From Treponema sp. (GTDB lineage: Bacteria; Spirochaetota; Spirochaetia; Treponematales; Treponemataceae), in NCBI GenBank assembly GCA_016286535.1, contig JAEESZ010000006.1, forward strand, positions 124,001 to 188,000: a stretch of DNA of 64,000 nt. The letters are read 5' to 3'. The notes beneath the pieces are model-generated. The model had not been told where the DNA came from, did not search any database, and worked only from the letters and a program-made list of their open reading frames with translations. Below are positions 1 to 64,000 of this stretch, piece after piece. The position numbers were made by a program, and so were the translations under genes. Numbering within the stretch: position 1 is the first letter of the stretch; each line of letters starts with the position of its first letter.

Positions 1-1
1 T

Positions 2-295
2 GTTCTTGATAATGTTTTACCGGCCCTTATGACAAACAGAGCCGGAGGTTCAAAGGCCGGCACCTGGGGCTGCACCATAGGTTTAATTGCAGGCTTTTTT
101 ATTGGACCAATAGGAATTATTTTATGTCCTTTTGCAGGAGCCTTAATTGGAGAACTTATAAACGATTCTTCAGATATGCAGAGGGTTTTTAAAGCCGCAG
201 CAGGAGCCTTTACAGGTTTTCTTCTTGGAACAGGACTAAAACTTGCAACTGCAGTAGCCTTTATCTGGGTTTTTGTAATGTACATCATCTTTTAA
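2..295 (+). CDS. DUF456-like small membrane protein, 3' part only
   Basis: The reading frame is open to the left edge of the window, so the true start lies upstream; the ATG at 29 is probably internal. The visible C-terminal ~97 residues contain glycine-rich hydrophobic segments (Gly-x3-Gly type spacing), a GGSKAGTWG turn, a GALIGEL motif and a final hydrophobic segment ending in IIF. This pattern resembles the second half of DUF456-type inner-membrane proteins, whose function is unknown. It ends 31 bases before the DNA methyltransferase gene on the same strand. The family call is by pattern only. Confidence 0.6.
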   Translation, partial: VLDNVLPALMTNRAGGSKAGTWGCTIGLIAGFFIGPIGIILCPFAGALIGELINDSSDMQRVFKAAAGAFTGFLLGTGLKLATAVAFIWVFVMYIIF

Positions 296-326
296 AAATT
301 AAGCAATTCTGATAGAGTCTCGTATT

Positions 327-1259
327 ATGGAAAAAGTAAGAGCAAAAAATAACAGGACAATTGTTCTGGGCAGTGATGAAATTGAAGGCCTTAAAAAAGA
401 AACTGTAAGTGCCGCACAAATTAAGAAAGGCCTTTCTTTTGTAAACAAGGTTATAAATGCAGATATTTTTGATGCACTAAAAGTGCTGCCTGATGCTTTT
501 GCAGATTTAATCATCATTGACCCTCCCTATAATCTGTCCAAGAACTTTAACGGCATGAATTTTAAAGAGATGACCAGCGAAAAATATGATTTCTACCTGG
601 AATCCTGGTTGCCGGAAGTTTGCAAAAAGCTCAAAAATAACGGAAGCCTTTACCTCTGTGGAGACTGGAAATGTACAGCCAGCCTGCAGAGAGCCCTGGA
701 AAAAGAGCTTACAGTTCTTAACAGAATTACCTGGCAGAGGGAAAAAGGACGGGGCGCTAAGGCAAACTGGAAAAACGGAATGGAAGATATCTGGTTTGCA
801 GTAAAAAATCCTGATGATTACTATTTTAATCTTGAAGCCGTCAAAATAAAAAGAAGGGTTTTAGCCCCTTACACAAAGGAAGGACTGCCTAAAGACTGGC
901 AGAAAACAGAGGAAGGAAATTTCCGCCTTACCTGCCCTTCAAACTTCTGGGATGACATAAGCATTCCCTTCTGGTCCATGCCGGAAAACACAGATCACCC
1001 TACCCAGAAGCCGGAAAAGCTTTACGCAAAACTTATTCTTGCCTCATCAAAGCCCGGCGACATGGTTTTTGACCCCTTCTTAGGAAGCGGAACCTCCAGC
1101 GTAACTGCAAAAAAACTGGGCCGCAATTACTGTGGAATAGAAATTAACGAAGAATACTCTCTGCTTGCACAAAAAAGACTAAATATGGCAGATACAGATA
1201 AAAGCATTCAGGGCTATAGTGAGGGAATCTTTTGGGAACGCAATGCAAAAATCCAGTGA
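327..1259 (+). CDS. Solitary DNA methyltransferase (beta-class, N6-adenine or N4-cytosine)
   Basis: This 310-residue protein transfers a methyl group from S-adenosylmethionine to an exocyclic amino group in DNA. The catalytic motif DPPYNL is near residues 65-70 and the SAM-binding motif FDPFLGSGT near 248-256. Catalytic motif first and SAM motif last, with the target-recognition region between them, is the beta-class arrangement. An IEINEEY segment follows, as usual for the family. No restriction endonuclease is adjacent, so it is probably an orphan methylase with a regulatory or housekeeping role. The target sequence cannot be read from the gene. Its 3' end overlaps the pseudouridine synthase gene, suggesting translational coupling. 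A weak upstream leader and A/T-rich context leave the ATG at 327 as the natural start. Confidence 0.87.
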   Translation: MEKVRAKNNRTIVLGSDEIEGLKKETVSAAQIKKGLSFVNKVINADIFDALKVLPDAFADLIIIDPPYNLSKNFNGMNFKEMTSEKYDFYLESWLPEVCKKLKNNGSLYLCGDWKCTASLQRALEKELTVLNRITWQREKGRGAKANWKNGMEDIWFAVKNPDDYYFNLEAVKIKRRVLAPYTKEGLPKDWQKTEEGNFRLTCPSNFWDDISIPFWSMPENTDHPTQKPEKLYAKLILASSKPGDMVFDPFLGSGTSSVTAKKLGRNYCGIEINEEYSLLAQKRLNMADTDKSIQGYSEGIFWERNAKIQ

Positions 1260-1828
1260 TTTACATTTTAATGAACAAACCCTCAGGTTATGTATGCTCT
1301 TCTGTTTCAGATTCTCATAAAACTGTATATGAACTTTTACCGCAAGAACTTCAGGACCTTTTAAAAGCAAAAAGAGGTGCAAGGCTGCATACGGTGGGCA
1401 GGCTGGACTGTGATACTACCGGACTCCTGCTTTTAACCACCGACGGCTTTTTTTCTGACAGAATTACAAGACAGGAAAATAACATAGAAAAATGCTACCA
1501 GGTGGAGCTTAAAAATAAGGTAAGCGAAGAAGAAAAAATCAAAATCACAAAGCTATTTCTTCAAGGGCTCACCCTCCCCGCGCAAAAAAAAGCCCCGGAA
1601 CAAAATATTTCTGACGCGCAGGTAACCTTCACAGGCGACCGACAGGCCCTTGTCACCATAAAGCAGGGTCTTTTTCACCAGGTAAAAAGAATGTTCCTTG
1701 CTGTTGGTAATGAAGTTTTAAGTTTGAAAAGAAAATCCATTGGCCCCCTTATGCTGCCGGAAGATTTACAGGAAGGCCAGTGGCGCTATTTGTCAGACTC
1801 TGAAATTAAAAGTCTGATGAAAAAGTAG
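1232..1828 (+). CDS. RsuA/RluB/E/F-family rRNA pseudouridine synthase lacking the S4 domain
   Basis: The protein isomerises a uridine in ribosomal RNA to pseudouridine. The signature GRLDCDTTGLLLLTTDG is present and contains the catalytic aspartate of the RluA/RsuA superfamily; the MNKPSGYV and HQVKRMF motifs also fit. RsuA-type enzymes normally begin with an S4 RNA-binding domain of about 60 residues; here the catalytic domain starts almost at once, giving under 200 residues. Two starts are possible: TTG at 1232 with a GAGGGA ribosome site five bases upstream, or GTG at 1256 overlapping the methylase stop as GTGA. I list the longer form; neither is ATG. The target uridine is unknown. Confidence 0.85.
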   Translation: MGTQCKNPVIYILMNKPSGYVCSSVSDSHKTVYELLPQELQDLLKAKRGARLHTVGRLDCDTTGLLLLTTDGFFSDRITRQENNIEKCYQVELKNKVSEEEKIKITKLFLQGLTLPAQKKAPEQNISDAQVTFTGDRQALVTIKQGLFHQVKRMFLAVGNEVLSLKRKSIGPLMLPEDLQEGQWRYLSDSEIKSLMKK

Positions 1829-1850
1829 AGCATCTTATTCCTTTTTTTGT

Positions 1851-1879
1851 TTTACATATAAGAAAACTCCCCTTATAAT
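1851..1879 (+). promoter_or_regulatory. Sigma-70-type promoter of the chemoreceptor gene
   Basis: TTTACA (1851-1856) and TATAAT (1874-1879) are separated by 17 bases and lie upstream of the receptor ATG at 1907, which has an AGGAG ribosome site. Consensus match only; no start site is measured. Confidence 0.65.
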
Positions 1880-1906
1880 TAGTTAAATAATTACAGGAGA
1901 GTTACA

Positions 1907-4099
1907 ATGAATTTTATCAGCAAATCCCTAACACGTCAGCTTACACTTTATGTAGGTCTCGCCTTATTCACATTACTATCTTTATGTATAGCCTTTATTA
2001 CCAGAATGGTAAACACATCTTTTACAGATGTATCTAAAAACTATCTTATTTCTACAGCAGAACGCTACGGAGAAAGTACTGCAAAAATTCTTACAATGGA
2101 ATACAACATTGCAAAAACACTTCAGGCTTCTTTAGAAAGATATGAAGATATTCCCGAAGCAGAAAGAAGAACTTATATCAATAACCTGTTAAAACACACA
2201 TTGGAATTAAATCCGGATTTAGTCGACGCCTATTGTGTATGGAAAGAAAATGCACTGGATGGACTTGATCACCTTTATAAAAATTATGACGAAACCTATG
2301 ATGAAACAGGCCGTCTTATACCATATTGGACCTATGATGGTTCTAAAATTGAATGCTGTGCCCTGACAGATTACGAAGGCAGCTTCTGGTATGAAGAACC
2401 AATGAAAAAGAACAAGGGCATTCTGATTCAGCCTAACTTATATGAAGTTGGCGGCAAAATGATGTGGGTTTGCGGCGTTGCCTTCCCTCTTCACAACAGC
2501 AAAGGCCAGATTATGGGTATGCTGGGTGTAGATATGTCTCTTAACTCCCTTTCTTCAATCTTAAAGGAAGCAAAACTCTATGAAAGCGGCTATCTTTCAC
2601 TCGTGGCACATACAGGTCTTATTGCAGTAACAAAAAATTCAAAAGATGAAGGTCAGTTAAGCAAAGATTTTTCTTCAAAAGAGACTGCAGCTCTTTTTAC
2701 AAAGTCTGCTAAAGATAAAACTCCCTTCCCAATCAATGGAATTGAAGACAATAAAAAAATCACAAAATATTACAAGCCTTTTACTGTAGGTGATGCTGAT
2801 GAGGTCTGGTTTTTAGGAGTAAATGTTCCTACAAAAGAAGTTTATAAAAGCGGAACTAAAATTGTTGCAAATGTTGTAATAATTTTCCATTTGACCTTAA
2901 TTGAGGTAATCCTTTTAAGCTATTTTATTATCCGAAGAGTTTCTAAAGATCTTCATAAGGGTGAACTTGCTATGAAGAATATTGCCCAGGGTGATGGAGA
3001 TTTAACTGTTCGCATGGAAGTAAAAAGCTCAAATGAACTTGGCCGTATGTTCACTTACTTTAACGAAACCATGAAAAAACTTCAGAATTCTATTGGTCAG
3101 GTAAAAGATGTAAGTATCACCATGCAGGATCAGAGTGTTGATCTGAGCAACAATATGAACGATACAGCAGCCGCAGCAAATCAGATTACTGCAAATATTG
3201 AAAGCGTAAACAGACAGATTCAGCTTCAGGGACAGAACGTTATGGAAGCAACAGAATCTATGTCTTCTGTAAAATCTTCTGTAGAAAATCTTGTAAGCGA
3301 TATTCAGAGTCAAAGTTCCTGCGTAGTAGAATCTTCTTCTGCAATTGAAGAAATGGTTGCAAATATCCGTTCGGTAACAGGAATTCTTGAAAAGAACAGT
3401 GATACAATCAAAGCTCTGGAAGCTTCATCAGGAAGCGGACGTTCCAGCGTAGAAGGAACTGTTCTTGCCACAGATAAAATCAAACAGCAGTCAGAAACCC
3501 TGCTTGAAGCAAGTAACATCATTCAGAATATTGCCAGTCAGACAAACCTTCTTGCCATGAATGCGGCAATTGAAGCTGCCCACGCCGGAGATTCAGGAAA
3601 GGGCTTCTCTGTAGTTGCCGACGAAATCCGAAAGCTGGCAGAAGACTCTAATGAACAGGGTAAAACAATTACAAATAACCTTACAGAAGTTCTTAAGAGT
3701 ATTAATGAAGTTGCTGATTCTACCAATAAGCTTCAGGAAATCTTCTCTGAAATTTACGGTCTTGCCCAGCAAGTTGCCCAGCAGGAACTTACAATTATGA
3801 ATGCCATGCAGGAACAGTCGGAAGGTGGTACTCAGGTACTGGAAGCCATTAAAAAGATTAATGATATTACGGAAAACGTTCGCTCTGGTGGACACACAAT
3901 GCAGAGTGAAAGCAATGCTGTAAACGAAAAAATGGAGCATCTTGCCCGTCTTACAGATGAAATTATGGCCAGCATGGAAGAAATGGCTCTGGGTATGGAA
4001 AACATCAATAATTCCATTAACTCTGTAAACGATCTTACCCGTAAAAACAGCAGTAATATCGAGATTCTTGGTACAACTGTAGATAAGTTTAAGGTATAA
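1907..4099 (+). CDS. Methyl-accepting chemotaxis protein with periplasmic dCache-type sensor
   Basis: This 730-residue receptor senses an extracytoplasmic ligand and signals to CheA/CheW. One membrane segment lies near residues 14-33, followed by a ~280-residue periplasmic region with [12 protein letters not shown] and [10 protein letters not shown] segments typical of double-Cache domains. A second membrane segment (about 318-343) leads into a HAMP linker and a long coiled coil. The signalling hairpin tip is clear near 540-580: [19 protein letters not shown] followed by [18 protein letters not shown]. The ligand cannot be predicted; dCache receptors often bind amino acids or organic acids. 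It is probably transcribed alone from the promoter at 1851-1879. There is no C-terminal CheR-tethering pentapeptide. Confidence 0.95.
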
Positions 4100-4106
4100 A
4101 GAGATT

Positions 4107-4135
4107 TTGACATTCTAAATACATTGAACTATAAT
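4107..4135 (+). promoter_or_regulatory. Consensus sigma-70 promoter of lipoprotein gene
   Basis: TTGACA (4107-4112) and TATAAT (4130-4135) are both perfect consensus hexamers with a 17-base spacer. A palindrome, CTTTTCTTAAGAAAAG, follows in the leader before the ATG at 4197. This is one of the strongest-looking promoters in the window. Confidence 0.8.
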
Positions 4136-4196
4136 TTTAAAAGCTTTTCTTAAGAAAAGAAAAAAATGCACTTACGTGTGAAAACTGGAGAAAAAT

Positions 4197-4730
4197 ATGA
4201 ATAAAACATGGAAAATCTTTGGAATTTTATTGCTGGCTGCAAATCTGTTTGTATTAAACAGCTGTGGATTACTGGATGCCCCTGAACAGGAATGGGAACA
4301 GTATAATATTGAGTACAAAGGAGTTGAATTAGACTGCTTTGTTATGTTCAGTTCAACAGAAACTAAGTATAACTATAAGACAATCCCAGCGGGATTTACA
4401 GTATTAATTGTACCAGATATGTCTGCAACAGGCGTAGGCGATATTCTTGATAACTTCAAACTAGACTCAAACTATATCTATAAGCATTGGGATATTAACG
4501 AAAGTCTTACAGTTGCTGATGAAGCAGAAGGAAGTGAAGAAAAATCTATTACAGTAACAAAGAATAAATATTCTGTACTTTACCATGCAGTTAGCTGGAC
4601 AAAAAAAGATGCTAAAGCTCCAGAAGAAACTTATTTTGGTAAATCAAAGTATACAGAATTTGATATTTCTTCATGTACTAACTTTAGTCTGAAGGCAGTC
4701 TTAAAACAAGTTCTTTTATTAATATTATAG
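4197..4730 (+). CDS. Lipoprotein of unknown function
   Basis: The 177-residue product starts with a charged MNKTWK, a hydrophobic stretch and a lipobox-like LNSC at residues 20-23, so it is predicted to be a membrane-anchored lipoprotein. The mature part is rich in Tyr, Thr and acidic residues and alternates short hydrophobic strands, suggesting a small beta-rich domain. I do not recognise the family. A consensus promoter and a GGAG-type ribosome site precede it and a strong terminator follows, so it appears to be a monocistronic and perhaps highly expressed gene. Confidence 0.75.
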   Translation: MNKTWKIFGILLLAANLFVLNSCGLLDAPEQEWEQYNIEYKGVELDCFVMFSSTETKYNYKTIPAGFTVLIVPDMSATGVGDILDNFKLDSNYIYKHWDINESLTVADEAEGSEEKSITVTKNKYSVLYHAVSWTKKDAKAPEETYFGKSKYTEFDISSCTNFSLKAVLKQVLLLIL

Positions 4731-4777
4731 TATTGTCTTAATTCGGCTCTATACAGGGCAGGATAAGATACTTTACA

Positions 4778-4811
4778 AACTCTCACAGTCAGACCTGTGA
4801 GAGTTTTTTTA
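4778..4811. terminator. Intrinsic terminator between convergent lipoprotein and tatD genes
   Basis: An 11-bp stem, AACTCTCACAG paired with CTGTGAGAGTT, has a six-base loop and is followed by a T-run on the plus strand. It may also stop the convergent tatD transcript, though the minus-strand T-run is weak. Confidence 0.85.
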
Positions 4812-5696
4812 TACCCTGAAAAGCACCTTTACATTTTTATCTACAAGGTCACTAAGTTCTTCCTTACTTATTCCCCTTATTTGTGAAACAAAAGCATAAG
4901 TATGTTCGACTTTTACAGGAGTATTTACAGTCCCCCTTTCAGGTACAGGCGCTAAATAAGGAGCATCTGTTTCGCATAAAAGCCTGTCAGAAGGAATATA
5001 TTTAATCAGCTCTTCCATAGCTTCCATATTTTTCTTTTTCGTATAGGTTACACTTCCGCTAAGGCTGATATACCAGCCCAAATCTAAAAAGGCCTTTGCT
5101 TCTTCAAGACCATAACTGTAGCAGTGTATAATTCCCTTATTCCAGCCCGCATTTTTAATGCAGTCCAGGGTATCTTCAAAACCGTCTCTTGAATGAACAA
5201 TAAAAGGTAAATCCATTTTTTTTGCAAGCTGCAGCTGAAGTTCAAAAAGTTCCCTTTCTGCCAGGTAGGTCTTTGTATCAAAATCATCTTCGCATCTTCC
5301 ATCTACGCCGGCAGGGTTCCAGTGGTGGTCTATTCCCCCTTCCCCAATTGCGACAACCCTTCTATGTAAAATATCCTCATCACCAGAATTTGCCTTTTGA
5401 ATCTGCTCTTCCAGTTCTTTTATACATTCAAAACGATTATGAATTGAATCCATATCGGGCCAGATTCCGGCTGAAAAATAAAGATACTTTCTTACCTTTT
5501 CAGCAAGCTTTGAATTCTTTATCTGGGCTATAGTTTTTTCTAAAAGCGCCTGTCTTTCCAGTAAATCATCAGAGCGGGTTCCAATATCAAGGGCAAATTT
5601 ACAATCCCTTTTTGCAAGTTCTTCAAGTACTTCCTGACCATTTACCTGAGAAGTTGATGTCATAGTTCTGTAATGAAAATGTGTATCGCTAAACAT
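4809..5696 (-). CDS. TatD-family metal-dependent hydrolase (DNase)
   Basis: The 295-residue protein belongs to the TatD family of metal-dependent TIM-barrel hydrolases, which act as 3'-5' exonucleases or DNases. Metal-binding motifs are visible: SDTHFHY at the N-terminus, GEGGIDHHW, PFIVHSRDGFEDTL and the C-terminal CETDAPYLAP. An insertion between the first strands makes it slightly longer than the usual ~260 residues. It is divergent from the deaminase-like gene. A TATAAT hexamer lies seven bases upstream of the ATG with no ribosome site, so its mRNA may be leaderless. Confidence 0.93.
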   Translation of the reverse strand: MFSDTHFHYRTMTSTSQVNGQEVLEELAKRDCKFALDIGTRSDDLLERQALLEKTIAQIKNSKLAEKVRKYLYFSAGIWPDMDSIHNRFECIKELEEQIQKANSGDEDILHRRVVAIGEGGIDHHWNPAGVDGRCEDDFDTKTYLAERELFELQLQLAKKMDLPFIVHSRDGFEDTLDCIKNAGWNKGIIHCYSYGLEEAKAFLDLGWYISLSGSVTYTKKKNMEAMEELIKYIPSDRLLCETDAPYLAPVPERGTVNTPVKVEHTYAFVSQIRGISKEELSDLVDKNVKVLFRV

Positions 5697-5703
5697 AAAT
5701 GCA

Positions 5704-5709
5704 ATTATA
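5704..5709 (-). promoter_or_regulatory. -10 hexamer immediately upstream of tatD (leaderless candidate)
   Basis: On the minus strand TATAAT is separated from the tatD ATG by seven bases (TGCATTT). A normal start distance would place transcription at or one base before the start codon. No clear -35 hexamer is seen. Confidence 0.5.
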
Positions 5710-5718
5710 AACTTTTTA

Positions 5719-5746
5719 TAAAGTTTTGACTATTTTTTGCCGATAA
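5719..5746 (+). promoter_or_regulatory. Sigma-28 (FliA)-like promoter
   Basis: TAAAGTTT (5719-5726) and GCCGATAA (5739-5746) match both halves of the enterobacterial flagellar sigma-28 consensus exactly. The spacer is 12 bases where 11 is usual. It lies about 66 bases upstream of the deaminase-like gene, on the same strand. Confidence 0.5.
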
Positions 5747-5812
5747 TAGATTTTAGAGTAGTATTATTCTTTTCTTAGGTTTATAATTATAAAATATGAC
5801 GGGAGCAAAATT

Positions 5813-6829
5813 ATGAACGAAGTAGAATTTAAGTCATTTATAAAAAAGGTACCAAAAGCAGAAATTCATATTCATATTGAAGCAGTAATTAAACTTGCCT
5901 CTGTAAAAAAGCTTTACGAACAGTGTAACGGTAAAGCTATGAGCGATGACGAGTTAAATGAAATATTTTCCTACAATGATTTAAATGGCTTCATTCAGGC
6001 CTTTTTAAAAGTTCAGAATTTGCTTGTATCTGTAGACGACTTTAACCTTATCTTTGATGATTTAAAAGAATATCTGCTTGAAAACGGCATATCATACTGT
6101 GAAGCATTTTTTGCTCCTACTGCCTTCCTTAAGAAGGGCTTTAAATACGAAGACATGGTAAAAATCTTCAAAAAGAAGATTGCAGAAATAAAGAAAGAAA
6201 CAGGTATAGTAATTAAATTAATTATGGACGTAAGCCGCACCTTTGGTCTTGAAAACGCCATGAATAATTACAAACTCCTTAAAGAATATCCTTGCGAAGA
6301 TATTATTGGTATTGGTCTTGGCGGTGCCGAAAGTAAGGGCGCTGCAAAAGATTATGCCCCTGTATTTAAGCTTGCAGAATCTGAAGGCTACAAGGTAGTT
6401 GCCCATGCCGGAGAAGATGTAGGACCAGAAAGCATCTGGGATGCTATTAATTTATGTCATGCCCAGAGAATAGGTCATGGAATTACAGCCATTCAGGATG
6501 AAAAACTTATGCAGAAGCTTACAGAAAGTAAGCTTCCTGTAGAAGTTTGTATTACTTCGAATACCTTTACTAAAAAGGTTGTAAAAGAAGCAAAAGACCA
6601 TCCTATCAGAGAATTCTTTGACAGAGGCATGCTTGTAACCGTTAATACTGATGATCCTGTTTTCTTTAAATCAGACTTATTAAACGAATACTGGATTTGT
6701 CACAGTCAGCTGAACTTTACAATGGACGAAATTAAACAGTTAGTAATAAACAGCTTTGAAGCAACTTATCTTGCCGCAGACGAAAAAGCAGCATGGATTT
6801 CTAAAGTAGAAGAAGCTTTTAAGTCTTAA
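5813..6829 (+). CDS. Adenosine/adenine deaminase-family amidohydrolase
   Basis: This 338-residue TIM-barrel protein belongs to the family that hydrolytically deaminates adenosine or adenine derivatives. Zinc and catalytic residues are retained: His19 and His21 (HIHIEA), the HAGED motif, the RIGHG histidine and the NTDDP aspartates. Two motifs differ from canonical enzymes: HxHLEG is HIHIEA, and the CPTSN motif is CITSN. A following HP pair resembles adenine deaminases, so the substrate may not be adenosine; a second, canonical adenosine deaminase is at 38911. A GGGAG ribosome site precedes the ATG. The gene is two bases upstream of a methyltransferase gene and downstream of a sigma-28-like promoter. 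Confidence 0.88.
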   Translation: MNEVEFKSFIKKVPKAEIHIHIEAVIKLASVKKLYEQCNGKAMSDDELNEIFSYNDLNGFIQAFLKVQNLLVSVDDFNLIFDDLKEYLLENGISYCEAFFAPTAFLKKGFKYEDMVKIFKKKIAEIKKETGIVIKLIMDVSRTFGLENAMNNYKLLKEYPCEDIIGIGLGGAESKGAAKDYAPVFKLAESEGYKVVAHAGEDVGPESIWDAINLCHAQRIGHGITAIQDEKLMQKLTESKLPVEVCITSNTFTKKVVKEAKDHPIREFFDRGMLVTVNTDDPVFFKSDLLNEYWICHSQLNFTMDEIKQLVINSFEATYLAADEKAAWISKVEEAFKS

Positions 6830-6831
6830 AA

Positions 6832-7629
6832 ATGTCCTTACTCGAACAATATTATAATAAATTTCACGAAGAACACCGTCTTACAACAAGGCATGGCAGG
6901 GTTGAATTTTTAACCACTCTTAAATATATAAAAGAATGCCTTGAGCGGATAGAATCTGAAGCAGCAGGTTTTGAAAAAAGCAAAATCAAAATTGCAGATA
7001 TTGGAGCCGGAACCGGCCGCTACAGCCTTGAATTATGTCACCAGGGCTACGATCTTACAGCCGTTGAACTTGTAAAACACAATCTGGAAATTCTTAGAAG
7101 CAAACACGAAAACATTAAAACCTGGCAGGGAGATGCCCGTAAGCTGGATTTTCTAAAAGATGAAAGTTTTGATATCACCCTTCTCTTTGGCCCTCTTTAT
7201 CATCTACACGGAGAGGAAGAAAAACTCAAAGCCTTAAACGAAGCAAAGAGGATTACAAAAAAAGGCGGCTATATTCTTATTGCCTATGTAATGAATGAAT
7301 ACAGTGTAATAAGTTACTGTTTTAAGGCTCATAAATATAAAGAAGTTATGAATAAGGGCGGCCTTTCAGAAGATTTTCATACACTTTGTGGCGAAGAAGA
7401 TTTGTATGATTATGTCCGCCTGGAAGACATTTATAGGCTTAGCGAAAAAGCAGGTCTAAAAAGAATAAAGACAATTGCAGCTGATGGACCAAGTGATTAT
7501 ATGCGTAAAGAATTGAACGAGATGGATGAAGAAGAGTTCAAGGCCTTTATTGCTTTCCACCAGAAAAACTGCGAAAGACCGGAATTACTGGGAGCTTCCA
7601 GCCACACAGTAGATATTCTGCAAAAATAA
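6832..7629 (+). CDS. Class I SAM-dependent methyltransferase, unknown substrate
   Basis: The 265-residue protein has the seven-strand Rossmann-like methyltransferase fold: motif I IADIGAGTGRYSLEL near residues 54-68, an acidic residue after the second strand (AVELVKHN), and a FGPLYHL segment after the fourth strand as in Methyltransf_11/25 proteins. The C-terminal part may cap the substrate pocket. It starts two bases after the stop of the deaminase-like gene, so the pair is probably co-translated. The partnership might mean a modified purine or nucleoside substrate, but this is inference only. Confidence 0.87.
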   Translation: MSLLEQYYNKFHEEHRLTTRHGRVEFLTTLKYIKECLERIESEAAGFEKSKIKIADIGAGTGRYSLELCHQGYDLTAVELVKHNLEILRSKHENIKTWQGDARKLDFLKDESFDITLLFGPLYHLHGEEEKLKALNEAKRITKKGGYILIAYVMNEYSVISYCFKAHKYKEVMNKGGLSEDFHTLCGEEDLYDYVRLEDIYRLSEKAGLKRIKTIAADGPSDYMRKELNEMDEEEFKAFIAFHQKNCERPELLGASSHTVDILQK

Positions 7630-7640
7630 GAGCCCTGCTC

Positions 7641-7669
7641 TTGATTAAGTTTTTATTTTTCTTTAAAAT
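7641..7669 (+). promoter_or_regulatory. Promoter of rpsU
   Basis: TTGATT (7641-7646) and TAAAAT (7664-7669) are separated by 17 bases, about 44 bases upstream of the rpsU ATG. A short GC hairpin, AAGAGCcctGCTCTT, sits just upstream and may end the preceding transcript. Confidence 0.6.
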
Positions 7670-7713
7670 AGTTTTGTTTTTACGGTATTTCCGAACAACA
7701 GGAGGTGACACAC

Positions 7714-7920
7714 ATGGCAACAATCAACGTAGATGATTCAGAGAACATCGAAAAAGCAATTAAACGCTTTAAACGTATGGTTGAAAAAGAAGGTATTATC
7801 CGCGAATATAAAAAGCGTGAATACTTCGTTAAACCTTCTGCTACTCTTCATCAGAAGAAAACAACTCTTGAACGAAAACTTTTGAACAAGAGAAGAAAGA
7901 CAGAAAAGAAAGATTTCTAA
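7714..7920 (+). CDS. rpsU: 30S ribosomal protein bS21
   Basis: The 68-residue, very basic protein is a component of the small subunit near the mRNA 3' exit platform, where it helps initiation. The N-terminal MATINVDDSENIEKAIKRFK and the following EYFVKPS and Lys/Arg-rich tail match bS21. The start is the ATG at 7714, which follows the strong ribosome site AGGAGGT; an in-frame GTG at 7705 overlaps that site and is rejected. The gene has its own promoter and terminator and is monocistronic. Confidence 0.95.
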   Translation: MATINVDDSENIEKAIKRFKRMVEKEGIIREYKKREYFVKPSATLHQKKTTLERKLLNKRRKTEKKDF

Positions 7921-7935
7921 TTAGAAATTTTTATA

Positions 7936-7992
7936 AAAAAAGCCGTCTTAAAAAAGTATTTTACATACTCTTAAAAGACGGCTATTTTTTTG
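7936..7992. terminator. Terminator after rpsU
   Basis: AGCCGTCTT (7941-7949) pairs with AAGACGGCT (7975-7983) around an A/T-rich loop that can pair further. T-runs flank both sides, so it can serve rpsU on the plus strand and the convergent lipoprotein gene. Confidence 0.85.
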
Positions 7993-8005
7993 CCCGAGTA
8001 CTTTT

Positions 8006-8449
8006 TTAATCTGTATATAAATTATCTCCATCAAAGTAGAGATAAAGTGTTTCGCCTTCCGCACAGGCTATTCTGCCTTCGGTTATAAAATCTTCATAAT
8101 AATCATAGCGGCTGCTTAAATTAGGATAAACAATTCTTACCCTGAAGTAGTAACGGCCATTATTTACATAAAACTTACAGTTATTGTCTGCATAAAGAGG
8201 CTCCGAATAATTTTCGCAGGACCAGGATGACTCCCATTCTTCAGAAGTAGAAGTTCTTACTGCAACTTCATAAACATAGGCTGCATCAACTCCATATTTG
8301 CTGCATTCATTTTTTACAATAACCTTTGTTCTTGAACTGTCATATTCAGACCAGAATTCTTCATCAAGTAAAATAAAACAGCCTGTAAACATTGATGTAA
8401 AAACAGCTATAAATAACACCACAAATATCTTTCTACAAACACTCTTCAT
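8006..8449 (-). CDS. Small lipoprotein of unknown function
   Basis: The 147-residue product has a Lys/Arg N-terminus, a hydrophobic core and a lipobox-like FTGC near residues 22-25, indicating a lipoprotein. The mature part is rich in Tyr and acidic residues, with alternating strands (YFRVRIVYP, LYLYFDGDN) suggesting a compact beta domain. The family is not recognised. The start is the ATG at 8449 because GGAGG lies six bases upstream; an in-frame TTG two codons earlier sits inside that spacer. It is a single gene convergent with rpsU. Confidence 0.72.
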   Translation of the reverse strand: MKSVCRKIFVVLFIAVFTSMFTGCFILLDEEFWSEYDSSRTKVIVKNECSKYGVDAAYVYEVAVRTSTSEEWESSWSCENYSEPLYADNNCKFYVNNGRYYFRVRIVYPNLSSRYDYYEDFITEGRIACAEGETLYLYFDGDNLYTD

Positions 8450-8552
8450 AATCAACCTCCGTGCTTTTCTTTATGTCTTTATTATGACATTTAAAAGCTC
8501 GGGATTCTTGAAACTTTACTAAGAGAAAAATAAGAATCTGCTTATTTTTAGA

Positions 8553-9938
8553 TTAATTAAAAAGAGTGATGAGGATTTTTGCACCATCATCATTTAAGGC
8601 GCTTATGCTGCCTTCCATTGCATTTATAATTGTTTTTGCAATTGAAAGTCCAAGTCCGCAGCCCCCGTCAGAACGGTTATGAGAATCGTCTCCGCGGTAA
8701 AAACGCTCAAAAAGATGATCTATTGTTTTAGAATCAAAACCTTTGCCGTTATCCTTTATAAAGATTTCAGTTTTTTCTGAAGTCTCTTTTGCAGAAAAAG
8801 TCAGAATTATAGGATTGATTCCGGCCTGAGCACAGTATTTTAAGCTGTTGGAAGTAATTACCGTAAATACCTGGTGCAAAAGTTCCTTATCTGCAATAAC
8901 AAAAAGCTTTTCCTTACAATCGATATTTATCTTTACCAGAGCATTAATGCTTAAAACTTCCTCCCGCAACCGTTCAAAAAGCTCAAAAAGGTTAAAACGC
9001 TCCAGCTGCGGCTTAAGTTTTCCGTTTTCTATTCTTGAAATTTGCAGCAGGTTTTCAATTATTGCAGACATAGATTTAGACTCCCTTACAATTGTAGAAA
9101 GAGATTTATCAAGCTGCTTTGCATCATCTTTTCCCCAGCGCTGCAAAAGTTTTGCCTGCCCCATTATTACGGCAAGAGGAGTTTTTAATTCATGAGAAAC
9201 ATCAGAGGTAAACTGCCTTTCCCTGTCAAAATCTATTTTTATGCGTCTGAAAAGGTCATTAAAGGTAAGGGCCAGATCATCAATTTCGTCCCCGTGCTTA
9301 GAAAGAGGAAGAAGGGTATCCAGCCTGCTGGCACTAAGTTCTTTTGCCGTTGCGGTCATTCTTTTTACCGGCAGCATGGTTCTTTTTGTAATAAAAAGGG
9401 TTACAAAAAAGGAAATTACAAATACCGGAATAAGAATTATGCACATGGACAAGGGCAGCTGCTCTGTCATTCTGGTAAAGGAATCGGTTTCCATGTTCAA
9501 AGCTGTCTGAATTGTAACTTTTGAAGAATCCAGTTGAACATCTTTTGTAAAATAATAGATATTTAAGTCACCATCAAGAAAGAAATCCCTATCAACATAT
9601 TTACGGGCCTTTCTGCCGCTTTTTTCAAGCACAGGAAGATAAGGATCGTTGGTGGCAGTAAGAGTGTATTTTCCCCCCTGGCCATTTAAATAAACCAGGT
9701 AAGATATATAATATGGAAGGTGGACTTTTTCATAATCAAAAGAAGATGGCTTATCAGCAAGGAGGCCCTTTTCTACAATTTCTACTGCCTGCAAAAGCTC
9801 TTCTGATTTTTGATTCTGTACAATAAGATTGAGCATTCCTATAAAGGAAGAAGACAAAAGGATTACTGTAACAGCAACAATCAGAGAGAATCTAAAGGCA
9901 AGTCTTACAGCAACAGAATGAAGAAAAGCTCTTTTCAT
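8553..9938 (-). CDS. Membrane sensor histidine kinase
   Basis: This 461-residue kinase autophosphorylates in response to an envelope signal and passes the phosphate to the regulator encoded just upstream. Order: membrane segment ~16-38, periplasmic sensor ~40-160, second membrane segment ~163-184, HAMP ~187-240, dimerisation domain with the phospho-acceptor His249 in SDVSHELKTPL, then the ATPase domain with KDNGKGF, a FERFYRGDD box and GCGLGLSIAK. The arrangement matches OmpR-partner kinases. Its ATG overlaps the stop of the regulator as TAATG, which couples translation. The signal is unknown; the small secreted protein at the head of the operon may take part. Confidence 0.93.
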   Translation of the reverse strand: MKRAFLHSVAVRLAFRFSLIVAVTVILLSSSFIGMLNLIVQNQKSEELLQAVEIVEKGLLADKPSSFDYEKVHLPYYISYLVYLNGQGGKYTLTATNDPYLPVLEKSGRKARKYVDRDFFLDGDLNIYYFTKDVQLDSSKVTIQTALNMETDSFTRMTEQLPLSMCIILIPVFVISFFVTLFITKRTMLPVKRMTATAKELSASRLDTLLPLSKHGDEIDDLALTFNDLFRRIKIDFDRERQFTSDVSHELKTPLAVIMGQAKLLQRWGKDDAKQLDKSLSTIVRESKSMSAIIENLLQISRIENGKLKPQLERFNLFELFERLREEVLSINALVKINIDCKEKLFVIADKELLHQVFTVITSNSLKYCAQAGINPIILTFSAKETSEKTEIFIKDNGKGFDSKTIDHLFERFYRGDDSHNRSDGGCGLGLSIAKTIINAMEGSISALNDDGAKILITLFN

Positions 9939-10618
9939 TATTCATCATCTATCATCATGTAGCCGCTGCCACGAACAGTTTTGATGTACACTTCCCCAGC
10001 TACATTATCAATTTTATTTCTTAAATAACCAACGTAAACATCAATTGTGTTTATATCAATAAAATGATCCTGGCCCCAGACTTCATCAATCATGGCATCG
10101 CGGCTGAGCACCTGATTCTTTCTTTCCATAAGAAGCTTGAGCATAAGATATTCTGTTTTAGAAAGCTCTATTACTTCGCCCTTAAGGGTAACCTTCATGT
10201 TATCGCAGTTTAATTCAAGGTCCCGGATTTTATAGGATTTTGCTTCGCTTACAATTTTTGAGCTGCGTCTGATAACCGCCCTCATTCTGGCAAGCAGCTC
10301 TTCAATTTCAAATGGCTTTGGTAAATAATCATCAGCACCAGCATCAAGGCCGTTTACCCTGTCGTAGGTTTCTCCGCGGGCTGTAACCATAATTACAGGA
10401 ACAGAAGAAGTCTTTCTTATTCTTCTTAGAACCTCAAGACCGCTAAGCTGTGGCAGCATTACATCAAGCAGAATTAAATCCGGATTAAATGATTCAAATA
10501 ATTCAAGAGCCTTTCGGCCGTCTTCTGCAACCTTTGTTTCAAAACCTTCGTGCTCAAGTTCAGCCTTTACAAAATCACTGATGCCTTCATCATCTTCAAC
10601 TATTAAAACTTTTTCCAT
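9938..10618 (-). CDS. OmpR/PhoB-family response regulator
   Basis: The 226-residue regulator has a receiver domain with acidic pocket Asp9/Asp10, phosphorylation site Asp52 (LILLDVMLPQ) and the lysine of LPKPFEIEELLAR. A winged-helix DNA-binding domain follows (LSKTEYLMLKLL, INTIDVYVGYLRNKI, VRGSGYMM). It controls unknown genes together with the kinase that follows. It lies nine bases after the small secreted protein gene and overlaps the kinase gene by one base, forming a three-gene operon. Confidence 0.95.
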   Translation of the reverse strand: MEKVLIVEDDEGISDFVKAELEHEGFETKVAEDGRKALELFESFNPDLILLDVMLPQLSGLEVLRRIRKTSSVPVIMVTARGETYDRVNGLDAGADDYLPKPFEIEELLARMRAVIRRSSKIVSEAKSYKIRDLELNCDNMKVTLKGEVIELSKTEYLMLKLLMERKNQVLSRDAMIDEVWGQDHFIDINTIDVYVGYLRNKIDNVAGEVYIKTVRGSGYMMIDDE

Positions 10619-10627
10619 AACTTACCC

Positions 10628-10996
10628 TTACTGTATTCTTTTTGAAAAGGATTCAACCGGATTTCCTTCATAACTTTTTATGCCTGAAATTCTGACTGTA
10701 AAAGGACTCTTCTGGTCTATAATCACCCTTACCTGGTTTCCGTCCCTGTTAAAGGTAATTTTTGACCTTACAGGGCTGTCATTAATTGTAATTGATTCAG
10801 GCCTTACACTGCGGGGATCAATTGCAGAAGAAAAATAAATATCCAGAGCTTTAGAAGAAGAATCAAAATCAACCCGTCTTACTCTGCAGGGAATATTATC
10901 AAGGGTTTTTCTCTGCCCCCTGTAACCTTCCGGCTGAGCTGTTAATGCAAAAAGAGAAAGTATCAGTAAGATGATTAAAGAATATAACTTCTTCAT
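10628..10996 (-). CDS. Secreted Ig-like small protein heading the two-component operon
   Basis: The 122-residue product has a signal peptide (MKKLYSLIILLILSLFALTA, with cleavage likely near TAQ). The mature ~100 residues contain FSSAIDPRSVRPESITINDSPV, which resembles the bacterial Ig-like/SbsA domain that treats 'difference between states' strands; the fold assignment is inference. Because it heads the operon with a response regulator and kinase, it may be a periplasmic modulator of the kinase. A promoter (TTCACA-17-TATAAT) ends six bases before the ATG with no ribosome site, so the transcript is probably leaderless. Confidence 0.75.
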   Translation of the reverse strand: MKKLYSLIILLILSLFALTAQPEGYRGQRKTLDNIPCRVRRVDFDSSSKALDIYFSSAIDPRSVRPESITINDSPVRSKITFNRDGNQVRVIIDQKSPFTVRISGIKSYEGNPVESFSKRIQ

Positions 10997-11002
10997 GCTT
11001 AC

Positions 11003-11031
11003 ATTATAGATTATATGAGGCCTGCTGTGAA
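11003..11031 (-). promoter_or_regulatory. Promoter of the two-component operon (leaderless candidate)
   Basis: On the minus strand TTCACA (11026-11031) and TATAAT (11003-11008) are spaced by 17 bases. Only six bases separate the -10 from the ATG at 10996, placing the expected start on the start codon. Confidence 0.65.
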
Positions 11032-11061
11032 TAAGAGAAAAATAAGAATTTTCTTAAAAAG

Positions 11062-13119
11062 CTATCTTTTAAGATAAACCATCAGAAGCATAATATCTGA
11101 ATTCCTGATTCCGGAAATTCTGTTTGCCTGACCAAGGGTAACAGGTCTTATCTGTTCAAGCTTAAAGCGGCTTTCTGCAGAAAGAGAAGGAATTGACCCA
11201 TAATCAAAATCTGGAGGAATATGGGTATTTTCCATCTTATGAAGCTTTTCAACCCTGCGGTCCTGCTTTTCTATATAATACTTGTATTTAGCTTCAATTT
11301 TTGCTTCATTCCATTCTGCCTCAGGGTAGCCGGGATTTTCCATATCAGGCTTTTTTAGCAGCATGGCTTCCAGTTCTTCAAGACGGGCATATTTTTCGCA
11401 AATCTTGTCGTACTGGGCCTGAGTTTTTAAACCGCACTTAAGGGCATACTTTGCAAGACGGCGGTCGGCTGTATCGTGACGGAGTTTCAGACGGTATTCT
11501 GCACGGGCTGTAAACATTCGATATGGTTCTTTTGTTCCCAGTGTTACCAGGTCATCAATCAAAACACCAATATAAGCTTCGTCTCTTCCTAAAATAACAG
11601 GTTCATAAGAAGGAATAACTTCAAATTTCTGATAGCCTGCTTCCTTCTGTATTTTCTGAATATAGGTATTTAATTCTTTTGTTTCGCGTGCTGAAATCTC
11701 TGCAAAAACAGATTTTTCTTCGGCGGTCATTTCTGCTTTTGGACAGAGATGATCTTTTTCTGTACTTGAAGGAACCCCGTTCATAGTATCCGGTATCGCC
11801 TTTAATGGACCGCAGGTCTGAATATGAGCCTTAGCATAAAGCCCCGCATTCATTCCGGCAATCATACCCTGCCCTGCAGCTTCTTCGTAACCACTGGTAC
11901 CGTTTATCTGACCGGCATCAAAAAGGCCTGCAACTCTTTTTGTTTCAAGAGAAGGATAAAGCTGGGTTGGCTCAACAAAATCATATTCTACTGCATAGCC
12001 CGGACGGCTCTGAACTGCATTTTCAAACCCCGGCATTGTGCGCATAAAGGCATCCTGAACACATTCAGGTAAGGAAGAAGAAAGTCCGTTTAAATAGATT
12101 TCTTCGGTTTCAAGACCTTCCGGCTCAACAAAAATCTGATGGCGGTCGCGTTCCTTAAAGCGCATAACCTTGTCTTCAATTGAAGGACAGTAGCGGGGAC
12201 CAATTCCATGAATCTTTCCCGAATACAAAGGCGAACGTCCAATATTATTACGGATTATTTCGTGAGTTTTTTCGTTTGTATAAACTATGTGGCAGGGAAC
12301 CAGAGGCCGCTCAACTTTTTCTGTTTCAAAGCTGAAAGGAATAACTTCTTCGTCTCCCGGCTGCTCTTCCAGTTTAGAAAAATCAATTGTTTTACGAAGA
12401 ATTCTTGGTGGAGTTCCTGTCTTTAATCTTCCTGTAGTAAAGCCTAAACGGTGCAGGCTTTCTGTAAGACCGTAAGCGGCGCTTTCTCCGATTCTACCGC
12501 AGGGAGCATCGTACTCACCAATAAAGATACGGCCGCCAAGGAAGGTTCCTGTTGTAAGTACAACCGAGCGTACCGGTATAATGCGGCCGCGCTGGGTAAC
12601 AAGCCCTGTAACCTTCTGCCTCATTCCGGAACGGGCAGCTTCTGTTACTCCTTCGTTTCTTGATTCACCGGGAATAGTTCCCTTCTCTGCGCTTGAATCT
12701 GAGTTTGGAGGAAGCGGGGTGTCGGATGCTGTTGTAAGAATATCTATTACAGTATCCATTAAGGTATATAGATTTGGTGTTTTTTCGCAAATTTTACGGG
12801 CGAGCTGTGAATAGGTAATTTTGTCGGCCTGGGAACGGGGAGCCTGTACGGCAGGGCCCCGGCTCTTGTTAAGCATACGGAACTGAATCATTGAATTATC
12901 GATGATTTTTGCCATTTCGCCGCCAAGGGCATCTATTTCGCGGACTATATTTCCCTTTGCAATTCCTCCAATAGAAGGATTACAGGACATTCGGGCAATA
13001 GCATCCGGAGTCTGTGTAATTAAAACTGTTTTTAAACCCATTCTTGCGCAGGCAAGACCTGCTTCAATTCCTGCGTGACCTGCGCCAACTACAGCAACGT
13101 CATAATAATCGTAAAACAT
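11062..13119 (-). CDS. mnmG: tRNA uridine-5-carboxymethylaminomethylation enzyme MnmG
   Basis: MnmG, with MnmE, makes the (carboxymethyl)aminomethyl modification at U34 of several tRNAs, using FAD and methylene-tetrahydrofolate. The FAD-binding motif VVGAGHAGIEAG is at residues 10-21; MSCNPSIGGIAKG, GRLKTGTPPRI, MRFKERDRHQIFVEPEG, GLFDAGQINGTSGYEEAAGQG and TARAEYRLKLR all match the family. At 685 residues it is longer than the usual ~620-630, because of a low-complexity insertion (about 130-168) and a second one (about 445-510) before ILGRDEAYIGVL. It sits downstream of a gph-like phosphatase gene with a 32-base gap, probably as one operon. Confidence 0.97.
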   Translation of the reverse strand: MFYDYYDVAVVGAGHAGIEAGLACARMGLKTVLITQTPDAIARMSCNPSIGGIAKGNIVREIDALGGEMAKIIDNSMIQFRMLNKSRGPAVQAPRSQADKITYSQLARKICEKTPNLYTLMDTVIDILTTASDTPLPPNSDSSAEKGTIPGESRNEGVTEAARSGMRQKVTGLVTQRGRIIPVRSVVLTTGTFLGGRIFIGEYDAPCGRIGESAAYGLTESLHRLGFTTGRLKTGTPPRILRKTIDFSKLEEQPGDEEVIPFSFETEKVERPLVPCHIVYTNEKTHEIIRNNIGRSPLYSGKIHGIGPRYCPSIEDKVMRFKERDRHQIFVEPEGLETEEIYLNGLSSSLPECVQDAFMRTMPGFENAVQSRPGYAVEYDFVEPTQLYPSLETKRVAGLFDAGQINGTSGYEEAAGQGMIAGMNAGLYAKAHIQTCGPLKAIPDTMNGVPSSTEKDHLCPKAEMTAEEKSVFAEISARETKELNTYIQKIQKEAGYQKFEVIPSYEPVILGRDEAYIGVLIDDLVTLGTKEPYRMFTARAEYRLKLRHDTADRRLAKYALKCGLKTQAQYDKICEKYARLEELEAMLLKKPDMENPGYPEAEWNEAKIEAKYKYYIEKQDRRVEKLHKMENTHIPPDFDYGSIPSLSAESRFKLEQIRPVTLGQANRISGIRNSDIMLLMVYLKR

Positions 13120-13151
13120 AATTACGATGTATTATAGTAAAAACAATTAGC

Positions 13152-13844
13152 TTATACAATTAAGTTTAATAAATCTAAAGGAGCAGCGGCCGTCATTTTT
13201 GCCCCGTGCTCAATTAAAAAGGCTTTGCCCCTGAAGCCCCACTCGGCTCCCACAGCATCAATTCCGGCATTAATACCAGTTGCAATATCAACATCTGAAT
13301 CCCCGACAAAAAGCAGGCCTGAAAGGATTTTTTCGTCAGGCTTTTCTTCTGCCCCACAGGTATTTCCAGCACAAAGGCCAAGTTTTTTACAGATCGAATA
13401 AACTCCAAGAGGAGATGGTTTTACAGGTATAGAATCCTTTCCCCCGCTTATGCAGTCAATAAGACCGGGAAAAAATCTCTTGCAAAGTTCAATTGCAGCA
13501 ACCTCATCTTTATTTGTATTAACTGCAATCTTACAGCCTCTGGCCTTTAATTCCTTAAGGCATTCTGTCATTCCTTGGTAAGGAGCGGTTTTTTCCAGGC
13601 AGTGATTTCTATAATACTCAACAAAATCATCATAAACCTTCTGGAATTTTGGATTTGCCTCTGCTCCAGGCACAGCCCTTTCTATAAGCTTACGAATTCC
13701 GTTTCCTACCATGAATCTTACTTCTTCTACCGTATAGGTTGATAAAGCATTGTTTTTCAGACTGGCATTTAAGGAATCTGCCAGGTCATCAAGTGTATTT
13801 AAAATTGTTCCGTCTAAATCAAAAATTACCAGTGAATACTTCAT
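13152..13844 (-). CDS. HAD-superfamily phosphatase, phosphoglycolate phosphatase-like
   Basis: The 230-residue protein dephosphorylates a small phosphorylated metabolite, probably 2-phosphoglycolate or similar. The HAD motif FDLDGTILNT is at residues 8-17 with nucleophile Asp9; VNTNKDE is motif II, VKPSPLG carries the motif III lysine and FVGDSDVDIATGINAG is motif IV. A helical cap lies between. The start is the ATG at 13844, directly before MKYSLVIFDLDGT; an upstream in-frame TTG would add twelve hydrophobic residues not typical of the family. A 26-residue insert after KKLGLC (about AGNTCGAEEKPDEK) is unusual. Confidence 0.88.
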   Translation of the reverse strand: MKYSLVIFDLDGTILNTLDDLADSLNASLKNNALSTYTVEEVRFMVGNGIRKLIERAVPGAEANPKFQKVYDDFVEYYRNHCLEKTAPYQGMTECLKELKARGCKIAVNTNKDEVAAIELCKRFFPGLIDCISGGKDSIPVKPSPLGVYSICKKLGLCAGNTCGAEEKPDEKILSGLLFVGDSDVDIATGINAGIDAVGAEWGFRGKAFLIEHGAKMTAAAPLDLLNLIV

Positions 13845-13883
13845 ATCTTTAAATATAATTAAAATCTGTATTATTTTCAAACC

Positions 13884-13912
13884 TTGAAATAACCACTATA
13901 AAAGTATATTCT
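13884..13912 (+). promoter_or_regulatory. Promoter of the GH3-ilvC operon
   Basis: TTGAAA (13884-13889) and TATTCT (13907-13912) are spaced by 17 bases, 38 bases upstream of the ATG at 13951, which has an ACGAGGA ribosome site. Confidence 0.55.
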
Positions 13913-13950
13913 TATAGATAAAACAACATAAAAATTTACGAGGAAAAAAG

Positions 13951-15648
13951 ATGGCTAAAAAATTGAGAAGAAACCTGAAAGTTAATTTTCTTATGAATGT
14001 TGCCGGCGGAATTCAGGTAAAAAAACTTAACAAAGCATCAAAAAACTGTGAAAAAGCACAGGAAAAAACTTTACGTGCAATTCTTGAATATGCAAAAGAT
14101 ACAGAATGGGGAAAAGCACACAATTATGACAAAATCTTACAGGCTAAAGACGCTAAAGAACTTCAGAAATTATGGGAAGAAAATCAGCCTGCAATTCAAT
14201 ACGAAGATATCAGACCTTTTGTAGAAAGACATAAGAATGGAGAAGAAAATGTTCTTTTCCCTGGAAAACCAATGATGTATGCAACTACATCAGGAACTAC
14301 AAAAGAACCAAAATGGATTCCAATTACAAATGAATACTATCAGAATATTTATTCAAAAATGTCAAAAGTATGGCTGTGGACATTTATTCATCACAGACCA
14401 AAGGTTTTTGGCGGAATGGTTACTTCAATTGTAGGAAAATCTGTTGAAGGTGCAGCTCCAGACGGAACCGTTTATGGTTCAGTTTCCGGCGTAACAAGAC
14501 GAGACTGTCCGGACTTCATTCACAGTCTTTACTGCGAACCAGATGAAATGTATTCCATTGCAGATTACAAGGCCCGCTACTACTGTATTATGCGTACAGG
14601 TATTGAAAAAGACGTAACCCTTCTTGTAACAGCAAACCCTTCTACAATTGTAGAAATGCAGAATAACGTAAACGAATTCTTTGATGAATACGTAAAGGAT
14701 ATTGAAACTGGTACCCTCAACTCTTCATTAAAGCTTGATCCAGAGATTCGTAAGGTTCTTGAATCACGCTATTCACCAAACCCTGAAAGAGCAAAAGAAT
14801 TACGCGAATTAAAAGAAAAATACGGCACAGTTTTACCAAAACACTACTGGCCTAACATGCAGGTACTTACAACCTGGAAATGCGGTAATACAAAAGTTTA
14901 CCTCGAAAAATTCAAGGATTCCTTCCCAGAGCAGACTCTGCACCAGGAATTCGGCTACTTTGCTTCGGAATGTAGAGCCGGCTTAGTTATGAACGGAAAA
15001 AGCGATACAGTTCTTTTCCCACACATGCACTACTTTGAATTTGTTCCGGAAGAAGATCTTGATAAAGAAAACAAACGCTTCTTAAGACTCTGCGAACTCG
15101 AAAAAGGCAAACGCTATTCTATTTTTGTAACAACCTTTGCAGGTCTCTACCGCTACGATATGAACGACCTTGTTGAAGTTACAGACTTCTATGGCACAAT
15201 TCCAACAATCCAGCTTGTACAGAAAATCAACGGAATTATCACAATGACCGGAGAAAAACTCCACGAACGTCAGTTTATAGAAGCAGTTCATCAGGCAGAA
15301 GTTTCAGAAAAGACTTCATTAAAATTCTTTGTAGGCTTTGCTGAACTTGAATCATCAACCTATCACTTCTATTTTGAATTTGCAGACCAGAGCACAAGTC
15401 AGGAAACAGCCGATGCTTTTGCAAAAGTCGTAGATAAAAACCTTAAAGACATGAACATTGAATATGCTGCAAAACGCGATTCTTTCCGTGTAAAGGATCC
15501 TGTTGCACATCTTCTTCAGAAAGAATCATTTGAAACCTACAAGGCACGCTGTATCGATATGGGTGCCCGCGACGGACAGTTCAAACTGAATCTTTTGATG
15601 CAGGATGAAAGACGCCACGCAATGTTCAAAGATTTAATTCGCAAATAA
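13951..15648 (+). CDS. GH3-family acyl-acid-amido synthetase-like adenylating enzyme
   Basis: The 565-residue protein belongs to the GH3 branch of adenylate-forming enzymes, best known from plants, where they join hormone acids such as indole-acetate or jasmonate to amino acids. The ATP-binding motif YATTSGTTKEPKWIPIT is near residues 108-124; the second motif FGYFASECRAG and the third YRYDMNDLVEV match the GH3 pattern, as does the following FYGTIPTIQLVQK. Bacterial members are mostly uncharacterised. It is 21 bases upstream of ilvC and probably co-transcribed. A role in joining a carboxylic acid to an amino acid is a family inference; the substrates are unknown. Confidence 0.88.
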   Translation: MAKKLRRNLKVNFLMNVAGGIQVKKLNKASKNCEKAQEKTLRAILEYAKDTEWGKAHNYDKILQAKDAKELQKLWEENQPAIQYEDIRPFVERHKNGEENVLFPGKPMMYATTSGTTKEPKWIPITNEYYQNIYSKMSKVWLWTFIHHRPKVFGGMVTSIVGKSVEGAAPDGTVYGSVSGVTRRDCPDFIHSLYCEPDEMYSIADYKARYYCIMRTGIEKDVTLLVTANPSTIVEMQNNVNEFFDEYVKDIETGTLNSSLKLDPEIRKVLESRYSPNPERAKELRELKEKYGTVLPKHYWPNMQVLTTWKCGNTKVYLEKFKDSFPEQTLHQEFGYFASECRAGLVMNGKSDTVLFPHMHYFEFVPEEDLDKENKRFLRLCELEKGKRYSIFVTTFAGLYRYDMNDLVEVTDFYGTIPTIQLVQKINGIITMTGEKLHERQFIEAVHQAEVSEKTSLKFFVGFAELESSTYHFYFEFADQSTSQETADAFAKVVDKNLKDMNIEYAAKRDSFRVKDPVAHLLQKESFETYKARCIDMGARDGQFKLNLLMQDERRHAMFKDLIRK

Positions 15649-15669
15649 TTTATATGGAGATAAGAAAAA

Positions 15670-17148
15670 ATGGGTGAAAACTATTTTAACAAAATTCCCT
15701 GGAGAGAAGCCAGATTACAGTTAGGACATTGCCGCTCTATGGCAAAGGAAGAATTTGCTGACGGAGTAAATGCTCTTAAGGGTAAAAAAATTGTAATTGT
15801 TGGATGTGGAGCACAGGGCTTAAATCAGGGTATGTGTCTTCGCGATTCAGGACTTGATGTTTCATACGCTTTGAGAGAATCTGCAATCAAAGAAAAGAGA
15901 CAGTCATGGAAAAATGCAACTGAAAACGGATTCAAAGTTGGCACTTACGCAGAAATGATTCCTACTGCAGACTTAGTAGGAAACTTAACTCCAGATAAAC
16001 AGCATACACCAGTTATCAATGAAGTTCAGAAACTTATGAAAAAAGGCTCTGCATTATGGTATTCACACGGCTTCAACATGATTGAAGAAGGTATGATTAT
16101 TCGTGATGACATTACAGTTGTAATGTGTGCGCCAAAAGGTCCTGGTACAGAAGTTTACCACGAATTTGAACGCGGCTTTGGTGTTCCAGACTTAATCGCT
16201 GTACACCCTGCAAACGACCCAGAAGGAAAAGGCTGGGCTATTGCAAAAGCTCTTGCAGTTGGAATGGGCGGAAGTAAAGCCGGTGTTCTCGAATCATCAT
16301 TTGTAGCAGAAGTAAAATCTGACTTAATGGGTGAACAGACAATTCTCTGTGGTATGCTGCAGGCAGGAACAATCGTATGTTACGACAAAATGATTGAAGA
16401 AGGAATTTCTCCTGAATATGCAACTAAATTATTAATGCACGGCTGGAACGTTATTTCTGAAGCTCTTAAATGGGGTGGAATTACAGGTATGTTAGACAGA
16501 CTTTCTAACCCTGCAAAAATTAAGGCAAATGCTCTTTCAAAAGAAATCAAGACTTTGCTTACCCCTCTTTACCAGAAACATATGGACGACATCATCAGTG
16601 GAAAATTCTCAAGTACAATGATGAAAGACTGGGCTAACGGAGACAAGGATCTTCTTACCTGGCGTGAAGCTACAGGACGTCTTGCATTTGAAAAGAACGA
16701 AGAATCAAAAGAAGAAATCAGTGAACAGGAATACTTTGATAAGGGTATTCTGATGGTTGCCATGGTAAAAGCCGGCTGTGAACTTGCCTTCGAAACTATG
16801 GTAGATGCAGGAATTAAACCTGAATCAGCTTACTACGAATCATTACACGAAGTTCCTCTTATTGCAAACCTTATTGACCGCAAACGTCTTTACGAAATGA
16901 ACAGAGTTATTTCTGATACTGCTGAATACGGTTGTTACTTATTTGCAAATGTTGCCGCTCCTATGATGGCTAAAGATTTAATGCCAAAATTACACACAGA
17001 TGTAATTGGAAAAGGTCTTACATTAAAAGACAATGGTGTAAGCAATGCCGAATTAGTTGCAGTTAATGCAGAAATCCGTAACCACCCTATCGAAGTTGTA
17101 GGCCGCAAATTACGCTCATATATGACAGCTATGAAACCAGTTTTGTAA
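15670..17148 (+). CDS. ilvC: Ketol-acid reductoisomerase, class II
   Basis: IlvC converts acetolactate or acetohydroxybutyrate, with NADPH and Mg2+, to the dihydroxyacid precursor of valine, leucine and isoleucine. The 492-residue length, the N-terminal ANYFN-like [19 protein letters not shown] segment, the nucleotide motif [11 protein letters not shown] and the duplicated C-terminal knotted domain ([43 protein letters not shown]) match the long class II form found in enterobacteria. No other ilv gene is nearby; its only partner is the GH3 gene. GGAGA lies upstream of the ATG. A series of hairpins begins at its stop codon. Confidence 0.97.
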
Positions 17149-17280
17149 TTTATTACAAAACTGGAGACATGGGGGAAGTTCGTTGAAGCTTATGCGCAGA
17201 TTACGCCCCATGTCAGTGATGAAAGCGATTATTTAGTTCGAAGAACTAAATGATATACGAGTTCACTAAAGTGGCTCACA
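17137..17280 (+). other. Cascade of hairpins downstream of ilvC
   Basis: Four inverted repeats follow in order: CCAGTTTTGTAA/TTACAAAACTGG (17137-17164, spanning the stop codon), GACATGGGG/CCCCATGTC (17166-17214), ATTTAGTTC-gaa-GAACTAAAT (17231-17251), and GAG-CACT/AGTG-CTC (17259-17277). There is no coding sequence. It may be a structured 3' UTR or a small RNA. Confidence 0.55.
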
Positions 17281-17286
17281 GTTTAG

Positions 17287-17330
17287 CAAAAAAGATTTCC
17301 CCGGCCCGGGGGAATCTTTTTTTTTAAGAA
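17287..17330 (+). terminator. Terminator of the GH3-ilvC operon
   Basis: AAAAGATTtCCCC pairs with GGGGgAATCTTTT around a GC-rich loop and is followed by a run of nine or more T on the plus strand. Confidence 0.9.
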
Positions 17331-17338
17331 AAATTCCA

Positions 17339-17353
17339 GCGAAAACGTTTGCG
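17339..17353. promoter_or_regulatory. LacI-type operator at the lacI-family promoter
   Basis: The near-palindrome GAAAAC-GTTTGC centred at 17346/17347 overlaps the -35 hexamer of the regulator gene. The same AACGTT core occurs twice upstream of the cellobiose phosphorylase gene, so autoregulation is likely. Confidence 0.6.
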
Positions 17354-17377
17354 AAAAACAAAAACTTGGCATAGAAT
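17349..17377 (+). promoter_or_regulatory. Promoter of lacI-family gene (leaderless candidate)
   Basis: TTGCGA (17349-17354) and TAGAAT (17372-17377) are spaced by 17 bases. Only eight A/T bases separate the -10 from the ATG at 17386, with no ribosome site. Confidence 0.55.
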
Positions 17378-17385
17378 AAAAAATT

Positions 17386-18390
17386 ATGGTAACACTAAAA
17401 GATATTGCACGAGAATGCAAGGTTTCATTCTCAACCGTAAGCAAAGCCCTCAAGGGCAGCCCGGAAATCAGCGTCGATACCATTAAAATGGTACAGACTA
17501 AAGCCCAGGAAATGGGTTATCATCCTAACATTGCAGCAAGGACTTTGCGAACAAACAAAACAAACAACATCGGAGTTATTTTTGAAGACAAAACAGGAGC
17601 AGGTTTTCAGCACCAGTATTTTGCCAAAATTATCAGTGGTTTACAGTATGTTGCCCAGGAGAAGGGCTACGACATAACCTTTACAAGTGCAGAGAGCAAC
17701 AGCGAAAATGATTATTACAATCATGTTAAGGCAAGAAATTTTGACGGAGTTGCTATTCTTAGTGCCGATTTTAATCAGAGCGGAGTTATTAATCTTGTAA
17801 AGAGCGAAATCCCGACCGTAACCCTGGACTATTTTTACGACAACAATCACACGGCAATTATGAGTGATAACGAAAAAGGAATGACAGAACTTACTGAGTT
17901 TGTTATTTCTGCAGGTCACAAAAAAATCGGAATGATTCATGGCGAAGACACTTTAGTTACAAGGGAACGTATTCAGATTTTCAAAAAAATCTGTAAAGAG
18001 CACGGAATAGAAACTCCACCCGAGTATTTTTGCGAAGCCCTTTATCACGATCCTATAACCAGCGGCGAAGCTACAAACATCCTTCTTTCTCTTGAAAATC
18101 CCCCTACCTGTATTTTTTATCCCGACGACTATTCAGCCCTGGGCGGTATAAGGGAACTCAACAGCCATAACCTTAAACCCGGAAAAGACATCAGCATTGT
18201 TGGCTATGACGGAATTATGCTTACTTCCATGATGCTGCCTCCCCTTACAACCTATGAACAGAACGGCGTTGAAATTGGAAGAAAGATGGCCGAAGCCCTT
18301 ATTCAGAACATCGAAGAAAGTGATTACAAGAGCAAAAGATTAATGATTACAGGCCGGCTTTTAAAAGGCGGAACAGTCTCTAATATTTAA
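17386..18390 (+). CDS. LacI-family transcriptional regulator (cellobiose phosphorylase locus)
   Basis: The 334-residue regulator starts with a LacI helix-turn-helix (LKDIARECKVSFSTVSKALKG) and hinge (GYHPNIAARTLRT), followed by a periplasmic-binding-protein-like sugar-sensing domain (NNIGVIFED, VTLDYFYDN, GMIHGE, SIVGYDG). It lies 114 bases upstream of the cellobiose phosphorylase gene, and AACGTT-centred palindromes occur in front of both genes. I infer that it represses both and is released by cellobiose or a related sugar. The mRNA may be leaderless, since no Shine-Dalgarno sequence precedes the ATG. Confidence 0.93.
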   Translation: MVTLKDIARECKVSFSTVSKALKGSPEISVDTIKMVQTKAQEMGYHPNIAARTLRTNKTNNIGVIFEDKTGAGFQHQYFAKIISGLQYVAQEKGYDITFTSAESNSENDYYNHVKARNFDGVAILSADFNQSGVINLVKSEIPTVTLDYFYDNNHTAIMSDNEKGMTELTEFVISAGHKKIGMIHGEDTLVTRERIQIFKKICKEHGIETPPEYFCEALYHDPITSGEATNILLSLENPPTCIFYPDDYSALGGIRELNSHNLKPGKDISIVGYDGIMLTSMMLPPLTTYEQNGVEIGRKMAEALIQNIEESDYKSKRLMITGRLLKGGTVSNI

Positions 18391-18398
18391 TTTTTTTC

Positions 18399-18427
18399 TT
18401 GTGGAAAAATAATAAATATTGTATAAT
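18399..18427 (+). promoter_or_regulatory. Promoter of cellobiose phosphorylase
   Basis: TTGTGG (18399-18404) and TATAAT (18422-18427) are spaced by 17 bases. The operator pair begins about eleven bases downstream, a position suited to repression of initiation. Confidence 0.6.
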
Positions 18428-18436
18428 TCTTTTACT

Positions 18437-18455
18437 ACAACGTTTTCGTAACGTT
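18437..18455. promoter_or_regulatory. Double AACGTT operator before cellobiose phosphorylase
   Basis: Two AACGTT cores (centred at 18441/18442 and 18452/18453) lie eleven bases apart, one helical turn, just after the -10. GTTTTCG between them matches a half-site of the lacI-gene operator. Confidence 0.6.
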
Positions 18456-18504
18456 AAATTATTCTGCTTATACTAAAAAACTGAAAAATTACAGAGGTTA
18501 CAAC

Positions 18505-20991
18505 ATGAAATTTGGTCATTTTGATGATTCAAACCGCGAGTATGTTATTGAAACTCCTCGCACCCCTTACCCTTGGATTAACTACCTGGGAAGCGAAAAA
18601 TTCTTCTCCCTGGTATCAAATACAAGCGGCGGATATTCTTTTTATACAGATGCAAGACTTCGTCGTCTGACTCGTTACCGTTATAACGACATGCCATTAG
18701 ACAACAACGGTCACTATTTCTTCATCAAAGATGGAGATACAATCTGGAATCCAGGCTGGCAGCCTTGTCAGACTGAACTTGATTCATATGAATGCCGACA
18801 CGGTTTTGGATATTCAAAATTCACTTCTAAAAAGAATGACCTTCAGGCTCAGGCACTTTATTTTGTTCCTCTTGGAGAAAACGCAGAAGTAGAAATGATT
18901 ACCTTAAAAAATGAAGGTAAAGCAGATAAAAAAATCAGCCTTGTTTCTTTTGTTGAATGGTGTCTCTACAACGCAAGCGATGACTGCCAGAACTTCCAGA
19001 GAAACTTCTCTACAGGCGAAGTAGAAATTGAAGGAAGCGCAATCTATCATAAAACAGAATATCGCGAAAGAAGAAATCACTTTGCTTTCTACTGGTGTAA
19101 TCAGAAAATTGACGGTTTTGATACAGACAGAGAAACTTTCCTTGGCCTTTATAATTCTATTTCTGCTCCAAAAACAGTTGTAGAAGGAAAGAGCGGAAAC
19201 TCTGTTGCCGACGGATGGTCACCAATTGCTTCGCACAGACTTGAAGTAAGCCTTAAAGCCGGCGAAGAAAAAACTTTCATTTTCGTACTTGGTTATATTG
19301 AAAACGAAGATAATAAAAAATTCCTTTCAGAAGCAGATAAGGAAGCCGCTCTTAAAGCAGGCCTTTTAAGAACTAATACAGCAAGCGGAATTATCAATAA
19401 AGAAAAAGCTTATGCTTTACAGAAGAAATTCGACAGCAAAGAAAAAGTTCTTGCTTCTCTTGCCGCCTTACGTGCCTTCTGGGATGAAACCCTTTCACAC
19501 TTCTCTATTAAGACTGGAGATGAAAAACTTGACCGTATGGCAGTATGGAACCAGTATCAGTGTGTAGTAACTTACAACTTTGCACGTTCTGCTTCTTACT
19601 TTGAAAGTGGAATTGGCCGTGGACTTGGCTTCCGCGATACTTCTCAGGATATGCTTGGTGCTGCTCATCAGCTTCCTGCAAGCCGCATCCGCGAACGCCT
19701 TTACGATGTTGCTGCAACCCAGTTTGAAGACGGTTCTGCTTACCATCAGTTCCAGCCTCTTACAAAAAGAGGAAATGCAGATATCGGTTCTAACTTTAAT
19801 GATGATCCTCTCTGGCTTGTTCTTGGTGTTGGAAACTATATCCGCGAAACAGGAGATGTTGACTTCCTTAAAGTAGACGTTCCTTTTGATAACAGTGAAA
19901 CAAACAAGGCTACAATGTTTGAACATTTACGCCGCTCATACAACTACATTCCAAATCACATGGGACCACATGGACTTCCTCTTATTGGTCGTGCCGACTG
20001 GAATGACTGTTTGAACTTAAACTGCTTCTCTACAAATCCAAACGATTCTTTCCAGACTTCTACAAACAAAGACGGAAAGAATGCAGAATCTGTAATGATT
20101 GCCCAGATGTTTGTTTTTGTTACACCTGATTATGTTCAGATGTGCCGCCTCATGGGTGATGAAGCTGAAGCAAAGAGAGCTGAAGACCTTTGCAAAAAAA
20201 TGGAAGAAGCTATCTGTACTGCCGGCTGGGACGGAGAATGGTACGTTCGTGCTTACGATGATTTTGGTCACAAAATCGGTTCAAAAGAATGTGAAGACGG
20301 AAAAATATTTATTGAAAGCCAGGGCTTTGGAACAATGGCAAAAATCGGTAAAGACAAAGGTTATCCGGAAAAATCTCTGGACAGCGTAAAGAAATATCTT
20401 GATTCTAAATATGGTATTGTAATTCTCTGGCCTGCTTACCAGAACTATCATGTAGAACTTGGAGAAGTATCTTCTTATCCACCTGGATACAAAGAGAACG
20501 GAGGTATTTTCTGTCACAACAATCCATGGGTAATTATTGGAGAAGTTGTAAACGGACGTCCAGAAGATGCCTTTGAACACTACACAAAAATTGCTCCAGC
20601 CTGGGTTGAAGAAAAATGGTCTGATATTCACCGTACAGAACCTTATGTATACAGCCAGATGGTTGCAGGAAAAGAGGCCCGCCGCGAAGGTGAAGCTAAA
20701 AACTCATGGCTTACAGGAACAGCAGCCTGGAACTTTGTTGCACTTTCTCAGTACATCTGCGGTTTACGTCCACAGCATGCTGGTCTTGAAATTGAGCCTC
20801 GCCTGCCTTCTCACATTAAAAATGCTGAGCTCACAAGAAAATTCCGTGGTGTTACCTATCACATTACTGTAGAAAACAAAAAGAACGACGGAAAAGTAAG
20901 CCTTGAAGTAAAAGGCGGAAAAGCTGACGGTCTTATTGTAAAAGCAGACAATGGAGTAAAAGAAGTATTTGTAAAAGCTACTGTAGCATAA
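18505..20991 (+). CDS. Cellobiose phosphorylase (GH94)
   Basis: This 828-residue cytoplasmic enzyme splits cellobiose with phosphate into glucose-1-phosphate and glucose, saving one ATP compared with hydrolysis. The sequence follows clostridial cellobiose phosphorylases closely along its length: KFGHFDDSNREYVI, PYPWINYLG, NFQRNFSTGEVEIEG, ESGIGRGLGFRDTSQD, the catalytic-Asp region GRADWNDCLNLN (about residues 496-507), SYPPGYKENGGIFCHNN and GEAKNSWLTGTAAWN. No signal peptide is present. A strong terminator follows. Control by the preceding LacI regulator is inferred from the operators. A transporter for cellobiose is not adjacent. Confidence 0.96.
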   Translation: MKFGHFDDSNREYVIETPRTPYPWINYLGSEKFFSLVSNTSGGYSFYTDARLRRLTRYRYNDMPLDNNGHYFFIKDGDTIWNPGWQPCQTELDSYECRHGFGYSKFTSKKNDLQAQALYFVPLGENAEVEMITLKNEGKADKKISLVSFVEWCLYNASDDCQNFQRNFSTGEVEIEGSAIYHKTEYRERRNHFAFYWCNQKIDGFDTDRETFLGLYNSISAPKTVVEGKSGNSVADGWSPIASHRLEVSLKAGEEKTFIFVLGYIENEDNKKFLSEADKEAALKAGLLRTNTASGIINKEKAYALQKKFDSKEKVLASLAALRAFWDETLSHFSIKTGDEKLDRMAVWNQYQCVVTYNFARSASYFESGIGRGLGFRDTSQDMLGAAHQLPASRIRERLYDVAATQFEDGSAYHQFQPLTKRGNADIGSNFNDDPLWLVLGVGNYIRETGDVDFLKVDVPFDNSETNKATMFEHLRRSYNYIPNHMGPHGLPLIGRADWNDCLNLNCFSTNPNDSFQTSTNKDGKNAESVMIAQMFVFVTPDYVQMCRLMGDEAEAKRAEDLCKKMEEAICTAGWDGEWYVRAYDDFGHKIGSKECEDGKIFIESQGFGTMAKIGKDKGYPEKSLDSVKKYLDSKYGIVILWPAYQNYHVELGEVSSYPPGYKENGGIFCHNNPWVIIGEVVNGRPEDAFEHYTKIAPAWVEEKWSDIHRTEPYVYSQMVAGKEARREGEAKNSWLTGTAAWNFVALSQYICGLRPQHAGLEIEPRLPSHIKNAELTRKFRGVTYHITVENKKNDGKVSLEVKGGKADGLIVKADNGVKEVFVKATVA

Positions 20992-21011
20992 TAAAAGCAG
21001 ATACTTAAGTT

Positions 21012-21047
21012 AAAATGGCTTCGTTATAAAACGAAGCCATTTTTTTT
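21012..21047 (+). terminator. Terminator after cellobiose phosphorylase
   Basis: AAAATGGCTTCGTT pairs with AACGAAGCCATTTT around ATAA and is followed by a T-run; 14 bp perfect stem. Confidence 0.93.
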
Positions 21048-21120
21048 GTTTTAACCTTGAATTCCCTTTATTATATTAGTAGTATTTAAATGTAAGATAT
21101 AATTAGAGGAGACTAACAAT

Positions 21121-21897
21121 ATGGTTAAAAATTATTTTGATTTGACTGGTCAGGTTGCTATTGTAACAGGCTGTTCAACAGGTCTTGGAGTACAGATGGC
21201 TAAAGCTTTAGCAAACCAGGGTGCAAATATAGTTGCAATTGCAAGACGTAAAGACAAACTTGAAGAAGTTTGTGCCCAGATAGAAAAAGACTTCGGTGTA
21301 AAAACACTTTCTATTCCCTGCGATATTACAGATACAGACAAAGTAAATGCAGCCGTAGACCTTGTTATGGAAAAATTCGGACGCATTGATATTCTTATCA
21401 ACAATGCAGGAACAGGAGCTGTAGCCCCTGCAGAAGACATTACAGATGAACAGTTCAATAACGAGATTAATATTGATATGTTCGGATCTTTCAGACTGGC
21501 TAGAGCCTGTGCTAAAAAAGCCATGATTCCTGCTAAATACGGTAGAATCATTAATATTGCTTCTATGTATGGTTTAGTTGGAAATAAGGTAGCCCCATGC
21601 TCTCCTTACCATGCAGCAAAGGGCGGCGTTGTAAACCTTACAAGAGGTCTTGCAGCTGAATGGGGAAAATACAATATCAACGTAAATGCAATCTGCCCGG
21701 GCTACTTCTATTCACCATTAACAAAAGAAACTCTGGATTCAGACTTCTTCCAGCAGAATGCTCAGACCATGATTCCTTTAAGCCGATATGGTAACGAAGG
21801 TGAACTGGATACAACCGCTATCTTCCTTTCAAGTAAGGCTTCAAGCTATGTAACAGGCGTTATTCTTCCTGTAGACGGCGGCTACACCTGTATGTAA
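21121..21897 (+). CDS. Short-chain dehydrogenase, gluconate 5-dehydrogenase-like
   Basis: The 258-residue oxidoreductase has the SDR cofactor motif TGCSTGLG near residues 16-23, the NNAG motif (DILINNAGTG), the catalytic Ser (NIASMYG) and the Tyr-x3-Lys motif in SPYHAAKGG, and a C-terminal VTGVILPVDGGYTC. The overall pattern is closest to gluconate 5-dehydrogenase/KduD-type SDRs, so a sugar acid or polyol substrate is plausible but not proven. An AGAGGAG ribosome site precedes the ATG. It is flanked by terminators on both sides and appears monocistronic. The KDG kinase and aldolase in the same window lie 31 kb away. Confidence 0.88.
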   Translation: MVKNYFDLTGQVAIVTGCSTGLGVQMAKALANQGANIVAIARRKDKLEEVCAQIEKDFGVKTLSIPCDITDTDKVNAAVDLVMEKFGRIDILINNAGTGAVAPAEDITDEQFNNEINIDMFGSFRLARACAKKAMIPAKYGRIINIASMYGLVGNKVAPCSPYHAAKGGVVNLTRGLAAEWGKYNINVNAICPGYFYSPLTKETLDSDFFQQNAQTMIPLSRYGNEGELDTTAIFLSSKASSYVTGVILPVDGGYTCM

Positions 21898-21926
21898 TCA
21901 AACTGCATAAATAATTTATACAGATA

Positions 21927-21979
21927 AAAAAAGCCTGATTTAGTTTCCTTATATAAAGGGGACCAAATCAGGCTTTATT
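21927..21979. terminator. Bidirectional terminator between SDR and symporter genes
   Basis: AAGCCTGATTTAGT (21931-21944) pairs with ACCAAATCAGGCTT (21962-21975), with T-runs at both ends for the two convergent genes. Confidence 0.88.
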
Positions 21980-21998
21980 ATTCAGGGCAAATACTTAC

Positions 21999-23417
21999 TT
22001 ACTGTAAAGTAGGATATTTTTCGAAATAAGCCCTTGTTTCTTTTGCAACAACTCCAGAAAGAACAAGCAGAGAAATACAGTTAGGGATTGCCATTAAACC
22101 ATTTGTAATATCTGCAATAGTCCAAACCTGTTTCAATGTCATATAAGGACCAATTGCAACAGCGAGAATATAAAGCCATCTGTAAACTTTTACTACAATC
22201 ATATTTCCGCCGGTTAAGTATTCAAGACATTTTTCTGAATAGTAGTCCCAGCCAAGAATTGTTGTAAAGGCAAAGAATACAAGACAAAGCATTAAAAGGA
22301 ACTGAACAGAAATACCGTCTCCACCAAGAATTGCAGAGAAAGCTTTTGCAGTAAGGGCTGAACCTTCTGCACCACTGTTCCATACATCACCACCGGCAAG
22401 AACGATTGAAAGACCTGTCATTGTACAGATAATAAGTGTATCAATTACAGTTCCTGTCATGTTTACCATACCCTGCTCTACAGGTTCATCTGTCTGAACT
22501 GCAGCAGCTGCAATAGGAGCAGAACCAAGTCCGGCCTCGTTAGAGAAGATTCCACGGGCAATACCTTTCTGCATAGCCATGCGGATAATAGTTCCGGCAG
22601 CAGCACCGGCAACAGCTTTAACACCTGTATCTACACCAAATGCCCCTTTGAAAATAAGGGCAAATGCTGCAGGAATTCTTGTTGCATTCATAATGATTAC
22701 AGAAACACCAAGGAATACGTAAATTACAGCCATTACAGGAACAACCTTTTCTGCAACTTTAGAGATTCGTTTAAGACCACCAATAACTACAAGAGCAGTA
22801 CAGATTGTAATAATTGCACCACCAATTACAGTAGCAATAGAATATTCATTATTAAGGATGGTAACTGTATTAGCCATATCAGGGTCAAAGGCATTCTGAA
22901 TTGCAGTACAAATACCACTTACCTGGGTAAAGGTACCAATACCAAGAAGACCTACAAGAGTTCCGAAAATAGCAAAAAGAACTGCAAGCCATTTCCATTT
23001 TTTACCCATACCTTTTTCAATTACGTAGAAAGGTCCGCCAAGAACATGGCCGTCTTCTTTTACTTCACGATATTTAATCGAAAGCATACATTCTGCATAT
23101 TTAGTGGCAGTTCCTAAAAGGGCTGCAACCCACATCCAGAAAAGGGCACCAGGTCCACCTGCCAGAATAGCAGTTGCAACACCAACAATGTTACCGGTAC
23201 CAATGGTTGCAGAAAGTGCTGTACAAAGGGCAGAGAAACCAGAAAGTTCTCCCTTTCCTTCATTTTCTTTAAAGATGCTTTTGAAAGCACGTCCAAGCTT
23301 TGTGAACTGAATACCGCGGGTAGCAATGGTCATAACAATACCAGTTACCAGGATCAGCGCAATTGTAGGGATTCCCCATACAACGTCATCAATTGAATCA
23401 AGGATTTTTTGAAACAT
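21999..23417 (-). CDS. Sodium:amino acid (alanine/glycine) symporter, AGCS family
   Basis: The 472-residue integral membrane protein takes up alanine or glycine with Na+. It has about ten hydrophobic segments and the family signatures GFSALCTALSATIGTGNIVGVA near residues 60-81 and GIFSNEAGLGSAPIAAAA near 285-302. GGPGALFWMW and CLVFFAFTTILGWDYYSEK also fit. An AAGGAA ribosome site precedes the ATG. It is a single gene, divergent from the xylanase gene and convergent with the SDR. No riboswitch-like structure is visible in the short upstream spacer, only a 9-bp inverted repeat. Confidence 0.95.
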   Translation of the reverse strand: MFQKILDSIDDVVWGIPTIALILVTGIVMTIATRGIQFTKLGRAFKSIFKENEGKGELSGFSALCTALSATIGTGNIVGVATAILAGGPGALFWMWVAALLGTATKYAECMLSIKYREVKEDGHVLGGPFYVIEKGMGKKWKWLAVLFAIFGTLVGLLGIGTFTQVSGICTAIQNAFDPDMANTVTILNNEYSIATVIGGAIITICTALVVIGGLKRISKVAEKVVPVMAVIYVFLGVSVIIMNATRIPAAFALIFKGAFGVDTGVKAVAGAAAGTIIRMAMQKGIARGIFSNEAGLGSAPIAAAAVQTDEPVEQGMVNMTGTVIDTLIICTMTGLSIVLAGGDVWNSGAEGSALTAKAFSAILGGDGISVQFLLMLCLVFFAFTTILGWDYYSEKCLEYLTGGNMIVVKVYRWLYILAVAIGPYMTLKQVWTIADITNGLMAIPNCISLLVLSGVVAKETRAYFEKYPTLQ

Positions 23418-23484
23418 AAAAGATTCCTTAAATTAGTTTAAATAGATTTATTAAATTATTCTGCAATGAATGCAAAATACTACT

Positions 23485-23529
23485 AATTTTACCATAAAAA
23501 CGCCAGAATCGCAAATTAAAGGTAAAATT
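23485..23529. promoter_or_regulatory. Inverted repeat between divergent symporter and xylanase genes
   Basis: AATTTTACC (23485-23493) and GGTAAAATT (23521-23529) form a perfect 9-bp inverted repeat separated by 27 bases. It may be a pair of regulator half-sites or a hairpin. Confidence 0.4.
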
Positions 23530-23556
23530 CCTTATGTATTTTCAGATTAAGTGATG

Positions 23557-23562
23557 TAAAAT
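23557..23562 (+). promoter_or_regulatory. -10 hexamer immediately upstream of xylanase (leaderless candidate)
   Basis: TAAAAT ends six bases before the ATG at 23569, and no ribosome site is present. The -35 is weak (TTATGT-like). Confidence 0.45.
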
Positions 23563-23568
23563 TAAATT

Positions 23569-25062
23569 ATGAAACGTTTTACTTATTTATTATTTATCCC
23601 CCTCTGTTTATCCCTTTTTGCCTGTACTTCAAAAGATGATAAGCAGCTTATTACAATTACAAACTCGATTGCAGACCAGCTTTCAAAAAATAACTGTGAA
23701 GCAGCCTACAACAGGATGAGCGAAGATTACAAGCTTTCCATAAGTCTTGCCCGTTTTGAAGAAGAATGGAAGGCCTTTACCAGCGGAGCTGCCTGCACTT
23801 CCTTTAAAAGTCGGGCTGTAAAAACAGATACAAGCGCTTACAAAAGCTTTCAGACAAAATTTCGGTTTGATAAGAAAACTCTCTATGCAAATTTTATTTT
23901 TGGGAAAGGCGCCCTTTACCCTACAGGACTTAAGCTTTCAGAAAATAAAAATCTTATATCATCAAAGAATAAAAAAGACGGACAAACTTTAAGGGAACTT
24001 TCAGATGCTTACTTTAAGATTGGAAGCGGAATCTACGGTTATAACAGGAAAACCTGTGCCATTAATTATCCTGAATATATGGATACTTTGAAAACACATT
24101 TTTCCAGCTGTACAATGACAAACCTTATGAAGCCCTCTTCCATTCTTAATCAAAAAAAGAGTAAGGAAAATATTAAAAATGGAATTGAGGAGCCTTATCT
24201 GGACTTTTCTGCAATTGAAGATACTTTACAGTGGTGTCTTGATAATAACGTAAAAATGAGGGGACATACTCTTGTATGGCACACCCAGGCCCCAGTCTGG
24301 TTCTTCAAAGAAAATTATGATGACAAGGGTAACTATGTAAGCCGCGAAGTTATGATAAATCGAATGGACAGTATGATTAAACAGTATATGGAATACTGCC
24401 AGACAAAGTTTCCCGGAGTTGTTTATTGCTGGGATGTTGTAAACGAAGCAGTAGATCCTGCAAACGGCGATAAAAACAGTCCTTTCCGCTGCCGCATTAT
24501 GAACGATAAGGAAAGAAATAACTGGTATTTTACTATAGGAGCTGATTACCCCCGTCTGGCCTTTATAAGTGCAAGAAAATATGCAGCACCTGGAGTTGCC
24601 CTCTTTTACAATGATTACGGAACAACAGATAAAAGTAAAAGAGAGTGCATTTACAAACTTTGCAAGAGCTTAAAGGAAGAAGGCCTTATTGACGGTATTG
24701 GTATGCAGGCTTACTGGGACAACAGAAATCCAAGTCTTAAAACAATTGCAGATACAATTAATTACTATGCAGAATTAGGACTTGAAATTCAGCTTACAGA
24801 ATGGAGTATGAATGCAGATGCCTATAATGAAAGAGGACTTGAAACTCAGGCAGAGCGCTATGCTTCAATCTTCAGATTACTGCAAAAACTCGATACCCAG
24901 GGAGGCGGTAAGGCAAACATTACCTGTGTTTCAACTTTTGGTGTAATGGACGGTTACCCTCTTTACAGTAACGACAAAACAAGTTCAAGATTCTTTGATA
25001 AGGATTTAAAGCCAAAACCTGTATTTCACAGCGTTAAAGAAACGCTGCAACTCTTTTATTAA
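23569..25062 (+). CDS. GH10 endo-1,4-beta-xylanase lipoprotein with N-terminal extra domain
   Basis: The 497-residue protein is a surface or periplasmic lipoprotein (lipobox LFAC, Cys19) that cuts xylan backbones. The GH10 barrel occupies about residues 145-490: RGHTLVWHTQAPVW, the acid/base Glu293 in WDVVNEA and the nucleophile Glu411 in QLTEWS. The usual ENxMK motif reads TNLMK, so a substrate-binding glutamate is replaced. An extra ~100-residue region after the lipobox (ITNSIADQLSKNNCEAAYNRMS) resembles a DUF3887/NTF2-like domain; this is inference. It stands alone, with no other xylan gene adjacent. The ATG follows a -10 hexamer directly, suggesting a leaderless mRNA. Confidence 0.92.
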   Translation: MKRFTYLLFIPLCLSLFACTSKDDKQLITITNSIADQLSKNNCEAAYNRMSEDYKLSISLARFEEEWKAFTSGAACTSFKSRAVKTDTSAYKSFQTKFRFDKKTLYANFIFGKGALYPTGLKLSENKNLISSKNKKDGQTLRELSDAYFKIGSGIYGYNRKTCAINYPEYMDTLKTHFSSCTMTNLMKPSSILNQKKSKENIKNGIEEPYLDFSAIEDTLQWCLDNNVKMRGHTLVWHTQAPVWFFKENYDDKGNYVSREVMINRMDSMIKQYMEYCQTKFPGVVYCWDVVNEAVDPANGDKNSPFRCRIMNDKERNNWYFTIGADYPRLAFISARKYAAPGVALFYNDYGTTDKSKRECIYKLCKSLKEEGLIDGIGMQAYWDNRNPSLKTIADTINYYAELGLEIQLTEWSMNADAYNERGLETQAERYASIFRLLQKLDTQGGGKANITCVSTFGVMDGYPLYSNDKTSSRFFDKDLKPKPVFHSVKETLQLFY

Positions 25063-25098
25063 ATAAGGCCAAATAACGGACTCTTGAACAAAGAAAAG

Positions 25099-25192
25099 AA
25101 AAGGGGCTGTCCTGAAAGTTAGTTAAAACTTTACAAAGGACAGCCCCTTCTTATATATGTAATCATCCTGGAGCTTTGCTTCGACAGGATGC
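25099..25192. other. Two hairpins downstream of xylanase
   Basis: AAGGGGCTGTCC (25101-25112) pairs with GGACAGCCCCTT (25138-25149), with AAAGTT/AACTTT pairing inside; a second stem is CATCCTG (25164-25170) with CAGGATG (25185-25191). They may end the xylanase transcript although their T-runs are poor. Confidence 0.5.
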
Positions 25193-25196
25193 AAAA

Positions 25197-25227
25197 AAAA
25201 AGAAGTTTCACAAGGAAACTTCTTTTT
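25197..25227 (-). terminator. Terminator of tRNA-Cys
   Basis: AGAAGTTTC pairs with GAAACTTCT, flanked by A- and T-runs. On the minus strand it lies immediately downstream of the tRNA. Confidence 0.8.
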
Positions 25228-25228
25228 A

Positions 25229-25300
25229 AGGAGTGGATAGGAGTCGAACCTACCAATGATGGTTTTGCAGACCAGTCCCTTACCGCTTGGGTACCACTCC
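25229..25300 (-). tRNA. tRNA-Cys (anticodon GCA)
   Basis: On the minus strand the acceptor arm GGAGTGG/CCACTCC, a D arm with AAGCGGTAAGGG, the anticodon loop CTGCAAA (GCA) and the T arm with TTCGACT fold into a standard cloverleaf. The discriminator base is T, as is typical of tRNA-Cys. The 3' CCA is not encoded. The outer anticodon-stem pair is mismatched (C-T). Confidence 0.93.
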
Positions 25301-25334
25301 AAAAGGTGTTTATAATATATACAAGACGGGCTCT

Positions 25335-25610
25335 TTAGTCAAGTGGTTGAAGTATATCTTTATTTGTAATTTCCAGGGCAATTACGGCACACAAAGAAAT
25401 TATAATATTACCGGTCAGGCCCGTATCAACAAGGATTGTAAGGAAGGGAAGACAAATTACACAAAGGTAAATTGCAGCGAGCCTTATAATATAAAGTCTG
25501 GTAAATTTTTCTCTGGAAGGTCTATTCTTAAAGAAGCGGATTAAAAACCATATTATATCCAGAAGAATAAGAATTTCTGCAATAAGCAGACATATATAAT
25601 TAATCTTCAT
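25335..25610 (-). CDS. Small three-segment membrane protein, unknown function
   Basis: The 91-residue product is mostly hydrophobic, with membrane segments near residues 4-25, 40-61 and 65-82 separated by basic turns (RFFKNRPSREKF). It follows the Nudix gene after one base, which supports it as a real gene in that operon. The family is not recognised. It could be an S-component-like or accessory protein of the ECF system three genes upstream, but at ~90 residues it is too short for a known S-component. Confidence 0.6.
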   Translation of the reverse strand: MKINYICLLIAEILILLDIIWFLIRFFKNRPSREKFTRLYIIRLAAIYLCVICLPFLTILVDTGLTGNIIISLCAVIALEITNKDILQPLD

Positions 25611-25611
25611 T

Positions 25612-26169
25612 TTATACCCCCTTCTTATTTTTTATAAAATCTATAAGTGTTTTTTTACTGCTTTCAAAGGCAAAAGGAATTTTTTCTATATCTTCCAAAG
25701 AAGAGACCTTTACAACCTTAAGGTCAGAAACTTCGCTTTCCTGAGGATGCAGGGTCTTTAATAAAGCATATAAATCCTTATAAGAGGACGGAAGTTTTGA
25801 AGAAAAAAACATATCACAGGTTTTATATTCAATATTCTTATATAAATAAGTATTAGGATAAGTACATATAAAAGAGATATTTTCAGGCTCAAATCCAAGC
25901 TCTTCCTTACACTCTCTTATAATGCCTTCCTCTGCCCTTTCATCCGCATCTATAAAACCGCCTGGAATTGCAAGATAGCCCTTCCTTGGTTCCTTTGCCC
26001 TTACTTCAAAAAGCACATTGTCAAAATCATCATATAAAACAAGACCGCAGGCAGCTGCAACATTACAGTATAAAAGAAAACCACAGTCGGAACAAAACCA
26101 TTTACGGTTATTATCGCAGACAATGTGTTTCTTTCCGCACAAAGGACAAAAATTAAAGGTATTTTCCAT
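25612..26169 (-). CDS. Nudix hydrolase with N-terminal zinc ribbon
   Basis: The 185-residue enzyme hydrolyses a nucleoside diphosphate linked to another group. Its N-terminus has two CxxC pairs (CPLCGKK at residues 8-14 and CSDCGF near 27-32), a zinc ribbon like that of NudC-type NADH pyrophosphatases. The Nudix box is intact: GGFIDADERAEEGIIRECKEELG near residues 70-92. The substrate could be NADH, ADP-ribose or a related compound. Its ATG overlaps the last base of the ECF gene stop, so translation may be coupled. Confidence 0.9.
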   Translation of the reverse strand: MENTFNFCPLCGKKHIVCDNNRKWFCSDCGFLLYCNVAAACGLVLYDDFDNVLFEVRAKEPRKGYLAIPGGFIDADERAEEGIIRECKEELGFEPENISFICTYPNTYLYKNIEYKTCDMFFSSKLPSSYKDLYALLKTLHPQESEVSDLKVVKVSSLEDIEKIPFAFESSKKTLIDFIKNKKGV

Positions 26170-28307
26170 CAGAACCCCCTCATGGTAATGGCATCTGCAA
26201 GCGCTTCAGATCTTTTTATGGTCTGAATAATAACAGGTACAAAAAGCGGTACAAGGGCCTTAATTTTTGCAACAAGACCTTTTACACTTTTCATGCTGCC
26301 CCTGATTATCTGAGTTTTTATAATGCAGGCTGTTTCTTCTATAAGCAATGGAATGAATCTGAAAATAACTTCCAGAATTAAAATCAGATAGCGGACCGGC
26401 AGTTTAATTTTTTCAAAAGGCCAGAGAAGGATTTTTAAGCCGTCTATTAAATCGTATTCAGGAGTAGAAACAAAGAAGGCGCAGATACAGGCGATTGTTG
26501 AGTAAGTTCGTAAAAGGCTTTCCAGGCTGAAAAAAAGCTTTGACGGCGTTATGGCCAACCATTTCCAGCTTACAAGGGGGACTTCATCCGGTAAAGGGGC
26601 TTTAAAAATCATCTGCAAAACTGCAAAAAAGCCCAGGAAAGGAAGTATGCGTAAAAAATTCAAGAGAAGTTTTTTCAGCTTAAAGCCGGCAAAAAAAGTG
26701 TAAAACAGGGTGATGGCAAAAAGCCCTGCACACCAGAGAGGCCCTTCAATTAAAAGAGAAGTTATAAAAAGGCCAAGGAAAATAAGGATTCTTAAAAAAG
26801 CAGGTATCTTTAATAAGACTGATTTTTTGGGAAGATGAGTTCCCGCTACCGAAGACGTTGCCTTTCTTAAAGTATCTAAGATTGAAGCTGATTCTATTTT
26901 TTTTAGCATTTCCAGACCAGGATCATCTGCTGCAGGGACAAAGGCTTTAGAGCCAAGACTGCAGGAATCGTAAACAAGTCTTCCACTTTCTATTCTTATT
27001 TCGCGGTCTGCAAAATCTATTTCGTCCTGATGATGGGTCGAAAAGAGGATTGTCTTTCCCTGCTGACTAAGTTCCCTGAACATTTTGAAGAGCTGATTTC
27101 TTGAAGGAGAATCAAGCCCGGCACTTGGTTCATCAAAAAAAAGAACATCGGCATTTAAGGCAATAATTCCCGCTACGGAAAGCCTTCTCTGCTCTCCCCC
27201 GCTTAATTCAAAAGTATGCCTTTCTTTAAAAAGGTCAAAAGGAAGGCCGGCAAGATCCATGCTCTTTTTTACAGTTTCAAGCAAAGCTTTATTTTCTATG
27301 CCCATATTCTTTGGACCAAAAGCTACATCATCTGCTGCAAAGGCTTCAAAAAGAGCAGAAGCCGCATTCTGCTGGGCAAGGACCGGCATTTTACAGGCAT
27401 AAATATTTCCGCCTGCATTAGAGTTTAAGCCTGCTGCAATTTCAAGTATTGTAGATTTTCCGGCCCCAGATTCTCCTGTAAGGGCTGTAATAGTCCCCTT
27501 ATATAATTCAAAGCTTACATTATGAATACCGTATTTTTCGTTATAATCAAAATTAATGTCAGAAAGTCTTAAAGAAACCTTTTTATCTGCTTTTTTTACA
27601 AGAGCCTGTTTTGAAGTCTTTTTAAGGCTTTCTCCCTGCAGCATAAGAAGATATTCTTTATTGCTAAAAAATTCTTCCCTGCTTCCCGAAAAAAAGATTT
27701 TACCCTTTCTCATGGCAATAATGCTGTTTACATCTCTTAAGGCTTCTGTTTCATGGGTAATATGAATAATTGTCTTTCCCTTATTGTGCCAGTATTTTAA
27801 AAAATCAAGAATATCGGAGCGGGTCTGAGGATCAATCATAGAAAGGGCTTCGTCCAAAATTAAAACATCTGTATCGCAGGCCAGCATACCTGCAAGTGCG
27901 GTTTTTTGAACCTGGCCAAGAGAGAGTTCTGCAGTTCCACTCTGGGCGTGATCAAGTAAATCTACAATATTAAGACATTCTATTGAACGCAGTTCTATTT
28001 CTGATGCTGGTAATTTCTGATTCTGAGGACCAAAGGCTGTGTCCCGGTAAACTATGGAACTTACAATCTGATTTTTAGGAGACTGGAATACAATTCCAAT
28101 ACGGCAGTTTTCTTCAACTTCAATACTGCCTGAAAGAGGCATTTCCAGTCCGCAGATAAGACGTGAAAGAGTGGATTTTCCACAGCCATTAAAACCAACA
28201 ATAGCTGTGTAAGAACCTTTTTCTATATTAAAAGAGATATCGTCTAAAACTAATGCTTCCGTCTTAGGATATTTAAATGTGACATTCTTTCCGGTAATAT
28301 AACTCAT
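26169..28307 (-). CDS. Fused ECF transporter module: two ATPases plus EcfT in one chain
   Basis: This ~712-residue protein combines parts that are normally three subunits of an energy-coupling factor importer for vitamins or metals. The first ATPase (about residues 1-230) has Walker A GFNGCGKST, but its signature is LSLGQ and its Walker B ends DEA. The second (about 245-465) has Walker A GESGAGKST, signature LSGGEQ and Walker B VLFFDEPSAGLD. The last ~200 residues hold about five membrane segments and end with EALADAITMRGF, as in EcfT coupling proteins. No substrate-binding S-component is nearby. I choose the ATG at 28307 (MSYITGKNV); an in-frame ATG at 28328 is also possible. Confidence 0.9.
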   Translation of the reverse strand: MSYITGKNVTFKYPKTEALVLDDISFNIEKGSYTAIVGFNGCGKSTLSRLICGLEMPLSGSIEVEENCRIGIVFQSPKNQIVSSIVYRDTAFGPQNQKLPASEIELRSIECLNIVDLLDHAQSGTAELSLGQVQKTALAGMLACDTDVLILDEALSMIDPQTRSDILDFLKYWHNKGKTIIHITHETEALRDVNSIIAMRKGKIFFSGSREEFFSNKEYLLMLQGESLKKTSKQALVKKADKKVSLRLSDINFDYNEKYGIHNVSFELYKGTITALTGESGAGKSTILEIAAGLNSNAGGNIYACKMPVLAQQNAASALFEAFAADDVAFGPKNMGIENKALLETVKKSMDLAGLPFDLFKERHTFELSGGEQRRLSVAGIIALNADVLFFDEPSAGLDSPSRNQLFKMFRELSQQGKTILFSTHHQDEIDFADREIRIESGRLVYDSCSLGSKAFVPAADDPGLEMLKKIESASILDTLRKATSSVAGTHLPKKSVLLKIPAFLRILIFLGLFITSLLIEGPLWCAGLFAITLFYTFFAGFKLKKLLLNFLRILPFLGFFAVLQMIFKAPLPDEVPLVSWKWLAITPSKLFFSLESLLRTYSTIACICAFFVSTPEYDLIDGLKILLWPFEKIKLPVRYLILILEVIFRFIPLLIEETACIIKTQIIRGSMKSVKGLVAKIKALVPLFVPVIIQTIKRSEALADAITMRGF

Positions 28308-28337
28308 CTGACTAAACACCGGAAGCATAAGTTTTTA

Positions 28338-29123
28338 TTATTCAAATTCCAGAATGAATTTTATGCTTCCAACTGATGATTTTAATGAATCAGATTCAAA
28401 ATTAGAAGTACCTTCACTGTCATAAAGATCAGATTCTGAAAGGGTCATCAGGTTGGTATTATCAACGTTTTCTGAATGAGTTTTGAATACATCGCCATCG
28501 TCGGTAATTTCGGCTTTTTGTCCGGCTCCGACAACAACAGCTCCGGCTGGGGCTTTATCATCAATATCTTCTGCAGCAGTATTTGAAGTAGCCTTACCAT
28601 TGCTGCCTTCTTTAGAATCATCAGATTTTCTTTGTCTGGTATTTGCTTCATTGTTTGGATAAACAACCATAGCACCGGAAAGACATTCATTTTCTCCGCT
28701 GCCAAATGAAACAATTGTAGTACCGCGAACAGAAGCGACAGAAACCGGTCCGGTAACCTTATAGCTTACCCTTGTATTTGCAGTGTGAGTTACCTTTGAA
28801 CGAACTGCACCTGTATTCAGGTAAACATCAACCTTATCTTTACTTTCTGTAGAAGAAAGCTGTCTCAAAGTTACCCTTGTTAAAGCTGCAAGAGTCATGA
28901 CTGAACCCTTGTATTTAAGTTTAGCTTCCGACTGAAAGCCTGTATTTACAATCTCAGTTTCCTTTACGCTGTCGCCAACATTTAAGGCAACCCAGGCCCC
29001 CTCCCTATTAACCTCTACTTTTCCTTTTGCAAAGGTAACCAGGGCATCTTCAGCAAAAGCCTGGAAAGAAGCAGAAAGCATAAAAAGTGTTATTACAAAT
29101 ATTTTTACTAAAGCTCTTTTCAT
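28338..29123 (-). CDS. FecR-domain secreted protein
   Basis: The 261-residue product has a signal peptide (MKRALVKIFVITLFMLSASFQAFA) and a FecR-type domain at about residues 25-150: VTFAKGKVEV, the AWVALNVGDSVKETEIVNTGFQSEAKL pattern, TRVTLRQL and SVRGTTIVSFG. FecR domains in spirochaetes usually occur in periplasmic proteins of unknown role. The C-terminal part is low-complexity and acidic. The start is the ATG at 29123, preceded by AAGGAGAAG; a longer form would overlap the upstream gene. It is the third gene of an envelope operon. Confidence 0.85.
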   Translation of the reverse strand: MKRALVKIFVITLFMLSASFQAFAEDALVTFAKGKVEVNREGAWVALNVGDSVKETEIVNTGFQSEAKLKYKGSVMTLAALTRVTLRQLSSTESKDKVDVYLNTGAVRSKVTHTANTRVSYKVTGPVSVASVRGTTIVSFGSGENECLSGAMVVYPNNEANTRQRKSDDSKEGSNGKATSNTAAEDIDDKAPAGAVVVGAGQKAEITDDGDVFKTHSENVDNTNLMTLSESDLYDSEGTSNFESDSLKSSVGSIKFILEFE

Positions 29124-29142
29124 AATCTTCTCCTTTATAAAG

Positions 29143-30279
29143 CTAGAATGCAAGGGCAAACCTGAAGGTTGCATAGTAATTGTTTTCAAGTCCCTGAGTT
29201 ATATAATCCAGATAGCCGTGAATATTAAAGCCCATCTGAAGGTCGCTCAGAACATTCCAGTTAAAGCTAAGGTCCATATCAAGACCCTTAAAGTTGAAGT
29301 TATCATCACAATCAAAAATTGCCTTGGTATTTAAGATTGTCTTGGTTTTTCTGGACATCAATACAAAAGCAAGATTTGGAATTAAAGTGCTTGTATATTC
29401 ATTTGAAACAAGGCTTGTATAAGAGGTGCTTGAAGAAACTCCGTTGTAAGGACTAAAAATAGCATTGTTTCCGGAAGCATAGGAACAGCCGATTACTGCA
29501 TTGAACTTTTTAGAAGCAATGAGGGTCAAATCTGCCTGAGAATAATTCATTACATTCTGGAAGTTTACTGTAGCAAACTGACTTATTATAGAATAATAGA
29601 AAATGTTTGTAAGATAACCCTTCAAAAGGAGATTTGCGTAATAGCGGCTGAAGGCTTCTTCAGTAGGATCAATTACAGCAAAGGCCTGGGCACTTATATA
29701 CTGATTTGCAAATACTACCGGGAAGGTAAAAGTCAAACTTACAGGAATATAGCCTTTAGAAAGAGAATAAAGGGGATTTTCAGGAGAAAGTGGGGCTGAA
29801 CCAGGGCCCAGCATTGTAACGGTGTTTGAATTCAATAAACCTGTATAACCTGCATAAAGGGAGCTTATGAATACAGGCGAAGAATATGCAAACTGCAAGC
29901 CATCGCAAAGCTGATTCAGGGTGATTTTTGTATTATCCTGAATGGTAAATCTTCCCATGTTCAAAAGAAGCTTTCCTCTTGAAAGGGGCTGGACAAAAGC
30001 CAGCTTGAACAAATCTATATCTACAGTGTGATTGTGATAAAAGCCTGCTTCCTGGTAAGAAAACTCATATTTATAGAAGCTTTCTGCAGAGAAGGTCCAC
30101 TTTGAACCAAGATTACTTCTAAACCAGAAGTATAATTCATCTGCCTGATTTACTCTGAAAGAAGAAAAATCTTGTGTAGCCCCCTTTGAGTTGTTTCTTA
30201 AGATTCCGCCCCATTCAGAAGCAGAAATAGAAGATATTAAAAGGCAGGCGCTAAGAATAGAAACCAGTAACTTTTTCAT
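29143..30279 (-). CDS. Probable outer-membrane beta-barrel protein
   Basis: The 378-residue product has a signal peptide (MKKLLVSILSACLLISSISA) and alternating polar/hydrophobic strands throughout (LYFWFRSNLG, WTFSAESFYKYEFSY, LLLNMGRFTI). It ends in FRFALAF, a C-terminal phenylalanine signature of outer-membrane barrels. No family is recognised by name; a porin-like or assembly-related barrel is inferred. It lies two bases after the small secreted protein gene and 19 bases before the FecR gene. Confidence 0.72.
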   Translation of the reverse strand: MKKLLVSILSACLLISSISASEWGGILRNNSKGATQDFSSFRVNQADELYFWFRSNLGSKWTFSAESFYKYEFSYQEAGFYHNHTVDIDLFKLAFVQPLSRGKLLLNMGRFTIQDNTKITLNQLCDGLQFAYSSPVFISSLYAGYTGLLNSNTVTMLGPGSAPLSPENPLYSLSKGYIPVSLTFTFPVVFANQYISAQAFAVIDPTEEAFSRYYANLLLKGYLTNIFYYSIISQFATVNFQNVMNYSQADLTLIASKKFNAVIGCSYASGNNAIFSPYNGVSSSTSYTSLVSNEYTSTLIPNLAFVLMSRKTKTILNTKAIFDCDDNFNFKGLDMDLSFNWNVLSDLQMGFNIHGYLDYITQGLENNYYATFRFALAF

Positions 30280-30281
30280 TT

Positions 30282-30758
30282 TTATTCTTCCTCCGGATCA
30301 TCAGTGAACTGCATTTTTCCATATAAAACATTACATTTTGTAATTAAATCCAAAGCCTGTCTGCCGGAAATTATTGTTTTAGGATCAGTTCTTGGGGAAA
30401 TAATGCCATCTGCTTTTAACTGCTTAAAAGCATAACGGGCAGAACCTTTTGTCATCTTAAAGAAAAGACCACCTTTCACATGCCAGTTTTTAGCAAGAAT
30501 CTTTGCAACGGTTTCTATTGTAGGAACATCTAAGGCGGTAGCATCAGTTGCCATTAAAGAATTGTCAATCAGAACATCTACAGCTTCGTCAAAGCTTGCA
30601 TCATCTGTAATTAAATTCTGATTGCATGCTGCTAAATAAGCTAACTGTCCGGTAGTTACTTCTTTTGAATTAAGGATTTGAGTGATAACATCTGCCGACT
30701 GGGCAAAAACACTAAAAGAAATAAAAAATAAAGAACAGAATATAATAAACTTTTTCAT
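30282..30758 (-). CDS. Secreted helical protein heading an envelope operon
   Basis: The 158-residue product has a clear signal peptide (MKKFIIFCSLFFISFSVFA, cleavage near FAQ). The mature part is helix-rich with regular Leu/Ala spacing and an acidic C-terminus; I do not recognise the family. It is the first gene of an operon with the barrel and FecR-domain genes. A strong promoter (TTGACA-17-TAAAAT) ends seven bases before the ATG and there is no ribosome site, so it is a leaderless candidate. A large imperfect inverted repeat lies just upstream of the -35. Confidence 0.75.
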   Translation of the reverse strand: MKKFIIFCSLFFISFSVFAQSADVITQILNSKEVTTGQLAYLAACNQNLITDDASFDEAVDVLIDNSLMATDATALDVPTIETVAKILAKNWHVKGGLFFKMTKGSARYAFKQLKADGIISPRTDPKTIISGRQALDLITKCNVLYGKMQFTDDPEEE

Positions 30759-30765
30759 GACTATA

Positions 30766-30794
30766 ATTTTACTTAGTGATTAGTGGAATGTCAA
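30766..30794 (-). promoter_or_regulatory. Strong promoter of the envelope operon (leaderless candidate)
   Basis: On the minus strand TTGACA (30789-30794) and TAAAAT (30766-30771) have a 17-base spacer. Seven bases separate the -10 from the ATG at 30758. Confidence 0.72.
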
Positions 30795-30799
30795 ATAAA

Positions 30800-30872
30800 G
30801 AAAATGTAACTGTAGTACAAAACTCTAAAAATGTTCAAAAAAGAATCTTGTACTACATTGTGTTACATTTTC
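30800..30872. promoter_or_regulatory. Imperfect inverted repeat upstream of the envelope operon
   Basis: GAAAATGTAAC-TG-TAGTACAA (30800-30820) is mirrored by TTGTACTA-CATTGT-GTTACATTTTC (30848-30872), about 19 paired bases in two blocks around a 27-base centre. It ends five bases from the -35, a position fit for an operator or activator site. Confidence 0.5.
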
Positions 30873-30914
30873 AAATCATGGTAAGGAATACTTTTTTAAA
30901 TAATTATTGCACTA

Positions 30915-31841
30915 CTATTCTTTTACACCACCAATAGTCATACCAACAACAAAGTATTTTTGGAGGAAAGGATAAACTACAAGAATTGGTACTGTAGCAA
31001 TGATAGTAATTGATGCCCTGATACTGATTGGAGTTACCATAGAAGAGCTTGAACCGCCGGCGGCAGCAACAGCCATAGCATTTGCGTCGGCTGCATTTGT
31101 ACTCTGATTCTGACTCGAGTTAAGGAACTCCATAAGTTTATATTGTAAAGAATGAAGGTTTACTTTTGGAGAAGCATAAAGATATGTATCAAACCAGTTA
31201 TTCCATGCACCTACGGCAACAAAAAGACAAATCATGGCAATTACAGGAACTATTAAAGGCATAATAATTCGCATGTAAATTGTAAATTCGTTTGCACCGT
31301 CAATGCGGGCAGATTCAACAAAGGAATCTGGTAAACCATTTATATAAGTTCTTACAATAATAAAATTAAATACATCTACAATATATGGAACAATATAAAC
31401 CAGGTAGTTGTTAATAAGATGTAATTTTTTAATAAGCATGTAGTTAGGAATAAGTCCTGCATTTACATACATAGAAATTACTAATATTGAAGTTAACCAC
31501 TTTTTAAGAACGAATTCTTTACGGCTAAGGGAATAAGCCAGCATAGTTGTACAGAATACGCTTAAAATGGTTTGTATAATTGTTCTTGAAACAGAGATTC
31601 CAAAAGCTTTAAGAAGTCTGGAATCAACGAACAAAGACGCATAGTTCTGACCAGTCCATTTTCTTGGCCATACTGTAATGCCTCCCTTAATTGAATCAAG
31701 ACCGTCATTAAAAGAAATTGCAACGGTATTCCAGAAAGGATAAACAGTTACAATTACCAGAAAAAGAAGTGTAATTGTAATGATAATATTCAAAATCCAG
31801 TCTTCTGCAGACCATTTTTTTAATCTTCTTATAAAACTCAT
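30915..31841 (-). CDS. Sugar ABC transporter permease, LplC/MalG type
   Basis: The 308-residue inner-membrane protein has about six membrane segments and the permease EAA loop in ESARIDGANEFTIYMRIIMPLIVP, the contact point with the ATPase. It pairs with the permease encoded upstream, overlapping it by one base, to form the channel of an oligosaccharide importer of the YtcQ-LplB-LplC type. A long Ser/Asn/Ala-rich loop near residues 245-275 (SSQNQSTNAADANAMAVAAAGGSSS) precedes the last segment. No ATPase gene is adjacent; a shared MsmX-like ATPase is typical for this type. Confidence 0.93.
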   Translation of the reverse strand: MSFIRRLKKWSAEDWILNIIITITLLFLVIVTVYPFWNTVAISFNDGLDSIKGGITVWPRKWTGQNYASLFVDSRLLKAFGISVSRTIIQTILSVFCTTMLAYSLSRKEFVLKKWLTSILVISMYVNAGLIPNYMLIKKLHLINNYLVYIVPYIVDVFNFIIVRTYINGLPDSFVESARIDGANEFTIYMRIIMPLIVPVIAMICLFVAVGAWNNWFDTYLYASPKVNLHSLQYKLMEFLNSSQNQSTNAADANAMAVAAAGGSSSSMVTPISIRASITIIATVPILVVYPFLQKYFVVGMTIGGVKE

Positions 31842-32845
31842 TATATTAACCTCTCTTCTCCACTCTTCTTAGCAATTGCATTTGCAGCAAGAAGAAGAGC
31901 AATGTTAACAAAATTCTTGAAAATACCGGCAGCAGTAGCCAGAGAGAATTTTCCAAGCTGGAAACCATATTTCAATACATAAATATCGATTGTATCGGCA
32001 ACATCTATTGTCATACCGTTTCGTAAGAAGTATGGCATTTCGAAGTTTGCATCAAGAATGTGTCCGGCACTCATAATCATCATAATAATGATTGTTGCCT
32101 TAATTCCCGGCAGAGTGATGTGGGCAATTTTTCTAAATCGTCCGCAGCCATCAATTTCTGCAGCTTCATAAAGACAAGGATCTATTGCGGTCATAGCACC
32201 AAGATATACAATTGTATTCCAGCCGACTTCCTTCCATACGTAAGTCCATCCTATGATGTGCCAGAAGTATTTTGGGACCGCCAGCCATTGTACAGGCGTC
32301 TTAACAATATTAAATTTCAAGAGGATATTATTTAAAATACCGTCTTCAACATTAAGTACGTTTGCTACAAGTCCTGTAACAATTACCCAGGAAAGGAAGT
32401 GTGGGAGATATGAAACAGTCTGAACAAATCGTTTTATTCCAATAATACGAACTTCGTTTAAGAATACCGCTATTATAATAGCCGATATATAACCAAGTAC
32501 CGTACTAATAATACTCATTCCGATTGTATTGCGAAGATCTCTAAGGAATTCAAGATTCCAGCTGGTCTCGCCGGTTACAAAGTTTGTAGTTCTAAAAAGT
32601 TCAACAAAGGTTTTAAAGCCAACCCAAGTCTGATCAAAAAAAGACTTTGCAGGTTTATAATTCTGGAAAGCCATTGTCCAGCCCCATAATGGGACATATC
32701 TGAATAAGATGATATATAAAACAAAAGGCAGAGACATTAAAATCAGGCCCTTCTGTTTTTTAAGAAGTTTCCACTTATTTTTTCTGATTGTCAGCTCTGT
32801 AGTAACAGCTTCTTCAGATTTATTCTTCTTTTTTTTAATCTGCAT
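31841..32845 (-). CDS. Sugar ABC transporter permease, LplB type
   Basis: The 334-residue inner-membrane permease has a basic N-terminus, about six membrane segments and the EAA loop EAAEIDGCGRFRKIAHITLPGI. Features such as YVPLWGWTMAFQNY and FLSWVIVTGLV are typical of the LplB/YteP group that imports complex oligosaccharides in Gram-positive bacteria and spirochaetes. It is 121 bases downstream of the binding-protein gene, with a terminator hairpin in the gap that would lower its expression compared with the binding protein. Confidence 0.93.
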   Translation of the reverse strand: MQIKKKKNKSEEAVTTELTIRKNKWKLLKKQKGLILMSLPFVLYIILFRYVPLWGWTMAFQNYKPAKSFFDQTWVGFKTFVELFRTTNFVTGETSWNLEFLRDLRNTIGMSIISTVLGYISAIIIAVFLNEVRIIGIKRFVQTVSYLPHFLSWVIVTGLVANVLNVEDGILNNILLKFNIVKTPVQWLAVPKYFWHIIGWTYVWKEVGWNTIVYLGAMTAIDPCLYEAAEIDGCGRFRKIAHITLPGIKATIIIMMIMSAGHILDANFEMPYFLRNGMTIDVADTIDIYVLKYGFQLGKFSLATAAGIFKNFVNIALLLAANAIAKKSGEERLI

Positions 32846-32870
32846 AAAAATACCTTTATTTAAGGAAATT

Positions 32871-32911
32871 AAAAAAAGGCTGCCTTAAAAAAAAAGAAAG
32901 GGCAGCCTTAA
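32871..32911 (-). terminator. Terminator/attenuator between binding protein and permeases
   Basis: On the minus strand AAGGCTGCC pairs with GGCAGCCTT across a T-rich loop and is followed by a T-run. It lies after the binding-protein gene and before the permease genes, so partial read-through is implied. Confidence 0.8.
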
Positions 32912-32966
32912 AAAATATAGAAGAAAGGCGCCGTACAAATTAATGTACGACAACCTTAGTTTCTAA

Positions 32967-34682
32967 TTATTTCTGGAAACCACCGAAGATTTCTACACGA
33001 TGATCAAGCTGCTGCTGCATGAACTTGTTATATGTAGCTGTAAGTGGCTGAATAAGTTTTGCATATTCTGCCCATGTTGCTTCGAAGTCTTCTGGTTTAC
33101 CCATGATTAATTTTGGAAGGTATTTCTTCTGAATGCTTTCAAAACCAGTCATAGCAATAGCAGCCTGTTCTTCAAGACCACCATTTTCTGCAGAAGGGTT
33201 ACACTGCCACATTGGGTACCATCCGGCATTCTGTGGAGGGTTAGGATCTACGAATTCAGCGTAAGAACCAACACCATAAGCCTTCCAGAGTTCGATATCT
33301 ACTTGCTTCTGGCTTAAAGCATATTCCCATTCAAGGTCATCCATTGAACGGCTGTATCCGCTTGGCATTCTTCCGTCAAGTTTTGGAGCTTCTTCTGTCC
33401 AGAGGATAGCACGGTTTTTCTGTAACCAGTCTGGGTCTTTCTGCTGAGCGCGCTGTTCATCAGTTCTGTAAGCAGCACCTTTTACACCAGTTTTTGAACC
33501 GTCTTTGTCGATAAGGTAATCTTCACCTTCAAATCCCCAGTAGAGAACTTTCTGGTTTTCTTCTTTAATCATTTCATCCATGAACTGAAGAATCTGAATA
33601 GCTTTTGCTTCAGAACATTTTGTTGTAATACCATAACCTCTCTGTAAGTTTGGAAGAGAGCGGTCACGATAGTGAGGTTTAATTGATTTGTCGAATGTAA
33701 GTGCTAAAGGAGCATAAGTTCTTTCGTCTTTTCCTGCTGTCCAGAGTGTCTGTTCTGGCTGACCCATGAACTGCCATCCCTGAATGAACATACCAAGAAC
33801 ACGACCCTGTGCAATCTTAGCATAGTACTGGTCACGGTTATCTGTGAAAGAAGCTGGATCAATTAAGTTTCTCTGATAGTAGCCGTTAGCAAGTTTGAAC
33901 CATTTCTTTGCATTTTCGTCTACGAAGTTATCTGTATAAACATATTTGTTTCCTACCTTATCAACGTGTCCGTTACCATCGTTAGGATAACCAGCCAGGA
34001 AGTTAGGAGGATTCCACAAGTCGAATGCTTCCCAGTCAGCAGTAATAATGTTGAAAGGAATTGTTGGCATTCCATCAATTGTTGGATATTTTTTAGCATA
34101 TTTTTCAAGAAGGTCGAAATATTCATCTACTGTAGAGATTTTTGGATATCCGAATTCTTTTAATACAGCTTTCTGAATCCACCAGCCGTTCTGGTTATAA
34201 TATGTATCTGAAGGAACTCCATCAATTACACCATAGTTTGGAAGAGAATAGATGTGTTCTTTTACGATGTTTCCCTTTGCATCTTTTTCAGAATCCTGGT
34301 CAATCATCTTTTTCCATGCTGTTGAATAGTGCTTCTTTAAGTTAGGAGCATATTTTTCTACGAGAGGCTTAAGGTCGCGGAGACAACCAGCACCCTGGAA
34401 TTTTTCTGAATCTACTTCTACTAAGTCTGGAAGATCTCCAGAAGCAATAAGTACACCAATCTTCTGATCTTTATCGCCAACCAGAATATCAAAAGAGAAG
34501 GTTACGCCAAAGTTTTCTTCAATCCACTTGTAAGCTTTATTGTCTGCAGGTGGCTGCTGACGCTGCTGAATAGTGAATATAGAAATATTCATTGGTTTTT
34601 GTTTCTTTGCCTTTTTAGGTGCACAGAACATTGAAGTTGTCAAAGCCGAAGCCATTAACAACATCGCTACAGTTTTTTTCAT
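32967..34682 (-). CDS. Sugar ABC transporter substrate-binding protein, LplA/YtcQ type
   Basis: The 571-residue protein has a signal peptide (MKKTVAMLLMASALTTSMFC, with Cys20 giving an atypical lipobox) and a Lys-rich mature start. The body matches the long, cluster-D extracellular solute-binding proteins of oligosaccharide importers: FNIITADWEAFDLW, WFKLANGYYQRNLIDPASF, GRVLGMFIQGWQ, and a C-terminal ATWAEYAKLIQPLTATYNKFMQQQLD. The sugar is unknown; xylan, pectin or glucomannan oligomers are plausible in this context. A strong AGGAGG ribosome site precedes the ATG. The divergent AraC gene is the likely regulator. Confidence 0.93.
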   Translation of the reverse strand: MKKTVAMLLMASALTTSMFCAPKKAKKQKPMNISIFTIQQRQQPPADNKAYKWIEENFGVTFSFDILVGDKDQKIGVLIASGDLPDLVEVDSEKFQGAGCLRDLKPLVEKYAPNLKKHYSTAWKKMIDQDSEKDAKGNIVKEHIYSLPNYGVIDGVPSDTYYNQNGWWIQKAVLKEFGYPKISTVDEYFDLLEKYAKKYPTIDGMPTIPFNIITADWEAFDLWNPPNFLAGYPNDGNGHVDKVGNKYVYTDNFVDENAKKWFKLANGYYQRNLIDPASFTDNRDQYYAKIAQGRVLGMFIQGWQFMGQPEQTLWTAGKDERTYAPLALTFDKSIKPHYRDRSLPNLQRGYGITTKCSEAKAIQILQFMDEMIKEENQKVLYWGFEGEDYLIDKDGSKTGVKGAAYRTDEQRAQQKDPDWLQKNRAILWTEEAPKLDGRMPSGYSRSMDDLEWEYALSQKQVDIELWKAYGVGSYAEFVDPNPPQNAGWYPMWQCNPSAENGGLEEQAAIAMTGFESIQKKYLPKLIMGKPEDFEATWAEYAKLIQPLTATYNKFMQQQLDHRVEIFGGFQK

Positions 34683-34960
34683 AAAGTCCTCCTAAAACTA
34701 TGACTTTTTTAAAATTCAAGATAAAAAAATGTTATCTTTACAGAATTATTTTACCCCCCAGATGAAAAAAATCGTCATAGGGGAAATTCACTAGATTTTC
34801 AAGTAAACTACTGCAATTTTTAAAGTTATTGCCAATATTTTACATATTTTTATGTTAAGCCCGGAATTCTTAAAAAAAAACATTCTAAAACTCATAAAAT
34901 TTATACAAAAATGCTATTTTGATTGTCTTTTTTATTTTTGGGTTTAGAATAAAAAATACG

Positions 34961-35824
34961 ATGAAAAGCGAAACAATTTTAAAAAGTGATGAATATAAAG
35001 AATTTCCGGTTGGAGTTTTTTCGCAGGGTACTTACCTGCCCCGCCTGCACCATCATGTAGAATATGAACTTTTTTACCTGGACAGGGGCAGCGTTCAGCT
35101 GAAAATTGAAAAAGATTCCTTTGAGCTTAAAGAAGGGGACTGCTTTTTTTTAGAGCCCGAAAAGGAACACTGTGTTATAGGACAGAGAGACAGTTACCAC
35201 TATTATGCCCTGGTTTTTGAAGCTTCAATTCTTGGCAGTGAAGAGGATTCCTGCCGCACATTTTTTGAAAGTATTAAGATTCACAGATTTTTAAAACTTT
35301 CAGCAGAAATAATCACAAAAATAAAAGAGTCTGTTGATTTTATAAAAAAGGATGATAAAAGCAGGAATTTTATAATAAAAGCTCTTTTATACGAGATTAT
35401 TTCCTACATCATTCAGACAAAGCAGTTTGAATATGTTTCAAGTCTGGCTAACATAAAGAAAATAAGTATATCAGCCATAGACAATGCCATTAATTTTATT
35501 CACAACCATTTTAAGGAAAACATAGATTTTGAAGATGTCCAGAAGGAATCTGATTACAGTAAGAGCCACTTTACAAGACTTTTTAAAGAAACTACAGGAA
35601 TGTCTTTTACCGAGTACCTGAATAAATACCGTACGGAAAAAGCCTGCCTGGACTTAATCTACACTAAAAAGAATATTACAGAAATTGCCAGCGAAAACGG
35701 CTTTAACAATATTCAGTATTTTTCCAGGGTCTTCAGGCATATTATGGGCTGCACCCCAAAGGAATACCAGAAAAAAGCTGTAGATGTAATTGTTCCTTCC
35801 ACCATTCCCGATGCTATTTTATAA
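34961..35824 (+). CDS. AraC-family regulator with N-terminal cupin domain
   Basis: The 287-residue regulator has a cupin sugar-binding domain (LPRLHHHVEYELFYLDRG, LKEGDCFFLEPEKEHC) at about residues 20-90 and a C-terminal pair of helix-turn-helices (IDFEDVQKESDYSKSHFTRLFKETTGMSFTEYLNKYR, ITEIASENGFNNIQYFSRVFR). It probably activates the divergent ABC importer in response to its sugar. The start is the ATG at 34961; an in-frame TTG fourteen codons upstream would add a hydrophobic stretch and is rejected. TTGTCT-16-TAGAAT lies ten bases upstream, so the leader is very short. Confidence 0.92.
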   Translation: MKSETILKSDEYKEFPVGVFSQGTYLPRLHHHVEYELFYLDRGSVQLKIEKDSFELKEGDCFFLEPEKEHCVIGQRDSYHYYALVFEASILGSEEDSCRTFFESIKIHRFLKLSAEIITKIKESVDFIKKDDKSRNFIIKALLYEIISYIIQTKQFEYVSSLANIKKISISAIDNAINFIHNHFKENIDFEDVQKESDYSKSHFTRLFKETTGMSFTEYLNKYRTEKACLDLIYTKKNITEIASENGFNNIQYFSRVFRHIMGCTPKEYQKKAVDVIVPSTIPDAIL

Positions 35825-35862
35825 AAAAAGGGAGCCGCCCGAAAAATCAGACAGCTCCCAGG
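35822..35862 (-). terminator. Terminator of the secreted-protein gene
   Basis: On the minus strand GGGAGC pairs with GCTCCC across an internal loop, followed by seven T. It also lies immediately after the AraC stop on the other strand. Confidence 0.8.
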
Positions 35863-35893
35863 AACATGTTTAAAAGCTTTTTACGCTTTTAGA

Positions 35894-36688
35894 TTACTCT
35901 AAACCTTCGATTGTAAGCCAGTCGAAGTATACAGGACATACAGCTTTTCCACCCTTTCCATCGAACTGAAGTTCAATAGCATTGTGTTTACCTCTTGAGA
36001 AGCCAGCCTTGAATTCGCCCTTTACCTTTCCTAATTCATAAGTTTTGTTTGCGAAATCAATTGTACAAACATGCCAGCCGGCACCAATGTCTGCAAGTGC
36101 ACAGTGATCAATTGGACCATCAAGATATGTAAGACCCCAGTTTGTATCGCGAACATTAAAACGGAAAGTAGCAAGTTCGCGGGCATCTTCTGTAGCATAT
36201 TCTGCAGGAATATAAATCTTAAATTTAACTACAGCATTTTTAACGCTTTTTGATTTTGCCCCCTGTTCAGAGAAGTTCAAAATCCAGCCGATGTGTTTTG
36301 CCATTGTAAGGTTGAAAGCAATAATAGAATCACCTTCTCCACAATCTATTTTTTCATAAGTATGAGCCATGATATCTTCTGCCCAGTCACCGGTTCCATC
36401 TTCATACTGGAATTTTGAATAAAGATCGCCTGTGTGAAGGTAAGTCTTTCCACCATCTGGAGCCCATTTTTCCAGTTCTGCATCAACCATGTTGTATTTT
36501 GCTTTTGCTTCTTCTTCATCAATGCCGGCTGCACCAGGAATAATATCATCATACATCTGATAAACATAAGTTTTATCTGTTAATGAAGATTTAGCTTTTG
36601 GCTGTTTTGCCTTTTTTGCAAATGCAGAACCACCACACATAAGGGCCATAACAGCAAGAGAAACTGTAACTTTGAACATTTTTTTCAT
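35894..36688 (-). CDS. Secreted protein with carbohydrate-binding-like beta domain
   Basis: The 264-residue product has a signal peptide (MKKMFKVTVSLAVMALMCGGSAFA) followed by a Lys-rich start. The mature part alternates beta strands with aromatic residues (GWILNFSEQ, VKFKIYIP, FRFNVRDTNWGLTYLDG, IELQFDGKG, CPVYFDWLTIEGLE), a pattern seen in jelly-roll CBM-like or endo-glucanase accessory domains. The exact family is not certain. The start at 36688 follows CGGAGGAAAAAA. It lies downstream of a LacI gene, with its own promoter TTGACA-16-TATACT. Confidence 0.78.
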   Translation of the reverse strand: MKKMFKVTVSLAVMALMCGGSAFAKKAKQPKAKSSLTDKTYVYQMYDDIIPGAAGIDEEEAKAKYNMVDAELEKWAPDGGKTYLHTGDLYSKFQYEDGTGDWAEDIMAHTYEKIDCGEGDSIIAFNLTMAKHIGWILNFSEQGAKSKSVKNAVVKFKIYIPAEYATEDARELATFRFNVRDTNWGLTYLDGPIDHCALADIGAGWHVCTIDFANKTYELGKVKGEFKAGFSRGKHNAIELQFDGKGGKAVCPVYFDWLTIEGLE

Positions 36689-36732
36689 TTTTTTCCTCCG
36701 TAGGTCCGTAAGGGACGTTTTTTTATAATTTA

Positions 36733-36760
36733 AGTATAAAACCGAATTTATTTTTGTCAA
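36733..36760 (-). promoter_or_regulatory. Promoter of the secreted-protein gene
   Basis: On the minus strand TTGACA (36755-36760) and TATACT (36733-36738) are spaced by 16 bases. The leader holds a small hairpin (GTCC/GGAC) just before the ribosome site. Confidence 0.6.
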
Positions 36761-36864
36761 ATTTAAAGTTATTTTTATACTTTTTAAGGAGGATTTTTAA
36801 GAATTTCTAAGTTTAATTTTTAAGTAATTTTAAGTATATTTTAGGCAAAATTAAAAAATCTTAC

Positions 36865-37890
36865 TTATTTTTTTACCGACTCCCGCTCAATAAGACTGCA
36901 TTTTATTCTGCTTTCTTTTGCAAAATCTTTTCTTCCTTCGAGCTGGGCCAGTAAAATTGAAGCCGCACTTGCACCCAGGTCAATCAGGGGGATTTCCATT
37001 GTGGTAAGCTGAGGCCTTAAGAAAATTGAAACTTCCCTGTTATCAAAACCAATAACATCAATATCTTTACCAGGCTTAAGATTCTTTTCAAAAAGATAGT
37101 CATAAACTCCGGCAGCCATCAAATCATTAAAACAGAAAATAGAGTCCAAATCTTTGTTATTTTCCAGAAGATTTTTACAGCATTCATAGCCTGCTTCGCG
37201 GGTCCAGTTTCCAAAATAAACCAGAGACTGATCCATATCAATCTTGTGGACTGCAAGAGCCTTTTTACAGCCTTCAAGACGGAGTTTGGTATGGAAATTA
37301 TCCTTGGCTCCGCAGACAAAACCCGTTTTTTTATTTCCCTTTTGAATTAAATAATCTATGATGGTTACTGCAGAATCTTCATCATCTATAACTACATAAG
37401 GATAGTCAGAATCTGCACATTCCGAATAGGAAATTACCACCGGAACCGGAAGATTTTTTGGAAGAAAATCTATTTTTCTTGAGTGACAGGCAACAAAAAT
37501 AAAGGCATCAACCTTAATTGAAAGCATCTCCTGAAAAGCCTTTTCTACTTCTTCTTTATACTCGTCTGAATATTTTCCGGAATACCTGTAATAATATCTT
37601 AAATTTTCAAAAATTAATTTATAGCCTTTTTTTTCGAGGGCAGAAGTTATACCTTCAATCTGCAGTGGCGAACAGAATTCTGTAATTTCTTCGATAATTA
37701 CACCAATTGTATTTGTTTTGGTGGAACGAAGACTTCTGGCCATGTAATTTGGTGTATATCCACTTTCTTTAATAATTTTTAAAACCCTGTCTTTTGTGGC
37801 AAGAGAAACATTTGTTTTTCCATTCAGTATGTTAGATACGGTTGCAATAGAAACTTTACTTTTTGCGGCAATTTCTTTTAGTGTAATCAT
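36865..37890 (-). CDS. LacI-family transcriptional regulator
   Basis: The 341-residue regulator starts with a LacI helix-turn-helix (ITLKEIAAKSKVSIATVSNILNG) and hinge (YTPNYMARSLRSTKT), followed by a sugar-binding-like domain (NTIGVIIEE, VVISYSECADSDYP, GFVCGAKDN, DIDVIGFDNREVS). It is divergent from dapA with 85 bases between start codons; a palindrome there overlaps the dapA -10. Targets may be itself, the downstream secreted protein, or dapA-add-asd. No ribosome site precedes the ATG. Confidence 0.92.
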   Translation of the reverse strand: MITLKEIAAKSKVSIATVSNILNGKTNVSLATKDRVLKIIKESGYTPNYMARSLRSTKTNTIGVIIEEITEFCSPLQIEGITSALEKKGYKLIFENLRYYYRYSGKYSDEYKEEVEKAFQEMLSIKVDAFIFVACHSRKIDFLPKNLPVPVVISYSECADSDYPYVVIDDEDSAVTIIDYLIQKGNKKTGFVCGAKDNFHTKLRLEGCKKALAVHKIDMDQSLVYFGNWTREAGYECCKNLLENNKDLDSIFCFNDLMAAGVYDYLFEKNLKPGKDIDVIGFDNREVSIFLRPQLTTMEIPLIDLGASAASILLAQLEGRKDFAKESRIKCSLIERESVKK

Positions 37891-37912
37891 ATTTTTAGTC
37901 TACCCCATATAA

Positions 37913-37941
37913 TTGAAAATATCACGCAAATTCACTAAAAT
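37913..37941 (+). promoter_or_regulatory. Promoter of dapA-add-asd
   Basis: TTGAAA (37913-37918) and TAAAAT (37936-37941) are spaced by 17 bases, 34 bases upstream of the dapA ATG. Confidence 0.6.
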
Positions 37942-37946
37942 TAGTG
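37933..37946. promoter_or_regulatory. Palindromic operator candidate at dapA promoter
   Basis: CACTAA and TTAGTG flank two central bases; the palindrome overlaps the -10 hexamer of dapA. The divergent LacI-family protein is the obvious candidate binder, but its core differs from the AACGTT sites at 17346 and 18441. Confidence 0.45.
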
Positions 37947-37975
37947 GCAAAATTCATTTATCAGAGGTAAAAACT

Positions 37976-38890
37976 ATGAATATTTTTAAGGGTGCTTACA
38001 CAGCTTTAATTACCCCTATGAACCCTGATGGTTCAGTAGATTTTGATGGCTTCCGCAAGAATGTAAAGTTTCAGCTGGAAGAAGGCATTGACGGATTAGT
38101 TCCCCTCGGAACAACTGCAGAAACTCCAACCTTGGATGAAAAACCTGGCAGTGAAGAAGATAAACTGATTCAGATTGTATTTGAAGAAGTCCGTGCATTT
38201 GAAAAAACCTCTGGTAAAAAAATCCCTGTTATTTTGGGTGCCGGTTCAAATAATACAAAGGACGCAGTTGCTTACTGTGAACGTGCAAAAAAAGCAGGAG
38301 CAGATGCAGCACTGGTTGTTACTCCTTATTATAACAAACCATCTAAGGAAGGTATCTTCAGACATTTTGAAGCAGTATCTAAAGTTGGTATTCCTATTAT
38401 TGTTTACAACATTGCAGGAAGAACAGGATTAAACATTCCAACAGACTTACTGGTAAGAATTGCAGAACTTCCTAATATTGCCGGTGTAAAAGAAGCAAGC
38501 GGCTCTGTTGCCCAGATGATGGAAGTTATTGGACAGGTAAAGGCTAAACATCCTGACTTTGCAGTTATGAGTGGTGATGATGGTCTTACACTTCCTTTAA
38601 TTGCCTGCGGTGGTGATGGAATTATTTCTGTTGCTTCAAACATGATTCCAGCCCTTATGCATGAACTTGCAGATGCTGCCCTCAAGGGAGATTTTGTAAA
38701 GGCAAGGGAAATAAATTACAGACTTGCACCTTTCTTTAAGGCTGAATTCTGTGATGGTAACCCATCTTCAATAAAGTATGCTATGGCTTACAAAAAGATG
38801 CCTTCTGGTCCATGCCGTCTGCCACTTGTAGAAGTTACAGATGCTGCTAAGGCACAGATTGAAAAGGCAATTAAAGATTGTAACCTTTAA
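37976..38890 (+). CDS. dapA: 4-hydroxy-tetrahydrodipicolinate synthase
   Basis: DapA condenses pyruvate with aspartate semialdehyde, the first committed step of lysine/diaminopimelate synthesis. The 304-residue TIM barrel has the Schiff-base Lys172 (AGVKEASGS), Tyr144 (VYN) and Arg149 (GRTG), and the GTTAET phosphate-like motif near residues 45-50. The start is the ATG at 37976 with an AGAGGT ribosome site; an in-frame upstream TTG would add 21 residues overlapping the promoter. It heads an operon with add and asd; asd supplies its substrate. Confidence 0.94.
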   Translation: MNIFKGAYTALITPMNPDGSVDFDGFRKNVKFQLEEGIDGLVPLGTTAETPTLDEKPGSEEDKLIQIVFEEVRAFEKTSGKKIPVILGAGSNNTKDAVAYCERAKKAGADAALVVTPYYNKPSKEGIFRHFEAVSKVGIPIIVYNIAGRTGLNIPTDLLVRIAELPNIAGVKEASGSVAQMMEVIGQVKAKHPDFAVMSGDDGLTLPLIACGGDGIISVASNMIPALMHELADAALKGDFVKAREINYRLAPFFKAEFCDGNPSSIKYAMAYKKMPSGPCRLPLVEVTDAAKAQIEKAIKDCNL

Positions 38891-38910
38891 GCTGAAAGCA
38901 GGAAGAAATA

Positions 38911-39891
38911 ATGATTGATTTACACTGTCATCTGGATGGAAGTATTTCTCTGGAAATTGCAAAAGAACTTGCAAAACTTCAGAAGCTTGAACTTCCTGCT
39001 AAAAATGATGACCAGCTGCAAAAAAAATTATCTGTTTCTTCCGACTGTGAAAGCCTGAATGATTTTCTTAAGTGCTTTGACTTACCTTTAACTCTGCTGC
39101 AGACAAAAGAAGGAATCAGGCAGGCTGTATTCTTAGTTCAGGAAAAATTCAGGAAGGAAGGACTTTTTTACCTGGAGTTGAGATTTGCGCCACAATTACA
39201 TCTTACAAAAGGCCTTAGCCAGGAAGAGGTAATTTTGAGTGCCCTTGAAGGCTTAAAACTCAGTTCCTTGCACACAAACTTAATTTTATGCTGTATGCGG
39301 GCTGACAATAACCTTGAAGAAAATCTTGAGACAGTAAGGCTGGCTAAAAAATATTTAGTTGAAGATAATGGCGTAGTTGCCATTGATCTTGCAGGAGCAG
39401 AAGCCCTTTACAAAACCTCAGCTTTTGAAAGGGAATTTGAACTTGCAAAAAAAGAAGGAATTCCTTTTACCATTCATGCTGGAGAAGCTGACGGTGCAGA
39501 CAGCGTAAAAACAGCACTGAAATTTGGTGCAAAAAGAATTGGCCACGGGGTCAGGATCTATGAAGATGCTGACCTGGTGGACTTTATTATAAAAAACAAA
39601 ATACCTTTGGAAATGTGCCCTACTTCCAACCGTCAGACAAAAGCGGTAGAAGACATGAAGGTATATCCTTTAAAAGAATATCTTTCAAAAGGAATAAAGG
39701 TAACTTTGAACACAGATGATCCTGCAATATGCGGAACATCTTTAAAAAACGAGTTTTCCTACATTGAAAAAATGTATGGTATTAGTGATGAACAAAAAAA
39801 AGTGATTTTACAAAACAGTATAGAGGCAGCTTTTTGTTCACAGGAATATAAAACTGAAATGAAAAAACTTTTATTAGAGGAAAGACTATGA
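38911..39891 (+). CDS. add: Adenosine deaminase
   Basis: The 326-residue enzyme deaminates adenosine or deoxyadenosine to inosine. All canonical motifs are present: HCHLDG (His5, His7), HAGEADG (His189, Glu192), RIGHG (His212), CPTSN and LNTDDP (Asp269, Asp270). It is shorter than eukaryotic ADA but of usual bacterial length. It starts 20 bases after dapA and its stop overlaps the asd start as ATGA. Lying between two lysine-pathway genes, it has no metabolic link to them that I can name. A second, divergent member is at 5813. Confidence 0.94.
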   Translation: MIDLHCHLDGSISLEIAKELAKLQKLELPAKNDDQLQKKLSVSSDCESLNDFLKCFDLPLTLLQTKEGIRQAVFLVQEKFRKEGLFYLELRFAPQLHLTKGLSQEEVILSALEGLKLSSLHTNLILCCMRADNNLEENLETVRLAKKYLVEDNGVVAIDLAGAEALYKTSAFEREFELAKKEGIPFTIHAGEADGADSVKTALKFGAKRIGHGVRIYEDADLVDFIIKNKIPLEMCPTSNRQTKAVEDMKVYPLKEYLSKGIKVTLNTDDPAICGTSLKNEFSYIEKMYGISDEQKKVILQNSIEAAFCSQEYKTEMKKLLLEERL

Positions 39892-40985
39892 GTGCAAAGA
39901 TTAAAGTTGGAGTTTTAGGCGCAACTGGTATGGTAGGACAGCGCTATATTAAACTGCTGGAAAATCATCCATGGTTTGAAGTAACATACGTTGCTGCAAG
40001 TCCACGTTCAGCAGGAAAGCCTTATTGCGAAGCTGTAAAAAACCGTTGGTTAATTGGAGCAGATATTCCTGCTGCAGTTGCAAACCTTATTGTTGAAGAT
40101 GCAAATGACGAAAAGAAAGCTCTTGGCAAATGCAGTTTCGTTTTCAGTGCCCTTGAAATGGGAAAAGACGAAATCAAAGCTCTTGAAGCTGCTTATGCTG
40201 CAGAAGGTATTCCTGTAGTTTCTAACGCTTCTGCAAACCGCTGGACAGAAGATGTTCCTATGCTGGTTCCAGAAATCAACTACTCTCATCTTGATGTAAT
40301 TGCAGAACAGAAAAAACATCACGGCTGGGACAAAGGTTTTATTGCCGTTAAACCAAACTGCTCGCTTCAGACATATATGATGCCTATTCATGCCCTTATT
40401 CAGGCTGGCTACCCAGTTAAGAGAATGGTTGTTACAACTTTACAGGCAACTTCCGGCGCAGGTTATCCTGGCGTTTCTTCTTTTGACATGATTGATAATA
40501 TCGTTCCTTTCATTGGCGGAGAAGAAGAAAAAACAGAAAAAGAATGTCTTAAGATTCTTGGAAGTGTAAAAGACGGTAAGATTGAAAACGCAAAATACCC
40601 TATTGTTTCTTCTACCTGTACACGAGTACCAGTTGTAGACGGACATACAGCCTGCGTTTCTCTTGAATTTGATTTACCAGATGACAAAAAACCAAGCCTC
40701 GAAGAAATTGAAAGCGTATGGACCTCTTACAGATCTCTTCCTCAGGAATTAAATCTTCCTAGCGCACCGGAACATCCAATTGTTGTACGCCACGAAGAAA
40801 ATCGTCCTCAGCCACGCCGTGACCGCGAAACAGAAAAGGGAATGGCATGTGTAATCGGAAGATTAAGACCTTGTAACGTATTCGATATTAAGTTCGTTGC
40901 TTTAAGCCACAATACAAAACGTGGTGCAGCTTTAGGCGGCATCTTAAACGCAGAATTATTAAAAGCTAAAAACTTCTTGTCATAG
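39888..40985 (+). CDS. asd: Aspartate-semialdehyde dehydrogenase, archaeal/fungal type
   Basis: Asd reduces aspartyl-4-phosphate to aspartate semialdehyde with NADPH, supplying dapA and threonine/methionine synthesis. The 365-residue protein has the nucleotide motif GATGMVGQ near residues 11-18, the catalytic Cys158 in KPNCSLQTY, TTLQATSGAGYPGV and the acid/base histidine region. The PNCSLQ form and the length place it in the archaeal/fungal subgroup, distinct from the enterobacterial one. It is translationally coupled to add by a four-base overlap and followed by a repeat-rich non-coding block. Confidence 0.95.
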   Translation: MSAKIKVGVLGATGMVGQRYIKLLENHPWFEVTYVAASPRSAGKPYCEAVKNRWLIGADIPAAVANLIVEDANDEKKALGKCSFVFSALEMGKDEIKALEAAYAAEGIPVVSNASANRWTEDVPMLVPEINYSHLDVIAEQKKHHGWDKGFIAVKPNCSLQTYMMPIHALIQAGYPVKRMVVTTLQATSGAGYPGVSSFDMIDNIVPFIGGEEEKTEKECLKILGSVKDGKIENAKYPIVSSTCTRVPVVDGHTACVSLEFDLPDDKKPSLEEIESVWTSYRSLPQELNLPSAPEHPIVVRHEENRPQPRRDRETEKGMACVIGRLRPCNVFDIKFVALSHNTKRGAALGGILNAELLKAKNFLS

Positions 40986-41374
40986 AAAAAAAAGCTTCCG
41001 CTGGAAAAATAAAAAAAGCTTCCGCTGGAACAAAAAAAAACTCCAGCGGGAGTTTTTTTTAACTTCAATCAAAAAGCTTCCGCTGGAAAAATAAAAAAGC
41101 TTCCGCGCTTTTTTGGAAACTTGTTCTTGGAAAAGCTCCCGCAGGAACCGGCTTTATGCTCCGCCGAGAAGAGCCAGCTTCGCTGCGTTTTCTTTACAGA
41201 AAGAACTGGCCTTATACTCTTCAACGCTCCGCAAAAGCCGAACCCTGCTCGCGCTTTTTGGAAAATACGAATAAAAAAAGCGTGAGCTGAGAGCAGGTTT
41301 TGACCAGCGTTGATACGTCAGTATCTCAGCTGGTCATAAACCTTGCTCCAGCGGAAGCTTTTTTTGTAGATTTT
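40986..41374. repeat. Repeat-rich non-coding block between asd and methyltransferase
   Basis: This 389-base gap holds no credible gene. AAGCTTCCGCTGGAA occurs at 40992-41006, 41016-41030 and 41074-41088, with a partial copy at 41097-41106 and a degenerate one at 41133-41147. An inverted copy, TCCAGCGGAAGCTT, is at 41347-41360. A hairpin GACCAGC-gtt-GATAC-gtca-GTATC-tca-GCTGGTC lies at 41302-41335. The block is richer in G+C than the other spacers. It may be a small mobile repeat, a structured RNA or a set of terminators. Confidence 0.7.
41034..41060 (+). terminator. Terminator of dapA-add-asd
   Basis: AAAAACTCC-agc-GGGAGTTTTTTTT gives a short hairpin with an eight-T run on the plus strand, within the repeat block. 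Confidence 0.7.
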
Positions 41375-42118
41375 CTACTTCTTAGCCACTATTACCATTG
41401 TTCTTGCTTTTTCGTCATATGGCGAATAATCAAAATCTCCATAAACCTCAGCAGAAGCAAAACCACATTCATCAATCAAAATATCTCTTAGCTGGGCGGC
41501 AGAATAAAGGCGCTGAACAAACTCATGATCCACCTTCCGACCGTCATCCCCCGTTAAAGTCCAGTGAGAGCGAAGCCCTTCCCAGGCCCCCGTTACACTA
41601 AAATCTGTTTTTACATTCCAGGGGCCCTTTCTGAACTCTTCGCCCTTTGTAAAATACAGAATTGCAATTTCGCGGCTGGTAGATTCCAGAATAAAAGTTC
41701 CGCCATTTTTAAGGCTTTTATAAATATTTTTAAGAATCTTAATATCTTCTTCGACAGTCTTACAGTAACCAAAGGAAGTATATAGATTTACGGCACAGTC
41801 AAATTTCTTCCTGGACTTAAAGCGCCTTAAATCCTCCTTAATAAAATCTATTGAAAGATTTTCATCTAAGGCAGACTCCTTTGCGGCATCCAGCTCTGAC
41901 TGAATAATATCAACGCCGGTTACCTTCAGATTCAAAAGGGCAAGTTCAATTGAAATGCGGCCAAGACCACATCCTGCATCAAGAACAGAATCCCCATCTT
42001 TTAATCCGCCAATCTTCCTTACAAAATCTGCAACAGCCGGAGCTTCGGCCCAACGTGCTTCATCAAACATTACTGGAGCGTAATTAATCCAGAAAGCTTC
42101 ATTTTCAAACCAGTCCAT
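41375..42118 (-). CDS. Class I SAM-dependent methyltransferase
   Basis: The 247-residue protein has a methyltransferase fold with motif I VLDAGCGLGRISIELA near residues 45-60, acidic motif II (VTGVDII), motif III (IDFIKEDLRRF) and CAVNLYTSFGYC after the fourth strand. This form, with FGY after motif IV, is common in small-molecule methyltransferases of unknown substrate. It is 14 bases downstream of mutS2 with a GGAGGG ribosome site, so it belongs to the same operon. Confidence 0.88.
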   Translation of the reverse strand: MDWFENEAFWINYAPVMFDEARWAEAPAVADFVRKIGGLKDGDSVLDAGCGLGRISIELALLNLKVTGVDIIQSELDAAKESALDENLSIDFIKEDLRRFKSRKKFDCAVNLYTSFGYCKTVEEDIKILKNIYKSLKNGGTFILESTSREIAILYFTKGEEFRKGPWNVKTDFSVTGAWEGLRSHWTLTGDDGRKVDHEFVQRLYSAAQLRDILIDECGFASAEVYGDFDYSPYDEKARTMVIVAKK

Positions 42119-42132
42119 AGCACCCTCCCCGG

Positions 42133-44652
42133 CTAAAGCTGAACATAGGTTTTTCCGGTTCCACCGTCATCTGCGGCAGCAAAAGAAAAATCCTTTACCA
42201 GATTGCAATGAGAAAGATAATCTGTAACCGCCTGCTGCAAAACCCCGTCACCCTTACCATGAATTACACTGAAGGAATGAAAATTGTACAGGATACAAAG
42301 GTTTATCTGACGGTCCAGGGCCTTTATTGCTTCCTCAACCCGGTAGCCTAAAAGTCTTAATTCAAAGGCAGGCGCTTCATCCTTGTAGGTTATACCATCA
42401 CCAGAAGAATTTAATTCAATACTGATATCAGGAGAGTATTGAGTTTTTTCAGAAGAAAGGACTTTTAAATCCTTTTCCTTACAAAACATTTTTACGCTTC
42501 CAAACTGAACCTGCCAGCCCTTCTTTTTATTTTCTGCAATTACACTTCCCTGCATTAAGGTAGTTTTATGACAGACTGTTGCACCTATGCACAAAACCGC
42601 AGCTTCCTCTTTTTTTGCAGGCTTATTATTTGCAAGCAGCTGGGGAATTACAGGAGTAGCAGTTTCCAGTGCTCGGGCATTACTCATCTTCTTTTTTGTT
42701 TTTTTATTGCTTGCAGGATGCTTTCCCTTTAAAATCTCTTTTTCAAATTCTTCCTGGGCTTTGGCAAGTTTTTCATTCTGCTCTTCAATCTTCTTTTCAA
42801 GTCTTTGAGTATCGCCTTCAAGTTCAGAAATAAAATGCTTTACAGAAAGAGTCTTTTCTCTTGTAACTTCGCCCTCCTTAAGGGTTCTTACAAGATTTTC
42901 CAGGGTTCTTCTGCTGTGAATTAAGAAATCATTAAGTTCCTGCTGCTTGCCTTCTTTAATTTCCTGTTCTTTTTTACGAAGCTGCAGCTCCTTTTCTTTC
43001 AGTCTTAAAGTTTTTTCATCATTTACAGATTTTAAGCTTTCGGCCTCTTTCTGCAGTTTATTTAATTCAAGATGCTTTCGGTTTAAGCCCCTTATTAAGG
43101 CAGAAACATCGGCCTGTTCTGTTGCAATATAATTTCTTGCGCTTTTTACAATGTCCAGGGGAAGTCCGTTTTTCTGGGCAATATCAAGGGCATGGCTTTC
43201 TCCTGGAACGCCCATAAGAAGATGATAGGAAGGACTTAATGTTCCGGCATCAAATTCTACCGAAGCATTAATACAGGAAGGATTTGTATAACCGTAATTC
43301 TTTAAAATGCCCTGATGGGTTGTTACAAGAACAAAGGATTTTTTTTCTATAAGTTTATCTAAAACTGCCATAGAAATTGCTGTACCTTCCTGAGGATCTG
43401 TTCCGCTTCCAAGCTCATCAAGAAGAATTAAAGTATCGCTTCTGGCATTTTTTACTGCCTCTGCAATATTCTTCATGTGGGCACTAAAGGTAGAAAGGCT
43501 CTGGTCCAGAGACTGATTATCGCCAATATCGGTATAAATGTTACTGAAAACCGGAAGCCGGCTGCCTTCTGCGGCAGGAATAGGAAAACCTGACTGATTA
43601 AGCATTGCAAAAAGGGCAAAGGTTTTTAATGTGACGGTTTTACCGCCGGTGTTTGGACCGGTAATTATCAAAACATTTTTATTGTCTAAAAAGCGGATAT
43701 CAATTGGAACGGCCTTTTCGCCAAGTAAAGGATGACGGGCCTGCAGTAAAAGAGGAGGCTCGTTTTTACAGGCAAGGGCATAAACTGCATTTACAGAAAG
43801 CCCCCACTGAGCGGCGGCATAAGTTGTGTCAAAAAGTTCCATGACCGGTAAAGCGGCCTTAAAAAGCGGCAGGGAAGGCTGCAGGCTCTGGGTTAATTTT
43901 GTAAGAATCTGCTTTATAACCTGTGCAAGCTCATGCTGCTTTTGAATTAAATCATTACTGCAGCGGACAGCTTCTTCAGGTTCGATATATACTGTCTGTG
44001 CAGACTGGCTTACCTCGTGAATAATTCCCGGAATCCGGTTTGCCTGATTAGATTTTACGGCAAGAACCTGCCTTCCGTTTCTTAAAACCGGCACGGAAGA
44101 TTCCAGCGCCGAAGCAAGCTTTTGATTTGAAGTAAAGGACTGCATGATGTTTTTTATTTTCTGATTCAGTCCTGCAATTTCTTTTCTTATGGCGGCAATT
44201 TCCGGAAGATCCCTTAACTGACCGTCTGTAGAGATGATTGAGAAAATCTTCTTTTCTGTCTCCTGAAAATCCGGGATTTTGGCAGCTTCTTCAGTCAGAT
44301 ATTTAAAATCAAGTTTATCCTTATAATTTTGAATCTGTGATAAAACTTTTTTTACGCTCAGGGTAAACTGTCCCAGGGCATAAACCTGTTCCAGAGATAA
44401 AGATGCTCCATTTGTACGGATAACCGCATAAAGAGGATGAATCTCTTCCCAGCTTGAAAGAGGTGCTGTAGAAGCAGCCGAAATATAGGAAGTCCATTCC
44501 CTGCTTAGATTCTTTAAATTTTCAATCTTTTTAAAGTCTGTCAGAGGTTCTCTTTCTAATAAAATCTCTTTTCCTTCCTGAGAAATACAAAAAGACGCAA
44601 TACTATCTCTGATTCTAAAATAATCTATTTCTTCCAATGCCTGTTTATTCAT
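42133..44652 (-). CDS. mutS2: MutS2-family DNA/ribosome-acting ATPase with degenerate Smr domain
   Basis: MutS2 acts in recombination control or in rescue of collided ribosomes, depending on species. The 839-residue protein has the Walker A motif GPNTGGKT, YTDIGDNQSLDQSLSTFSAHM, Walker B LILLDELGSGTDPQEG, then a long coiled coil (about residues 500-640) and a C-terminal Smr domain. In that domain HGKGDG is intact, but the usual LDLRG nuclease motif reads LRLLG. It is three bases upstream-adjacent to rsgA, itself a ribosome-assembly factor. It lacks the mismatch-binding domain of MutS, as expected. Confidence 0.94.
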   Translation of the reverse strand: MNKQALEEIDYFRIRDSIASFCISQEGKEILLEREPLTDFKKIENLKNLSREWTSYISAASTAPLSSWEEIHPLYAVIRTNGASLSLEQVYALGQFTLSVKKVLSQIQNYKDKLDFKYLTEEAAKIPDFQETEKKIFSIISTDGQLRDLPEIAAIRKEIAGLNQKIKNIMQSFTSNQKLASALESSVPVLRNGRQVLAVKSNQANRIPGIIHEVSQSAQTVYIEPEEAVRCSNDLIQKQHELAQVIKQILTKLTQSLQPSLPLFKAALPVMELFDTTYAAAQWGLSVNAVYALACKNEPPLLLQARHPLLGEKAVPIDIRFLDNKNVLIITGPNTGGKTVTLKTFALFAMLNQSGFPIPAAEGSRLPVFSNIYTDIGDNQSLDQSLSTFSAHMKNIAEAVKNARSDTLILLDELGSGTDPQEGTAISMAVLDKLIEKKSFVLVTTHQGILKNYGYTNPSCINASVEFDAGTLSPSYHLLMGVPGESHALDIAQKNGLPLDIVKSARNYIATEQADVSALIRGLNRKHLELNKLQKEAESLKSVNDEKTLRLKEKELQLRKKEQEIKEGKQQELNDFLIHSRRTLENLVRTLKEGEVTREKTLSVKHFISELEGDTQRLEKKIEEQNEKLAKAQEEFEKEILKGKHPASNKKTKKKMSNARALETATPVIPQLLANNKPAKKEEAAVLCIGATVCHKTTLMQGSVIAENKKKGWQVQFGSVKMFCKEKDLKVLSSEKTQYSPDISIELNSSGDGITYKDEAPAFELRLLGYRVEEAIKALDRQINLCILYNFHSFSVIHGKGDGVLQQAVTDYLSHCNLVKDFSFAAADDGGTGKTYVQL

Positions 44653-44654
44653 AT

Positions 44655-45641
44655 TTAATCTGACCAGCTTCCGGTCCTGATTTCATCAGCAATCCTCATG
44701 TAACTGTCGTAGCGTTCCTGTGTGATTTTTCCTTCGCTTACGGCATTGCGGATTGCACATTCCGGTTCGGACTCATGCCTGCAGTTTAAGCCGAATTTGC
44801 ATTTTCCTACAAAAGGTTCAAATTCCCTAAAATACAGGGCAAGATCTCCGGCCTCTATATCATCTAAAACAAAGCGGCGGATTCCCGGAGTGTCTATTAT
44901 ATTTGCAGTTCTGCCAACAACTCCCTCGGTAAGGGTTTCGTTCAGGGTAAGGTGAATTAAAGTTCCCTTTGTAGTTGTATGACAGCCTCTTCCATATTTT
45001 TGAGAAAGGCTTCCGGTTTTTAAAACACAGGAATTATCCATAACGTTTATTAAGCTGGACTTTCCAACTCCAGACTGCCCTACAAAGGCGCAGAGTCTGT
45101 CTTCGAGCAGTTCTGCAAACTCCCGCATTCCTTCCCCGGTTTTTGCAGAGATTCTTAAAACCTTGTAGCCTAAATCTTCCCAGATATTTAATCTTTCATC
45201 AATTTTTGCAAACTCTTCTTCGCGGCCGTCAGTCTGCATATTTTCTGCAAGATCCCATTTATTGCAGACAATTACAGGAGTAATACCCTGGTGTTCAGCC
45301 TGAGCCAGAGCCCGGTCTGTAAAGCGGGGACGGAAAGGCGGCTCATCCGGAGTGGTAACCAGAATCAAATAATCCAGATTACTTGCCAGAAGCTGAGGAC
45401 AGCGGCCCTTTACGTTCCACCTTAAAAAGGTATTTTTTCTTTTTTCAAGAGAAAGTATCTGACCTTTTTTTTCGTTGATAGGATCTTCTTCAATCTCTAC
45501 AATATCGCCCGGTGCAAGAGGATTATAAAACTGCTTGTCAGATTTTAAAACTTTGCCCTTTATTGTACAATTTCTGGTAACAGAATCTTCACACTCAATG
45601 GTAAATAAATTGTTAGTTCCAGCAATAATCAGACCTTTCAT
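44655..45641 (-). CDS. rsgA: Ribosome small-subunit-dependent GTPase RsgA
   Basis: RsgA checks late 30S assembly and releases RbfA. The 328-residue protein has an N-terminal OB-fold, then the circularly permuted GTPase motif order typical of the family: NKWD (G4), GQSGVGKSS (G1) and DTPGIR (G3). The C-terminal zinc finger has CKFGLNCRHESEPEC. It sits two bases upstream of mutS2 and 15 bases downstream of the ion transporter, as part of a long minus-strand operon. Confidence 0.95.
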   Translation of the reverse strand: MKGLIIAGTNNLFTIECEDSVTRNCTIKGKVLKSDKQFYNPLAPGDIVEIEEDPINEKKGQILSLEKRKNTFLRWNVKGRCPQLLASNLDYLILVTTPDEPPFRPRFTDRALAQAEHQGITPVIVCNKWDLAENMQTDGREEEFAKIDERLNIWEDLGYKVLRISAKTGEGMREFAELLEDRLCAFVGQSGVGKSSLINVMDNSCVLKTGSLSQKYGRGCHTTTKGTLIHLTLNETLTEGVVGRTANIIDTPGIRRFVLDDIEAGDLALYFREFEPFVGKCKFGLNCRHESEPECAIRNAVSEGKITQERYDSYMRIADEIRTGSWSD

Positions 45642-45656
45642 AAATCTCCTGTAAAA

Positions 45657-46982
45657 TTATGCCCACAAGCCCCAGAGAACCAGAGCTGCAGTTCCTGTTG
45701 TAAGAAGGGTAAATGGAACCGCAACCTTAAGCCAGGTTGCAAAGTTCATCTTGTAGCCCTCTTTTTTTACAATTCCCATGGAAACTACATTTGCAGAAGC
45801 ACCAAAAGGTGTAAGGTTTCCACCAAGACAGCTTCCAATTAAGAGGGCAAACATAAATAATTCTTTATCTATATTCATTGCTACAGCCATACTGCCCGCA
45901 ACAGGAAGCATGGCAATAATATAAGGTACGTTATCAACAAAGCCGCTTATAAATACAGAAACAAGAAGGATGATGATAAAACCTAACAACTTGCTTCCGC
46001 CGCAAGTCTTTGCAAGGAAAAGGGCAAAATCATCTAAAAGGCCAACTTCGCTGATTGCACCTACAACAACGAAAATTCCAAGCAGGAAGAAGATTGTTTC
46101 CCAGTCCAGTCCCTTTATTAATTCCCAGACTTCCCTACCGTTTTTCTTCTGATTAAAGATATACCATAAAACGCAGATGATTCCTAAAGACAGAACATAA
46201 AGTCCGCTCAAATAGGCAAAATCAGTTTTTATAAAGGAGATGCCTGCAAGTCCAAAAATCATAAGCAGAAGAATTGCAAATGGAACCCAGGAAATTACAG
46301 GGGTCTTTTCAACTTCAATCTTATCTTTTCCAAGGCGGGCAAAAAAGCAGTAAAAGTAAATACAGCCTACCAGTAAGCCAGCTTGAATTATAAAGAAGAT
46401 TGAGAGGGTTCTGTTATGAATAAAGAAGTCGTTGAAGTTATAATTTGCATAAGAAGCAAAAATCATGCTTGGAGGGTCGCCAACCAGGGTGGCAGTTCCT
46501 TCCAGGTTAGACATAACTGCAAGGCCAATCATAAAGTTTGTAGGGTTGATTTTTAAAGTCTTGCACAGGGCTAAGGCAATTGGAGCCATTACAAGAACAG
46601 TTGCAACATTTTCTACAAAGATAGAGATAATACCTGTCATTGCAAGAATCAATACAATTGCAATTCCTGTATTACGGCTCTTATTTATTATGGAATCTGC
46701 AATTCTTGCCGGCACATTTGAGTACAAAAAGAGAGCGGCAATTGTCATGCTGCCAAGGTAAATTAGAATTACATTCCAGTTTATAATTTCAAAAAGAGAA
46801 TGACTTAAAGCATAAAAATGACTTTCTGAAGCCTTAAAAATCTGCCCCGGAAAAATCATTCCAAGAATAATTACAGCAAGGCCTGCAATGCTTGTAAAAA
46901 TAACTTTTTTATCCTGAAAGATAATTACAAGCAGGTACATTAAAACTGCAAGCGCTAAAATTACATATTTTAACCAATCCAT
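45657..46982 (-). CDS. ArsB/NhaD (ion transporter superfamily) permease
   Basis: The 441-residue membrane protein has about eleven hydrophobic segments and the ion-transporter-superfamily motifs MSNLEGTATLVGDPPSMIFAS near residues 155-175 and FVDNVPYIIAMLPV plus GGNLTPFGASANVV in the second half. This group includes arsenite, Na+/H+ and P-protein-like transporters; the ion cannot be assigned. It is seven bases downstream of the cNMP-binding gene, which could link it to the same control. Confidence 0.9.
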   Translation of the reverse strand: MDWLKYVILALAVLMYLLVIIFQDKKVIFTSIAGLAVIILGMIFPGQIFKASESHFYALSHSLFEIINWNVILIYLGSMTIAALFLYSNVPARIADSIINKSRNTGIAIVLILAMTGIISIFVENVATVLVMAPIALALCKTLKINPTNFMIGLAVMSNLEGTATLVGDPPSMIFASYANYNFNDFFIHNRTLSIFFIIQAGLLVGCIYFYCFFARLGKDKIEVEKTPVISWVPFAILLLMIFGLAGISFIKTDFAYLSGLYVLSLGIICVLWYIFNQKKNGREVWELIKGLDWETIFFLLGIFVVVGAISEVGLLDDFALFLAKTCGGSKLLGFIIILLVSVFISGFVDNVPYIIAMLPVAGSMAVAMNIDKELFMFALLIGSCLGGNLTPFGASANVVSMGIVKKEGYKMNFATWLKVAVPFTLLTTGTAALVLWGLWA

Positions 46983-46988
46983 ATTTTA

Positions 46989-47507
46989 TTATTCTCCATT
47001 TTCTATTTCATCAAACAGGGCCTGATACAAGGCTGCTTTATCGCGGTTTGAACTTCTTATTGTCTGAGACATTTTTTGTGCCAGATGCAGAATTACCCTG
47101 TAGCCCAGCAAAGGCTCTTCGTCACAAATGCTTATAAACTTTTTGGAAGAAAGGGCAATAGTTGTGCAGTCGCAAAGGGCTGTTACCGTAGCCGAGCGGG
47201 TATCTTTACTGATTAAGGCAGTTTCGCCAAAGAAAACATTCATGTCGGAAGTAAGGTTTGCAAGGGCAATTGTGTCTCCTGCAGGAGTATTACGAACAAC
47301 CTGAACAGAACCTTTATAAAGGATATAGAATAAATCTCCTGTATCCCCTTCTTTTATAATGACTTCTCCGGCCTTATAGTTTTTTAAGACCATATTTTCG
47401 TAAACTTTTCTTAAAATTCTGCAGTCGTTTTCATTATCTGCCTTAAAATCAGAAAACAATTCTATCTGTAAAAGTTTAGGTAATACGTTCTCAAATGTAT
47501 CCATCAT
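46989..47507 (-). CDS. Stand-alone cyclic-nucleotide-binding protein
   Basis: The 172-residue soluble protein is a CAP-type sensor domain without a DNA-binding helix-turn-helix. It shows the beta-roll KAGEVIIKEGDTGDLFYILYKGSV and a phosphate-binding cassette FFGETALISKDTRSATV, with the Arg needed for phosphate contact. It probably binds cAMP or cGMP. It lies six bases after the channel gene and seven before the transporter gene, so it may act as a separate sensor subunit for one or both; this is inference. Confidence 0.88.
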   Translation of the reverse strand: MMDTFENVLPKLLQIELFSDFKADNENDCRILRKVYENMVLKNYKAGEVIIKEGDTGDLFYILYKGSVQVVRNTPAGDTIALANLTSDMNVFFGETALISKDTRSATVTALCDCTTIALSSKKFISICDEEPLLGYRVILHLAQKMSQTIRSSNRDKAALYQALFDEIENGE

Positions 47508-47513
47508 ATTTCT

Positions 47514-48683
47514 TTACCCCCTTACGAAAATAGCCTTTGTATTCGCCTGAATTACAAAATCATCTTTTGGAGTAAGAAGCACTTCATTACTTTTTAAGGT
47601 TTTTACTTTTTTAAGATTATCTACAACCTTTTTAATGTCAGGATTTTTCTGAGCCTCGCGAAGGGCATCCTTTCTACGTTCATGAAAGTTTCCTGTATTA
47701 AGCAGAAAGCCGATTAAGATTCCGGACTTTTCATTCAATGAATCCTTATATTCACGGCAGGTCTTTCCCCTGTAGGCCGAAGGGATTGCTTCAATTAAGA
47801 TTCCGGTTTCTGCATCATCTCCAATTAAAGCACGAATTACATTACTGTAACCCATGCCGGAAGATGCAGTTGCAAGAAGGCTGTGTTCGTATTCCTGGGT
47901 AAGGATTATTTCGTCGCAGTGAGCCATTTCCAGATGCTTTTGAAATTTAGAATCAATTAATTCTGCTGCAATATAAAGGCCCGGATTAATGCCTTCCATT
48001 GTCAAAACAGACAAAACGGTTCTTGAGTCAATCTCCAGGTCAGAATAACTTTTTGAACGGTCAGAAATTACAAGAGCCCTTACGGCATCCTTAATGTGAG
48101 CTTTATTTAATACAGCCTCATCAGAAAAATCTCCGGAAATATAATTGATTTCCTTAAATCTTCCTATTGAGCGAATCTGTTCAATATGGTCCGGAGCTTC
48201 ATTTACCAGAACAATCATATCCGGAGTAATATCGGGATTTGAATTAAGAACACTGTCCAGAATTTTTTCAAAGCCGGGACGCCATCCGCACAATAAAAAA
48301 TGACCTTTCATTTTCTTTAACCTTTTTAATCCTTTATCTTTTTTCATCTGCATATTCATAAAGACAGATGCAACCTTACCGGTAATAACACTTAAAATTG
48401 CCATGCCAATGAGCAGCTGAACAAGGGCGGCAGATCTTCCACCCAGAGACTTTACACAATAGTCATAGTAGCCGGCAAAAACGGTAACCAGAGTAAACCA
48501 GACAGAATCGAAGGGTGTTTCAATTCCACTTTCTGTCTGGGTTTCTGTTTTATAAACTGCAAGGGTAGTTAAAACGATGATGGCAAAGAGCAGAATCCAT
48601 AAATAGGTCAATGGATTTTTTAGAATATAGAGTAAACTTCTCTTAAAATGCTTTAATCTCTGTGACTTTTTTTTATTCTGCAT
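47514..48683 (-). CDS. Pore/RCK ion-channel-like protein with altered selectivity filter
   Basis: The 389-residue protein has a basic N-terminus, a membrane helix (LTYLWILLFAIIVLTTLAVY), a pore helix and filter region (SVWFTLVTVFAGYYDY), an inner helix (LLIGMAILSVITGKVASVF) and a C-terminal NAD-binding RCK/TrkA-N-like domain (HFLLCGWRPGFEKIL). This is the layout of two-segment potassium channels, but the TVGYGD filter reads FAGYYD. Ion selectivity is therefore uncertain. It lies 14 bases downstream of argS and six bases upstream of the cNMP-binding gene. Confidence 0.85.
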   Translation of the reverse strand: MQNKKKSQRLKHFKRSLLYILKNPLTYLWILLFAIIVLTTLAVYKTETQTESGIETPFDSVWFTLVTVFAGYYDYCVKSLGGRSAALVQLLIGMAILSVITGKVASVFMNMQMKKDKGLKRLKKMKGHFLLCGWRPGFEKILDSVLNSNPDITPDMIVLVNEAPDHIEQIRSIGRFKEINYISGDFSDEAVLNKAHIKDAVRALVISDRSKSYSDLEIDSRTVLSVLTMEGINPGLYIAAELIDSKFQKHLEMAHCDEIILTQEYEHSLLATASSGMGYSNVIRALIGDDAETGILIEAIPSAYRGKTCREYKDSLNEKSGILIGFLLNTGNFHERRKDALREAQKNPDIKKVVDNLKKVKTLKSNEVLLTPKDDFVIQANTKAIFVRG

Positions 48684-48697
48684 AAAAATGACCGCTT

Positions 48698-50533
48698 TTA
48701 CATCTTCTCAAGGTAAGGAACCAGAAGAAGATTCATGGCATTCTTTATTACCTGCAGCGTACATTCTGCAAGGTATAAACGGGCGCCTGCAAGTTTTTTA
48801 TTTTCCTCTGCCAGAGAAACAATAGGACAAGTCTGATAGAATTTACTGAAAGCCTTTGCTGTATCATAAACGTAAGAAGCAACTCCACTAGGATCCAGAT
48901 TCTCTGCAGCCTTTTCTACAACAGCAGGATAAGTACCAAGCAGTTTGATTAATTCCCATTCATCGCCGGACTTCAAAAGAGAAACGCTTTCTTCTGAATT
49001 ATCTGACTGAATTCCGTTTTCCTTTGCCTTTGCAAGAATTGAATTGATTCGGGCACCCATATACTGAAGATATGGACCTGTATTTCCATTAAAACTGAGG
49101 GATTCTGCAGGATTAAAAAGCATATCCTTGGCAGGACTTGCCTGCAGCATATAATAATGAAGGGCACCAAGGGCAACTTTTTCTGCAACCTCATCAGCAT
49201 CTCCAACTTCGCCGTCGCGGCCGCGTTCTTTAATTGCGGCAAGAGCATCTGCGTGAAGTGAATCTACCAAATCATCTGCATCAACTACAGTTCCTTCGCG
49301 GCTCTTCATACGTCCGCTTGGAAGATTTACAAGACCATAGCTCAGGTGGAATAATTTGTCTGCCCATTCAAAGCCAAGTTTTTTAAGAATGTGGAAAAGA
49401 ATCTTAAAGTGATAGTTCTGTTCACTTGCAACAACATATACCAGCTGATTAAAAGCCCAGTCATTGTGGCGGCTAATTGCAGTTCCAATATCCTGGGTAA
49501 TATAAACTGAAGTTCCATCCTTACGAAGAAGAACTTTTTCGTGATTATCTTCGTCCTTACCCTTACCAACAACATCTGTAACATCTATGCGGACAGAACC
49601 GTCCTCAGCCTTAAAGAAAACTCCTTTTTCAAGTCCCTTTAAGATTTCACCTTTACCTTTAAGGTAAGTTTCGCTTTCAAAATAGTATTTGTCAAAGCTG
49701 ATGCCGGTACGGGCGTAAGTTTCCTTTACACCGTCAAAAGTCCAGCCGTTCATTTTTTCCCAGAGGGCATGAACTTCAGGATCTCCGGCTTCCCACTTAA
49801 TAAGCATATCTTCTGCCATCTGATTAGCTTCAGGATGAGCAGTTTCCGGCTTGTCTTTTTCGCCTTTAAGATATTTATCAAACTCAACATAACACTGACC
49901 AACAAAATGGTCACCTTTCATTCCAAGGCTTTCCGGCGTGTCGCCCTTTGCCTCATGGAAGAGCTTATAAGCCAGCATAGACTTACAGATATGAACACCG
50001 CGGTTATTAATAAGGTCAACCTTGAAAACTTCAGCCCCCGCAGCCTTAAGAATACGGCTAACCGATTCTCCAAGTGCATCGTTGCGGACATGTCCCAGAT
50101 GCAGAGGTTTATTTGTATTAGGAGAAGAAAATTCTATCATTACACGACGGCCTTCCAGAGGCTTTTTTCCGTCGCTGTTAATTGAACCGTAAGTGTCGCC
50201 CTGGGCTTTAACTGCCTCAAGAATTGGATAGGCAGCGCCTGCTTTATCAAGTTTAATATTTACATAAGGACCAACGGCAAGGATTTCTCCAAGAGAGGTC
50301 TGATAAGAGGCTGCAATTTTTGCAACTTCCTGGGCAATCTGTACAGGAGCCAGTCTGAAAGCCTTTGCAAAAACGAACATTGGAGAACCTAAATCTCCCA
50401 TTTCTGGATTTGGTGCATTCTGAACAACAATTGAATCTGCTGATACTGTATCTGCCTCTATTGATTTTTCTTTACAAAACTCTCCGAGAGCTTTTGCTAT
50501 AATTTCTTTAAATTCTGCTTTTGAATCTGCCAT
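48698..50533 (-). CDS. argS: Arginyl-tRNA synthetase
   Basis: ArgS charges tRNA-Arg. The 611-residue class I synthetase has the N-terminal Add1 domain, the HIGH-like motif PLHLGHVRND near residues 139-148, NNRGVHICKSM, the DIGTAISRHNDW and SEQNYHFKILFHILKKLG segments of the Rossmann fold and a C-terminal helical anticodon-binding domain. GRMKSREGTVV takes the place of KMSKS, as is common in ArgRS. A promoter TTGAGA-17-TATAAT and a GAGGAA ribosome site lead it; it may head the operon running to the methyltransferase gene. Confidence 0.96.
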   Translation of the reverse strand: MADSKAEFKEIIAKALGEFCKEKSIEADTVSADSIVVQNAPNPEMGDLGSPMFVFAKAFRLAPVQIAQEVAKIAASYQTSLGEILAVGPYVNIKLDKAGAAYPILEAVKAQGDTYGSINSDGKKPLEGRRVMIEFSSPNTNKPLHLGHVRNDALGESVSRILKAAGAEVFKVDLINNRGVHICKSMLAYKLFHEAKGDTPESLGMKGDHFVGQCYVEFDKYLKGEKDKPETAHPEANQMAEDMLIKWEAGDPEVHALWEKMNGWTFDGVKETYARTGISFDKYYFESETYLKGKGEILKGLEKGVFFKAEDGSVRIDVTDVVGKGKDEDNHEKVLLRKDGTSVYITQDIGTAISRHNDWAFNQLVYVVASEQNYHFKILFHILKKLGFEWADKLFHLSYGLVNLPSGRMKSREGTVVDADDLVDSLHADALAAIKERGRDGEVGDADEVAEKVALGALHYYMLQASPAKDMLFNPAESLSFNGNTGPYLQYMGARINSILAKAKENGIQSDNSEESVSLLKSGDEWELIKLLGTYPAVVEKAAENLDPSGVASYVYDTAKAFSKFYQTCPIVSLAEENKKLAGARLYLAECTLQVIKNAMNLLLVPYLEKM

Positions 50534-50556
50534 ATATAAAAATTTCCTCTAATATT

Positions 50557-50585
50557 ATTATACAGATTTCCGCTGATATTCTCAA
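50557..50585 (-). promoter_or_regulatory. Promoter of the argS operon
   Basis: On the minus strand TTGAGA (50580-50585) and TATAAT (50557-50562) are spaced by 17 bases, 23 bases upstream of the argS ATG. Confidence 0.65.
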
Positions 50586-50662
50586 TAAAGCGGCTGTATC
50601 AAAGCGGCTGCTTCAGGCCCTCTTTTGAAGATTTTTTTTCCTTATTTTTGGACCTTTGCACC

Positions 50663-50691
50663 TTGACAACTTTATAAAGTGGAAATAATAT
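50663..50691 (+). promoter_or_regulatory. Promoter of the EIIA gene (leaderless candidate)
   Basis: TTGACA (50663-50668) and TAATAT (50686-50691) are spaced by 17 bases. Six bases separate the -10 from the ATG at 50698, with no ribosome site. Confidence 0.7.
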
Positions 50692-50697
50692 AAATAT

Positions 50698-51144
50698 ATG
50701 GACTTAAGAACAGTATTAACAACAGACACAGTAAACCTTCACTTAAAGGGAACTACTAAAGAAGAAATCGTTGACGAGATGCTCGATGTATTATATAAGG
50801 CAGGCAAAGTTTCTGATAAAGAAGCTGCCCGTGAATGTGTATTAGACCGTGAACGCAAAATGTCTACAGGTATGAAACACGGAATTGCAATTCCTCACGG
50901 AAAAACTGATACAGTTACAGATTTAGTAGCTTGTATTGGTATTTCAGACAATCCTGTTGATTTTGATTCTCTGGATCAGGAACCATGCCGTATTTTCATT
51001 ATGACATTATCTCCAATCAATAAAACTGGTCCACACTTACAGTTCCTTGCAGAAGTAAGTTTATTATTTAAGAGTCCTGAAAAACGTCAGGAAATCTTAG
51101 ACACACAAGACAAAGCTGAAGTTATTAAAATCTTAACAGAATAG
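50698..51144 (+). CDS. PTS EIIA protein, PtsN/fructose type
   Basis: The 148-residue protein is a phosphocarrier domain of the mannitol/fructose/Ntr class. The phosphorylated histidine is His67 in HGIAIPHGKTD. No EIIB or EIIC domain follows and no sugar PTS gene is near, so a regulatory role (PtsN-like, in a reduced PTS) is likely. It is monocistronic, with a near-consensus promoter whose -10 lies six bases before the ATG and a strong terminator after the stop. Confidence 0.92.
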   Translation: MDLRTVLTTDTVNLHLKGTTKEEIVDEMLDVLYKAGKVSDKEAARECVLDRERKMSTGMKHGIAIPHGKTDTVTDLVACIGISDNPVDFDSLDQEPCRIFIMTLSPINKTGPHLQFLAEVSLLFKSPEKRQEILDTQDKAEVIKILTE

Positions 51145-51165
51145 ATTACATTATCTGATGTATTT

Positions 51166-51200
51166 ACAAACGGTAGGCTCAAGTCTACCGTTTTTTTTTA
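51166..51200 (+). terminator. Terminator after the EIIA gene
   Basis: AACGGTAG pairs with CTACCGTT around GCTCAAGT and is followed by at least eight T. Confidence 0.9.
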
Positions 51201-51224
51201 TAAAAAATTAAGTGGAAAACAAAA

Positions 51225-51716
51225 ATGAAATTAGAAGCATTATTCACAGTAACTGATAACAAACTGATTAAAATCTCGGACAATAGTCCCTACCCTATAG
51301 AAAAATTAAAAATCTTCGAAATCAAATGGTCTCAGATAGAACTTGAAGCCGAAAGCTATAACGAAGAATATCTTGCACAGCTAAGGGAAGATCTGAAAAA
51401 GCTGGATGATGCAAATGAATTTGCCCTTTTAGTTCCCCAGGTGGATAAGAGCCTTTCTTCTCCTGAAGATATTGAACTTTTTATAAATGCCTATAACCAC
51501 TGTGCAAGAAGAATAAAGGACTGCGTAAGTGTAACTGGCTATGCCCTGCCGGCAGAACTTTTAAAAGGCGGATTAGAGCCTGGTTCTGCAGCCAGAACCT
51601 TTATAGACACAGTTAATATCAAACACTCTCAATATGTATATTTTGCAAAAGAAGAGGATGTTAATAATCTTAACTTAAAAGAAAAACTGCAAGATTCTGC
51701 GATTGTAATTTACTAA
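51225..51716 (+). CDS. Conserved-looking protein of unknown function
   Basis: The 163-residue product has no signal peptide or membrane segment. It opens with beta strands (LEALFTVTDNKLIKISDNSPYPIEKLKIFEIKW), then helices with many acidic residues (EEYLAQLREDLKKLDDANEFALLVPQVDKSLSS) and ends in a hydrophobic strand (SAIVIY). It has an alternating fold like a small alpha/beta barrel or PilZ-sized domain, but I recognise no family. It starts 25 bases after a terminator and probably has its own promoter in the A/T-rich gap. Confidence 0.65.
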   Translation: MKLEALFTVTDNKLIKISDNSPYPIEKLKIFEIKWSQIELEAESYNEEYLAQLREDLKKLDDANEFALLVPQVDKSLSSPEDIELFINAYNHCARRIKDCVSVTGYALPAELLKGGLEPGSAARTFIDTVNIKHSQYVYFAKEEDVNNLNLKEKLQDSAIVIY

Positions 51717-51723
51717 AACGTAA

Positions 51724-51756
51724 TATTTGCGATAAAACGCACTATTTGCAATAAAA
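51724..51756 (+). promoter_or_regulatory. Tandem direct repeats upstream of the lytic transglycosylase
   Basis: TATTTGCGATAAAA (51724-51737) and TATTTGCAATAAAA (51743-51756) match at 13 of 14 bases with a 19-base period, close to two helical turns. This suggests a double binding site for an activator or repressor. Confidence 0.45.
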
Positions 51757-51852
51757 TACTGTTTTTTTTCAATTTTTTCTTAAATTTTCTCTTGTATTTT
51801 TTTTTCATTTGTGCCATTATCTTGGTAACTTTTATACGAAAGGAAAATATTA

Positions 51853-52632
51853 ATGTCTAAAATTAGTGAAACAAATAATTTGACGTCTACATGTTTGGTT
51901 ACTTGTGTCATGAGTTTTGCTTTAATTACAGTTTCTCTTCTTGTTTATTTTCTTGTGCCTTCTGATCCTGTAGTTGGACAGACTGTAGAAGAAACTCCTG
52001 TTTTGTATGTGGACTTAAACAGCGAAGAAGATGACCTTAGTGTAGAGTTTCAGGATTATTTTACAGAAAGAACCTTGAATAACAAAACTGACGACGGATT
52101 AATTCTTTACCGCCAGCCACTTTCAAGAGCAGCTGTAGAATGGTTCTACTATCAGATTACCGGAAACAAGAACGTTACCCAGGCAATTCTTTCTGAGGCA
52201 GAAAAAAATAATATTCCTCTGTCTCTGGCTTTTTCTTTAGCCCATACAGAAAGTAATTACAAGGTTAATGCTTCTAATAAGAATAAGAATGGCACCATAG
52301 ACAGGGGCCTGTTTCAGTTAAACAGTAATTCTTTTCCAAATCTTACTGAAACAGATTTTTATGACCCTTTTACAAGTGCCAAATATGGTATGTCGCACCT
52401 TAAGTTTTGTCTGAATACTGCAGGAAATGAAGTTTCTGCACTGGCAATGTACAACGCAGGTACCAACAGAGTTCGTTCAAACTCTACGCCACAGACAACT
52501 TTGAATTATGTGGGAAACATAATTGCATACCAGAAAACGCTTGATCAGATGTTTTCAGAGCAGGTAACCGCCTACTTTGACACACAGCTGGCACCTTCTA
52601 TATCAGTTGCATATGCAGGTACAAAGCGTTAA
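51853..52632 (+). CDS. Membrane-anchored lytic transglycosylase (SLT domain)
   Basis: The 259-residue protein has one N-terminal membrane segment (about residues 14-35), a linker and an SLT domain at about 105-245. The catalytic Glu133 lies in AHTESNYKVNA; GLFQLNSNSF, the DPFTSAKYGMSHLK helix and ALAMYNAG match the family. It cleaves peptidoglycan glycan strands, perhaps to insert or remodel cell-wall structures such as the flagellar apparatus. A GAAAGGA ribosome site precedes the ATG. Tandem repeats lie about 100 bases upstream. Confidence 0.9.
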   Translation: MSKISETNNLTSTCLVTCVMSFALITVSLLVYFLVPSDPVVGQTVEETPVLYVDLNSEEDDLSVEFQDYFTERTLNNKTDDGLILYRQPLSRAAVEWFYYQITGNKNVTQAILSEAEKNNIPLSLAFSLAHTESNYKVNASNKNKNGTIDRGLFQLNSNSFPNLTETDFYDPFTSAKYGMSHLKFCLNTAGNEVSALAMYNAGTNRVRSNSTPQTTLNYVGNIIAYQKTLDQMFSEQVTAYFDTQLAPSISVAYAGTKR

Positions 52633-52654
52633 TTAAACAGCCTCCTAATTTTTT

Positions 52655-52699
52655 TGCAGGTCCCTTTTTTTTAGTTTTTTGGGGACCTGCTTTTTTTTA
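52655..52699 (+). terminator. Terminator of the lytic transglycosylase gene
   Basis: GCAGGTCCC (52656-52664) pairs with GGGACCTGC (52682-52690) and is followed by eight T on the plus strand. Confidence 0.88.
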
Positions 52700-52707
52700 A
52701 CTCTGAA

Positions 52708-53727
52708 TTATCTCTGAATACGGCCGCTTCCGTTTCCTGCAGCAAGCTTTTCTACTTCGTCAACGCTTACCATATTGTAATCGCCTTCGATTGTATGTTT
52801 GAGACATGAAGCTGCAACAGCAAATTCTACTGCCTCCTGAGTTGATTTTCCCTTGAGGAGGGCATAAATAAGGCCACCGCCGAAGCTGTCGCCGCCACCT
52901 ACACGGTCTACGATATACATTTCGTATTCCTTAGAGAAGCAGAAATCTTTTCCATCGTAAAGAAGGGCTGCCCAGTTATTTCTGTTTGCGTTAATAGAAG
53001 TGCGCAGAGTTATGGCAACTTTTTTGAAACCGAACTTATCTGCAAGCTGTTTTGCAACAGATTTATAGCCTTCTTTATTAAGTTTTCCGCCGGTAATATC
53101 TGTATTTTCAGCTTCGATTCCAAAAACATCCTTTGCATCTTCTTCGTTAGAAATACAAACATCAACATATTTACAGATTTCTGTCATAGCTTCGCGGGCC
53201 TGCTCTCTTGTCCAGAGTTTTCCGCGGTAGTTTAAGTCACAGCTTACTGTTGCGCCGGCAGCTTTTGCAGCTTTACAGGCATCAATACAAATCTGAACCA
53301 TATTTCCGCCAAGAGCCGGAGTAATACCTGTAAGGTGGAACCATTTACAATCCTTGAAAATTTCTGTCCAGTTAAAATCTTCCGGCTTTGCTTCTGCAAT
53401 TGAAGAATGGGCACGGTCATAAATACATTTTGAACCGCGCTGGCTGGCTCCCCTTTCGTTATAATAAATACCTACACGGTCTCCGCCGCGAACAATATAA
53501 TCTGTATTTACACCGTAACGGCGCAGACTGTTGATTGCAGCCTGTCCAATTTCATGTTTTGGAAGCTTTGTTACGTAATAAGCCTCCAGACCATAGTTTG
53601 CAAGGGAAACTGCAACGTTAGCCTCGCCGCCACCAAATGTAGATGTCATTTTATCAACCTGGACAAAACGGAAATATCCTTCCGGTTCCAGTCTAAGCAT
53701 AATTTCACCAAATGTTACTACTTTCAT
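52708..53727 (-). CDS. kdgK: 2-keto-3-deoxygluconate kinase (PfkB family)
   Basis: KdgK phosphorylates 2-keto-3-deoxygluconate to KDPG, the entry of pectin and uronate breakdown into the Entner-Doudoroff route. The 339-residue kinase has the N-terminal GGGEANVAVSLANYG motif, RVGIYYNERGASQRGSKCIYDR typical of KDG kinases, and the C-terminal catalytic motif VDRVGGGDSFGGGL, where GAGDSF reads GGGDSF. CAGGAG precedes the ATG. It lies downstream of kdgA across a 144-base gap with an intrinsic terminator. Confidence 0.93.
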   Translation of the reverse strand: MKVVTFGEIMLRLEPEGYFRFVQVDKMTSTFGGGEANVAVSLANYGLEAYYVTKLPKHEIGQAAINSLRRYGVNTDYIVRGGDRVGIYYNERGASQRGSKCIYDRAHSSIAEAKPEDFNWTEIFKDCKWFHLTGITPALGGNMVQICIDACKAAKAAGATVSCDLNYRGKLWTREQAREAMTEICKYVDVCISNEEDAKDVFGIEAENTDITGGKLNKEGYKSVAKQLADKFGFKKVAITLRTSINANRNNWAALLYDGKDFCFSKEYEMYIVDRVGGGDSFGGGLIYALLKGKSTQEAVEFAVAASCLKHTIEGDYNMVSVDEVEKLAAGNGSGRIQR

Positions 53728-53748
53728 TTTAACTTAACTCCTGTGTAA

Positions 53749-53861
53749 GCGGGCCGGTCAGAGCCCGCGGTGTTCTATAGCAAAGCGTAAAAAAAAATTG
53801 CGATGCAGCAATTTTTTAGCTTTACCTCCTTTACCAGCACCGCTTAGGGTTGCACCCTAAG
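53749..53861 (-). promoter_or_regulatory. Structured spacer between kdgA and kdgK
   Basis: Reading in the minus direction: hairpin CTTAGGGT/ACCCTAAG (53843-53861), an orphan ribosome site AAAGGAGGTAAA (53821-53832), the terminator hairpin at 53793-53816, then GCGGGC/GCCCGC (53749-53768). A 17-codon TTG-started frame follows the orphan site. The layout looks like attenuation; no proof. Confidence 0.5.
53791..53818 (-). terminator. Intrinsic terminator between kdgA and kdgK
   Basis: AAAAATTGC pairs with GCAATTTTT around six bases and is followed by nine T on the minus strand. Confidence 0.8.
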
Positions 53862-53871
53862 AACCTGCTTT

Positions 53872-54510
53872 CTATCCTCGAATTTCTTTTACAATTCCTG
53901 CAGCCTCTTTGGTGAGACGTTCAATCTCATCAAAAGCGCCTGAATTAATCAAATCACCTTTTACCATCCAGCTTCCGCCGCAGGCAAGAATTTTGTCGCA
54001 GGCAAGATAGTCACGAACGTTTGTAGCATTGATTCCACCGGTTGGCATGAACTTCATCATTGTGTAAGGAGCGCTCATAGCCTTAATCATTTTTAAGCCG
54101 CCGGCATTTTCTGCAGGAAAGAATTTTACAAGGTCAAGGCCAAAGCCTAAAGCAACTTCAAGCTCTGTTGGTGTCATAATTCCAGGAGTTACCGGATATC
54201 CTTTTTTTATACAGTATTCAACCACCTTTGGATTCAAACCAGGCGAAACAATAAATTTTGCACCTGCACCAATTGCACGGTCAACCTGTTCAATAGAAAG
54301 AACGGTTCCGGCTCCCACAAACATCTGCGGAAACTTTTTTGCAATTGCACGGATCGAATCTTCTGCAGCATCAGTGCGGAAAGTAACTTCTGCACATGGA
54401 AGACCACCTTTTATAAGGGCTTCTGCCAGAGGTTCTGCATCTGAAGTTTTATTAAGAACAACAACAGGAACAATGCCTGTTTTTCCAATTTGTTTTAAAG
54501 TATCATTCAT
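53872..54510 (-). CDS. kdgA: KDPG aldolase
   Basis: The 212-residue class I aldolase cleaves 2-keto-3-deoxy-6-phosphogluconate into pyruvate and glyceraldehyde-3-phosphate. The Schiff-base lysine is Lys129 in LVKFFPAE; Glu41/Arg45 (EVTFRT) and the SPGLNP motif complete the active site. With kdgK it forms the lower Entner-Doudoroff pair; no uronate isomerase or dehydratase is adjacent. It is 61 bases downstream of the methionine synthase gene. Confidence 0.95.
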   Translation of the reverse strand: MNDTLKQIGKTGIVPVVVLNKTSDAEPLAEALIKGGLPCAEVTFRTDAAEDSIRAIAKKFPQMFVGAGTVLSIEQVDRAIGAGAKFIVSPGLNPKVVEYCIKKGYPVTPGIMTPTELEVALGFGLDLVKFFPAENAGGLKMIKAMSAPYTMMKFMPTGGINATNVRDYLACDKILACGGSWMVKGDLINSGAFDEIERLTKEAAGIVKEIRG

Positions 54511-54571
54511 AGTACCCTCTTTAATACACTTTCAGTTTGTATAATTACAAATAATTAATCAATAAGAAGAA

Positions 54572-56980
54572 TTACGCATTTTTTCCCTGATTAAAGACTT
54601 CTTCTGCATAATAAACACTCTGCATGGCGTCTTTTCCATAAAAATCTGCCCCAATCATATCTGCATATTCCTGGGTAAGAACTGCCCCCCCTACCATAAC
54701 TTTGCACCAGGGCGCCTTTTTTCTAAGTTCCCTTATAGTTTCTTCCATGCTGACAACAGTCGTGGTCATAAGGGCGCTTAAACCAACAAGGGGAACGTGC
54801 TCTTCTACAACCTTATTCACAACTACATCTACAGGAACATCCTTTCCTAAATCTATTACATTATAACTGTAGTTTTCCAGGAGAACTTTAAGGATATTCT
54901 TTCCAATATCGTGAATATCACCTTTAACGGTTGCAATTACAATTGTTCCCTTTTTCTGAGGGCTGAGCCCTTTTTTCTGGATATCTTCTTTTATTGCGGC
55001 AAAACCATTGGCGGCGGCATCTGCACTCATAAGCAGCTGTGGCAGGAAGATAGTTCCTTTTTCAAAGCCCTTGCCTACTTCGTTTAAGGCCGGAACCAGA
55101 TCTTCATTAATAATAGCAAGAGAATCCTTACTTTCAAGAGCCTTTAGCGTTGCCTTGTAAGCCTTGTCTTTTAAGCCTTTTATGATGCAGTCCTGCAGGC
55201 TGAGTTCCCCGTCTGTACCGGGCTTTCCATCGGCAGAAGGAGAAGCTGTCTGAACAGAAGAAACAATCTGGGTAACTGAATATTTAGAACAGTAATCAGC
55301 ACATTCCTTGTCATAACCTGCAAGAAGGCAGTAGGTATCGTAACTGGTTTTCATGTTTACGGAATTTGGATTTATAATTCCTGCACTAAGGCCAGACTGC
55401 ATTGCAAGGGTAAAAAAGGCCGAGGTTACCAGTTCCCGCTGAGGAAGTCCGAAGGAGATATTCGAAACCCCAAGAACTGTTCTTCCGCCCCTCTTCTTTA
55501 TTTCTTTTACAACGCCCAGAGTAATGTTAGCTGAATTATTGTCTGTACTCATTGTCATTGTAAGGGCATCTATAACAATATCCTTTTTGCTTATGCCGTA
55601 AGTTGCTGCTGTATCATAGATTTTCTGAGCAATCTTTAACCTTCCTTCCACAGTTGGCGGAATTCCGTCTTCATCAAGACAAAGTCCCACAACTACACCA
55701 CCGTATTTTTTTACCAGAGGGAAAATCTGCTCCATAACTTCTTTTTTTCCGTTTACGGAGTTTATCATTGCTTTTCCATTGTAGATTCTTAAGGCAGTTT
55801 CCATTGCTACAGGATCTGTTGTATCAATTTGCAGGGGAAGAGGAAGAATTGCCTGAAGTTCGCTTACAGTATTTTTCATCATCTGAACTTCGTCAATTTC
55901 CGGAAGTCCTACATTTACATCAAGAATATGAGAGCCTGAATCTGACTGCTTTACAGCTTCATCAAGAATATAGGCCATATTATTGTCGCGGAGGGCCTGC
56001 TTAAACTTTGATTTTCCTGTAGGATTTATTCGCTCGCCGATTATTACAGGTTTATCTCCCAGCGTTACGTAATTAGAATAGGAAGTTACAGAACAGATAT
56101 CCTTTGGAGTAATTTCCTTTGGTTTTATGTCTTTGCACAGGGCTTTTAATTCGCGGATATGAACAGGAGTTGTTCCACAGCAGCCGCCGACAATCCAGAC
56201 TCCATTTTCTACAAATTCCAGCATTTTTCTGGCAAATTCTTTTGGTCCAATATCGTATACTGTCTGGCCGCCTACGGTTTTTGGAAGGCCGGCATTTGGC
56301 TTAAGGGCTATTGGAGTTGAAGAAACCTCCTGCAGAATTTTTACCATATTTTCCATCTGGTAAGGGCCAAGGCCGCAATTCATTCCAAGTGCATCGACTC
56401 TAAGGCCTTCCATTACAGAAACCATTATCTGAGGATTTGCCCCGGTGAGCATTTTTTCGTTTTCGCCAAAGGCTGCGGTTGCAATGACAGGAAGATTTGA
56501 ATTCTCCCTTGCAGCAAGGACAGCGGCCTTCATTTCGTAAATATCGCTCATAGTTTCTATGGCAATTAAATCGGCTCCGCCTTTAACGCCGGCCCTTACT
56601 TCTTCTGCAAAAATTTCTACTGCTTCTTCAAAATCCAGATTACCCATAGGTTTTAACAGCTTTCCTGTAGGGCCAATATCCAGGGCAACCCAGGCATTTT
56701 TTCCGCTTTCTTCTACAGCCTTTTTTGCATTTTGTATTCCGGCAACAATTATTTCTTCTACATTATCAAACTTAAGGCGGTTGGCTCCAAAGGTGTTTGA
56801 ATAAATGATGTCTGAACCGGCTTCGAGGTACTTCTTATGAATTTCTCTGACCATAAGGGGATTATTGAGGTTTAAGAGCTCCGGTAATTCTCCGGCTTTA
56901 AGGCCTTTTTCCTGCAATAAAGTTCCCATTCCACCATCTAAGAAGAGGATACGTTTTCCAAGCTCGTCTAAAAAATTCAT
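54572..56980 (-). CDS. metH: Cobalamin-dependent methionine synthase lacking the activation domain
   Basis: The 802-residue enzyme transfers a methyl group from methyl-tetrahydrofolate via cobalamin to homocysteine. The first domain binds homocysteine and zinc (MNCG, and VGGCCGTTP with its paired cysteines, about residues 200-275). The second is the pterin-binding barrel (GERINPTGKSKF, LDVNVGLPEID). A B12 cap and cobalamin domain follow, with the ligand-histidine motif GDIHDIGKNI. It stops there, so the reactivation domain is missing; a separate gene for it lies 14 bases upstream. The start is the ATG at 56980; an upstream TTG is rejected. Confidence 0.95.
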   Translation of the reverse strand: MNFLDELGKRILFLDGGMGTLLQEKGLKAGELPELLNLNNPLMVREIHKKYLEAGSDIIYSNTFGANRLKFDNVEEIIVAGIQNAKKAVEESGKNAWVALDIGPTGKLLKPMGNLDFEEAVEIFAEEVRAGVKGGADLIAIETMSDIYEMKAAVLAARENSNLPVIATAAFGENEKMLTGANPQIMVSVMEGLRVDALGMNCGLGPYQMENMVKILQEVSSTPIALKPNAGLPKTVGGQTVYDIGPKEFARKMLEFVENGVWIVGGCCGTTPVHIRELKALCKDIKPKEITPKDICSVTSYSNYVTLGDKPVIIGERINPTGKSKFKQALRDNNMAYILDEAVKQSDSGSHILDVNVGLPEIDEVQMMKNTVSELQAILPLPLQIDTTDPVAMETALRIYNGKAMINSVNGKKEVMEQIFPLVKKYGGVVVGLCLDEDGIPPTVEGRLKIAQKIYDTAATYGISKKDIVIDALTMTMSTDNNSANITLGVVKEIKKRGGRTVLGVSNISFGLPQRELVTSAFFTLAMQSGLSAGIINPNSVNMKTSYDTYCLLAGYDKECADYCSKYSVTQIVSSVQTASPSADGKPGTDGELSLQDCIIKGLKDKAYKATLKALESKDSLAIINEDLVPALNEVGKGFEKGTIFLPQLLMSADAAANGFAAIKEDIQKKGLSPQKKGTIVIATVKGDIHDIGKNILKVLLENYSYNVIDLGKDVPVDVVVNKVVEEHVPLVGLSALMTTTVVSMEETIRELRKKAPWCKVMVGGAVLTQEYADMIGADFYGKDAMQSVYYAEEVFNQGKNA

Positions 56981-56994
56981 AGGCAAATCCTTAT

Positions 56995-57579
56995 CTATTT
57001 ATAAATTCCTGCAAAAGCAGTAACAGATTTTTCCGGAATCATTAAATCACCTTCCGAAAGAACAATGCCGCAAAGTCTTTCTGCATTCAACAGTTTTAAA
57101 AAGGGCTTTTGAACTTCCAGAGGACAATCCCCATAGCCGGGACTGTAACGGGGCTTAAGTTTTTTACCTTCAAGGGCCGCCTGATTTTTTATCTGGTCAT
57201 TAATAAAGTCGCAATAAGCTTCTATTGCGGTTATGGCAACGGCATTAAAAACTACCGATTTTGCCATATTCAGCTTCTGATAGCGTTTTATCATCATATC
57301 AACCTGGGGACCGATTGTGGCCGCAAACATATAAACCTCTTCGCAGGAAGACAGATTTTTTGCCAGGTCTGAACTGTAAAAAGTTAAATCTGAAATTGTT
57401 ATGTTATTCTGATTAATCTGAAGGGGGAAGCGTAAAAGAGCATATCTGGGCTGCAGATAATTCTCTATTTCCTTTTTGCATTCTTCTATAAGAGAAAGAG
57501 TCCGGGAATCTGCCTTTTGCAGACTGATTCCCATATAGCGTAAAATTTCTTTATTATCCAGAAGAAGATTGGAAGCCAT
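56995..57579 (-). CDS. Stand-alone methionine synthase activation-domain protein
   Basis: The 194-residue protein matches the C-terminal reactivation domain of MetH, which holds SAM and flavodoxin to restore oxidised cobalamin. The RYSPGYGDCPLEVQ motif near the C-terminus corresponds to the conserved RPSPGY-type SAM-binding loop. AATIGPQVDMMIKRYQ is typical of the split form. It lies directly before the metH gene lacking this domain, so the two products should act together. Confidence 0.9.
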   Translation of the reverse strand: MASNLLLDNKEILRYMGISLQKADSRTLSLIEECKKEIENYLQPRYALLRFPLQINQNNITISDLTFYSSDLAKNLSSCEEVYMFAATIGPQVDMMIKRYQKLNMAKSVVFNAVAITAIEAYCDFINDQIKNQAALEGKKLKPRYSPGYGDCPLEVQKPFLKLLNAERLCGIVLSEGDLMIPEKSVTAFAGIYK

Positions 57580-57607
57580 AAATCTAGTATATAAATTTTT
57601 ATGCTTT

Positions 57608-57907
57608 TTACAACTCTACTTCTTCTGTAAAAAAGAGGGTTATTCCTTCTTTTGGAAACCTTGCCTTAATATCACTGATTACATTTTTTATTTTCCTGGC
57701 ATTTTCTAAATCTGTATAACAGAATAATACAAAGTTCATTTCGGGCCAGACAGTATCTCCAAGTTTTTTTGTGTTTTTTCCCCTGCCCTGAACTTCGGGC
57801 AGGACGGTATACTCAAGCCCCGGAATTTCCTGCTCCAGTTGCTCAATAATATCATCTTCTACAGACTGATTAGAAATTATTTCTACCTTATATCTTTTAT
57901 CTGCCAT
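57608..57907 (-). CDS. PII-like transporter-associated protein (PG0541-like)
   Basis: The 99-residue protein has a ferredoxin-like pattern with the PII-superfamily T-loop region LPEVQGRGKNTKKLGDTVWPEMN, which resembles small PII-like proteins found next to RND or other transporter genes. It lies ten bases after the RND pump gene and 28 before the MetH activation-domain gene. I infer a regulatory link to the pump; the effector is unknown. Confidence 0.75.
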   Translation of the reverse strand: MADKRYKVEIISNQSVEDDIIEQLEQEIPGLEYTVLPEVQGRGKNTKKLGDTVWPEMNFVLFCYTDLENARKIKNVISDIKARFPKEGITLFFTEEVEL

Positions 57908-57917
57908 AACATCATCC

Positions 57918-60900
57918 TTATTTTTTTGTTTTAGGTTTCATTACCAGACTGTAAAGAACTGGAATTACCAAAAGGGTTACAAAGGTACTTGAAATTAAAC
58001 CGCCTACAACGGCAAGGGCAATTGGCTGTACCATCATAGCCTGACCACCGGTTGCAAAACACATAGGAAGCATACCAAGAATTGTAGTAAGGGTAGACAT
58101 TAATACCGGACGAAGACGGCTTCTTCCCGATTCATAGCAGGCTTCTTTAAGAGCTACTCCGCGGCCAATAAGAAGGTTGGTATAGTCAACCAGAATAATA
58201 CCGTTATTAACTACAATTCCAACCAGCATAATAATACCGACCATAGAAACGATGGAAAGGGCCTGACCAATAATCTTGTAAAGGAAAACTACACCAATGA
58301 TTAAGAAAGGCATAGTTGCAAGGTTGATTAAAGGCGCCTTAAAACTTTCGTAGGTAGCGGCCATTACACCAAATACAAGAATAATTGCCATTGCAAGAAT
58401 CTTTATATAAAGCCACATCTGTTCCATTGTATCCTGCCATGAACCTTCATAAGTAATGGTAACAGAATCAGGAATAATGAAATTGTTGCTTATTTCTTCT
58501 TTGATTGCATTTTCAACAATATTTGCATTGGTATTTGTAAGGATACTTGCAGTTACGTGAATAATACGGGTCTGGTTTTCGCGGCTGATGGAAACAGGTC
58601 CAAGACCTTTGGCAAAACTTGCAAAGTTTGAAACGGCAACCATTCCGTTTGTACCCCTTACATAAATCTGGTCCAGGTCATCAATTGTTTTGCGGTCTTC
58701 TTTCTGATACATAACCACCACGTTATAATCTTTTCCGCCCTTGCGGTAAACGCTGGCTGTAGTACCATTAATGGCGTAATTAACTTCTTTTGCAACAGTT
58801 GTAACATCCACACCAAACTGATAAGCCCTGTCACGGTCAATAATAAGTTCAACCTGAGGAAGTCCCTTGTCCATACTGATTGAAGGCTCGCCACAGTCGT
58901 TTACGGCTTCAATTGCACTGGCAACGTTATCTGCAACGGTTAAGGCTGCGTCCATATCATCTGAACGGATTACAACATCAATATCTGCACCGAACATCTG
59001 ACCACGCATACCCCAGCCAAAATTAAAGGTAACGCCCGGAAACTCCGAAAAGTGAGCTCTGAGTTTATTCTGCATTTCCTGGGCACTGTCTATCTGCTGT
59101 GCAGTTTCCGGCAGGGTAATCTGAATGGAACCTCTGTTTGTATAAGTGGTTCTTCCTCCCCTACCAATAGAAGTTGTAATATTTTTATAGCCCTTTAATT
59201 CATCCTTTGCATACGCTTCAAGGGCCAGCATTACTTCTTTTGTTTCATCCAGAGGAGTTGCAACAGGAAGCACTACATTCAGGGTAACCGAATCATCATT
59301 TCCCATTGGCATCATATTAATCTGCATGGTTCTGATTAAGGCACAGGCAAAAATAAATACACAGAAGGCTACAACCAGGGTGATAAGCCTGTTGTTAAGA
59401 CAGATGCGTAAAAGTTTTGAATAAACATTTGTAAGTCCTTCAATACACTTCTGGAAAAAGCCGTAAATTGCCTTAAGGACAGGATCTTTTACAGGTTTTT
59501 CGCCACGGTTTGTAAGTGGAAGGAATTTTCCTGCCAGAACCGGAACCAGGAAGATTGCGACCAGCAGGGAAGAAACAAGGGCAATTACAATTGTAAAGAT
59601 GATTCCCTTGAACATCTGTCCCATCATACCAAGTTCTTTAATAAAGAAGAGGAAAGGAACGAATACACAAATGGTTGTAAGGTTTCCTGAAAGTACAGAC
59701 ATAAACATTTCCTGGCTTCCAAGAATTGCCGCAACCTTTGGCCGGGCCCCTCGCTGCCTGTAGGCATAAATATTATCAATCATAACGATTGAGGCATCTA
59801 CAACCATACCAAGACCAAGAATTAAACCGGTAAGGGTCATCATATTAAGGGTGATTCCAAACATACTCATTGCAAAGAGGGTAATAATCATGGAAAGAGG
59901 AATGGAAATACCAATGATGATTGTAGATTTAAAGCTCTGTAAGAATACCCAGAGAATTACAACCGAAAGTACAAGACCTTCAAGAAGTGATTTTACCAGA
60001 ATGCTGATTGTTTCCCTGATGGAATCTGTATCATCAGAAATGATTTCCAGGGAAATATCAGATGGCAGGGTATTCTTTAACTGGTCTATTTTTTTATAAA
60101 CATTATTTGCAACAGTTACAGAGTTTGAACCAGACTGTTTTGTAATCGAAACATAAACGCCCTTTTCGCCGTTGATGTAAGATTCAGTAGAGGCATCTGC
60201 ATAGCCTAAATAAGCTGTTCCAATATCTTTAAGGCGGACATCATAACCGCTGATTGTAGAAATAACCGTATCATTAATTTCGTCTACACTTGAATACTGT
60301 CCTGTTGTTCTTACAATGTAGTTTTTGTGACCTTCAAGAACCTTACCGCCTCCAAGCTCAAGATTCTGCTTTGCAAGGGCAGAAACAACCGTTGGAATTG
60401 TATAGCCGTAGGCTGCCATGCGGTTCTGGTCAAGTTCAACATTTACCCGGGCAGTTCGTCCACCGTTTACATCGGCTTCGGCAACGCCATCAGCCTGCTC
60501 CAGAATATCAATAATCTGATTTTCTGCAATCTGTTTAATATCATCAACAGAACGGTTACCCCTTACCAGAATACGCATAATTGGCATTGAGTCCGAACTG
60601 AAGCGCATAATGGAAGGTGTACTTGCAGCATCAGGAAGATAACTTTTTACCCTGTCCAGCTTATCGCGGATATCACTGATTATTGATTCCATATCGGCAC
60701 CATAATCAAAAGTAAGCTGAACGGTAGAACTTCCTTCCGAAGAAGTAGAAGTCATAGTCTTTAAGCCGTTTACACTTACAACGGCACTTTCAATAGGTTT
60801 TGTAATAGTTGATTCAACAGATTCCGGACCAGCATTTGAGTAGGTAGTCATAATCATAACTACAGGATTTTCTGTTTCCGGAAAAAGGGCTATGGCAATC

Positions 60901-60992
60901 TTACTGTAAGTAAAAATTCCAAGTAAGCCCAGTAATGTAAAAACTATAAGTATAAGGACCGGATGATCCATTGTTTTTCTTGCAACACTCAT
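57918..60992 (-). CDS. RND-family efflux pump (AcrB/HAE1-type)
   Basis: The 1024-residue inner-membrane pump exports drugs or other amphiphiles using the proton gradient. It has twelve membrane segments in two repeats, two periplasmic loops and family motifs including PETENPVVMI near the start, GLVLSVVILWVFLQSFKS, GLGMVVDASIVMIDNI and GIIMLVGIVVNNGIILVDY. In the fourth segment the usual pair of aspartates reads D-A, so only one acidic proton-relay residue remains. It is followed by the PII-like gene and preceded by its adaptor. Confidence 0.95.
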   Translation of the reverse strand: MSVARKTMDHPVLILIVFTLLGLLGIFTYSKIAIALFPETENPVVMIMTTYSNAGPESVESTITKPIESAVVSVNGLKTMTSTSSEGSSTVQLTFDYGADMESIISDIRDKLDRVKSYLPDAASTPSIMRFSSDSMPIMRILVRGNRSVDDIKQIAENQIIDILEQADGVAEADVNGGRTARVNVELDQNRMAAYGYTIPTVVSALAKQNLELGGGKVLEGHKNYIVRTTGQYSSVDEINDTVISTISGYDVRLKDIGTAYLGYADASTESYINGEKGVYVSITKQSGSNSVTVANNVYKKIDQLKNTLPSDISLEIISDDTDSIRETISILVKSLLEGLVLSVVILWVFLQSFKSTIIIGISIPLSMIITLFAMSMFGITLNMMTLTGLILGLGMVVDASIVMIDNIYAYRQRGARPKVAAILGSQEMFMSVLSGNLTTICVFVPFLFFIKELGMMGQMFKGIIFTIVIALVSSLLVAIFLVPVLAGKFLPLTNRGEKPVKDPVLKAIYGFFQKCIEGLTNVYSKLLRICLNNRLITLVVAFCVFIFACALIRTMQINMMPMGNDDSVTLNVVLPVATPLDETKEVMLALEAYAKDELKGYKNITTSIGRGGRTTYTNRGSIQITLPETAQQIDSAQEMQNKLRAHFSEFPGVTFNFGWGMRGQMFGADIDVVIRSDDMDAALTVADNVASAIEAVNDCGEPSISMDKGLPQVELIIDRDRAYQFGVDVTTVAKEVNYAINGTTASVYRKGGKDYNVVVMYQKEDRKTIDDLDQIYVRGTNGMVAVSNFASFAKGLGPVSISRENQTRIIHVTASILTNTNANIVENAIKEEISNNFIIPDSVTITYEGSWQDTMEQMWLYIKILAMAIILVFGVMAATYESFKAPLINLATMPFLIIGVVFLYKIIGQALSIVSMVGIIMLVGIVVNNGIILVDYTNLLIGRGVALKEACYESGRSRLRPVLMSTLTTILGMLPMCFATGGQAMMVQPIALAVVGGLISSTFVTLLVIPVLYSLVMKPKTKK

Positions 60993-61016
60993 TCTATACC
61001 CCTAAAATAAGCAGTC

Positions 61017-62012
61017 CTATTCCTGTTTAGTATTTTCCTGTTTAGAAATATCTTTAATACGGCTGCCGTCTGCCAGAGTTAATGTTCCGGCAACAACTAC
61101 AGTTTCCCCTTCTTCAACTCCCGATAAAATCTGATAGTAACCGTCAATATTTTTACCGAGTTCTACCTGGCGTTTAGAAACCGTCTGACCGTCTTCATTT
61201 ACAACAAAGAGATAGTAAAGGTCGTTATTGTTTACAAGAGCATCCTGAGGAATAATAACTTCTCCCTCATATTTATTTGTATAAAGCTTTACGCTGGCGA
61301 ACATTCCGGAATTGATTCTTGAATCTTTTTTATCAAAGTTCAGGATGATTTCCTTGGTTCTTGTAGTCGCATCTACTACAGGAGAAATTCTTGTAATGCG
61401 GGCAAGGAATACAGTGTCAGGATAAGCCTTAAGGGTAATTTCTGCAGTCTGTCCAATCTGTAAGTCTGCAACATATCTTTCTGGTATTTTTGCACTAATC
61501 TGAAGGTTGTCTATATCACCAATTTTTGTAATTACGGTACTAACGCTTACCTTCTGACCTTTTTTTACAGGAGAACTGATAATACTTCCGTCAATTGGGG
61601 CAACTACAGGGCTTTTTACATAGTAGGCACCGGCTTCTGAAGGGTCTACATAGGCAATAACATCACCTTTTTTTACAGGAGAACCGAGGGAAACATTCAT
61701 TTCTACAACAGTTCCGCCAATGGCAGGGAAAACTTCAATGGAAGTCTGGGTTTCTACTTCGCCGTTGGTTTTTACAAAGTCTGTCAGGGTAGATTTTTTT
61801 GCAACCTGAGTTCTTACAGAGGTAACGCTTGCAGAACCAAAACCAGCTCCAAAGCCGCCTTTAAAGCCCTGGGAAGATTTTTTATTTTTTACAATACCAA
61901 TTGCGGCAATTGCAAGAATAGTAATAAGAATAACAGTAAAAACTATAATTCCTGTGATTGTCTTTTTCTTTGATTTCTCTTTTTCTTCTGTATTGTCAAA
62001 ATCTTTTTCCAT
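61017..62012 (-). CDS. RND periplasmic adaptor (membrane-fusion) protein
   Basis: The 331-residue protein has one N-terminal membrane segment (TITGIIVFTVILITILAIAAIGIV), a glycine/phenylalanine stretch (GFKGGFGAGFGSAS), a lipoyl/barrel-sandwich hybrid (VFPAIGGTVVEMNVSLGSPVKKGDVIAYVDPS and SPVVAPIDGSIISSPVKKGQKVS) and a beta-barrel with TRTKEIILNFD. The helical hairpin between lipoyl halves is very short. It bridges the pump and TolC-type channel encoded on either side. Confidence 0.93.
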   Translation of the reverse strand: MEKDFDNTEEKEKSKKKTITGIIVFTVILITILAIAAIGIVKNKKSSQGFKGGFGAGFGSASVTSVRTQVAKKSTLTDFVKTNGEVETQTSIEVFPAIGGTVVEMNVSLGSPVKKGDVIAYVDPSEAGAYYVKSPVVAPIDGSIISSPVKKGQKVSVSTVITKIGDIDNLQISAKIPERYVADLQIGQTAEITLKAYPDTVFLARITRISPVVDATTRTKEIILNFDKKDSRINSGMFASVKLYTNKYEGEVIIPQDALVNNNDLYYLFVVNEDGQTVSKRQVELGKNIDGYYQILSGVEEGETVVVAGTLTLADGSRIKDISKQENTKQE

Positions 62013-62026
62013 TATTTTTTACCTCT

Positions 62027-63313
62027 TTATTTTGTACCAAGACTTCCAAAAGGAATTCCCAGAGTATTTTCCAAATCTAAAACTGCACTTATTAAAGTGT
62101 ACTTTTGCTGCATAAGGTTGATTTTTGCACTCAGCAGGGAGTCGGCAGAGTTCTGCAGGGTAAGCAAATCTTTCGAACCGTGATTATATGCATTAAGGGT
62201 CATGTCATAAGTTTTCTGGGCCAGATCAACATTCTTTTTTAAAGATTCCAGCTGATTCTGGGCCTGCATTATTGATTTGCTTGAATTCTGAACTGTGAGT
62301 TCTGCACTTGTTTTTGCATTTTCAAGTTCAAGTTCAAGATTTTTTAAGTTTGTCTTCTGGTTTTCTATGCTTAAGGCTCCGCTTGACCATGGAAGATAGC
62401 CGTCCAGAGGAATGCTAACGCTGATTCCAAGTTTATTGCTTCCGTAAGTTGTAGCCCAGCTGCCCGAAGCATCAGTTTCTTTTCCATAAGAATAAGAAAG
62501 ACTTACAACCGGACCCCAGGCAGAAAAACGGCTGGCCATCAGCTGATTTTTTGCCAGATCAATGCTGGCCTGAATTGTTTTTACCGAAGGAATCTCTTCA
62601 ATTGCCTTTTCAATGGTAAAATCTTCAATAAAATCATAGTCTTCAAGATTTCCGTCCAGTTCAAGTTCAACTGTCTGATCAAGACCTAAGGTCTGCTTAA
62701 AGTTTGCAATTGTGTTTTCGTAAGAAATTAAAGATGATTCAAAGGTTGGTACAAGACTTTCGTATGAATATTGCGAAGAAAGTAAATCGAGTTCAGAAAG
62801 TTGTCCCCTGTTATACTTATCAAGATTTAAGCTGTAGCGCTGCTTTGCAGTTTCCATATTGCGTTCAAGCAGATTCAGATATTCCTTTGTGTAGAGGATG
62901 GAATAAAAGGCCTTGCGTACCGAAAGTTCAATTGTTCTTACTGCAGATTCATAACTTTCTATTCCATTTTCGTAATTTAATTTTGCGGCATTTATTGTTG
63001 TAAATAAAGATGGGGTAAAGCTGAGGCCTAAAGAAAGGGTTCCTGACATAGACCAGGCTGATGTATCTTCAAAAGGAAGAGTGTATGAACCGGAAGCTTT
63101 TATGCTGGGACTTACCGAGTTCCAGGAATATGCATTCTGTTTTTCAAGCAGTTCAAGGGAATTGCGCTGCTTTTGTAAAGAAATATTGTTATCTGCTGCT
63201 AACATAACAGCATCTTCTACCGTAAGTTTTCTAAAATTAACAGACTCTTCTTCTGCAAAAAAAGTTGTAATCAGACTTAGTGTAACAATCATAAAAGAAA
63301 GAGTTTTCTTCAT
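62027..63313 (-). CDS. TolC-family outer-membrane efflux protein
   Basis: The 428-residue protein has a signal peptide (MKKTLSFMIVTLSLITTFFAEE) and the repeated helical pattern of TolC proteins: LTVEDAVMLAADNNISLQKQR, SVRKAFYSILYTKEYLNLLERNMETAKQRY, LGLDQTVELE, and QKTYDMTLNAYNHGSKDLLTLQNS, the second repeat helix. It forms the outer-membrane exit of the efflux complex. The start is the ATG at 63313 with an AGAGGC ribosome site; a 13-residue upstream extension is not signal-peptide-like. Confidence 0.93.
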   Translation of the reverse strand: MKKTLSFMIVTLSLITTFFAEEESVNFRKLTVEDAVMLAADNNISLQKQRNSLELLEKQNAYSWNSVSPSIKASGSYTLPFEDTSAWSMSGTLSLGLSFTPSLFTTINAAKLNYENGIESYESAVRTIELSVRKAFYSILYTKEYLNLLERNMETAKQRYSLNLDKYNRGQLSELDLLSSQYSYESLVPTFESSLISYENTIANFKQTLGLDQTVELELDGNLEDYDFIEDFTIEKAIEEIPSVKTIQASIDLAKNQLMASRFSAWGPVVSLSYSYGKETDASGSWATTYGSNKLGISVSIPLDGYLPWSSGALSIENQKTNLKNLELELENAKTSAELTVQNSSKSIMQAQNQLESLKKNVDLAQKTYDMTLNAYNHGSKDLLTLQNSADSLLSAKINLMQQKYTLISAVLDLENTLGIPFGSLGTK

Positions 63314-63427
63314 TATTTTTTTGCCTCTTTTATAATCAAGTATTTGAATCAATTCATATTTATAAGTATATTAAAAGAAAGGAAAAAAATCAGATATAAA
63401 ATTGTTATTTTAAAAAAATATTATTTT

Positions 63428-64000
63428 ATGCCTATGGAATATAAGTACAAATCTTTAGAAAATGAACCTGAATCTCTATTAAAAGAATTCTTTGATCTTT
63501 TACCAAACTACAGCGAAGAAGATAAAAAGACCATTGAAAAAGCCTGGAAGCTTCTTGTTGAAAAGACAAAAGATGTAAAACGTCCCTGTGGAGAAGCTTA
63601 TTACGTTCATCCTTTACGGGTAGCAACAATTCTTGCCCAGAACAAGCTTGATGTACACACCCTGGTTTCTGCACTTTTACATCCAATACATAAATTTGAT
63701 ATCACACCTCATCAGATAAGGGAAGATTTTGGCGAAGACGTAGAAAAAATCCTGATTACAACAAATAAAATCATTGCCCTTCCTATGAATTCAAAAACCC
63801 TGCACCAGGCAGATGCAATCCGTAAAATGCTTTTTGCCATGTGCGATGATGCAAGAATCATCCTTCTTACCCTTTCTGACCGTCTGGACCGGCTTAGAAA
63901 CATCAGCAGCCTTTCAAAAGAGCAGCAGCATGCCCTGGCAGAAGCAGCAATTGAAGTATGGGCTCCTCTTGCAGACCGCCTTGGAATGCAGAAGGAAAAA
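63428..64000 (+). CDS. RelA/SpoT-family (p)ppGpp enzyme, N-terminal part, altered HD motif
   Basis: The frame is open to the right edge; 191 residues are visible. RSH proteins make and/or hydrolyse the alarmone (p)ppGpp. The region matches the N-terminal HD hydrolase domain (AYYVHPLRVATILAQNKLD, IREDFGEDVEKIL, WAPLADRLGM). The motif normally reading LLHDVVEDT reads LLHPIHKFD: His85 is kept but the catalytic Asp is Pro86, and the ED pair is lost. The hydrolase is probably inactive. The synthetase domain lies outside the window. ATG at 63434 is an alternative start; no clear ribosome site precedes either. Confidence 0.85.
   Translation, partial: MPMEYKYKSLENEPESLLKEFFDLLPNYSEEDKKTIEKAWKLLVEKTKDVKRPCGEAYYVHPLRVATILAQNKLDVHTLVSALLHPIHKFDITPHQIREDFGEDVEKILITTNKIIALPMNSKTLHQADAIRKMLFAMCDDARIILLTLSDRLDRLRNISSLSKEQQHALAEAAIEVWAPLADRLGMQKEK

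Follow-up and report, generated by a model that had tools for sequence, protein, structure and literature searches.

A reading frame of a Treponema sp. genome (GCA_016286535.1) raises the question whether the two ATPases and the coupling protein of an ECF transporter, usually separate chains, form one polypeptide there, and which S-component such a polypeptide would serve. The frame is located on the minus strand of a stretch of 64,000 nucleotides of contig JAEESZ010000006.1, which was analysed as a whole and is called the window here. The longest mechanical open reading frame, counted from the first start codon, spans positions 26169-28328 and encodes 719 amino acids. Because most homologues begin level with the second ATG, the start at position 28307 was chosen, which results in a protein of 712 amino acids (26169..28307, stop codon 26171-26169).

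The domain composition was determined with several searches. Pfam detected two ABC_tran stretches, followed by CbiQ at residues 507-712 (77.5 bits, cut-off 25). The first ATPase domain, EcfA1-like and comprising about residues 1-225 (27633..28307, minus strand), is assigned by the NCBIfam EcfA1 model TIGR04520 (330.4 bits, cut-off 315) and by the motif counts given below. The second, EcfA2-like domain comprises about residues 244-449 (26961..27578, minus strand), and the EcfT (CbiQ) domain about residues 497-712 (26172..26819, minus strand). In sequence searches against solved structures residues 5-221 matched EcfA1, residues 310-447 matched EcfA2, and the C-terminal part matched EcfT at 3.9e-16. 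An AlphaFold2 model built from an alignment of 63 fusions was predicted with high confidence (pLDDT 90.3, pTM 0.85), which was lowest near both inter-domain joints. A fold search with the whole fusion returned two-ATPase ABC proteins and was uninformative concerning EcfT. The proposal of the sequence-only reading that EcfA, EcfA' and EcfT are united in one chain of about 712 residues was thus borne out by Pfam, TIGR04520, the matches to solved structures and the predicted fold, and all parts of an ECF motor are present in this single protein, in the order EcfA1-EcfA2-EcfT. An artefact caused by a frameshift or by the assembly was ruled out, because one open frame of at least 702 amino acids was present in 47 of the 48 same-genus matches; the match in G043 is partial.

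Directly downstream a gene for a Nudix hydrolase with N-terminal Cys motifs is located (25612..26169, minus strand), the start of which overlaps the stop codon of the fusion gene by one base (TGATG). A Nudix gene follows the fusion directly in 43/76 loci, with a median gap of -4. The gene directly upstream encodes a FecR-like protein of 283 amino acids (28338..29189, minus strand), and a FecR-like gene is the next upstream gene in 29 of the 76 loci. In the window it is the first of three minus-strand genes at 28338-30758, followed by genes for proteins of 378 and 158 amino acids without a Pfam match, and relatives of the FecR-like and the 378-aa genes are found again at upstream positions in other fusion loci of the genus. 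Nudix and FecR were considered as parts of the mechanism and dropped, as they are conserved in a part of the genus and other genes are found at these positions elsewhere. In three further loci the fusion is preceded by a ThiD-like (phosphomethylpyrimidine kinase) gene of the same orientation, which was identified by Pfam in L147 and by similarity in L063 and L066.

The fusion turned out to be widespread. It was matched in 48 of 98 same-genus genomes, the source genome included (1e-60 or better), and in 115/195 genomes of the family, representing 15 of 20 genera (1e-50). The best family matches were located in frames of at least 695 amino acids in 108/115 cases, and frames were shorter in seven genomes (G110, G114, G157, G173, G178, G211, G212). 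At 1e-40, 41 of 296 phylum genomes matched, several of them with two-ATPase proteins of about 500 amino acids, and one genome outside the family and within the same order (G475) contains an A-A-T-sized frame of 759 amino acids. Among the best 80 loci of named genomes, the reading frames of which were read at 69, single-chain A-A-T proteins were present at at least 17 spirochaete loci (L067-L079, L081, L086, L093, L106). One Actinomycetota locus (L112, see below) had such a chain with an additional N-terminal part, and the others had, where resolved, an A-A fusion with a separate T gene or three genes. A plasmid search returned three-gene or weaker matches only, among the matches listed. A FastTree phylogeny with local supports was calculated from 50 rows, i.e., the window protein, 28 fusions spread-picked from 75 loci, and 21 other modules. 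A branch with a support of 100 separated all 29 spirochaete fusions from the two- and three-gene homologues (A-A+T, A+A+T), and it appears that the fusion arose once and forms one clade. The sequence-only reading had allowed that such a fusion might already be common and described in the group. It is indeed common, and no description of an A-A-T fusion was found in searches of open-licence PMC papers, a scope outside which the ECF classification papers (JB 2009, FEMS 2011) fall.

To characterize the two ATPase domains, motifs were counted over the 63 aligned fusions. ATPase 1 of the window protein has the Walker A motif GFNGCGKST (38-46), the signature LSLGQ (128-132), a Walker B motif ending in LDE (D152, E153), and the H-loop residue H185. 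The respective elements of ATPase 2 are GESGAGKST (278-286), LSGGE (368-372), FDE (D392, E393) and H425. Walker A, Walker B and H-loop are therefore intact in both ATPases, and both catalytic Glu residues are present. D152, E153 and H185 are invariant in all 63 fusions; in ATPase 2 D392 is invariant, E393 is found in at least 90%, and H425 in 61/63. While the signature of ATPase 2 is canonical (LSGGE in 61 fusions, MSGGE and LSGGQ in one each), that of ATPase 1 is degenerate, with the second Gly replaced. The unusual LSLGQ noticed from the sequence is a real and conserved feature, being present in 46/63 fusions; ISLGQ and FSLGQ also occur, LSQGQ was found in four, LSPGQ in two, and others once each. 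Six fusions (L081, L086, L093, L106, L075, L079) have LSGGE or LSGGQ instead. As the deep branches retain LSGG, the second Gly was apparently lost later, inside the fusion clade. A DEA Walker B had also been called unusual and, together with LSLGQ, had been taken to indicate unequal ATP sites. It proved to be ordinary, with invariant D152 and E153 and with DES at this position in solved EcfA1, and thus only the signature remains as an argument for asymmetry. A signature completes the site of the partner domain, and therefore the site with the Walker motifs of ATPase 2 should be the weaker one. The consensus ATP site would be formed by Walker A and B of ATPase 1 and the LSGGE of ATPase 2, and the weaker site by Walker A and B of ATPase 2 and the LSLGQ of ATPase 1. 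The fusions of L065 and L066 have a different asymmetry, because their ATPase 2 has an altered Walker B (DDP, DNP) and an altered H-loop (S, N).

The second deviation from a standard ECF motor concerns the C-terminal end. Two Arg motifs of the EcfT domain, R669 and R710, are invariant in 63/63 fusions, and according to PMC10368641 the Arg motifs of EcfT belong to the coupling helices. The chain stops two residues past R710, whereas solved EcfT chains extend 38 residues past this end point, and the T protein of the second module of this genome extends 39 residues past it, with a most hydrophobic window of 2.43. The C-terminal hydrophobic segment usual in solved EcfT is thus absent from the window protein, and hydropathy suggests that the missing tail is a membrane helix. 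At most 20 residues follow R710 in 61 of the 63 fusions, and a hydrophobic tail (36-41 residues) is retained only in L065 and L066. The CbiQ model was still covered from 14 to 208 of its 216 positions, and the short end was treated as a putative variant trait. The loss of this tail, together with the LSLGQ signature, could also be taken to mean that the fusion does not transport anymore and is, e.g., a regulator or a relic. This is hardly credible, because the Walker motifs, the H-loops and the Arg motifs of the window protein are all intact, 37 columns do not vary over the 63 rows, which have identities of 30-59%, the fold is confidently predicted, and the fusion has been kept together with a putative S-component, PanT, as described below.

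No S-component of the families PF12822, PF09605, PF02632 and PF07155 is encoded in the window, in agreement with the observation from the sequence that none is nearby. The genome, which is 93% complete, was searched for the same four families, while TrpP was found by its position. PF09605 and PF07155 had no match, and PF12822 matched a single protein. This is the one orphan S-component found in the genome, a PanT homologue of 228 amino acids located on contig 17 (L150, G000 C17:194352-194981), i.e., on another contig than the fusion. It belongs to the ECF_trnsprt family (52.3 bits, cut-off 30.7). With a profile of 12 PanT-like proteins the best matches in the PDB were 6zg3_C (2.6e-23) and 4rfs_S (1.9e-22), with RibU next at 0.016, and the predicted fold (pLDDT 84) was closest to 4rfs_S and 6zg3_C as well. 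The S-components of 6ZG3 and 4RFS are identified as the PanT of ECF-PanT in the relevant parts of PMC7755397 and PMC11521937. An NCBIfam search with the homologue did not reach a PanT model, and the homologue shares 26-27% identical residues with solved PanT in the fold alignment. The end of coaX overlaps the start of the PanT homologue gene, and the product of this neighbouring gene was identified as type III pantothenate kinase (291.7 bits, cut-off 233); coaX adjoins PanT also in G077. Two other candidate partners were rejected. RibU had no match in this genome, and Trep_Strep (PF09605) is absent here, with four representatives in relatives (L159-L162) that adjoin their own T and A genes.

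The proposal that the motor may serve many distant S-components, which should share upstream riboswitches with it, was not supported in this genome. The TrpP-like S-component is encoded together with its own A, A and T genes (L006), BioY with its own M and N genes (L002), and the PanT homologue is left as the one orphan found. An Rfam scan of the window yielded one match, a tRNA, and riboswitches were found neither there nor at the PanT, BioY and TrpP loci. In G141 the fusion and BioYMN are the only modules found, and PanT is the only orphan S-component found.

Co-occurrence linked the two genes throughout the family. Among the 195 genomes, 109 contained both fusion and PanT, 75 contained neither, six contained only the fusion (G093, G104, G108, G136, G164, G228), and five contained only PanT (G006, G128, G163, G167, G205), which corresponds to a phi of 0.88. 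Incomplete assemblies may be the source of some of the 11 exceptions. The Fisher value of 3.9e-40 ignores kinship, and thus the association was also analysed on an rpoB tree. This tree comprised 120 of the 195 genomes, hand-picked from 173 that matched rpoB. In 16 independent pairs that differ in the fusion across supported branches, PanT changed in the same direction in 10-12, in the opposite direction in none, and was unchanged in 4-6 (median p 0.001). Fusion and PanT were on one contig in 26 of the 109 genomes and less than 3 kb apart in 13. The linked genomes belong to three genera plus the Breznakiella-type loci, and therefore the number of independent linkage events is small. In three Breznakiella-type loci (L086, L093, L106) PanT is located directly downstream of the fusion, and in L081 a few genes upstream. 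The group I trait, physical linkage of the S gene with the genes for A and T, is absent here, adjacency being confined to some lineages.

These results bear on the reading that several scattered S-components, of which PanT is just one, use the fusion as a common motor (group II). The missing S gene next to the fusion in this genome would fit, a scattered location of S genes normally goes along with shared modules according to the pertinent section of PMC7755397, and an additional partner might belong to families such as ThiT or QueT, beyond the four covered by the genome-wide search. This reading is nevertheless rather unlikely, as TrpP and BioY have A and T genes of their own, PF12822 yielded PanT alone with PF09605 and PF07155 unmatched, and the presence of the fusion tracks PanT so closely. 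Taken together, the likely partner of the fusion is the separately encoded PanT.

Less probable still is that this partner is PanT-like and carries another compound, a CoA precursor such as pantetheine or a different vitamin. The specificity of S-components is readily altered, the identity to solved PanT is low, and the ThiD-like kinase gene adjoins the fusion in the three loci mentioned above. In contrast, the two PanT structures were clearly the best matches by sequence and by fold, and coaX is a neighbour of the PanT gene in two genomes. The absence of pantoate ligase also argues against another compound: this enzyme (PF02569) was not found in 17 of the 18 genomes searched, including this genome, while in G077 it is present in addition to PanT. 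Many of the fusion-bearing treponemes are thus predicted to depend on outside pantothenate. Two genomes of the same genus, G049 and G191, have neither the fusion nor PanT nor pantoate ligase (PanC), and the genus must therefore have a further way to obtain pantothenate.

We therefore consider it highly probable that the one-chain motor docks the separate PanT and drives pantothenate uptake for CoaX. By analogy to known ECF transporters, the fusion would dock PanT carrying pantothenate in the membrane, and ATP binding would shut the two covalently linked ATPase domains, into the grooves of which the two coupling helices of the T domain, tipped by R669 and R710, should fit. Closure would expel and reset PanT, and pantothenate would be delivered to CoaX for phosphorylation. 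These known transporters are the model for the docking of PanT, for what is transported and in which direction, and for the cycle of expulsion. It is tempting to speculate further, with somewhat less than even confidence, that the motor stands between group I, with dedicated and linked modules, and group II, with shared and unlinked ones. A one-chain motor of one origin would then serve one unlinked S-component, PanT. Its EcfT would have lost the final membrane helix, which leaves the end of the second coupling helix free, and its ATP sites would have become unequal after the fusion, which might alter the expulsion and re-docking of the S-component.

The known ECF motors have to be put together from three chains and in many cases are shared, a complication for single-molecule experiments and for studies of stoichiometry. 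In the one-chain motor the ratio of the parts is fixed by nature, there is apparently one partner only, and EcfT is trimmed. It therefore offers a direct way to test whether the motor must come apart during the cycle, whether both ATP sites are needed, and what the last EcfT helix contributes.

Several known arrangements resemble the fusion in part. Fused A1-A2 ATPases, seen here in Chloroflexota, Clostridia and Neobacillus loci, also have two ATPases per chain, but EcfT is a separate gene; this arrangement is among those given in the relevant part of PMC6828968, which does not mention an A-A-T fusion. In the three-gene ecfA1-ecfA2-ecfT operons of Clostridia the gene order equals the domain order of the fusion, but the genes are unfused and fall outside the fusion clade. 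A protein of 998 amino acids from an Actinomycetota MAG (L112:7278-10274) has A-A-T in one chain like the fusion, but the two ABC ATPases and CbiQ are preceded by about 240 hydrophobic residues, and it forms a long branch outside the spirochaete clade. Its N-terminal part matched no Pfam family, and the protein possibly unites all four ECF components. Two further Actinomycetota frames (L137, L139; 722 and 709 amino acids) start some 700 bases ahead of the double-ATPase match and would have space for a similar N-terminal domain. The closest parallel is ECF-PanT of Lactobacillus delbrueckii and Levilactobacillus brevis (6ZG3, 4RFS; group II), which has the same EcfA1, EcfA2 and EcfT domains and likewise a PanT-type S-component encoded elsewhere. 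In contrast to the fusion, its motor consists of three separate chains common to several S-components, and its EcfT has the 38 additional residues beyond the second Arg motif. The fusion is thus a known machine in a spirochaete variant that is well conserved, for which the partner is well supported and transport is predicted.

Follow-up and report, generated by a model that had tools for sequence, protein, structure and literature searches.

A Treponema RCK channel with a shortened selectivity filter is paired with a separate cyclic-nucleotide-binding protein, a two-gene module found across Spirochaetota

The window, the whole 64,000-nucleotide stretch of Treponema sp. DNA that we analysed (contig C21 of genome G000, 2.5 Mb), carries a tight run of six genes on the minus strand, in the order argS-channel-CNMP-transporter-rsgA-mutS2, with gaps of 2-15 bases by ORF coordinates. 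A first-pass annotation made from the sequence had singled out three of these genes, encoding a pore protein with an altered filter, a free-standing cyclic-nucleotide-binding domain (CNBD) protein (hereinafter CNMP) and an ion transporter, as a possible split ion system. Its coordinates and lengths for the three ORFs and the 6-base gap between channel and CNMP are all correct on the minus strand; the observation is real and its interpretation is borne out in part. Because the six-gene run is so tight, co-directionality alone is weak proof of a shared function, and membership is decided here by comparative survey; the argS-like gene, for instance, adjoins the channel in some relatives only, as judged by locus comparison. 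The features are listed below.

44655..45641, minus strand: rsgA, housekeeping neighbour (RsgA_GTPase 5.4e-44, Pfam)
45657..46982, minus strand: CitMHS/ArsB-type transporter, 441 aa (Pfam); a neighbour, judged to lie outside the module
46989..47507, minus strand: CNMP, 172 aa, solo cyclic-nucleotide-binding domain (PF00027, AF2, Foldseek)
46995..47114, minus strand: long C-terminal helix of CNMP, residues 132-171 (AF2; conservation in 160 sequences)
47187..47234, minus strand: phosphate-binding cassette of CNMP, FFGETALISKDTRSAT, residues 92-107 (conservation in CNMP orthologues)
47514..48683, minus strand: channel, 389 aa, TM1 - pore helix/filter - TM2 - RCK (Pfam, PDB sequence match, Foldseek, AF2)
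47517..48314, minus strand: RCK domain of the channel, residues 124-389 (Slo-like_RCK, TrkA_N; MthK RCK structures matched by Foldseek)
48462..48479, minus strand: filter FAGYYD of the channel, residues 69-74 (DNA read directly; spacing and residue counts across relatives)
48543..48614, minus strand: TM1 of the channel, residues 24-47 (helix of the AF2 model)
48698..50533, minus strand: ORF upstream of the channel, which we take from the look of its protein to be an argS-like housekeeping gene (sequence read)

The channel protein comprises a TM1-pore helix-TM2 domain followed by a C-terminal RCK domain. Ion_trans_2 (PF07885) scores above the Pfam cut-off, and Slo-like_RCK (PF22614; 2.7e-10) and TrkA_N (PF02254; 7.5e-9) match residues 124-236 and 157-261, respectively. 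MthK, an archaeal Ca2+-gated K+ channel, is the top match both among PDB sequences (2.3e-10, residues 14-303) and by Foldseek (1.1e-15). The AF2 model, built as a single chain and of moderate quality (pLDDT 75, pTM 0.43), contains helices at residues 24-47, 57-70 and 80-114. The window channel thereby has the TM1-P-TM2-RCK layout common to the MthK type, which also includes GsuK and Slo/BK. It differs from MthK in that its filter is not TVGYGD, the T-x-G-Y-G signature being absent here and present in 84 canonical relatives, and in that its operon adds a solo CNBD gene. The MthK Ca2+ site (D184/E210/E212) has an equivalent in part only: in the sequence alignment, E210 pairs with E241, which is kept in 114/114 relatives that share the altered filter (hereinafter variants), and E212 is left without an acidic counterpart.

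CNMP matches PF00027 (1.2e-20, Pfam) and lacks a DNA-binding domain. Its AF2 model (pLDDT 91) ends in a 40-residue C-terminal helix, and its nearest folds in the PDB by Foldseek are the CNBDs of CRP, PKG and HCN-type proteins. CNMP also matches the CNBDs of MloK1 and SthK. The Gly-Glu and Arg of the nucleotide pocket are present as in CNBD-gated channels, but in trans, on CNMP; among 160 sequences, G94 is kept in all 160, E95 in 155 and R104 in 156. The PDB search with the CNMP model returned many CNBDs and did not separate cAMP from cGMP binders, and Ser105, the residue after the pocket Arg, is not diagnostic of either ligand in CNBD families. The C-terminal helix is about as conserved as the pocket (N154, D156, L160, A163 and L164 are near-invariant in the 160 sequences), and it is a candidate element for docking on the channel or for dimerization of CNMP. 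Class III cyclase domains, with 12 matches in the window genome and at least one in each of 59 relatives, are present, and therefore a source of cyclic-nucleotide ligand exists; since they occur in 59/59 relatives, a correlation between cyclase and channel is uninformative. The four CNMP sequences of the 160 that lack both Glu and Arg all belong to genus g21 (L187-L190), where E95 is replaced by K and R104 by H and the adjoining channel keeps a canonical K+ filter; judging by the lost pocket residues, CNMP may act without nucleotide there. The window genome also encodes two proteins of ~400 aa with two CNBDs each (C10:2141-3019 and C7:38616-39419), which are further candidate cyclic-nucleotide effectors.

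The association of channel and CNMP was examined in a genome survey of the phylum, in which 121/393 genomes and 67/168 genera contain a channel match, and in a named-locus survey listing the 79 nearest loci; the two overlap partly, with some genomes in both. CNMP lies directly downstream of the channel on the same strand in 107/108 scorable loci of the genome survey, spanning 55/56 genera and 31 families, and in 74/75 scorable named loci. The sole exception is one genome seen twice (L046/L133), in which intact tandem channels have no CNMP at the locus and tblastn recovers no remnant of one there. A fused channel-CNBD protein was found at none of the surveyed loci, and all loci scored as adjacent have CNMP as a gene of its own. 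Channel and CNMP are a two-gene module across Spirochaetota. The earlier reading of the CNBD as a stand-alone protein linked with the channel is upheld by this adjacency and by the kept pocket residues. Of the proposed linkage of all three genes, the channel-CNMP half stands and the transporter half does not, the latter being mostly unlinked.

As a separate observation, a third gene recurs directly downstream of CNMP in several of the loci L022-L029 (families f3/f4; e.g. L026 3127-3774, plus strand); its product is probably secreted and carries a PRGFRGIELGMS-type motif.

The filter is changed as the first-pass annotation had said, FAGYYD being present and GYG missing. That annotation aligned FAGYYD with TVGYGD as strings of equal length, whereas the new filter is in fact one residue shorter: the distance from W62 in the pore helix to the post-filter Asp/Glu is one residue less than in canonical relatives (TTVGYGD), while that from the Asp/Glu to Gly82-Arg83 in TM2 is the same. 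A plain substitution of TVGYGD is rejected, as the spacing is that of a one-residue deletion. The 201 distinct channel sequences fall into 84 canonical ones, 115 with A-[GAN]-Y-[FY]-[DE] and two of a third type (FITGVV/FITGVF). Residue counts, which cover near full-length sequences (114 variant, 80 canonical), give Ala70, Tyr72, Phe/Tyr73 and Asp/Glu74 in 114/114 variants each and Gly-Tyr-Gly in 80/80 canonical relatives; the Pro after the filter is kept in only seven variants, and the TM2 glycines are kept in 114/114 (Gly93) and 99/114 (Gly102).

In a maximum-likelihood tree computed with the filter columns removed, all variants fall into one clade (support 100) nested among canonical sequences; the clade also contains one collapsed-filter and one canonical sequence. 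Pairwise dN/dS values point to strong purifying selection on pore and remainder alike, with pore dN at 0 for T. bryantii-type pairs of loci (dS 0.8-1.0) and also for other pairs (dS 0.6-2.9). Because of the single clade and the purifying selection, the filter change is taken to be single, old and maintained, and by this tree it arose once, in one Treponema branch. A chance or pseudogene origin is rejected, since the motif, which also occurs in cultured isolates, is fixed in more than 100 sequences and dN falls far short of dS; the T. bryantii strains NK4A124, B25 and XBD1002 are among the closest named relatives listed, all of them Treponema. A filter restored in relatives had been named as grounds for doubt: the outgroups and same-genus paralogues are indeed canonical, but the variant clade is not, except for one pore swap. 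The filter change is limited to part of one family and the channel/CNMP split is phylum-wide and older, a distribution that marks the two as separate events.

Many variant loci contain two tandem channels with different filters, typically AAYYD/AAYFD in the first copy and AGYFE/ANYFE in the second. At L145 (4007-7386) and L179 (3557-6990), a channel with a collapsed filter (FITGVV and FITGVF, respectively) and its CNMP are followed by a canonical channel with a CNMP, and the collapsed-filter copy of L145 groups with the variant clade. These pairs are possible heteromers, and collapsed-filter copies beside canonical ones would be compatible with non-conducting regulatory subunits. The genome G014, closely related to that of the window, has a second channel copy, of canonical type and with a decayed pore part, next to an intact CNMP (L060, G014:C19, 5877-7210). 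Together, the mixed tandem filters, the L145/L179 pairs and this decayed copy suggest an early duplication in Treponema followed by differential loss. At L191 (G394:C61, channel ORF ~2945-4057, minus strand), a 530-aa frame combines an RCK from the variant clade with a Kv-type 6-TM voltage sensor and a TTVGYGD pore, and CNMP still adjoins. The sequence of this chimera indicates that the lineage regained a K+ filter by way of a Kv-type pore, and that RCK and CNMP stay paired when the pore is exchanged.

From these data, we infer that the channel is a spirochaete MthK-like, RCK-gated tetrameric cation channel with its second-messenger sensor on a subunit of its own. CNMP, probably a dimer formed via the long C-helix, would bind cAMP or cGMP through the conserved pocket and dock on the RCK gating ring, passing the ligand signal to the inner (TM2) gate and thereby opening or closing it; in MthK, RCK-domain ligands act on the gate. 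In the Treponema branch, the carbonyl ladder of T-V-G-Y-G would be lost through the one-residue deletion and the replacement of Gly by Tyr/Phe. Going by known K+ channel structures, a four-site K+ ladder cannot form in such a pore, and the variant is for that reason expected to pass cations without K+ selectivity, being non-selective or favouring Na+ or Ca2+. We assign the full mechanism, a trans-acting cyclic-nucleotide sensor on the RCK together with a cation pore that is not K+-selective, a probability of roughly 0.45, the sensor part being more likely than the selectivity part. The phylum-wide pairing, pocket conservation, cyclases, MthK match, conserved new filter, TM2 glycines and L191 swap speak for it. 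Against it count the collapsed filters of L145/L179, the pocket loss in g21, the absence of CNMP at L046/L133 and the moderate AF2 channel model; operon pairing could also reflect a looser link than a complex. A more elaborate form, in which the shorter filter has its own ion preference (Na+, Ca2+ or none), the separate CNBD sensor binds the RCK and the tandem branches form heteromers with two filters, is a tentative proposal with the odds somewhat against it.

The main rival holds that the variant is a non-conducting pseudo-channel, whose membrane part would anchor a signalling or regulatory RCK-CNMP unit, and that it would have begun as a dominant partner of a K+ subunit with a canonical filter. 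The loss of canonical GYG throughout the variant clade fits such a regulatory protein, as do the tandem arrays at L145 and L179, where a filter-less and a canonical copy have a CNMP apiece, and the decayed canonical-type copy that G014 retains beside an intact CNMP. A dead pore, however, need not keep a filter that hardly varies among 114 sequences, holds a fixed spacing and is under purifying selection, nor the TM2 glycines. Moreover, no P-loop channel besides that of the window was found in the window genome (assembly 93% complete), and therefore no canonical partner subunit for it to regulate. We regard this reading as unlikely, although it is the strongest competitor of the conducting channel.

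A less probable alternative is that CNMP is not a channel subunit at all, acting instead as a co-expressed cyclic-nucleotide effector, for example on another target when the ion balance shifts. The lack of any channel-CNMP fusion at the surveyed loci and the other CNBD genes of the window genome agree with this, but a fixed order and adjacency over 55 genera would be unusual for a loose link, and the adjacency is retained through tandem duplication and pore swap. It is still harder to credit that some filter geometry not yet recognised keeps the channel K+-selective, which would make the family ordinary K+ channels that have their CNBD in trans: all outgroups and same-genus paralogues have the canonical filter and the variants keep the post-filter Asp/Glu and the TM2 Gly, yet the second filter Gly is Tyr/Phe in 114/114 and one residue is missing, so that a four-site ladder would not be expected to form.

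The transporter is best described by CitMHS (PF03600; 5.6e-63, 213.5 bits) with an additional ArsB match in Pfam; against the NCBIfam ArsB model it scores 61.8 bits, far from the cut-off of 457, and it is not assigned to the ArsB efflux pumps. It is linked to the channel in 5/110 loci of the genome survey (the window and 4/109 others) and in 12/79 named loci. Its orthologue occurs as a mostly unlinked, single-copy gene in 46/59 relatives, 20 of which have no channel (Fisher p = 0.06 for co-occurrence), and in T. bryantii-type loci rsgA follows directly after CNMP. The third member proposed by the first-pass annotation is accordingly dropped: a three-part ion system of channel, sensor and transporter is extremely improbable. 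The three genes sit side by side on one strand in the window and in 16 more locus records, among which some genomes appear twice, but elsewhere the transporter is mostly unlinked and often found without a channel.

Among known systems, SthK and MloK1 likewise tie a CNBD to a P-loop channel; there the CNBD is fused to the C-terminus of a 6-TM channel, whereas here that fusion is absent and a separate gene accompanies a 2-TM RCK channel. To our knowledge, the known CNBD channels carry the sensor in the same chain, and a trans-acting CNBD for an ion channel would, if true, be the first. In KtrAB and TrkAH, KtrB and TrkH form the pores, and the regulatory subunit belongs to the RCK proteins rather than to the CNBDs. 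For KtrAB, that subunit is encoded as a soluble protein apart from the pore (PMC5449183). These systems offer a precedent for a separate regulatory subunit, which in the window is a CNBD.

The plant channels CASTOR, POLLUX and DMI1 are likewise RCK-gated and without TVGYG, and CASTOR is reported to be Ca2+ selective with the filter AD(S/A)GNHA (PMC6697748). They differ from the window channel, with its FAGYYD, in that filter, in a longer soluble part and in being eukaryotic; membership in CASTOR/POLLUX is rejected on the filter and because no Castor/Pollux Pfam match appears up to E = 1. NirBac, a K+-channel family member with an unrelated filter, is non-selective (PMC4607889), has a KirBac-type cytoplasmic domain and bears a filter unlike that of the window, and the same dissimilarity holds for NaKTs, a non-selective 2-TM Ca2+-activated member with the filter LPMGNGPLSP (PMC5052707). 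Altered filters in K+-channel families and separate regulatory subunits such as those of KtrAB and TrkAH are thus already known. The literature searched yielded neither an RCK channel with a solo CNBD as its constant partner nor this shortened-filter clade, which is no proof of novelty.

If the phylum-wide pairing has the meaning proposed here, it would show control of a channel by cyclic nucleotides through a separate subunit. The variant clade would in addition constitute a natural experiment in the loss of K+ selectivity: the event is single, the canonical sister group includes same-genus paralogues, the 115 descendants are conserved, filters differ between tandem copies and one lineage has acquired a Kv-type pore. 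It is testable, since cultured Treponema bryantii strains carry the variant.
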